IMG/VR virus record: IMGVR_UViG_3300021085_000206
Location: 1-24,548 of that record
Length of the DNA stretch: 24,548 nucleotides
Strand: one strand, 5' to 3'
DNA from: a virus
In this document: positions 1-24,548 of the stretch, one piece after another
Layout of the letters: each line of letters begins with the position of its first letter
Numbering within the stretch: position 1 is the stretch's first letter
Translations under genes and position numbers: made by a program
Notes under the pieces: generated by a model
Seen by the model: only the letters and a program-made list of their open reading frames with translations
Told to the model about the DNA's origin: nothing
Database searches by the model: none

Positions 1-42
1 CGGGTGCTCTTTGTACCCTCTAGGGGCCTTTTCTGTAGCCAT
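1..42 (-). CDS. Start of an unidentified gene (partial, runs off the left edge)
   Basis: Only the first 14 codons are visible, beginning Met-Ala-Thr-Glu-Lys-Ala-Pro. A strong ribosome binding site, AGGAGG, lies 5 nt before the ATG (minus strand, 43-53), which is why I accept so short a fragment. It is the first gene after the 1.3 kb regulatory region and is on the same strand as all others. In T7-like phages the virion genes follow DNA metabolism, so a head or connector protein is plausible. That is inference from position; too little sequence is present to recognise a family. Confidence 0.6.
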   Translation of the reverse strand, partial: MATEKAPRGYKEHP

Positions 43-60
43 GGGACCCTCCTAAGGGTA

Positions 61-116
61 TGTAGAATAAGGAAATAAAATAGCTGACCATTAAGAAGAA
101 TCTCTCTCTGGGTTAA
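61..116 (+). repeat. Left arm of a ~55-bp imperfect inverted repeat containing a phage promoter
   Basis: Reads TGTAGAATAAGGA, then the promoter core TGACCATTAAGAA, then TCTCTCTGGGTTAA. The same three blocks in the same order occur on the minus strand at 1380-1327. The blocks are identical; the spacers differ and one is 2 nt longer here. The two arms frame about 1.2 kb and point inward. Confidence 0.85.
78..98 (+). promoter_or_regulatory. SP6-like phage promoter, rightward (against the genes)
   Basis: Contains TAGCTGACCATTAAGAAG. Compared with the SP6 promoter it keeps TAG.TGAC..T..AGAA (13 of 21 positions in my hand alignment), which places +1 at the G at 95. The same core recurs at three leftward sites. 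This is the only copy pointing right, so its transcript would be antisense to the small genes at 702-854 and 1018-1119 and would run toward the promoter at 1345-1365. Confidence 0.6.
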
Positions 117-188
117 TAATATCTATAACTATTACTATAGTGATCTTATAGTACTATAGGAACTGTTAGAATCTATTAATATGACCCC

Positions 189-277
189 CTATAGGGACTA
201 GGGTGACTCACTATAGGGACTAGGGTGAGTTATAGTTACTGTCTAAATCCTATTAGGAGGATTAATAGGGACTAGGG
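189..277 (+). repeat. Direct repeats of CTATAGGGACTAGGGTGA
   Basis: The 18-mer occurs exactly at 189-206 and 211-228, a period of 22 bp or about two helical turns. A third, shorter copy (ATAGGGACTAGGG) is at 265-277. Regular spacing suggests a binding array or iterons, but this is inference. The second copy carries an exact T7 promoter core, GACTCACTATAGGGA, at 205-219. Confidence 0.8.
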
Positions 278-483
278 AAAGTCCTATAGAAAATTCTAAA
301 AATTTTATAGACAAGATGGAATAGAAGGGTACACACTAAAGGGGGAGTACCCCTAGGGGCCTTACACCCCTAGCATACCTACAGGACCCCTACAGGGGCC
401 CTACAGTAATACAGTAAATACTTACGGTAATACTATTAGTACTATTAATAATCAATACTATAGCATCACTATAGTAACACCTA

Positions 484-497
484 TAGGTCACTATAGG
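484..497 (+). repeat. Direct repeat TAGGTCACTATAGG, copy 1
   Basis: The 14-mer TAGGTCACTATAGG is repeated exactly at 695-708, where it overlaps the stop codon of the small gene at 702-854. It is a longer unit built around the CTATAG motif that fills this region. Confidence 0.75.
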
Positions 498-701
498 ACC
501 TTATAGTATAAGGCTCTCTAGGTAGCTATAGGTGTCTACAGTATAATCTATAAGGAACTATGGTAATATCACATACTCCTTTATATATTTTACCCATAGT
601 AATACCTACAGCAATACTACAGATATAGAGTAAATACTACTCTACTTATAGCTATCTGGAGTATATTTCACTCTTATGTACTGTAGTATCACTGTAGGTC
701 A

Positions 702-854
702 CTATAGGTTATCATCATCTACAGTGTTATCGACATCCTCATCTTGTTTAACCACAGTCACCTCTATGTTAAACTTCAGGTTCTCTAGATTCTTAATTAC
801 TCTCTTCTCTACTTCATTAGTTATTTTGTCTATTATCTTATCTGTGATAAGCAT
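702..854 (-). CDS. Small acidic protein of unknown function (50 aa)
   Basis: The ATG at 854 is preceded by AGGAGG with an 8-nt gap (TATAGTAT), an excellent ribosome binding site. The 50-residue product is hydrophilic: a Lys/Glu-rich N-terminal half that could form an amphipathic helix, a beta-like IEVTVV stretch near residues 30-35, and a very acidic C-terminal tail ending in DDDNL. I do not recognise it. It sits alone inside the repeat-rich region, downstream (leftward) of the promoters at 1345-1365 and 1175-1195, so it should be expressed with the genes beyond it. The longer plus-strand reading frame over the same bases has no comparable start signal. Confidence 0.65.
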   Translation of the reverse strand: MLITDKIIDKITNEVEKRVIKNLENLKFNIEVTVVKQDEDVDNTVDDDNL

Positions 855-1017
855 ATACTATACCTCCTATAGGTATTAAGAGTAGGTTTTACTTATAGGC
901 TGCTCCTACAACAGCCTTCTATATACATTATCCGTTACTATATAACATATAGCATTCCTCTAGAGGTGGATAAATACAACAGTACCTAGGAGATAAGTAG
1001 TTGTTATTCCTATAGAC
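855..1017. other. Short non-coding spacer
   Basis: Only reading frames of about a dozen codons are present. It contains the AGGAGG ribosome binding site of the 50-aa gene, two CTATAG motifs (867, 1010) and a weak GGCTG/CAGCC hairpin with a 9-nt loop and no U-tract. Confidence 0.5.
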
Positions 1018-1119
1018 CTATCTAGGCCTATTGTTACGTTTAGGTTTATTACGTACATTAGCATTCTGGTTATTGGTTTTAATATTTTCATACTGTGTGT
1101 CTTTTTTACTTTTAACCAT
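1018..1119 (-). CDS. Small basic protein (33 aa), tentative
   Basis: The ATG at 1119 is preceded by GAGGAA about 10-11 nt upstream, a usable but not ideal ribosome binding site. The predicted peptide is rich in Lys, Asn and Arg (starts MVKSKKDTQYE, ends with NRPR) and has no hydrophobic segment, so it could bind nucleic acid. It lies about 60 nt downstream of the leftward promoter at 1175-1195, which makes it the first ORF of that transcript. No family is recognised. In so AT-rich a region, a chance ORF of this size is possible. Confidence 0.45.
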   Translation of the reverse strand: MVKSKKDTQYENIKTNNQNANVRNKPKRNNRPR

Positions 1120-1174
1120 AGATAACGTATTCCTCGTAATTTAGTCGTAGTTTTAGCTTAAAACGTAACGGTGG

Positions 1175-1195
1175 GTTCTTAATGGTCAGCTATTT
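1175..1195 (-). promoter_or_regulatory. SP6-like phage promoter, leftward
   Basis: Minus strand TAGCTGACCATTAAGAAC; expected +1 at 1178. It is nearly identical to the copy at 78-98 in the opposite orientation and shares GACCATTAAGAA with all four copies. It faces the 33-aa and 50-aa genes and the gene starting at 42, so it probably helps drive the downstream module. Confidence 0.7.
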
Positions 1196-1198
1196 AGA

Positions 1199-1266
1199 AA
1201 CCTATATAAACTATAGGTATTTAATAAGAAAATAAATAATAAATTACTACTATTACTAATTAGAAT
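1199..1266. other. AT-rich tract between two phage promoters
   Basis: Almost entirely A and T, with runs such as TTTAATAAGAAAATAAATAA. It lies about 80 nt downstream of the leftward promoter at 1345-1365 and directly upstream of the promoter at 1175-1195. In T7 the primary origin is a phage promoter followed by an AT-rich stretch, so this is a candidate origin; that assignment is inference. Confidence 0.4.
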
Positions 1267-1326
1267 AACAACTACTCTCCCTAAGAGGTCACTCTAGATT
1301 ACTATAGATATTACTATAGTATTACT

Positions 1327-1380
1327 TTAACCCAGAGAGACACTGTTCTTAATGGTCAACTATCCTGTCCTTATTCTACA
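1327..1380 (-). repeat. Right arm of the ~55-bp imperfect inverted repeat
   Basis: On the minus strand it reads TGTAGAATAAGGA, promoter core TGACCATTAAGAA, then TCTCTCTGGGTTAA, matching the plus-strand arm at 61-116. It begins 8 nt after the stop codon of the gene at 1388-1663. Confidence 0.85.
1345..1365 (-). promoter_or_regulatory. SP6-like phage promoter, leftward
   Basis: Minus strand ATAGTTGACCATTAAGAAC; expected +1 at 1348. It is embedded in the right inverted-repeat arm, immediately after the end of the metabolic gene array, where a T7-like phage would be expected to start transcription of its next module. Confidence 0.7.
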
Positions 1381-1387
1381 TCATTCC

Positions 1388-1663
1388 CTATTTGTATAAA
1401 TGAGGATTTCTCTCTGCATCTCTGAATGTCATAGCAGTAAGGAAGAAGGCTGTTACTACTAATAAATGCCCTCCCACACTACCTATACCGAAGTATATAG
1501 TGTAGCCTCCCCATATGGTAAAGACTACAGTCCACATTACAGATAGGTAGAACATTAGTAAGAATTGAGTAAAGTCATTAGGGATTAACCTTAATGGGTT
1601 ATACTTCAGAGAGAAAAAGAACTCATACAGCTCATACACACTCCTGCCTATTTTGTTTAACAT
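1388..1663 (-). CDS. Small two-helix membrane protein (91 aa)
   Basis: Predicted inner-membrane protein. Residues 1-30 are soluble and include NPLRLIPNDFTQ. Two hydrophobic segments follow at roughly 34-55 (with SVMWTVVFTIWGGY) and 58-80 (with GHLLVVTAFFLTAMTF), then a short charged tail. The pattern NPL..IP, a first helix with MW..VF, and a second helix ending in T..TF..A resembles a family of small phage membrane proteins of unknown role that I recall from other tailed phages. It is the last gene of the metabolic array, with the promoter at 1345-1365 just beyond it. The ATG at 1663 lies 1 nt past the preceding stop. Confidence 0.75.
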   Translation of the reverse strand: MLNKIGRSVYELYEFFFSLKYNPLRLIPNDFTQFLLMFYLSVMWTVVFTIWGGYTIYFGIGSVGGHLLVVTAFFLTAMTFRDAERNPHLYK

Positions 1664-1664
1664 A

Positions 1665-1943
1665 CTACGTCTCCATTAATAATGTATAGTTAATAACATT
1701 GTCCATATAGTGAATCTCAACCATAATAGACCCCTTAGCTACTAGAAGATCATCCTCTCCTGCTTTCACAAGTTTAGCCCTCCTGAAAGCTACAGGTAAT
1801 CCCTCAGTATCAGCATCTTCCTTAAGGTCCTGTGCTATCCTCATACAATCCTTGATTGCCACTTTATCTTCAGGATTAGTAGTCAATACAATAGATCTGA
1901 CAGGGACATCTCGTGCTTCGAAGCCTATCTCTTTTCTGTCCAT
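1665..1943 (-). CDS. Hypothetical protein (92 aa)
   Basis: I chose the ATG at 1943 because it follows the preceding stop by 1 nt and has GGAGGGG just upstream; an in-frame ATG seven codons earlier (1964) overlaps the preceding gene and lacks a site. The product is a soluble, mixed alpha/beta-looking protein beginning MDRKEIGFEARD, with VRSIVLTT and GSIMVEIHYMD beta-like stretches on either side of a charged helix. No family recognised. Confidence 0.7.
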   Translation of the reverse strand: MDRKEIGFEARDVPVRSIVLTTNPEDKVAIKDCMRIAQDLKEDADTEGLPVAFRRAKLVKAGEDDLLVAKGSIMVEIHYMDNVINYTLLMET

Positions 1944-1944
1944 C

Positions 1945-2274
1945 TTACCCCTCCATCCTTTCATGTTCTATGATTAACAGGTTAGATTCTACGATATCAC
2001 TCATATAGGCTACTCTGCAGTGTTCCTGCTGTCTTACTACTTTAAGAAATACAAAGTCCAATAACTGCTGTACTCTGTACCACCTTCTGTAGCCTTGGTT
2101 ACTCATCCTGTAAGCTCTACCTGAGATAGACTCATTAGGTCTTTTACCGAATAATAGAGTAACATTAAGGAATTGAGAGGTAGCCGAAGCTACTCTCCCT
2201 CCATATCCCTTAATTGCTAGCTTAGCCCTGAGATATCTAAGTTGATACCTGTAGGGCTTACTAAAGATATACAT
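1945..2274 (-). CDS. Conserved phage protein of unknown function (109 aa)
   Basis: The ATG at 2274 is preceded by AGGAGAG. The pattern NVTLLFGKRPNESISGRAYR around residues 37-56, then WYRVQQLLDFVF, then EHCRVAYMSD near 84-93 resembles a widespread phage protein with N..L.G..P.E..S.RA in the middle and HC..AY near the end. Members are usually annotated as hypothetical. It is rich in Arg and aromatics at the N-terminus, and the conserved His-Cys pair could bind a metal or nucleic acid, but no activity is established as far as I know. Confidence 0.75.
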   Translation of the reverse strand: MYIFSKPYRYQLRYLRAKLAIKGYGGRVASATSQFLNVTLLFGKRPNESISGRAYRMSNQGYRRWYRVQQLLDFVFLKVVRQQEHCRVAYMSDIVESNLLIIEHERMEG

Positions 2275-2283
2275 ATCACTCTC

Positions 2284-2562
2284 CTAATCTATAGTTGTTT
2301 CCTCATGTAAAGTAGCTTTAAGCTCCTCCATATCTGTGTCTAATAGACCCTGATAACCATCTTTAAGTAACTGATAAGTAGCGTCAGTCCTATTGAAGAG
2401 ATAGATTTGAGGAATGGTTAAATGACCATCCTCTTTGAACTTTGGAAATGTCTTGTAGTCTACCATACGATATCCCAGACCCTCATCATCCAGCAGGCCC
2501 TTAGACATCTTACAGTAGATACAACCCTCTCCACTTACTAATACTAACTCATACTTCCTCAT
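2284..2562 (-). CDS. Glutaredoxin-like thiol oxidoreductase (92 aa)
   Basis: Thioredoxin fold with a dithiol active site: beta strand ELVLVS, then GCIYC (Cys14 and Cys17), then TIPQIYL, in which Pro51 is the expected cis-proline, and a C-terminal helix. The family reduces disulfides with glutathione or another thiol and is a common electron donor for ribonucleotide reductase. The phage encodes a reductase with a CX4C redox tail (11001-12926), so re-reducing that tail is the likely job. The start at 2562 overlaps the previous gene by 14 nt. The family call is firm; the partner is inferred. Confidence 0.88.
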   Translation of the reverse strand: MRKYELVLVSGEGCIYCKMSKGLLDDEGLGYRMVDYKTFPKFKEDGHLTIPQIYLFNRTDATYQLLKDGYQGLLDTDMEELKATLHEETTID

Positions 2563-2773
2563 CTGTTACACCTTTTAATTTAAACTCAACAACGTTATCT
2601 GTAAGAGGCAACTCCTCAGTGGTAGCATCAGTGTTCATATACATTAACAACTGAGCAGACATAATCTCAAGATCTCTCATAAGCATAGCCTGAAAGTCTG
2701 TGAGGTTATCCTCAGTCCCTAACACATTAATAGCACTGTGTAAACACTTCAATACACCTTCGTTAACTGTCAT
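2549..2773 (-). CDS. Hypothetical small protein (74 aa)
   Basis: Starts with an ATGA overlap on the stop of the preceding gene and overlaps the glutaredoxin gene by 14 nt, so it is translationally embedded between two real genes. The product is acidic and mostly helical, with a hydrophobic-patterned helix around FQAMLMRDLEIMSAQLLMYM and an acidic C-terminus. No family recognised. Confidence 0.75.
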   Translation of the reverse strand: MTVNEGVLKCLHSAINVLGTEDNLTDFQAMLMRDLEIMSAQLLMYMNTDATTEELPLTDNVVEFKLKGVTDEEV

Positions 2774-3042
2774 TCCCCATAGCCCTCTATATCGCCATTC
2801 TTCTCAATACATTGATCTTCATATGGCGCTACTACTCTGCGGTAATACTCAAGATTAGCTCCGTTAAGAGCACCCATAACATCGTTCATAGTCTGATAAC
2901 GATAAGGCTTATCAAGCATAAACTCTTTAATAGCAAGAGAGATAACATATTGTAACTCTCCTGCTGTGTCAATACCCGCTTCCTCAAGAGAGATCTCAAG
3001 CTCATCAAAATTAATTCTATCGTCTTGCTTAATATACGGCAT
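2770..3042 (-). CDS. Conserved phage protein, MPYIKQ...RRVVAPYED family (90 aa)
   Basis: The N-terminus MPYIKQDDR, the central GELQYVIS, and the C-terminal LEYYRRVVAPYED followed by KNGDI are the hallmarks of a small protein found in many phages and some bacteria (I recall it as a DUF, possibly DUF6899). Function unknown. The length is typical of the family. It starts through a TAATG overlap with the preceding gene and stops through an ATGA overlap with the next. Confidence 0.8.
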   Translation of the reverse strand: MPYIKQDDRINFDELEISLEEAGIDTAGELQYVISLAIKEFMLDKPYRYQTMNDVMGALNGANLEYYRRVVAPYEDQCIEKNGDIEGYGE

Positions 3043-3209
3043 TACTCATCTCCTTTTGATTCATAATCTAAGTCCTCTTCCGAGGGTACGGTGTCTTCCC
3101 AGCTATATGTAAAACCAATATATAACCCTAATAGAGCTATAAGAGGTAAGAATGGCAACATAATTATCCACCCCAAGACGCTGTAAAACTTATCTTCTAT
3201 TGATTTCAT
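3042..3209 (-). CDS. Small single-helix membrane protein (55 aa)
   Basis: The ATG at 3209 overlaps the preceding stop (TAATG) and the stop at 3042 overlaps the next ATG (TAATG), so coupling on both sides supports it. About ten polar residues are followed by a hydrophobic segment at roughly 11-35 (with WIIMLPFLPLIALLGLYIG), then an acidic tail rich in Glu and Asp. By topology it should be an inner-membrane protein. No family recognised. Confidence 0.7.
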   Translation of the reverse strand: MKSIEDKFYSVLGWIIMLPFLPLIALLGLYIGFTYSWEDTVPSEEDLDYESKGDE

Positions 3210-3646
3210 TAGTAGTAACTCTTAACAGCTTTAACTGCTTCTTCAAGGCTGAAGTGGATCTCAGTTGCAATAGCCTGAGTGAAAGGATGAGGCTTATCAT
3301 CTTTATCACACCACAGGATAATGACCTTGTTCTTACAGTGGCCAAACATAATTTCCATATGGGTTCCAACAGCTCTACCAGCACAACGTCTAACATCTGC
3401 CAGAATAACTCTGGATGCAGCCACATCCTGTAAGTCTTGCTTAAAGATTCTCTTACAAGTGTTCATGTTACGTTGAACGTCCTCTAGGCACTCTTCTAGC
3501 TGATCATGGAATGATACTCGTCGAGTAGGGTCTAACATCTCAATCCCTGCCTCATTAAGCATCATCTCAGCTTCTCTGCGCCAACCTTTCATATGCTCTT
3601 CGCTAACAGCTTCCATACTGCCTGCTGCATATACATAGTCTTTCAT
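3209..3646 (-). CDS. Nucleoside 2-deoxyribosyltransferase-like enzyme (145 aa)
   Basis: Rossmann-like fold with the family signatures in order: YAAGSM near the N-terminus (substrate loop), KQDLQDVAASRVILADVR at residues 69-86 (Asp71, Asp74, Asp84), GTHMEIMFGH at 94-103 with Glu98 as the likely nucleophile, VIILWCD, HPF and a final helix. Known members move deoxyribose between bases or hydrolyse (deoxy)nucleosides and nucleotides. In a phage this would serve nucleotide salvage, or removal of unwanted nucleotides. The length matches the family. It starts in an ATGA overlap with the DUF1289 gene. The exact substrate cannot be told. Confidence 0.8.
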   Translation of the reverse strand: MKDYVYAAGSMEAVSEEHMKGWRREAEMMLNEAGIEMLDPTRRVSFHDQLEECLEDVQRNMNTCKRIFKQDLQDVAASRVILADVRRCAGRAVGTHMEIMFGHCKNKVIILWCDKDDKPHPFTQAIATEIHFSLEEAVKAVKSYY

Positions 3647-3795
3647 TGTTTTCTATCCTTACATTGTTTAATAATAAGCTCTCTATGAGCATCGCTATAA
3701 CGTGACCACTCAGTGATCTCCTGCAGAGTCCTTTTACAACTCTTACAAGAGTCACTGACTAGTTCACACTTCTTCTGACATGGACTGTCAATCAC
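3643..3795 (-). CDS. DUF1289-like Cys4 protein, GTG start (50 aa)
   Basis: The GTG at 3795 opens a 50-codon frame with SPC...C...C..C in its first 20 residues (Cys6, Cys10, Cys17, Cys20), followed by RTLQEITEWSRYSDAHRE. This is the DUF1289 pattern, SPC...C......C.GC.RT..EI..W, found in short bacterial and phage proteins. Four cysteines suggest zinc or Fe-S binding, but function is unknown. It overlaps the upstream gene by 8 nt and the downstream gene by ATGA. The spacing and the family match both support it despite the weak start site. Confidence 0.78.
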   Translation of the reverse strand: MIDSPCQKKCELVSDSCKSCKRTLQEITEWSRYSDAHRELIIKQCKDRKQ

Positions 3796-3946
3796 GTCCA
3801 TACACTCTAATTTCCCTAGTATCTCTATCCTGTTCGATAGTTACCACATCTGTCACTATACTAGGTCCAGAGTATGTAGCCTGAGTCGTGACCTCAGCAT
3901 CAGGGTCAAAATCTGCTAATCTCTGAATCATTTCACTTACTGTCAT
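3788..3946 (-). CDS. Small conserved phage protein, MTVSEMI...DPDAEV type (52 aa)
   Basis: I chose the ATG at 3946: GGGGAG lies 9 nt upstream, while the in-frame GTG at 3976 has no good site. The N-terminus MTVSEMIQRLADFDPDAEV fits a recurrent small-protein motif (T..E.I..L...DPDA.V) seen in phage and bacterial hypothetical proteins. The rest is a beta-rich stretch ending YGRD. Function unknown. It overlaps the preceding gene by 14 nt and the DUF1289 gene by 8 nt. Confidence 0.7.
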   Translation of the reverse strand: MTVSEMIQRLADFDPDAEVTTQATYSGPSIVTDVVTIEQDRDTREIRVYGRD

Positions 3947-4196
3947 TACCGTAGTCTCCCCAAGATAATCTTTCACCTAATTGTATGAGCTTGTCTTTAA
4001 CTATCTCAAGCTCGGTTGGCGTCACTTTCTTATACCGCTTAATCTGTTTCTCTGAGAATACTCTCTCTGCTTCAAACATCATAAACAAGGCACTAGCAAA
4101 GTGTGCTTCAGGATCAACAAGAATAACCTCTCCCTCCTGTTGGAAGAGAAAGAGGTCATCTACTTGTTCATCTGTTAACCTTTTCCAGTTAACCAT
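3933..4196 (-). CDS. Hypothetical protein (87 aa)
   Basis: The ATG follows the preceding TAA directly. The product begins MVNWKRLTDEQVDDLF and is mostly helical, with a central FASALFMMFEAERVF helix and a Lys-rich segment. No transmembrane span and no recognised domain. It is part of the tightly packed small-gene chain. Confidence 0.68.
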   Translation of the reverse strand: MVNWKRLTDEQVDDLFLFQQEGEVILVDPEAHFASALFMMFEAERVFSEKQIKRYKKVTPTELEIVKDKLIQLGERLSWGDYGNDSK

Positions 4197-4412
4197 TTAA
4201 CCTCCAAACCTGAGCTTAGTAAGGACATCCTGTAAGTAGTTCTCAAGAGAACCATCAGGATACTCATCAAACTCAGAGTCTAGTACGGCAATACAATACA
4301 TCTCCATATCATCATATGTGCCATCCATATGGTCAAGGTACTCATATACCTCAAGAGCTCTTTGTTTAGCAAGCTCATCACCATCATACTCTTCTAACGT
4401 ATCGTCAGACAT
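4197..4412 (-). CDS. Hypothetical acidic protein (71 aa)
   Basis: Starts at 4412 with GGAGGGAG close upstream and overlaps the preceding membrane peptide gene by 8 nt. The product is strongly acidic (many Asp, Glu and Tyr; begins MSDDTLEEYDGDEL), helical, with no cysteine pair or membrane segment. No family recognised. Small acidic early proteins of phages often bind host enzymes, but nothing here shows that. Confidence 0.72.
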   Translation of the reverse strand: MSDDTLEEYDGDELAKQRALEVYEYLDHMDGTYDDMEMYCIAVLDSEFDEYPDGSLENYLQDVLTKLRFGG

Positions 4413-4506
4413 AACTCCCTCCTATTACACTAAAAGCTATAGACACAAGAGTAACCGCTACAAGTGCCCACACCATCTCATTTTCTTCACTATCCCATCT
4501 ACTCAT
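4405..4506 (-). CDS. Single-helix membrane micro-protein (33 aa)
   Basis: The ATG at 4506 overlaps the previous stop (TAATG) and has GGAGG 4 nt upstream. Ten polar residues (MSRWDSEENE) lead into a hydrophobic segment with VWALVAVTLVSIAFSVIGG, and the protein ends three residues later. The layout fits a membrane peptide with its N-terminus in the cytoplasm. Overlaps on both sides and the strong site support translation. Function unknown. Confidence 0.65.
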   Translation of the reverse strand: MSRWDSEENEMVWALVAVTLVSIAFSVIGGSYV

Positions 4507-4796
4507 TAGTCCTCCTTAACGTAACAGACAAAGTGTACTGAATACCTCTCGTATTCATCAAACACTGCTGCATCAGATATTTCATTCTTAAGTAAGTTTA
4601 GACATAGTTTAAAGTTAGACCTAAGGGTCTGGTTAATACTGCATTTCATTTGCTCATGAAAGTAATCTACAGCTTCATGCAGAGTAAGCCCGGAGTAGCC
4701 CTCATAGACTAAACCGGGAACAACTACACAACTCATTAACACCTCACCATCAATGACATCCTCCTTGATGAGTAATACTTCAGTGAGGCGCTGCAC
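4506..4796 (-). CDS. Hypothetical protein, GTG start (96 aa)
   Basis: The frame opens with GTG directly after the TAA of the previous gene, with a weak GGAAG site 5 nt upstream, so translation may depend on coupling. The product looks globular: strands TEVLLIKED and GEVLMSCVVVPGLVYEGY, a helix with HEAVDYFHEQM, and a C-terminal strand with YSVHFVCYV. No family recognised. Confidence 0.7.
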   Translation of the reverse strand: MQRLTEVLLIKEDVIDGEVLMSCVVVPGLVYEGYSGLTLHEAVDYFHEQMKCSINQTLRSNFKLCLNLLKNEISDAAVFDEYERYSVHFVCYVKED

Positions 4797-5276
4797 TTAG
4801 ACTTCCAGCAAAACTGACTCGAAACAGCTAGTCTTATCTTCAGGTATCGTCTTAGCCAACAGAAGGTTAAACTGTGTATTAATGTGACCGAGGTCAACCT
4901 CACTGTCCTTACTCTTAAGGAATAATGCCCACAAATCAGCGGGACCTATATCATAAACATTACTCTGAAGCTTATCAAACATACCTGCTTCTGTAAGAAC
5001 AGTCCTAATCTTCTCAAAGAAGTCATCATAGTTAATGTTACACTCAAAGGTGTTAACAATGTTATCAACCTTACAAGCTTCAAAGAGAGGCTTTAAGCGT
5101 TCGTCATCGTCATGTAACAGAGACTCATCCTGAAGAGCAGTAGCGTTATAGAACCTAACGCGGTCTTCCACATTACTACTAAGTTTACCTGTGTAGTAAA
5201 CATCCCTCTTAACTGTCATTAACAGCTTTCCACTCTTCAGAGCTTGAAGAGCAACTACTGAATCACCAATAGTCAT
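4797..5276 (-). CDS. Hypothetical protein (159 aa)
   Basis: Strong ribosome binding site (AGGAGG, 5 nt before the ATG at 5276). The product begins with a beta-like stretch (MTIGDSVVALQALKSGKLLMT) and continues with helices, including DDFFEKIRTVLTEAGMFDKL. It has no membrane span and no motif I recognise. It follows the 540-aa unknown gene by 9 nt, downstream of the MoxR/VWA genes, so the two may work with that module; this is only positional inference. Confidence 0.78.
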   Translation of the reverse strand: MTIGDSVVALQALKSGKLLMTVKRDVYYTGKLSSNVEDRVRFYNATALQDESLLHDDDERLKPLFEACKVDNIVNTFECNINYDDFFEKIRTVLTEAGMFDKLQSNVYDIGPADLWALFLKSKDSEVDLGHINTQFNLLLAKTIPEDKTSCFESVLLEV

Positions 5277-5285
5277 AACTACCTC

Positions 5286-6908
5286 CTAAAATATGTCAAG
5301 TGAATCGACGATTGAGTTACGAATCCTTCTGCGAATATTAGCTAAAGCTCGCTTAGGGGATGTACCAGAGACTAACTCCGTATAACCAGTGTCGCTAAGC
5401 CACTTAGCAACATAACGCTTTTCCTGCATAGCCACACTCTTATCGTAATGGAAGGTAGGATGGCTACGAGGGGGTAAACGATCTTTAAACAGTGTACTGC
5501 TAAATTGCATAACACATGGCTTATCAGTATCGATATCCCACTCACTATCAACCCGCTGAGAGGTAACCTCAAGAGAGTCATGCCAGCCAATACGGTATGT
5601 TGGGATATTATTATACGTCTCAACATGTTTAGCATAGTTATTACCTTCGACTTCTACCTTAAGGTTAATACCCGGAACAACTGAAGCACCTTGCTGAACT
5701 ACACTTAGGAAGTTAGTAGCCTTACCATTTTGGCAAGAGCGTGTTAATTGTGTAGGACCGCAGTTTGAGATACTGTACAAAGTAGAAGAACCTCGAGTGC
5801 TCCTGCCAATACCTCTAATGCCTTTGAGTCGAGACTTAACTGTGTTATCAACAGAGCTATTATTTTCCTCATCAAAGTCTGCATTTGTAAAGCAGGAATC
5901 GCTAATAAAACGATTCATATTATTGGAGTTACGGTAGTAGTCAGTAGTCACTTCATACAACTCAACATCTTCATCAGCAGCTTCTTTACTCTCAACTTGA
6001 CCATGTATATATGTTACAAGGCCTCGCTTACTGCTAACAACATTAGTTACAAGAGTAGTGTCAAAGACAGACTTAAGCTTCTCTAACTGACGTTTAGATG
6101 TCATGAAAGGGATAGAAGCATTATAGCCTTTAGCATCAGCATTATGGTAGAGCATAGCAGCAGGCTTTGGTGTAAAGCCATCAGGCAACACTACAACCTT
6201 ACCAGTATAGCCCCAGCCACGCTTACCGCCTTCAACCAGAGGGTGGAAGTCATCAGCATACCTAGCGCCATTACCCGGAAGGATATTATGCGCCGCTTCT
6301 TCTGTCTTAGCTCTGATAGACTGTATACTGCGATTACTCACATACTCTCGCTTACCTACTTCATGACATAACCTATGAATGCTGGTAACCATAGACCTGC
6401 AGTGTTTAAGCAGAAGAGTAGTAAACAAGTAACGAGTAATAATCTCGTAATTTGCCACAGCTTCTTCATCATAGTAACACATCGCTGTTCCTCTATCAAT
6501 ACCAACAGAGGCTAGTCCTGCGATAAGCTTGTCAGGGTCTAAAGACTTTGACGTAAGTCGATCAGCCAGAGCTGGACAAGAGGACACTATATGAGCCATA
6601 GTAGCTACATTAACACTACGATAATGCCTAGTCATTTCACGCTCATACACCGAGTTAACTTTTCGATACCACCCAGATATATTTATAAGGGAGTTATCGT
6701 ACCAAGCCTTTATAGTAGAATCGCTGGGACTATCACACTGCATCATATCAAACACAATATGATTAAAGTGGAGCTCATCGACTTTTTTCAGTTCCATATT
6801 ATGGTCTTCCTCAGCGACCTTACGGATTACTTTCAAATCACTCTTAAGACTGACTATACGTCGAAGCATAGCGTTGTACTCATTAGTGTGATAAAGTTTC
6901 TTATACAT
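5286..6908 (-). CDS. Large protein of unknown function (540 aa)
   Basis: I place the start at the ATG at 6908, where GAGG lies 6 nt upstream; an ATG at 6911 and an in-frame TTG at 6920 are alternatives. The gene overlaps the end of the VWA gene by 8 nt. The first ~210 residues look helical and charged. Around 215-300 the protein is Gly/Pro-rich (GKRGWGYTGKVVVLPDGFTPKP), followed by a region rich in Asn and Ser (300-440) and a basic, Arg-rich C-terminus ending IRNSIVDSLDIF. No catalytic signature, signal peptide or membrane span is evident. In MoxR/VWA systems a large partner or substrate is often encoded next door, so a client of that machine is possible but unproven. Confidence 0.85.
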   Translation of the reverse strand: MYKKLYHTNEYNAMLRRIVSLKSDLKVIRKVAEEDHNMELKKVDELHFNHIVFDMMQCDSPSDSTIKAWYDNSLINISGWYRKVNSVYEREMTRHYRSVNVATMAHIVSSCPALADRLTSKSLDPDKLIAGLASVGIDRGTAMCYYDEEAVANYEIITRYLFTTLLLKHCRSMVTSIHRLCHEVGKREYVSNRSIQSIRAKTEEAAHNILPGNGARYADDFHPLVEGGKRGWGYTGKVVVLPDGFTPKPAAMLYHNADAKGYNASIPFMTSKRQLEKLKSVFDTTLVTNVVSSKRGLVTYIHGQVESKEAADEDVELYEVTTDYYRNSNNMNRFISDSCFTNADFDEENNSSVDNTVKSRLKGIRGIGRSTRGSSTLYSISNCGPTQLTRSCQNGKATNFLSVVQQGASVVPGINLKVEVEGNNYAKHVETYNNIPTYRIGWHDSLEVTSQRVDSEWDIDTDKPCVMQFSSTLFKDRLPPRSHPTFHYDKSVAMQEKRYVAKWLSDTGYTELVSGTSPKRALANIRRRIRNSIVDSLDIF

Positions 6909-8067
6909 CATAAGCCTCAATCTCTATGTAGTTTCCAATTCCGGGGTCCATATCTTTGCTAACGGACACCCACGTAACTTCTCCAATAGTAGGTACACTA
7001 AGACTGTCAAAGTCAAGATACATGTCTGTTAGACAGACGATGGCTTGGACTTCCTCACCCTTCTCTTCAACATAGTCAAAGAATGGCTGAGGGTCAGTAC
7101 CTCCGTAGCCTGTACGACCTATCTCATCAAGAGAGTCGCCGGGCCCATAGGTTCTAACTTTACTAACCTTAGTATCACAGTCAATAACATGGACTGCTTT
7201 AGGTTTAACGTCTTCAACAATACCTTTAAGTTCAGCGCACATAGCTGCATTCTCTTTATCAGAGACTGAGCCACTGGTATCACGCCACACATAGATATTA
7301 CCTACTGATTTCTTTTCCACAGAAGGCATGTAGAAACCGTAATTAATAAGCTTACGGTTAGGTCTTCGATATGTGAAATCATCTGGGACCTCTCCTACTA
7401 CTGCTCGTCTGAACAGTTCCTTCCAGTCTATCTTAGGGTTACGGATGTTATCAAGGACTGAAGAATACTCGCCGGGTAACTTACCCATTGACTTTGCGGT
7501 CTCCGCCGCTGCTAGAATCTTACGCTTAGAGCGCTCTTCTAATTCTTTTAATTCCCCCTCTGACATAAACTTATCATTACCTTTATCACCATCTTGCCCC
7601 GGCGATAAGATATGATTATCAGTGTCCTTGGGAACATCGTCATCGTCTAAGTCGTTATATATCTTCTCAGACGCCCATCCTTCATACTTCTCATCATACA
7701 GAGTTTCCTCAATAGACTCTAACACGCCATCCTGTAGTAGACCTGCCAGAGTAGTAGTGTTGATACTCAGATCACAAGCATAATTCCACTTCATAGGGTT
7801 ACGCTTACCCATGCGGAAACAGTGTAGCATAGCTATGTGGTCAGCCTCGTGGAACAGAAGCCAACACAGTTGAGGTAATCTAAGACTACGAACAAATGAT
7901 TCGTTGTAGTAGATGTTCTTACCATCAGTAGCACCCGTGGGTAAATCGTCCCGCTGAATGCACTCAGATTGTGATACTATAGAGCCATGGAAAGGCGCTG
8001 ATAACATCATCTTTACTTTTGCCTTAGCCAACCACTTATCAGTTGACACATTGTCAGGGCATGACAT
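6901..8067 (-). CDS. Zincin-like peptidase domain plus VWA domain protein (388 aa)
   Basis: Two-domain protein of the DUF2201 type. The N-terminal half carries a zinc-peptidase signature, HEADH at residues 73-77, followed by a helix and ACDLSIN, where Asp99 may be a third ligand. An acidic, low-complexity linker (about 138-175) leads to a von Willebrand factor A domain with an intact metal-ion-dependent adhesion site: DTSGS (263-267), Thr324 in GGTD, and Asp348 in CLTDMY. Such proteins pair with MoxR AAA+ ATPases, and one is encoded two genes upstream. Known MoxR/VWA pairs insert metals or remodel proteins; the target here is unknown. It is not clear that the peptidase is active. Confidence 0.88.
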   Translation of the reverse strand: MSCPDNVSTDKWLAKAKVKMMLSAPFHGSIVSQSECIQRDDLPTGATDGKNIYYNESFVRSLRLPQLCWLLFHEADHIAMLHCFRMGKRNPMKWNYACDLSINTTTLAGLLQDGVLESIEETLYDEKYEGWASEKIYNDLDDDDVPKDTDNHILSPGQDGDKGNDKFMSEGELKELEERSKRKILAAAETAKSMGKLPGEYSSVLDNIRNPKIDWKELFRRAVVGEVPDDFTYRRPNRKLINYGFYMPSVEKKSVGNIYVWRDTSGSVSDKENAAMCAELKGIVEDVKPKAVHVIDCDTKVSKVRTYGPGDSLDEIGRTGYGGTDPQPFFDYVEEKGEEVQAIVCLTDMYLDFDSLSVPTIGEVTWVSVSKDMDPGIGNYIEIEAYDV

Positions 8068-8068
8068 A

Positions 8069-8389
8069 CTACTCTCCCATCTCTACAGGTAATAACATAA
8101 ACCTGCTTGTTTGTTTAGGAGCGCCAAGTAACTGTTTAGCGGCTAACTCCGACGTGATATCCTCTAGAGTGATATCGTGATTATACATAAGTGTCGAGAT
8201 AGCCTCCACTATCTCTTCCTTGTCTTCAGAAACTATAACTGTTTTGAGCATATGATCTTCCTCAATCTCTACATAGCCCTCCATTTCAAACTCCTTATCT
8301 ATAAGTGTGTTCAGCATTACATCAGCCGCCTTCCTAGAAAAGCGACTGGAGTTCTCATAACGTAAATATGCGATATGACTGCTACTCAT
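8069..8389 (-). CDS. Small protein between the MoxR and VWA genes (106 aa)
   Basis: The start at 8389 forms an ATGA overlap with the end of the ATPase gene; an in-frame ATG 11 codons earlier would overlap it by 37 nt. The product begins MSSSHIAYLRYENSSRFS, has two helical segments and a strand with HMLKTVIVSEDKEEIV, and ends with a hydrophobic FMLLPVE motif. No family recognised. Its position and coupling suggest it belongs to the MoxR/VWA complex, perhaps as an adaptor. Confidence 0.75.
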   Translation of the reverse strand: MSSSHIAYLRYENSSRFSRKAADVMLNTLIDKEFEMEGYVEIEEDHMLKTVIVSEDKEEIVEAISTLMYNHDITLEDITSELAAKQLLGAPKQTSRFMLLPVEMGE

Positions 8390-9441
8390 AATACTAATTC
8401 TTTGCCACTTACTTGGAGCCACTTCTTAAGTTCTTTAGTCTTAAGCAGAGGAGACTCTTTAGCACCTGTACGCATCAGAGCATCTTTAACCAGAAAAGCA
8501 ATCTGGTCTTGATACTTAAGGCGGTCTGAGTACTTCAGAATCTTACCAATGTTACTCTCATTAGCTCGCGATGCCAGAGCAGCACACAAGATATAAGAGA
8601 CATTGACATCTTCAGGCAAGTCTGCACCTTCAGGGTTAGCAATAACGTCTGCTGGGTCAATCATCTTGTCATGTAGCTCAAGGTGAGTAACAAAGTCGTT
8701 AGCGGCACCTGCACCCACAGTAGATGTAATACAGTGGTTAAGAGCAGAGTTAGTCATAGAGCCCTTCTCTTGCATACCTAATAGAGTGTTAACCCGTAAC
8801 CACGAACGTGGGGAGGGGCAAGCGTCTCTGGCAACATCAAACTCAGCAAGGCGCTGAGGGAACACTCGAAGGAACGAGGTTAGCTTTGGATTAGCTTGAA
8901 CCGTGTTAAAGTAGTTAATGGCATCATCAAGACTGGCATCTACTTCAATAGGCATCAGACGGTCACGCAGATGTGTTGGTATCTGGTTAGTGCCTGCCCT
9001 ATTAGACATTCGGTTATTAGCTACAACTACAGTCCATCCTTCACCTAAGATATGCTCACCCACACGATGCTCGTTAACTAACTGAGCAGCAATGTTAAGG
9101 TTAGCCATAGGTGCTTGAGAGATCTCGTCCAGAAACAACAGACCCTTACCTTCGGTAGGGAGCCAATCAGGTCGAGCACGAGAGTACTGCTTATTACCGT
9201 TGTTCTCGTCAAGATAGGGCATACCGCCTAGCTCGCCACTATCGTACTGAGCAAGGATAACAGTGCGACATTCGATGTCCAGTTCTTCAGCAGCCTGCTC
9301 AACAATAGCAGTCTTACCGATACCGGGGTCACCAACAAGCTGAGGAACCATCAGTTGACCGATCTTGGTTCCTTCCGCTTTAGCATCAATGTTATGCTCA
9401 ACAATGGCTTTAACGATCTCTTTAGCTTGTGAAATGTTCAT
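8386..9441 (-). CDS. MoxR-family AAA+ ATPase (351 aa)
   Basis: AAA+ ATPase with Walker A GDPGIGKT (37-44), Walker B LLFLDEI (101-107), a sensor-1 Asn in VVANN (about 142) and Arg159/Arg161 in HLRDRL as arginine-finger candidates. The insert with GELGGMPY and the SRARPDWLP stretch are typical of MoxR relatives rather than of clamp loaders or helicases. MoxR ATPases act as hexamers that remodel a partner held by a VWA protein; that partner is encoded at 6901-8067 in the same operon. The start has AGGAG 8 nt upstream. CobS-like metal chelation is an alternative reading, with no specific support. Confidence 0.9.
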   Translation of the reverse strand: MNISQAKEIVKAIVEHNIDAKAEGTKIGQLMVPQLVGDPGIGKTAIVEQAAEELDIECRTVILAQYDSGELGGMPYLDENNGNKQYSRARPDWLPTEGKGLLFLDEISQAPMANLNIAAQLVNEHRVGEHILGEGWTVVVANNRMSNRAGTNQIPTHLRDRLMPIEVDASLDDAINYFNTVQANPKLTSFLRVFPQRLAEFDVARDACPSPRSWLRVNTLLGMQEKGSMTNSALNHCITSTVGAGAANDFVTHLELHDKMIDPADVIANPEGADLPEDVNVSYILCAALASRANESNIGKILKYSDRLKYQDQIAFLVKDALMRTGAKESPLLKTKELKKWLQVSGKELVL

Positions 9442-9465
9442 ACTTACTTCTCCTAGTTTATTTAA

Positions 9466-9987
9466 TTAAGCCCACTCTTCGCGGTATTCTTCCATACGAG
9501 ATTCGATATCAAAACAGTTATCAAGTGCTGCAGGAATATCGTCAGCTTCAGTTATATCATCTGTCGAGTAACCTTCAAGCTCTTCACTGTCAAAGATACC
9601 GGCAAAACCCATACCTTCTTCAAGATAGAAGATCTTAACCCTGATATCCAGAGTCTCAGCAAGGTTATCAAAGATAGCAATAGGTGGTGACCACGCTGTT
9701 TCAAACGAAGCTTCCCACTTACCATCTTCTTCGTAAGGCTCATAACCTTCATAAGGAACATCAGTAACATCCCACTTAGTCCCATAGTTCTCTATATTAT
9801 TAGAGTACCAATTACTATCATCCTCACCAACAAGTTTGTTAGTGACTTGTTCTTCAACAGGGGTAATGTAGTCCAGAATAGTTCTGAACAAACCTTCCTC
9901 ATGTTGCTCTTCAAGAGCCTCCGCAAGCTTATCCATGACCTTACGAGGGCCCGTTACTTCTACGTAATTTTCACACCAATTTGGCAT
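9466..9987 (-). CDS. Api92-like ferredoxin-fold phage protein (173 aa)
   Basis: Begins MPNWCENYVEVTG, the signature of a very common phage and mobile-element family (DUF1281/Api92-like, ferredoxin-like fold), and carries the conserved internal pattern with W/F-rich FETAWSPPIAIFDNLAE near residues 94-110. The C-terminus is acidic. Function is not established. GGAG lies 8 nt before the ATG. Confidence 0.85.
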   Translation of the reverse strand: MPNWCENYVEVTGPRKVMDKLAEALEEQHEEGLFRTILDYITPVEEQVTNKLVGEDDSNWYSNNIENYGTKWDVTDVPYEGYEPYEEDGKWEASFETAWSPPIAIFDNLAETLDIRVKIFYLEEGMGFAGIFDSEELEGYSTDDITEADDIPAALDNCFDIESRMEEYREEWA

Positions 9988-9989
9988 AT

Positions 9990-10103
9990 TTATTTCTCCT
10001 TTTCCATTAATCTTTCAATTTCTTCTGCATAGATTTCATCATACTCTTCTTCTATTCCAAGAAGAACATCTATAACTTCTTCGTATTCCCAATCCTCCTT
10101 CAT
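9990..10103 (-). CDS. Very acidic micro-protein (37 aa)
   Basis: The ATG at 10103 has AGGAG exactly 7 nt upstream, and the stop lies 2 nt before the ATG of the Api92-like gene. The predicted peptide is a single Glu-rich amphipathic helix (begins MKEDWEYEEVIDVLLG and contains IEEEYDEIYAEE). It follows the terminator hairpin at 10121-10145. No family recognised; the start signal and packing argue that it is real. Confidence 0.65.
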   Translation of the reverse strand: MKEDWEYEEVIDVLLGIEEEYDEIYAEEIERLMEKEK

Positions 10104-10120
10104 CTGTTATCTCCTAGTTT

Positions 10121-10145
10121 CAAAATAAAGGAGACCGAAGTCTCC
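10121..10145 (-). terminator. Rho-independent-type terminator with UUCG loop
   Basis: Minus strand GGAGAC-TTCG-GTCTCC: a perfect 6-bp stem closed by the very stable cUUCGg tetraloop (10145-10130), followed by TTTATTTTG. It sits after the exported-protein gene. No promoter is visible between it and the 37-aa gene, so some read-through is needed for the downstream genes. Confidence 0.85.
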
Positions 10146-10170
10146 ATCTTAGATACGCATTATTGCTCAG

Positions 10171-10431
10171 TTAAGAGCCACGTCTGGTGCCAGCGCAAGC
10201 ATTCCAAACAGTTACAACACATTCAGGGTTAGGTGAAGGTGTAGGTGTAGGGGTGGGAGTGGGTGTAGGGGTGAAAGCAGGAGTAGATGACTCCACCTTC
10301 TTCACAATACAAACATCTCCTGTAAAACCCGCTGCTCTACAAGAAGCGGCATCATTAACGTACAGAGTGTATTCCTCTGCGGATGCAACAGCTGGTAGTA
10401 GTAAAACACAAGCTAATATAACAGCTTTCAT
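10171..10431 (-). CDS. Exported small protein with Pro-Thr repeat (86 aa)
   Basis: I chose the ATG at 10431, which starts a clean signal peptide: MKAVILACVLLLPAVASA, then Glu, with an A-S-A cleavage site near residue 18. The in-frame starts upstream overlap the previous gene and would bury the signal. The mature part has Cys..Cys in SCRAAGFTGDVC, a run of Thr-Pro dipeptides encoded by 6-bp repeats (about 10232-10273), then two more Cys in ECVVTVWNAC. Four cysteines suggest two disulfides in the periplasm. Phages encode such exported proteins for superinfection exclusion or lysis control, but no family is recognised. Confidence 0.75.
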   Translation of the reverse strand: MKAVILACVLLLPAVASAEEYTLYVNDAASCRAAGFTGDVCIVKKVESSTPAFTPTPTPTPTPTPSPNPECVVTVWNACAGTRRGS

Positions 10432-10432
10432 A

Positions 10433-10681
10433 TCAGTGCTTCCTTTGATCATCGTCCTTAAGACCTTCAAGTGCAAACATGAACTTATTAAATGCACTCT
10501 CCATTTCTTTCTTGTTCTCTTCCTGTTGCTTCTTCTTAGTGCCTAACTCGTAAGCTGACTTAAGAATAGCCCAACCAAAGAACATAACGCATAGCCAACC
10601 ATAAGATATACCTTCGATAAGACCGGCCATATCCAATAGGACAGCGCCAGCACAAAAGGCCACTACAAAGTTAGTAAACAT
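10433..10681 (-). CDS. Small membrane protein with charged tail (82 aa)
   Basis: Two hydrophobic segments, roughly residues 3-22 (VVAFCAGAVLLDMAGL) and 26-44 (SYGWLCVMFFGWAILKSA), are followed by a Lys/Glu-rich helix that may form a coiled coil, and a basic-acidic end. AAGGAG precedes the ATG. It ends 1 nt before the exported-protein ATG, so the two form a unit between two hairpins. Holin-like topology is conceivable, but two short spans and position among metabolic genes are not enough to call it. Confidence 0.75.
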   Translation of the reverse strand: MFTNFVVAFCAGAVLLDMAGLIEGISYGWLCVMFFGWAILKSAYELGTKKKQQEENKKEMESAFNKFMFALEGLKDDDQRKH

Positions 10682-10694
10682 CAGTTACTCCTTG

Positions 10695-10716
10695 TGAATA
10701 AGGGCCCGAAGGCCCT
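10695..10716 (-). terminator. UUCG-loop hairpin, weak terminator or mRNA processing/stability element
   Basis: Minus strand AGGGCC-TTCG-GGCCCT, a 6-bp stem (10716-10701), followed by TATTC, which is a poor U-tract. It lies between the 58-aa gene and the membrane protein gene, with under 20 nt before the next ATG. There is no room for a separate promoter, so it probably attenuates or protects mRNA rather than stopping it fully. Confidence 0.65.
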
Positions 10717-10722
10717 GTAAGT

Positions 10723-10899
10723 TTATTGAACGTCAGTGGGTGGAAAGCTTGGTTCTTCTTCACTAACATTATCATCACCTTCTCGAACAATGCTCTCAAG
10801 TGCCGCTACAACTTGCAGATACACTTGTGCTTCGTTTCCCTTAAGATCAACTCGTTGTAAGAGGATCAAAGCATTCTGTGCGATATTAGGGTTCATCAT
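10723..10899 (-). CDS. Hypothetical small protein (58 aa)
   Basis: The frame starts with two ATGs (10899 and 10896); AAGGAG lies 8 nt before the first. The product has a helical N-terminal half with QNALILLQRVDLKGNEAQVYLQVVAALESI in which hydrophobics recur with helical spacing, and an acidic C-terminal tail ending FPPTDVQ. No membrane span and no recognised family. The hairpin at 10701-10716 follows its stop by a few bases. Confidence 0.65.
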   Translation of the reverse strand: MMNPNIAQNALILLQRVDLKGNEAQVYLQVVAALESIVREGDDNVSEEEPSFPPTDVQ

Positions 10900-10911
10900 T
10901 TTATATACTCC

Positions 10912-11004
10912 TTATACTGAATTAAGTGAACCGATGAACAGCAAAGCAAATATGAGTGCTGTTACACCAGTAACTATGAAAAAAGCAAATACAACATCCT
11001 TCAT
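10912..11004 (-). CDS. Single-helix membrane micro-protein (30 aa)
   Basis: ATGA overlap with the stop of the reductase gene, and AGGAGG 6 nt upstream (within the last reductase codons). The peptide is almost all hydrophobic: MKDVVFAFFIVTGVTALIFA, then LLFIGSLNSV. It should insert as one membrane helix. Function unknown. The combination of an ideal site and a 4-nt overlap makes translation likely. Confidence 0.65.
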   Translation of the reverse strand: MKDVVFAFFIVTGVTALIFALLFIGSLNSV

Positions 11005-12926
11005 GCTGCACCTCCTAAGTCTACGACTTCACATGCCCCCGCAGAACAACTCAATGTCTGACTACCGGCTGTTAAGTCTTCAGATTCAAAGTCAGCAAGA
11101 TCATTCCAATCAATTTCTGTTGGCATATCTAGAACTGCTTCATTATACTGCTCCTCTGTAATTTCCTGATAGGGTGCTTGCTGATAAGTGTGCTCACTGT
11201 AAGGCAAGAACGATATACCAGAAGCTAAGTCGAAGTTATCCCAAATCCACTGCATACATGGCAAGAACTCGTCAGGCCTGTAGTACACAGTAATAGAGGG
11301 CTTGTGCTCACAGAAGTGTAGCTGATAAGTCTTCCATAACTCTAGCTGTTGCAATGCGCCTACCTCTTCAACTGTCACTGACGAATCAGGTGAGCTAATG
11401 GGGAAGGAGAATACAAGGTTAGAGTCTGGCTTCATAACATCAGGCTCACAGGGAAACCCTACTTGTTGCATATACTGTGCCATAGGGTCTTTAACATCAG
11501 CCCTTACCGTTCTAATATAGTGCCTACTAAAACGAGGGTGAATACCGGAAGCACTGTTAGTAAGTTGAGAAACAGTCCCGGATGGTTTAACACAAGTAAT
11601 TGCAGCCGCTGGGTTAATGCCAATTTTCTTGGCCCACTTCCTGTTGGTGTCAATACATACTTTACGAATTTCAACTAAATACTCCTCAAGTAACTCGTTA
11701 CCTTCAGAACCAGATAGTATAGAGTGATCCATGATACCTGTCATAGATACACCCAGTAAAGCTTCTTCTTCTGTGTTCTTCTTCCAGATCTTACGAAGGT
11801 AACGGAAGTTAGTTAAAGATGCTTGCAGGGTTCCAAAGATAGAAGCCACTGTTGCTTTATACTTAAGGTCTTCAAGACTATCTCCTTCACGAACAATGAT
11901 CTCGCTTAGGTTACAGAATTGATTAGGCCTCAAGATTATCTCTGAGCAAGGGTTACACCCGAAGGCGTGATTAGGATCCCGGCGACCGTGTGACTCCACA
12001 ATCTTCTGGCAAGCAACACGAGAGAAAATACCTCGCTCACCTGACATAGAATCGTAGAGAGACTTTACTTCATTCAGAAAGAATGGAAAGTCGGGTTTCG
12101 AATCGTAAACTGCTGAGTTGTTGGCCAACGCCCTTTCGGGATGTTCAATCCACCATTGGCCAGACTTAGCATTACGAAGACGGTCATCAGTAGGATCAGA
12201 GAGCGATATGAGCGCACTACGTCGTACTCCTCCCACGACAATTACTTCAGCTATCTTACAACACAGGTCATGGGCTTCAAGTGTTGTTAGCCGCCTACCT
12301 GCAGCGATCTTAAAGGTCTCTACAGTGTAAGTCATTAATGATTGCAAGGGAGCAGGACCACTTGCCCTGCCTCCAAACGTCTTAAGTGGTTGTCCAGCAG
12401 CCCTTACCCTTGAAGTATCCCATGTAGGGACCTTGCCAGAGTAGAGTAGAGCAATAAGCTCCTTGACTGCTTCAACCCATCCTATCTTAGAGTCAGCAAC
12501 ACTGATAACAACGTCTGAGTGACTAAACTCATCTGCTACTATAGGTAACTTATCTACATACTTCTTCTCAACAGAGTACCCTACGCCAGTGCCGCACAGT
12601 AGAATATACATGAGCTCTGAGAATGCCAGAGGGTGGTCGATAGCTACATAGCTACAATTAAATCCCGCGACATTATCACGTTCAAGCGCCTTACCAGCAG
12701 TCATTAGGGTCCTCATAGAGGGCATGACCATCTGGTTAAAGACTGCTTGATATAACTCCTCGCCTTCTTTCTCGTTGATCTTACCAGTGCTTTGCCAATA
12801 ATCGGTTAAGCGTCTACAGGTCTCAGACCAGTTCTCTCGTCTTTCTTCTTTAGGAAGCCACCTTGCGTAGCGCGAGGATGCTATAAAGGACTCATAGAGT
12901 CCCATCTGTGGTGGATTAGTTATCAT
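11001..12926 (-). CDS. nrdJ: Adenosylcobalamin-dependent (class II) ribonucleotide reductase (641 aa)
   Basis: Makes deoxyribonucleotides from ribonucleotides using a cobalamin-generated thiyl radical. Visible hallmarks are Cys91 in GFNCSYV (redox pair, N-terminal partner), GCNPCSEI (324-330) with Asn325, the radical Cys327 and Glu329, then FCNLSE with Cys338 (second redox Cys), and a C-terminal CSAGAC tail (Cys627, Cys632) that re-reduces the active site. The CX4C tail and overall pattern match the monomeric triphosphate reductase of Lactobacillus leichmannii (about 739 aa); this one is about 100 residues shorter, as in many phages. No small subunit gene is present, as expected for class II. 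It needs vitamin B12 from the host. The glutaredoxin at 2284-2562 is a likely electron donor. Confidence 0.92.
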   Translation of the reverse strand: MITNPPQMGLYESFIASSRYARWLPKEERRENWSETCRRLTDYWQSTGKINEKEGEELYQAVFNQMVMPSMRTLMTAGKALERDNVAGFNCSYVAIDHPLAFSELMYILLCGTGVGYSVEKKYVDKLPIVADEFSHSDVVISVADSKIGWVEAVKELIALLYSGKVPTWDTSRVRAAGQPLKTFGGRASGPAPLQSLMTYTVETFKIAAGRRLTTLEAHDLCCKIAEVIVVGGVRRSALISLSDPTDDRLRNAKSGQWWIEHPERALANNSAVYDSKPDFPFFLNEVKSLYDSMSGERGIFSRVACQKIVESHGRRDPNHAFGCNPCSEIILRPNQFCNLSEIIVREGDSLEDLKYKATVASIFGTLQASLTNFRYLRKIWKKNTEEEALLGVSMTGIMDHSILSGSEGNELLEEYLVEIRKVCIDTNRKWAKKIGINPAAAITCVKPSGTVSQLTNSASGIHPRFSRHYIRTVRADVKDPMAQYMQQVGFPCEPDVMKPDSNLVFSFPISSPDSSVTVEEVGALQQLELWKTYQLHFCEHKPSITVYYRPDEFLPCMQWIWDNFDLASGISFLPYSEHTYQQAPYQEITEEQYNEAVLDMPTEIDWNDLADFESEDLTAGSQTLSCSAGACEVVDLGGAA

Positions 12927-12943
12927 TATTATTGTCTCCCTTG

Positions 12944-13360
12944 TTAAAACTCATTATCTACTTTCCCCTTAATGTTTAAATAGTAATGCTCCTTCTCTTC
13001 TTCAGAGATGCTTATGATTCGATTACCCAGTAGGCAACCATATTTACGTTCCTTTTCTAACATAGCTTCCTGCAGCGAATAACGTACTCTACTGTTAGGC
13101 GCTAGGATGTGTATAATAGCCTCTAATGAAGCCACAACATCAGCGGCCTCTTCATAGATGTCATCGACACTATACTCTTCTCGGTTACTTCTAGATTCAT
13201 CAAGGAATTCATCAACCTCCTCTTTAAGTTTTGCGCGTGCAAAATGAAGCTTGTTTATGAACATTTCTTTCATATGCTCATCAAGCTCTTCTGGAGCGTA
13301 ACCATGGTGCCTCTCAAATAGCTCAGGCACCTTGTTTCGTACTAGTTTAAACTTGTTCAT
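12944..13360 (-). CDS. MazG-like nucleotide pyrophosphohydrolase (138 aa)
   Basis: All-alpha NTP-PPase pattern: KLVRNKVPE near the start, KLKEEVDEFLDE (Glu47, Glu48, Glu51) and DIYEEAADVVASLEAI (Glu70, Glu71, Asp74), which give the EExxE...ExxD magnesium site. This subgroup starts with a short K-L-V-R-N-K-V/I-P motif. Family members hydrolyse (d)NTPs to monophosphates and may remove modified nucleotides or lower ppGpp. In this operon it fits nucleotide-pool control. AGGAGAG precedes the ATG. Confidence 0.85.
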   Translation of the reverse strand: MNKFKLVRNKVPELFERHHGYAPEELDEHMKEMFINKLHFARAKLKEEVDEFLDESRSNREEYSVDDIYEEAADVVASLEAIIHILAPNSRVRYSLQEAMLEKERKYGCLLGNRIISISEEEKEHYYLNIKGKVDNEF

Positions 13361-13369
13361 CCTACTCTC

Positions 13370-13813
13370 CTAGTGTAAGTATCTATCTTCCTGCATAGCA
13401 ATCACTACAACTCCATTAAGCTGTAGAAAGGAAATACTGTCCATAGCACAATCATCGTTTGTCCCCTCGAATACCACAAGTGATACTCCAGAAGCAATGA
13501 TTGACTTAGCACAGTTAAAGCAAGGTGGTTTAGTAACATAGAGAAAAGCACCATTAGTACTTACAGTAGACTTAGCTACCTTAGCGATAGCGTTAATCTC
13601 TGCGTGTATGACCTCATCTCTAGTTACATACTTGCCGTCAATATCATCCTCACAGGTATTATCATAACCATGAGGAGTGCCATTGTAACCAGACGATATA
13701 ACCTGATTGTCTTTAACAATAACACAACCGACTTTAACCTTTTTAGATTTACTATGAAGAGCGACAGTCCTAGCGAAAGCCATATAAGTGACATTCCAAT
13801 CTAACGTTGTCAT
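13370..13813 (-). CDS. Deoxycytidylate (dCMP) deaminase (147 aa)
   Basis: Zinc deaminase with HAE (His70, Glu72) and PPCFNC (Cys98, Cys101), the standard metal site, and the family's KVGCVIVKDNQVISSGYNGTP start. It converts dCMP to dUMP, the precursor of dTMP. I chose the ATG at 13813 (ATGA overlap with the preceding gene, GGAG 9 nt upstream) over the ATG seven codons earlier. No thymidylate synthase is in the window, so the host enzyme or a gene elsewhere must finish the path. Confidence 0.92.
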   Translation of the reverse strand: MTTLDWNVTYMAFARTVALHSKSKKVKVGCVIVKDNQVISSGYNGTPHGYDNTCEDDIDGKYVTRDEVIHAEINAIAKVAKSTVSTNGAFLYVTKPPCFNCAKSIIASGVSLVVFEGTNDDCAMDSISFLQLNGVVVIAMQEDRYLH

Positions 13814-14289
13814 TCTCTTGTTTCTCCATTCCATTTCATGGGTGAACCTTTAGCGGCCCACTCATCTGCTTTGTGATTGTAATAGACAAGGTAGCCCTGC
13901 CTGCTTGTTTCTCTCTTGCACTCATCAGGCATACACATAGGTGGATTAGTAGGTCCAATGTGTGGTATACCTTCAGGAGGAACCGAGAGTAGTTCTTCCA
14001 TCTTAGTTATAGTTAAGTGAGTCTTACCATAGCGACTTGTATACACGCGACCCAGAGCCATCATGACCCTGAATACGCGCTTATAGTTATCACTGCTGGC
14101 TCGAACCCACACTGCTGTTGGATGATTAACATGTGTCTGCTTATATACCTTATCCTTTCGGGGGCTATTGAAGACATGATGTGCTGAGCTCAATAATTGA
14201 GCATACTCTAAAATCATCTTAACCACATGCTTATCGCAATGGGCCTCTGCACAGGCATCATCATCATCATCTAAATCAAAGAAGTTCAT
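13810..14289 (-). CDS. Phage protein related to pyrimidine-dimer DNA glycosylase annotations (159 aa)
   Basis: Begins MNFFDLDDDDDACAEAHCDKHVVKMILEYAQLL in one run of conserved pattern: an Asp pair, then H.DKHVVKM..E.AQ, followed by THVNHPTAVWVRAS, YTSRYGKTH and MPDECK. This combination defines a common phage family often labelled pyrimidine-dimer glycosylase. It does not resemble T4 endonuclease V in primary sequence, so the enzymatic label is uncertain. Lying next to dCMP deaminase and an AAA+ gene, a role in DNA or nucleotide chemistry is plausible. Confidence 0.7.
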   Translation of the reverse strand: MNFFDLDDDDDACAEAHCDKHVVKMILEYAQLLSSAHHVFNSPRKDKVYKQTHVNHPTAVWVRASSDNYKRVFRVMMALGRVYTSRYGKTHLTITKMEELLSVPPEGIPHIGPTNPPMCMPDECKRETSRQGYLVYYNHKADEWAAKGSPMKWNGETRE

Positions 14290-14290
14290 A

Positions 14291-15688
14291 TTAGTGAAAT
14301 CCTATAGTTCGTTTAGTTAACTCCTTAAGCTCCGGAGTGGTTGCAATCTTAAGCTTAACCTCATCTCTCAGCATCTCAACTACACGTTCAAAGGTTGGTA
14401 GCTCAGGCTCATACAATGAACGCTCCTTAACAACCTTAAAGTCACCTGTAGTCAATAGCTCAATATGCGGTATACGCTTATTTCTGAATCTGCTTTTGAA
14501 GAACTTTTTAAACGCTAACTTTTGTTGGTCATGCGTTAAGAAAGAGAACTCCATCTTCAGGTAGAATCGGCGTATCACTGCAGGGTCAAGAGACTTAATA
14601 AAGTTAGTAGTACAGATAACAATACCTTCAAACTCATCTAGACTAGTGAGTAGTTGGTTAGTCATAGTTCTACTATACTCTTTGGTAGAGGTAGCTCGGT
14701 TCATAGCAAGAGAGTCAATCTCATCCAACAATAGGATAGACTTACCTCCCTGTGCTTCTCGAAAGATCTGTGCTAACTTCTTCTCACCTTCACCAATATA
14801 CTTATCTTGTATATCAGCGTAGGATCGCTTAATTAGCCGCAAGTCCATCTCAGAAGCAATATGCTCTGCTAGTGCAGTCTTAGAAGTGCCGGGAGCACCG
14901 TGGAATAAACAAGTAATAGATGTAGGTTGCTCACTCCTTGGCTTTAGCAGTATGCCTTCCAGCCTCTCCAGAAACATCTCTGCAGTTGGCTTAGTGTTAA
15001 CCAGACCCTCCTCGAAAGCAATCTCGTTATTACGAGTTCCTCTCTTAGTGTTAGGGTTAACCTTAAGGCCTTTACCATAGTTGATGCTCTTAGGCTTCTT
15101 GTGCTGTGCCTCAGCCTCTTCCTCTACAATAAGTTCAACCTGAGTTAAACCAATGTAGATAGTAGTGATCTCATCTTTAGTCAGAGATACAGGAGAGACT
15201 TTCAGACTAACACCGGAGATTTCTTTAGACAGATTGGCTTTGCACCACTCACCTACAGCATATTCTTTATCTGTAGTGCCTCTTGAAACCTCCTGATCAG
15301 AGCCAGCTGAACCAAGCATAGCAGCAAAAGCATGTTCAAAGTCATCACCACTCTCTTCACCCGGGGGTGTAGTGGAAATACCTTCAAGCTCTCTTTTGTA
15401 AGCCGCTAGCTCATGACCTAACCAATACCTAAAGGCATCTTTTCTTACTGCAGGTTCAGCAATGTTTTCACTTATCATAGAGACTATATTCTCTCTAACG
15501 TCATAACGACCGTATGATATCTGCTTATTGGCTTTACGCTTAACAAGCCTATGGGTATCCAAGCACGCTTCGTAGACACATGGTCTCTTAACAAAGTGGC
15601 ATTGGAGATTATCCCTGCTTAGGAAGGCTTTCACTTCTTGAGTTATAGCCTGCGTTTCTTCAGCGGACAATACATCGGTTTTTTTCAT
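14291..15688 (-). CDS. AAA+ ATPase with unknown N-terminal domain (465 aa)
   Basis: The C-terminal half is a classic AAA module: GAPGTSKT (264-271), pore-loop-like YIGEGEKKL (297-305), Walker B SILLLDEID (317-325), sensor-1 region ICTTN (358-362) and arginine candidates Arg373/Arg374. The Walker A has Ser where the usual GxxGxGKT has Gly before Lys. The 230-residue N-terminal part is unrecognised and may bind the substrate. The pore loop and Arg fingers indicate a hexameric unfoldase- or remodelling-type ATPase (p97/FtsH-like class) rather than a helicase. The role in infection is not known. Confidence 0.85.
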   Translation of the reverse strand: MKKTDVLSAEETQAITQEVKAFLSRDNLQCHFVKRPCVYEACLDTHRLVKRKANKQISYGRYDVRENIVSMISENIAEPAVRKDAFRYWLGHELAAYKRELEGISTTPPGEESGDDFEHAFAAMLGSAGSDQEVSRGTTDKEYAVGEWCKANLSKEISGVSLKVSPVSLTKDEITTIYIGLTQVELIVEEEAEAQHKKPKSINYGKGLKVNPNTKRGTRNNEIAFEEGLVNTKPTAEMFLERLEGILLKPRSEQPTSITCLFHGAPGTSKTALAEHIASEMDLRLIKRSYADIQDKYIGEGEKKLAQIFREAQGGKSILLLDEIDSLAMNRATSTKEYSRTMTNQLLTSLDEFEGIVICTTNFIKSLDPAVIRRFYLKMEFSFLTHDQQKLAFKKFFKSRFRNKRIPHIELLTTGDFKVVKERSLYEPELPTFERVVEMLRDEVKLKIATTPELKELTKRTIGFH

Positions 15689-15698
15689 ACTACTCTCT

Positions 15699-17432
15699 CT
15701 AAATATCTACAATTAGTTCATCTTCTGTATCTACAACGCCTATAGCATCTTTAGTTCCCGAGTAGTTAAGTCTACCTGTATGATAGTCATACGTAGCTTT
15801 ACCTGCGGGACCTGTTAGGCCTGTGTAGCGACATTTCAGAACTGCTAGTTTAATGGTGTTACGCGTGTCTGACCCCTCAGCGTTTAGGTTACGAGCAAAG
15901 GCAAATATATCGTAAGATATCTGCTTAATCGAACCTGAACCTCTGATGTCATCAAGACTTGCTAATACACCATCCTCAAACGATTTACCGGACTCACCCA
16001 TTTTACGTAGGTGAGACACAAGACCTAGCCAGACATTGCGTCTTTTGACCATTCGGTTTAGGCTGTTCATTGCCTTGTCTTGTGCTTCGTTTCCCTGTAG
16101 ACCATCAAATCCCTCTGAGGTCAACAGTGTTATGTGGTCAAGGAACAAGTGTGTACATCCAGATAATGCCATCCACTCAAGACTATCAATAATGTCGGCA
16201 CCAAGCTTACAGTCCTCGTGATTGAGGATAACAACTCTGCCTTTGCCGAACACCTCATCAAAGCCAACTTTAAGCTCCTCAAGGGGTATCTCGTCTTTAG
16301 CAGGGTTTCTGTTAATAGCTAGACCTGATAATCTTCTTGCTGTCTCTGCAGGTGACTCCTCTAAAGATACAATACCTATCTTAGTGTCATCAGTAGCATT
16401 CAGCAAGTGAAACATTATCTCTCGCATCATAGTAGACTTACCTGAGCCAGTACCTGAAGTGAAGAGTGTTATCTCTCCTCTGCGCATACCCTTTGACTTC
16501 TCGTTAAGACCTTGAAGACAGGGAGGGTATGATACAGATTCAATCTCAGAGTAGCTCTCCAGTGATTCCCAGAGGTCTTCCACAGAGATGATACTGGCAG
16601 GTTGCCATGGTTCAGCATCCCACACACATTGCATTAACTTTTTCCAACCGTGTTTAACAAGAACATCAGAGGGGTCATTCTCAGGCATAGAAGCAATCTT
16701 AACTTTATCTGCACCTATAATCTTACAAGCCACATCTGTAGCTTTCTGGCCCTGCTCATCTTGGTCAAACATCAACACTACCTCCTCAAATGAGCGAAGG
16801 TACTTGACTTGGTTAGATAAAGACTTCTTAGCTGATCCTGTACCTGCTGGCAAGGATACAACCGCGTAAAACCTACCATACTGATCGTATAGAGCTTGGG
16901 CTACTGCTAGAGTATCTAGCTCACCCTCGGTTATGATTAGTCTCTTTCCACCGGAAGGAAACAACCTTTGTCCGAATAACTCTGTAGGGGAAACCCCTGA
17001 AGGTTCTGAACGAAAGTCTTTAGGCATCTTTCTTACTTTGTATGAACTTACTTCTCCTTCTTCATTGAAGTAGGGGTACCAATGCTCGAGTATCCTTCCT
17101 CCTGGAGTTTGCTCAACGGATTTGACTCCGAAGAATGTAGCGACTTGTTTAGTAATGTGTCTTTCTCTGAACCCTCTGTCTCGTCCTTGGATTGGGCTAA
17201 ACGTAGTAGTTCGTTTGAAGTCGCTCTGCGCATTGCTTTTTCCTTGTGTAAAAGTTTCTAGGTCTAGTATTTCGTCATCTCCTGATAACTCAGAAGCCTT
17301 AAAGTGCTTCTCACATGAGAAACAATATCCGTGACCATCACTGTAGACTTGCATGGCATCCGAAGACGCACAACCATCCTCATCATGACACGGTTGATTC
17401 CTACTAACGATGTGCGAATCATCTTTCATCAC
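15699..17432 (-). CDS. Fused primase-helicase, T7 gp4-like (577 aa)
   Basis: Domains in order: zinc-binding domain with Cys15, Cys21, Cys37 and Cys40 (SDGHGYCFSC matches the T7 gp4 zinc motif), TOPRIM primase core with IITEGELDT (Glu170) and MFDQDEQG (Asp223, Asp225), then a RecA/DnaB-type helicase with SGTGSGKST (326-334), IVSLEES, Walker B HLFLDH and an RGSGSIKQ motif. The C-terminus is acidic. It unwinds the fork and primes the lagging strand. The length is close to T7 gp4 (566 aa). The start is GTG at 17432 (AAGGAG 8 nt upstream) or ATG at 17429, which overlap the end of the preceding gene. Confidence 0.95.
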   Translation of the reverse strand: MMKDDSHIVSRNQPCHDEDGCASSDAMQVYSDGHGYCFSCEKHFKASELSGDDEILDLETFTQGKSNAQSDFKRTTTFSPIQGRDRGFRERHITKQVATFFGVKSVEQTPGGRILEHWYPYFNEEGEVSSYKVRKMPKDFRSEPSGVSPTELFGQRLFPSGGKRLIITEGELDTLAVAQALYDQYGRFYAVVSLPAGTGSAKKSLSNQVKYLRSFEEVVLMFDQDEQGQKATDVACKIIGADKVKIASMPENDPSDVLVKHGWKKLMQCVWDAEPWQPASIISVEDLWESLESYSEIESVSYPPCLQGLNEKSKGMRRGEITLFTSGTGSGKSTMMREIMFHLLNATDDTKIGIVSLEESPAETARRLSGLAINRNPAKDEIPLEELKVGFDEVFGKGRVVILNHEDCKLGADIIDSLEWMALSGCTHLFLDHITLLTSEGFDGLQGNEAQDKAMNSLNRMVKRRNVWLGLVSHLRKMGESGKSFEDGVLASLDDIRGSGSIKQISYDIFAFARNLNAEGSDTRNTIKLAVLKCRYTGLTGPAGKATYDYHTGRLNYSGTKDAIGVVDTEDELIVDI

Positions 17433-17908
17433 ATTTTAAGCTCCTTGGGTATCTTCTTGTTTAGATTAGATATTCGGTTAGGTGGTATGAATTTGATAGC
17501 GGATATTTGACCGTTGTAATAAATGCGCTTACCGTCTTCTGACCTAGCACGGAGAACATCTCGTTTAACTTGCTCATCTACCTCTGCATAGACTAAATCG
17601 CCTCTACAGGAGTATTCACCAAGACATATGAACTTCATATTCTTAAGTCCATTAGTTTTAATGTGTTCAGCAAGGTGAACTGAAGAACCCGCATAGGTCC
17701 TCCAGTTGGTCTCTTTGCCGTAGTTTCTACTGCTTTTCTTGCCAGCATGTTTATACTGCTTACGACCAATATAACCCTTCTCAGTCTTTGAACACCATAT
17801 AAGGTACACAAAGCCAAAGTAGAGGTCAGGCCTCATCATCTCATGAAATGACCAATGGCCATTGTCAAGAACACTATTCTTATTATTTTTAGATTTTGAA
17901 GCGGACAT
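17429..17908 (-). CDS. GIY-YIG nuclease, SegE-like (159 aa)
   Basis: The core has FVYLI (33-37, the GIY strand), GYIGRK (45-50, the YIG strand with Arg49), a W-Y-GSS motif (69-76), an acidic helix with Glu109 that could be the catalytic Glu, and YYNG (130-133). This is the pattern of phage GIY-YIG proteins related to T4 SegE. They can be homing endonucleases, but this one lies in a fixed place between exonuclease and primase genes, where T7 carries its gene 3 nuclease, so a role in host DNA breakdown or junction cleavage is possible. GGAG lies 8 nt upstream of its ATG, which overlaps the exonuclease end by 20 nt. Confidence 0.78.
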   Translation of the reverse strand: MSASKSKNNKNSVLDNGHWSFHEMMRPDLYFGFVYLIWCSKTEKGYIGRKQYKHAGKKSSRNYGKETNWRTYAGSSVHLAEHIKTNGLKNMKFICLGEYSCRGDLVYAEVDEQVKRDVLRARSEDGKRIYYNGQISAIKFIPPNRISNLNKKIPKELKM

Positions 17909-18572
17909 CCTTAAATCTCCTAATAAGTATGAGGTCTCCGGTCAGCTGAAGCTCCTCTTCCCAATCCTCCCCATACTGGTCTTTGTAAGCTTGAATAACC
18001 GTCTGACGGCGATTACCATAGGTAATGCCATTAAGTAGGTTTTCAGCACGTTTGTGTCCAATACCCGGAAGACCCGGAATATTGTCGGCACTATCACCCA
18101 TAAGTAATTGCTTATGTAGTAGGTAGTCTGCAGCATCATCATCCACATGGGTCAAGAGACCTTTGCGGATATTGAAGTGAACTCCCGGAATAGTGAGTAA
18201 GTCTTTATCGATAGAAGCTATAGCGTAGTCAAGTTTCGCCTCCATGCATTCCTGCGCCCACTGAGCTAGGAGATCATCTGCCTCTTGCCCGTGAGCTTCT
18301 TCTGCATCATGGCATTGCACCATGTAGTCACGTAACCTGTTAATAAAAGCTCTATGCTCTTCATTGCCTGCTTTATTACGATTGCCTTTATAATCATCAA
18401 AGACTTCGTGTCTAAAGTTATTATCGCCTTTAACAGCGATCCTAGCACTATCCCCAAACACACAATCAGTAATGCTGGGGATTAAAGAGTCTAAAGCAGC
18501 TTGCGCCTCTTCTTCAGTGTTGTCATAAGCGGCGATATAAGCGATAACATCGCCATCAATTAAACAAATCAT
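17889..18572 (-). CDS. 5'-3' exonuclease, FEN/T7 gp6-like (227 aa)
   Basis: PIN/FEN nuclease with the expected acidic residues: Asp6/Asp8 in LIDGDVIAY, GQEADDLLA (Glu97, Asp99, Asp100), SIDKDLLTIPG (Asp122, Asp124) and MGDSADNIPGLPGIG (Asp160, Asp163), the last followed by the helix-hairpin-helix that binds DNA. It removes RNA primers and degrades DNA from 5' ends; T7 gp6 does this in primer removal and host DNA breakdown. It is shorter than T7 gp6 (about 300 aa). The start overlaps the previous stop (TAATG). Confidence 0.92.
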   Translation of the reverse strand: MICLIDGDVIAYIAAYDNTEEEAQAALDSLIPSITDCVFGDSARIAVKGDNNFRHEVFDDYKGNRNKAGNEEHRAFINRLRDYMVQCHDAEEAHGQEADDLLAQWAQECMEAKLDYAIASIDKDLLTIPGVHFNIRKGLLTHVDDDAADYLLHKQLLMGDSADNIPGLPGIGHKRAENLLNGITYGNRRQTVIQAYKDQYGEDWEEELQLTGDLILIRRFKDVRFKI

Positions 18573-18772
18573 TACTTGATACCATAGTTACTAGCGCGAG
18601 AGATAATACGGTTCTTGTGCTCAATAAAGTGCTTAGAACCCTGTCGATAACGAATCTTATTAGCGTTAGACTTCCAGAACAAAGTAACTACTTGCTCTAC
18701 TGAGTCGTAGGTCCAAGTAGCGGAAGGAGTAGCGTAAGAGGCGTAGCGGTAGTAAGAGTTTGAGTTAGTCAT
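18572..18772 (-). CDS. Hypothetical basic, Tyr/Ser-rich small protein (66 aa)
   Basis: ATGA overlap with the preceding gene and TAATG overlap with the exonuclease gene, so it is tightly coupled between two replication genes. The product starts MTNSNSYYRYASYATPSATW, then VEQVVTLFWKS, and has a basic C-terminal half. It has no membrane span or cysteine motif. The basic charge would suit DNA binding, but no family is recognised. Confidence 0.72.
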   Translation of the reverse strand: MTNSNSYYRYASYATPSATWTYDSVEQVVTLFWKSNANKIRYRQGSKHFIEHKNRIISRASNYGIK

Positions 18773-19065
18773 TCTATTATTCCTTGTATTGTTGTCATAC
18801 CGAGGATGTACCTACGGTAATAGTTGACGGCACCTTTAACCATCAGTGGGTATTCCCCAAGATAGGTGCCAGCTTGTAAATCATCTTTTGATATAAGCTC
18901 TTTGTGTGGATGTTCCAGTGTATCGTAGTTCTCAAGGAGCCAAGTAGCCAGCTCATCAAATTGATAGTCTGGCACTATAGACTCGTCCTCTACATAATAT
19001 GTATAGGCACACATGAGATAAAAAGATACAGGGTCGTAGTTAGTGGGACAATCAGTGAGTGTCAT
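18769..19065 (-). CDS. Orphan protein resembling the N-terminal (Ia) domain of NAD-dependent DNA ligase (98 aa)
   Basis: I chose the ATG at 19065, which has GGGAG 8 nt upstream; the ATG ten codons earlier overlaps the polymerase gene by 44 nt and lacks a good site. Residues 15-45 read YTYYVEDESIVPDYQFDELATWL, close to the Y.YY..D..I.D.EYD.L..L pattern of bacterial LigA domain Ia, which binds the NMN part of NAD. The protein has nothing of the adenylation, OB or BRCT domains, so it cannot be a ligase by itself. Similar orphans occur in other podophages. It could bind NAD or regulate a ligase; this is inference. Confidence 0.7.
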   Translation of the reverse strand: MTLTDCPTNYDPVSFYLMCAYTYYVEDESIVPDYQFDELATWLLENYDTLEHPHKELISKDDLQAGTYLGEYPLMVKGAVNYYRRYILGMTTIQGIIE

Positions 19066-20881
19066 ACCAATTACTCCCGATTTGTGCTTCACCATCCATG
19101 ATGTTAACCCCGAATATCTTAGGGGCTTCTCTGAATGCTTCAGCGGCTATTTCAGCAACACGATCAGCATCTTTAGCTGACACATCTAACTGGCACTCGT
19201 CATGCATAAATATAAGAGGATGTACATCAAGATTTTCCTCTTTAAACTTCTTACGCATGTAGGCAATTGCTGCCTTACAGGTTACTGCTTCAAATGACTG
19301 CAGTAGATAGTTGAGAGCCTTGTGGTTGCTATCTGTGTATATCTTTCTACCATCGATAGCAGGAATATACCCCATCTTAGGATTGCCCTTAGATGTCTGC
19401 TCTAGAGCCCTCTGCACCCTTGCGGTTAGGCTACCAAGACCCGGAGTATTCTCAATGAAAACCTGCTTCATTTGATTACCGAATTTTGGATCACGTATAC
19501 CCTTAAGGATAAGAGATAGCTTGCCTCCACCACCGCCGAATAGAAAGGCGTATAGGAAGGGTTTAGCGGTAGCTCTAGCACAACCGAGGATGTCAGCATT
19601 GCGCTGATGAACATCTCCGTTAAGAACCTCATCCGTGAAGTCTTTGTTATCTAGATAGTGACACAGTGCGCGCATCTGATTACCTGAAGAGTCAGCACCG
19701 ACAATAACTCGGCCCTCCTCTACTATAAACAGCTGACGCATTTCCTTACCCCAACGAGCGTTAGGTGAAGGAACATTTACAATGGTCGAGTGACGCGCTC
19801 TCGCAGTCGGCGTACCGATTGTAAAGCAGTCTCCATGAAGCCTGTTATCACTGTCAAGCTCGTTAAGCCACCCAACAAGAATACTGTGCCTAGAGCGAGT
19901 AGTATAGTAGCTATCGACCATAAGCCCCACCTCGCCAATTGCTTCAAGACTTTTCGTACAGAGCTTCGGAGAGACTTTAACCAGCCCACCGTTTGGTAGC
20001 TTTTTGTAGTTGTGTTCGAGGGGTTCCCACCCTTGTTCATATAAAAACTCCTTAACGTATTCAAGGCTACCCATCTCAGGTTTAAGAACAGTTATGCGGT
20101 TATAGGAACCGTCAACTAATCTATCCGTCAAGGCAGACTCTGGAGATACACCAAAGTAATCTGCTATATTCTTAGGGTAAAAACCGTTCTTGTTAAACTT
20201 AACTTCTTTGCTCTCTTTGTCAGTAGCTTTGACTTTAGTACTGAGCATAGGCTCAATCTTCCTTTCAATGCTTGACATTTCTTCTTCCATCTGAGAGGCT
20301 AACTCAAGTGCTTTCTCTTTATCAAAGAGCCAACCCTTGTCGCTTGCATCCTGACAGAACTGAGCGGTTTCATGCTCAAACCTAAGACTCTGTTTGATAA
20401 CAGGCTTCTTAGCAGATAGAGCACGCATTTCTTTAACCAGCAGATCGTACGCTAGATGATTAATCCTAACGTCTTCTCTACAGCGGTGTAGCATCTCTTT
20501 AGAGTATTGCGACCAGTCTTCATGTTCTGGTTTAGGTACTTTAAAGTATTCACCAAACTTAGCCAGAGCGTGTCTGCCACCAAAGCGCTTATAGTTAAGG
20601 ACTCTAGACATAATAAGAGTATCAACAATAGATACCTTGTCTTCGAAATCCCAGCCTTTAATCATCTTCAGAGCAGGCAAATCATAGCCTATTATGTTAT
20701 GCCCTATGAGTGCATCAGCACTTAACATAAAGTCATAAGCTTCATTAAAATCTGGATAGTCATCATCGTAATCAGTGAAGATGAACTCTTCTTCAGTCTC
20801 TATATCTCTAGCGACTAAAACCCAGAGGTTGGAGAGGGACGGCAAAAGGCCATCCCCCTCGAGGTCCCAGACTAGCTTCAA
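19052..20881 (-). CDS. Family A DNA polymerase with 3'-5' exonuclease, T7 gp5-like (609 aa)
   Basis: Replicates the phage genome. The exonuclease motifs are intact: WDLEGD (Asp6, Glu8), GHNIIGYD (Asp67) and REDV (Asp137). Polymerase motif A is GADSSGNQMR with Asp397, motif B RATAKPFLYAFLFGG with Arg436, Lys440 and Tyr444, and motif C MHDE with Asp561 and Glu562. Tyr444 sits at the E. coli Phe762 position, as in T7. Gln402 replaces the Glu that T7 (Glu480) and Pol I have. The protein is about 95 residues shorter than T7 gp5. The start codon is TTG at 20881, 2 nt past the previous stop; the next ATG would remove exonuclease motif I. Confidence 0.95.
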   Translation of the reverse strand: MKLVWDLEGDGLLPSLSNLWVLVARDIETEEEFIFTDYDDDYPDFNEAYDFMLSADALIGHNIIGYDLPALKMIKGWDFEDKVSIVDTLIMSRVLNYKRFGGRHALAKFGEYFKVPKPEHEDWSQYSKEMLHRCREDVRINHLAYDLLVKEMRALSAKKPVIKQSLRFEHETAQFCQDASDKGWLFDKEKALELASQMEEEMSSIERKIEPMLSTKVKATDKESKEVKFNKNGFYPKNIADYFGVSPESALTDRLVDGSYNRITVLKPEMGSLEYVKEFLYEQGWEPLEHNYKKLPNGGLVKVSPKLCTKSLEAIGEVGLMVDSYYTTRSRHSILVGWLNELDSDNRLHGDCFTIGTPTARARHSTIVNVPSPNARWGKEMRQLFIVEEGRVIVGADSSGNQMRALCHYLDNKDFTDEVLNGDVHQRNADILGCARATAKPFLYAFLFGGGGGKLSLILKGIRDPKFGNQMKQVFIENTPGLGSLTARVQRALEQTSKGNPKMGYIPAIDGRKIYTDSNHKALNYLLQSFEAVTCKAAIAYMRKKFKEENLDVHPLIFMHDECQLDVSAKDADRVAEIAAEAFREAPKIFGVNIMDGEAQIGSNWYDTH

Positions 20882-20883
20882 GA

Positions 20884-21081
20884 TTATAGGTCCAGAGGCA
20901 AGCTTTCGTGAACTTCACACGCAAACGCATAAGCGTCTTTTGCTGTGTTAAAGATCAACTTTTGGGTGACCCAATCGTTGTCGTCATCACGACCGCTAAT
21001 TTCGACCATATATCCGTTGCTGTAGCGATATACAACTACTGATTCGTTGATTTTGGTTAACTTCAAGTTTTCATTCGACAT
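20884..21081 (-). CDS. Hypothetical small protein (65 aa)
   Basis: I chose the ATG at 21081 because AGGAG lies 7 nt upstream; the in-frame ATG nine codons earlier overlaps the DUF3310 gene. The product looks beta-rich: SVVVYRYSNGYMVEISGRDDD, then WVTQKLIFN, then a helix with AKDAYAFACEVHESL. The pattern suggests a small globular domain. No family is recognised. It lies directly before the polymerase, whose TTG start probably relies on its translation. Confidence 0.72.
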   Translation of the reverse strand: MSNENLKLTKINESVVVYRYSNGYMVEISGRDDDNDWVTQKLIFNTAKDAYAFACEVHESLPLDL

Positions 21082-21100
21082 ACTATATCTCCTAGTATTA

Positions 21101-21508
21101 TTAGTCATTGTTGTTGGGGTCTACTTTACCTGTCTGCATAAACTTGACAAGGCAATTTAGATACCAACGTGCTTTACGATATTCTTGTTCAACATCGTCT
21201 TTTTTACCTGCTCTCATCAGATACTTATATACCTGACCGAGCAAATGTGATTCAACGCCTTCCTTTCCTTCAAGCATATGTTGCATCATTTCCATATACT
21301 GATATCCGGGAACGACATCGTTGTAGTGAGAGCCAGATACTGCTTTGGATATAGAATCCTCTTCAGTAACCCAGCCAGTTCCTTTACGAGCCATTTCAGC
21401 AAACTTCTCTTCTTGGGTCGCATCTTTGTGCCTACTCATAGGTGAGTGTGTGTCTAAGTCAGCCAAGCTATAGTACTCCTGCTGGTACTTCCCCATCTTT
21501 GTGGTCAT
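21101..21508 (-). CDS. DUF3310 protein, T7 gp1.7-like nucleotide kinase domain (135 aa)
   Basis: The C-terminal half carries SGSHYNDVVPGYQYMEMM, then LLGQVYKYLMRAGKKDD, then YRKARWYLNCLV: the H-Y...P, VyKY..R.G.K and KA.WYL motifs that define DUF3310. T7 gp1.7, which has this domain, is a dTMP/dGMP kinase, so a role in dNTP supply is likely though not proven for this relative. The N-terminal 60 residues are polar and variable. The ATG at 21508 has GGAG 6 nt upstream; an ATG four codons earlier has none. Confidence 0.82.
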   Translation of the reverse strand: MTTKMGKYQQEYYSLADLDTHSPMSRHKDATQEEKFAEMARKGTGWVTEEDSISKAVSGSHYNDVVPGYQYMEMMQHMLEGKEGVESHLLGQVYKYLMRAGKKDDVEQEYRKARWYLNCLVKFMQTGKVDPNNND

Positions 21509-21632
21509 ATCTTTCTCCATCTTTATAGTGGTGGTGGTGCTTATTCACAGTGAACAAGTTTAAAGAGCCTTTAGGTAAGACACTAGCAATCGCCAGCAGA
21601 ATACCTGTCAGCTTAATTAACAATCCAATCAT
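21468..21632 (-). CDS. Small membrane protein overlapping the DUF3310 gene (54 aa), tentative
   Basis: The ATG at 21632 has AAAGGA 7 nt upstream. A hydrophobic segment (MIGLLIKLTGILLAIASVL) is followed by a polar tail that begins with four His codons and ends inside the DUF3310 gene after a 41-nt overlap. The topology fits a small inner-membrane protein. The overlap is longer than others here, and the His run comes from CAC repeats, so the C-terminal part could be unselected sequence. Confidence 0.5.
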   Translation of the reverse strand: MIGLLIKLTGILLAIASVLPKGSLNLFTVNKHHHHYKDGERYDHKDGEVPAGVL

Positions 21633-21642
21633 AATATAATCC

Positions 21643-21671
21643 TTTTTATTTTTATTATTTTATTATATTAA
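21643..21671. other. Pure A/T tract (29 bp)
   Basis: No G or C from 21643 to 21671, between the SSB terminator and the next small gene. It lies about 600 nt downstream of the phage promoter at 22266-22286. AT-rich DNA downstream of a promoter near the RNAP gene is a feature of the T7 primary origin; here the promoter is separated by the SSB gene, so origin function is only a possibility. Confidence 0.4.
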
Positions 21672-21680
21672 CTCCTCTTT

Positions 21681-21711
21681 TGAAATTAAAAGGGCTATAT
21701 TGCTATAGCCC
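21681..21711 (-). terminator. Strong intrinsic terminator after the SSB gene
   Basis: Minus strand GGGCTATA-GCAA-TATAGCCC, a perfect 8-bp stem with a GCAA (GNRA) loop, 21711-21692, followed by TTTTAATTT. It starts about 10 nt after the SSB stop codon. It should end or reduce transcripts from the promoter at 22266-22286, leaving SSB the most abundant product; downstream genes need read-through or a promoter I cannot see. Confidence 0.88.
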
Positions 21712-21720
21712 CTCTCGTAA

Positions 21721-22212
21721 TCAAAAGTCGTCATCTTCAACTAGTAGCTCATCACTATCAGTTGCTTCAGGCGCTAAATCAACTACGTCGAACTCAAGAT
21801 TACTACCTGAGTACTCCAGTAACTTAGTTACCTGAACAGCCATTAGATCAAACACAACGCCTGTCTTACCGCCCATTGCCCACTCTCGTGGAGACACTTG
21901 AACGTTTGCGATTGAACCGTTACCGATAATGGTAGGGTCAATAGCGTTAAGCTTTCCATCTACAACTCGGGGAGGAGTTAAATTATCGCCCTTAGAGTTC
22001 TTAGCAAGCTTCTTGACGTTACATACATAGATGTTGTCGTCTTCAAGCTCACGCACGGGTAAGCCTCGCTTCTTCCACGCCCCAGCGACCTTCTTGTCTT
22101 CTGTGCGCATCTGAATTTCCCAGACAAGCTTGCCTGAGCTGAAAGGATCTACAGGGTTCTGAGGATCCAGCTTAACCCAAAACAACTCTACATCTTTGAT
22201 TACATTTGACAT
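21721..22212 (-). CDS. Single-stranded DNA-binding protein, T7 gp2.5-like (163 aa)
   Basis: OB-fold protein with a highly acidic C-terminus ending EDDDF; the terminal Phe after acidic residues is the T7 gp2.5 hallmark that contacts the polymerase and helicase. The middle carries VKKLAKNSKGDNLTPPRVVD and IGNGSIANVQVSPREW, typical of gp2.5 relatives. It coats single-stranded DNA and coordinates the replisome. I chose the ATG at 22212 (GGAG 9 nt upstream) over the in-frame ATG five codons earlier. It has its own promoter and terminator, which fits a protein needed in quantity. Confidence 0.92.
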   Translation of the reverse strand: MSNVIKDVELFWVKLDPQNPVDPFSSGKLVWEIQMRTEDKKVAGAWKKRGLPVRELEDDNIYVCNVKKLAKNSKGDNLTPPRVVDGKLNAIDPTIIGNGSIANVQVSPREWAMGGKTGVVFDLMAVQVTKLLEYSGSNLEFDVVDLAPEATDSDELLVEDDDF

Positions 22213-22240
22213 ATTCCAATTCTCCATTAGTTTATTTGAT

Positions 22241-22265
22241 ACGGGGCACGATTTTGTAACCCCGT
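22241..22265 (-). promoter_or_regulatory. 5'-leader hairpin of the SSB mRNA
   Basis: ACGGGG (22265-22260 on the minus strand) pairs with CCCCGT (22246-22241) across a 13-nt loop, beginning 4 nt after the predicted transcription start. Such a 5' stem-loop can protect a phage mRNA from decay. There is no U-tract, so it is not a terminator. Confidence 0.55.
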
Positions 22266-22286
22266 GTTCTTAATGGTCGCCTATCA
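22266..22286 (-). promoter_or_regulatory. SP6-like phage promoter, leftward, for the SSB and replication genes
   Basis: Minus strand ATAGGCGACCATTAAGAAC, with expected +1 at 22269. It shares GACCATTAAGAA with the copies at 78-98, 1175-1195 and 1345-1365. It overlaps the RNAP stop codon, the classic place for the first promoter used by a T7-like polymerase. Confidence 0.75.
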
Positions 22287-24479
22287 GCAGAAGGCAAAGT
22301 CAGACTCCATAATGGATTCAGGCAACCACTCTTTAGGTGTAGGTATTAATTCTTCACATTGTGCTTGAGTGAGAATGTCTACCAGCGGATTACTACTATA
22401 CAACTCTAAGAACTGCTCTCTGGTGATAACAAACAACTCCTCCATGTTACCTGCATGACAGCCGAAGCTATCGTGAACAGTAGTGACACTGAAAGGAGAT
22501 CTTGCTACAACCATGGTGAGATGAGCAGCATCAAGCGAGTGAGTGACATTAGGTGCAGTAGAAGACAATTGCTTCTGCTTATCTAAGTCTTTCTCTTCCA
22601 TGACTAAGAACCTAGGTTTAATGGTCTTATTACAGAAGTTAAATTCAGCACGCTTGGTTCTTGCTTTACGGTAGTTCTGTATAACAGGGAAGTCAGTATG
22701 AGGTGTATCATACGACAAGAACTCATCTCTGCTGTTACACTTATCTGCTACGCTCCTGAACATTCTCAGCATATTAGCAGGTCCATCCAGATGCTCATAA
22801 CATGTGTCATAGACTAAAGCGCCAAACCAGAAGTGCCATCCACCGGGGATCCATCTAGCATCCTCGAAGATGTCTGGTATATCGTCTTTAGCCTGTTGAC
22901 CCATGCCACCTTTAGTAGCGCCATAGCCGATAGTCATTACGTTTCTCTTAACCATCTTACGTTGAATCTTAGCATCATCCTTGAACTGATTCCACCACAG
23001 GGGTGCGTAAGCGGCAATATCTTTAGAGTCACCTATACTATCTTTAAGGTCTACCAGCTTCTCATGAGCTTCTTTCTTCTCAGCCTTTGAATTGCCAAAG
23101 TATATTTCTTGGGCTATCTCAAAGAAGTCATCCTTGACTTTATCGTAGTTATCCCTAACTTCCTGAGAAGCTTCTTGAGCTAGTCTATCTATCTTTTCCC
23201 ATACTTTCCCTGCTACATACATGTAGACATCTCCGGGAATACTGTCATCACCTTCCGTGGCGACTAGGTTAACGTACGGTGCCACAGAGTGATCTCTGGA
23301 CATTGCTACAAGGTGTTGTATACCGTTGTTACTGCCGTCGATATAACAGATAACTTTAGATGGGAATGACTCATAATCAAACCCGTTATCACACCAGTTA
23401 GCGATAGACGCTAGCTCCATACAACACATAAGGAAAGACCAAGGCTTGTCAGCCTCTAGCCACCCACGGTTACCCATAGGATCCCTTGCGTATTCTACGA
23501 ACTCTTCCATGCTTTCTTCTACAAAAGACACTCTGTCATTAAGAGAAATCTTATCATTGCCGTACATATTAGCGGCGTAGATCATAAGCCATAGAAGACC
23601 ACTACTGCCCAGAGGGACACCATCAGCATATTGAAGCAATGCCTTGGCTTGGTCTGAAGCTTGCTCCTCAAGGAACACTGTAGTGTTGTATATGCGACCA
23701 CGAAAGTCACAGTTGTAGGTATGGTATATAGGTTCATCCAGCAACCTGTCTACCATCATTTCTATTGTATCTGCCTCGATAATATAAGAGATAGCCCTCT
23801 GCTTGTTCTTCTCACCAACAAACTTGAATGGACTAGGCTTGGTGCTTCTCTTATTCTTAGCTTCTGCTCTGAACTCTTTCCAAACAGCGTATAACTCTTG
23901 GTTAATACAGTACTCTGTTCTTTGGAGCTTATTTACAGCAGATAACAATAGGGGATGGGTATCTGGACCCACAGCTAATAGAGCTTTACGGTGAGCATCT
24001 CTGATGAATGGAAGGCCCTTCTCGTTATAACCTGAAACCCAATCTGAGTTTTGTTCAGGCCACCCGTCGAAAGGTAACTTCTCATCATCTTCAATAATCT
24101 CATCCTTGAGACTTTTCCATTTACCCCAGTCTTTTACTTGCAGGTAATACGTTGAGTGCCTATTAGAGTTACTATTAGACTCATACCAACGTAATACATC
24201 CTCTTCAATAAAGGACTCTAGAAGCATTAAACCACCGCCCAGAGAGAACTCAGTCTTATCTTCCAGCATATAATGCTTTCTGACAGAGTTACCTATCTTA
24301 ATAGCGGCTTGTACTAGAGTATCCTTTCTTTGGATGCATAAGAACAAGATGGGTATTGCTAGTTTAGTAAATACTTCCGCATCTACTTTCTTTTCAACTA
24401 ACCACTTTCGATTACGCCAGCGGCCATCCATCTGATCAAACTTACCTTGTAACCTAGTGGCTACAGCAAGTGTTATCAT
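22284..24479 (-). CDS. Single-subunit DNA-dependent RNA polymerase, T7/SP6-like (731 aa)
   Basis: Transcribes the phage's middle and late genes from its own promoters. The T7 signatures are present: DFRGRIY (258-264), DGSNNGIQH with catalytic Asp381 (T7 Asp537), KRNVMTIGYG with Lys511 and Tyr519 (T7 Lys631, Tyr639), VHDSFG with His669 and Asp670 (T7 His811, Asp812), and the C-terminal FAFC foot (FAFA in T7). It is about 150 residues shorter than T7 RNAP; part of the loss is at the N-terminus. The segment that aligns with the specificity loop is about 600-645. The ATG forms an ATGA overlap with the preceding gene. Its promoters are inferred to be the SP6-like sites. Confidence 0.95.
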   Translation of the reverse strand: MITLAVATRLQGKFDQMDGRWRNRKWLVEKKVDAEVFTKLAIPILFLCIQRKDTLVQAAIKIGNSVRKHYMLEDKTEFSLGGGLMLLESFIEEDVLRWYESNSNSNRHSTYYLQVKDWGKWKSLKDEIIEDDEKLPFDGWPEQNSDWVSGYNEKGLPFIRDAHRKALLAVGPDTHPLLLSAVNKLQRTEYCINQELYAVWKEFRAEAKNKRSTKPSPFKFVGEKNKQRAISYIIEADTIEMMVDRLLDEPIYHTYNCDFRGRIYNTTVFLEEQASDQAKALLQYADGVPLGSSGLLWLMIYAANMYGNDKISLNDRVSFVEESMEEFVEYARDPMGNRGWLEADKPWSFLMCCMELASIANWCDNGFDYESFPSKVICYIDGSNNGIQHLVAMSRDHSVAPYVNLVATEGDDSIPGDVYMYVAGKVWEKIDRLAQEASQEVRDNYDKVKDDFFEIAQEIYFGNSKAEKKEAHEKLVDLKDSIGDSKDIAAYAPLWWNQFKDDAKIQRKMVKRNVMTIGYGATKGGMGQQAKDDIPDIFEDARWIPGGWHFWFGALVYDTCYEHLDGPANMLRMFRSVADKCNSRDEFLSYDTPHTDFPVIQNYRKARTKRAEFNFCNKTIKPRFLVMEEKDLDKQKQLSSTAPNVTHSLDAAHLTMVVARSPFSVTTVHDSFGCHAGNMEELFVITREQFLELYSSNPLVDILTQAQCEELIPTPKEWLPESIMESDFAFC

Positions 24480-24548
24480 GCTTCAACGACCCTGCAGATT
24501 TCTCCGTAGGTAATCATTTTAACAGTAGCCTCGTAGTCTGCTTCAGAT
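24476..24548 (-). CDS. C-terminal end of an unidentified gene (partial)
   Basis: The last 23 codons of a frame that enters from the right edge, ending with TGA in an ATGA overlap with RNAP. The residues read ...TVKMITYGEICRVVEA at the end. It is most likely an early gene co-transcribed with RNAP. It could also hold sequence that in T7 forms the RNAP N-terminus, since this RNAP is short there; the fragment is too small to tell. Confidence 0.6.
   Translation of the reverse strand, partial: SEADYEATVKMITYGEICRVVEA

Follow-up and report, generated by a model that had tools for sequence, protein, structure and literature searches.

A candidate three-gene phage module: a MoxR ATPase, a zincin/VWA protein and a fast-changing partner with a conserved tail

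In a run of five phage genes we recognize a putative conserved core of three, encoding a MoxR ATPase, a zincin/VWA co-chaperone and a third protein, here named T3, and we consider the chances about even that the three form a module in which T3 is the dedicated client or a client-bearing adaptor. The MoxR/VWA pair in phages is known and widespread; the third gene is the new part.

The five-gene run and its MoxR/VWA pair

The module comes from a complete 24,548-bp IMG/VR virus record (IMGVR_UViG_3300021085_000206), a fragment of a T7-like phage, which was analysed at full length and is called the window below. The module is flanked on its right, in the same orientation, by genes for a single-subunit RNA polymerase, a family A DNA polymerase, a gp2.5-like protein, a primase-helicase, an exonuclease and a ribonucleotide reductase; no rubisco-like protein is named in the window. 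All five open reading frames of the run were verified on the minus strand, in the order MoxR AAA+ ATPase, 106-aa protein, DUF2201 zincin/VWA protein, 540-aa protein and 159-aa protein:

8386..9441, minus: MoxR-type AAA+ ATPase, 351 aa (phrog_1297, E 1.4e-67)
9310..9333, minus: MoxR Walker A, GDPGIGKT, residues 37-44; G40, G42 and K43 kept in all MoxR proteins of the alignment (62/62)
9124..9138, minus: MoxR Walker B, LFLDE, residues 102-106; D105 in 60/62, E106 in 62/62
8069..8389, minus: 106-aa protein between MoxR and VWA; ATG at 8389, frame open from GTG 8422; homologue in sibling contig L002 only, 46% identical
6901..8067, minus: 388-aa DUF2201 protein with a zincin-like metallopeptidase domain and a VWA domain (PF13203, E 1.2e-39; PF09967, E 8.7e-16)
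7837..7851, minus: HEADH zinc motif, residues 73-77; H/E/H in 71/72 relatives
7267..7281, minus: MIDAS motif DTSGS, residues 263-267, completed by T324 and D348
5286..6908, minus: 540-aa partner protein, very probably a T3, from its slot, its tail, a profile-profile match (P 1.9e-4) and a VWA neighbour in the T3 clade; frame open from TTG 6920, giving 544 aa
5937..6095, minus: candidate T3 middle box, a helix and strands at residues 276-328 of the 544-aa frame; modelled order matches that of the T3 of locus L117
5289..5429, minus: candidate T3 C-terminal module, a hairpin followed by the helix GTSPKRALANIRRRIRNSIVDSLDIF, residues 498-544; invariant Arg R532, 12 residues from the end
4797..5276, minus: 159-aa protein; homologue in L002 only, 49% identical

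The initial annotation had described a single leftward run with junctions of 4-9 nt. The run stands, and the spacing was about right, the measured junctions spanning 1-9 nt: a 4-nt overlap between MoxR and the 106-aa gene, a 1-nt gap between the latter and VWA, an 8-nt overlap between VWA and the 540-aa gene (ATG 6908; the start in L002 likewise overlaps) and a 9-nt gap between the 540-aa and 159-aa genes. Shine-Dalgarno-like sequences precede the MoxR, VWA and 159-aa genes. Because L002 repeats the five-gene order, with identities to the window of 93% for MoxR, 77% for VWA, about 38-41% for the 540-aa protein and the lower values listed above for the two small proteins, the run is not due to chance. 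As one unit, the five genes were rejected, since the 106-aa and 159-aa genes are found in this sibling only; sequence comparison places both as lineage-specific genes outside the conserved core, and numerous phages have the pair with no detectable T3. None of the five window proteins, nor the L117 T3, matched a PADLOC defence model at E 0.01, and the bpMoxR model reached E 0.0026 at best when the window proteins were searched with Pfam.

Both members of the pair look active. The ATPase belongs by phrog_1297 to the MoxR AAA+ proteins, while Pfam AAA models match it at E 1.8e-4 to 0.027 only, and it carries Walker A and B, both sensors and the arginine finger: across 62 aligned proteins, residue 44 of Walker A varies between T (40) and S (22), sensor-1 N143 and sensor-2 R212 are present in 62/62 and the finger R161 in 61/62, so that its catalytic residues are kept in 60-62 of 62. 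A MoxR-seeded scan for intermediates returned L002, L184 and a few further MoxR loci. In the VWA protein, PF13203 (DUF2201_N) holds the HExxH-type zinc site and PF09967 (DUF2201) the VWA domain with its MIDAS; the protein also matches phrog_1314 (E 7e-90), whose HNH endonuclease label finds no support, since the protein matches the DUF2201 metallopeptidase/VWA family. Beyond HEADH, H82 is kept in 71/72 relatives and D99 and N103 in 72/72, and among the same number of non-redundant VWA proteins the MIDAS D, S, S and T are kept in 72/72 and D348 in 71/72. The earlier reading that both active sites are intact (in the VWA protein HEADH; DTSGS, T and D) is thus upheld, and degeneration of the sites in relatives, which would have spoken against it, is not seen, because the zincin triad (71/72), the MIDAS (71-72/72) and the MoxR residues (60-62/62) persist across them.

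Relatives of the VWA protein occur in 635 of 50,697 phage records, among them N4-like phages such as G7C, where the proteins are annotated as similar to N4 gp24 and gp25. The MoxR/metallopeptidase-vWA pair was described in jumbo phages by Iyer et al. 2021, who proposed a role in virion assembly (PMC7824862). The publications consulted on the phage pair name no client and do not describe T3; the available portion of the text of the paper on Roseobacter phage CRP-7 does not mention ATPases, and T3 has no published name to search by.

T3, a variable body on a fixed tail

The genes that follow VWA in distant phages have unlike bodies and similar ends. Using iterative profiles we assembled them into a family, T3, to which the first 184 loci contribute ~75 distinct sequences and which is carried by many uncultured phages and by the cultured phage CRP-7. 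When 40 members were scanned, any one Pfam or PHROG family matched at most one of them, at E 0.003-0.006 only.

T3-only scans of the viral collection, seeded by three closer sub-alignments, recovered 69 assessable loci, and without exception (69/69) VWA is found on the T3 strand no more than 2.5 kb upstream; the 11 remaining contigs are not assessable, as their upstream sequence stops within 1.6 kb of T3. MoxR is present in 57 of the T3-seeded loci, and no locus whose upstream sequence exceeds 5.5 kb lacks it; the order MoxR-VWA-T3 on a single strand holds in 137/137 loci with all three genes, and after clustering at 40% VWA accompanies T3 in 11/11 groups. These counts, like the identities below, rest on pattern-based scans and on phages related to one another. 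For the family of the 540-aa gene, then, frequent occurrence apart from the pair, on which the initial annotation would have fallen, is not what we find. One pattern-based, non-exhaustive scan of bacterial genomes with T3 found no relative. A search of 12 whole records found a single T3 in each, and the profile therefore does not find the module repeated.

The association runs one way. Of the 72 non-redundant VWA loci, 24 extend at least 3.5 kb downstream and yet give no T3 by profile; among these 24 are the window, L002 and the L008 group, each with a divergent candidate gene. L053 seems to lack T3, and the 225-aa gene after VWA in L063 may be a still more divergent member.

Conservation along T3 is uneven. 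Over 1686 non-independent pairs, mean identity is 70% for VWA, 72% for MoxR and 39% for T3, within which the last 25 residues average 63% and the protein minus its last 100 residues 32%. A single arginine is shared by all distinct tails (58/58) and stands 9-13 residues before the C-terminus, the distance being 11 or 12 in 49 of them; these tails sit on complete proteins of 238-544 aa. The tail is basic; the conserved columns are this arginine and a near-invariant tryptophan, with no invariant catalytic-type residue among them. For the L117 T3 we obtained a good model (pLDDT 89.7, pTM 0.60; structure-model alignments left out the CRP-7 row), in which helices lead into a sheet and then a C-terminal helix. 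T3 had no sequence match among solved structures, and in fold comparison the best PDB match (E 0.094) fell short of significance and Z values stayed below 8.

The 540-aa protein of the window as a divergent T3

The initial annotation placed the 540-aa gene in an unrecognized family. Neither it nor the 159-aa protein has a significant Pfam, PHROG or NCBIfam match, the 540-aa protein has 0 matches in 50,697 phage records, and a scan of the viral collection with it alone as query gave none; yet we find it weakly tied to T3, a family defined here, and conclude that it is very probably a member. It lies downstream of VWA on the same strand and ends in a hairpin and helix bearing the invariant arginine. 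A T3 profile built without it ranks it first among the window's 72 open reading frames (E 0.019), with whole-protein profiles giving E 0.019-0.28; in the 184-locus set, the only non-member reading frames with E below 5 are those of L002, L008-L010 and the window, all in the expected slot. Scored against a profile built without it, the window tail exceeds 2000/2000 shuffles, as does that of L002, and profile-profile alignment with hhalign gives P 1.9e-4 at a probability of 47% over 56 residues. A six-frame search with that T3 profile had no match in the window record and reached E 9e-4 in sibling L002. In the VWA tree the window falls in a clade with support 98/99, in which 37/40 rows are T3-bearing when the window, L002 and the L008 group are counted as T3.

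Between window and sibling, the last 25 residues are 96% identical, the protein without its last 100 residues 36%. The family's middle box, W-x3-V followed by strands, keeps its V and not its W in the window, and its strand order agrees in a model built with T3 rows. Although that model is poor overall (pLDDT 50.7), residues ~301-330 (about 80-92) and ~501-540 (about 80-94) show the same order of elements as the L117 model, separated by a low-confidence stretch of ~170 residues; it is not independent support, because T3 rows stood in its alignment.

Membership thus leans on ~50 C-terminal residues, the slot and the VWA clade, and the sequence resemblance is weak. The confinement of that resemblance to the C-terminus and the poor overall model would suit an unrelated, lineage-specific gene that chances to follow VWA; we regard this as improbable, given the shared slot, tail length and arginine, the shuffles (0/2000) and the position of its VWA within the T3 clade. 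As best explanation we take the gene for a T3 that has diverged and contains a long insertion.

Proposed mechanism and comparison with known systems

From what the loci display directly, namely the order and joint occurrence of the genes, a pair whose active sites are intact, and variable bodies that share a fixed tail, we infer how the trio might work. The MoxR ring and the VWA protein would bind T3 through its conserved C-terminal helix, and MoxR would use the energy of ATP to exert a pull on T3 or to remodel it. The zinc site, being intact, hints at cleavage, in which case the zincin domain may clip T3 or its cargo. The fast-changing N-terminal part of T3 would be the side turned to the actual target, probably a host factor encountered early in infection. 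The tail helix could instead be a mere part of the fold core. Of the original proposal of a MoxR/VWA machine with a dedicated target, an active-looking machine with a dedicated partner, T3, is retained, and the five-gene set as its carrier is given up.

The same observations lend themselves, more tentatively, to a reading of T3 as a swappable adaptor, its variable N-terminal part recruiting a host protein and its tail delivering that protein to the MoxR unfoldase and the zincin/VWA protease for destruction. A variable body on a fixed tail, an intact zinc site, a setting among early or replication genes and the lack of an invariant catalytic-type residue in T3 all favour it; however, rapid change could reflect relaxed constraint, and MoxR proteins are usually chaperones rather than degradation motors. 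A fuller version, which we hold equally tentatively, is a targeted protein remodelling or degradation machine of three genes, with MoxR as motor, the DUF2201 protein as zinc protease and MIDAS clamp, and T3 as an interchangeable recruiter that diversifies against host proteins while its docking tail stays fixed.

More doubtful is a role for the trio in virion assembly, with T3 a structural or scaffold client undergoing processing. It has behind it the proposal of Iyer et al. 2021 and the precedent of a two-tailed archaeal virus cited there (PMC7824862). Against this, the modules of the window, CRP-7, L110, L142, L164 and L181 are surrounded by early or replication genes rather than by structural ones, which weakens the assembly idea for T3-type modules. 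Least probable of all is that T3 is a nucleic-acid-binding protein loaded or removed by MoxR/VWA, its C-terminal strands and basic helix being similar to the second half of a dsRNA-binding domain. Model residues 186-249 do align with a Dicer-like chain and with several double-stranded-RNA-binding regions of RNase III (Z 4.1-5.0), but Z values below 8 are frequent by chance and the PDB comparison was not significant.

On our preferred reading, T3 as client or client-bearing adaptor, a widespread phage pair would gain a definite partner open to experiment, one that ends in a short conserved tail and is present also in the cultured phage CRP-7, and the role of the pair in phages is now addressable by binding and mutation experiments.

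Among known systems, the phage pair itself (jumbo phages, PMC7824862; N4 gp24/gp25; phrog_1297 with phrog_1314) shares with the window both proteins, their domains and their intact motifs; its probable T3 sets the window apart, the whole records of N4, G7C, Pollock, SBP1, Vibrio 1.097.O, Cassandra, navn and phage G yielding none. Bacterial MoxR-vWA ternary systems (VMAP, iSTAND and others; PMC7159879) likewise combine MoxR, vWA and a fast-changing third protein in each operon. The trio differs from them in occurring in phages and in showing no effector domains, and T3 is not recognizably their third protein by Pfam, no VMAP/iSTAND-type family having been found in 40 T3 members with a library that may lack some models. 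Midasin/Rea1 supplies the solved AAA+ modules closest by sequence to the window's MoxR, and Rea1 removes its client through a MIDAS (PMC4660213); unlike the trio, it is a single giant fused protein acting on pre-ribosomes. CbbQ/CbbO, which we use as a mechanistic analogue only, also pairs a MoxR ring with a VWA/MIDAS partner, although CbbO has no reported zincin domain and its client is rubisco, which T3 is not. There the MIDAS contacts an acidic surface residue, and the exact C-terminus of rubisco is required, one added alanine abolishing the effect (PMC4660213); in NorQD the MIDAS is used on the target, not on NorQ (PMC9976466). By analogy, the fixed tail of T3, whose binding we propose, fits this CbbQO/NorQD pattern of client recognition.

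Genes adjoining T3 or VWA on the downstream side

In many loci of the viral collection, T3, the partner protein family encoded downstream of VWA, is followed immediately by a small protein of 68-93 aa:

L018:8020-8247, small post-T3 protein
L054:4226-4465, small post-T3 protein
L024:7943-8224, small post-T3 protein

This family, which recurs in relatives of these three loci and of which none was seen in the window, is a possible fourth component of the module. L063, which in the VWA tree falls on the branch closest to the window, has this gene after VWA:

L063:7158-7835, 225-aa gene that overlaps the end of the VWA gene

Its product, from whose end the invariant Arg is absent, is possibly a further diverged T3.

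Other genes in the window and in L181

Window 9466-9987, 173-aa DUF1281_C (Api92-like ferredoxin-like) protein, just upstream of MoxR
Window 10171-10497, minus strand, short (PT)n-repeat protein whose N-terminus is signal-like
Window 14291-15688, 465-aa AAA+ ATPase (phrog_10401)
Window 3209-3646, nucleoside 2-deoxyribosyltransferase-like protein (weak match)
L181:8881-9318, nucleoside 2-deoxyribosyltransferase-like protein (weak match)

The DUF1281_C protein has relatives at L128, L139, L033, L234 and L235. The 465-aa protein is a second AAA+ ATPase, separate from the MoxR gene and flanked by replication genes. The deoxyribosyltransferase-like genes lie close to the module in both phages.

The HNH label

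The metallopeptidase/VWA gene (window 6901-8067) belongs to phrog_1314, a family labelled 'HNH endonuclease', and is so annotated in many RefSeq phage records. Genuine HNH genes frequently lie between MoxR and VWA, as in phages G7C (gp24.1) and SBP1 (SBP1_gp030), and may be the source of the wrong label.
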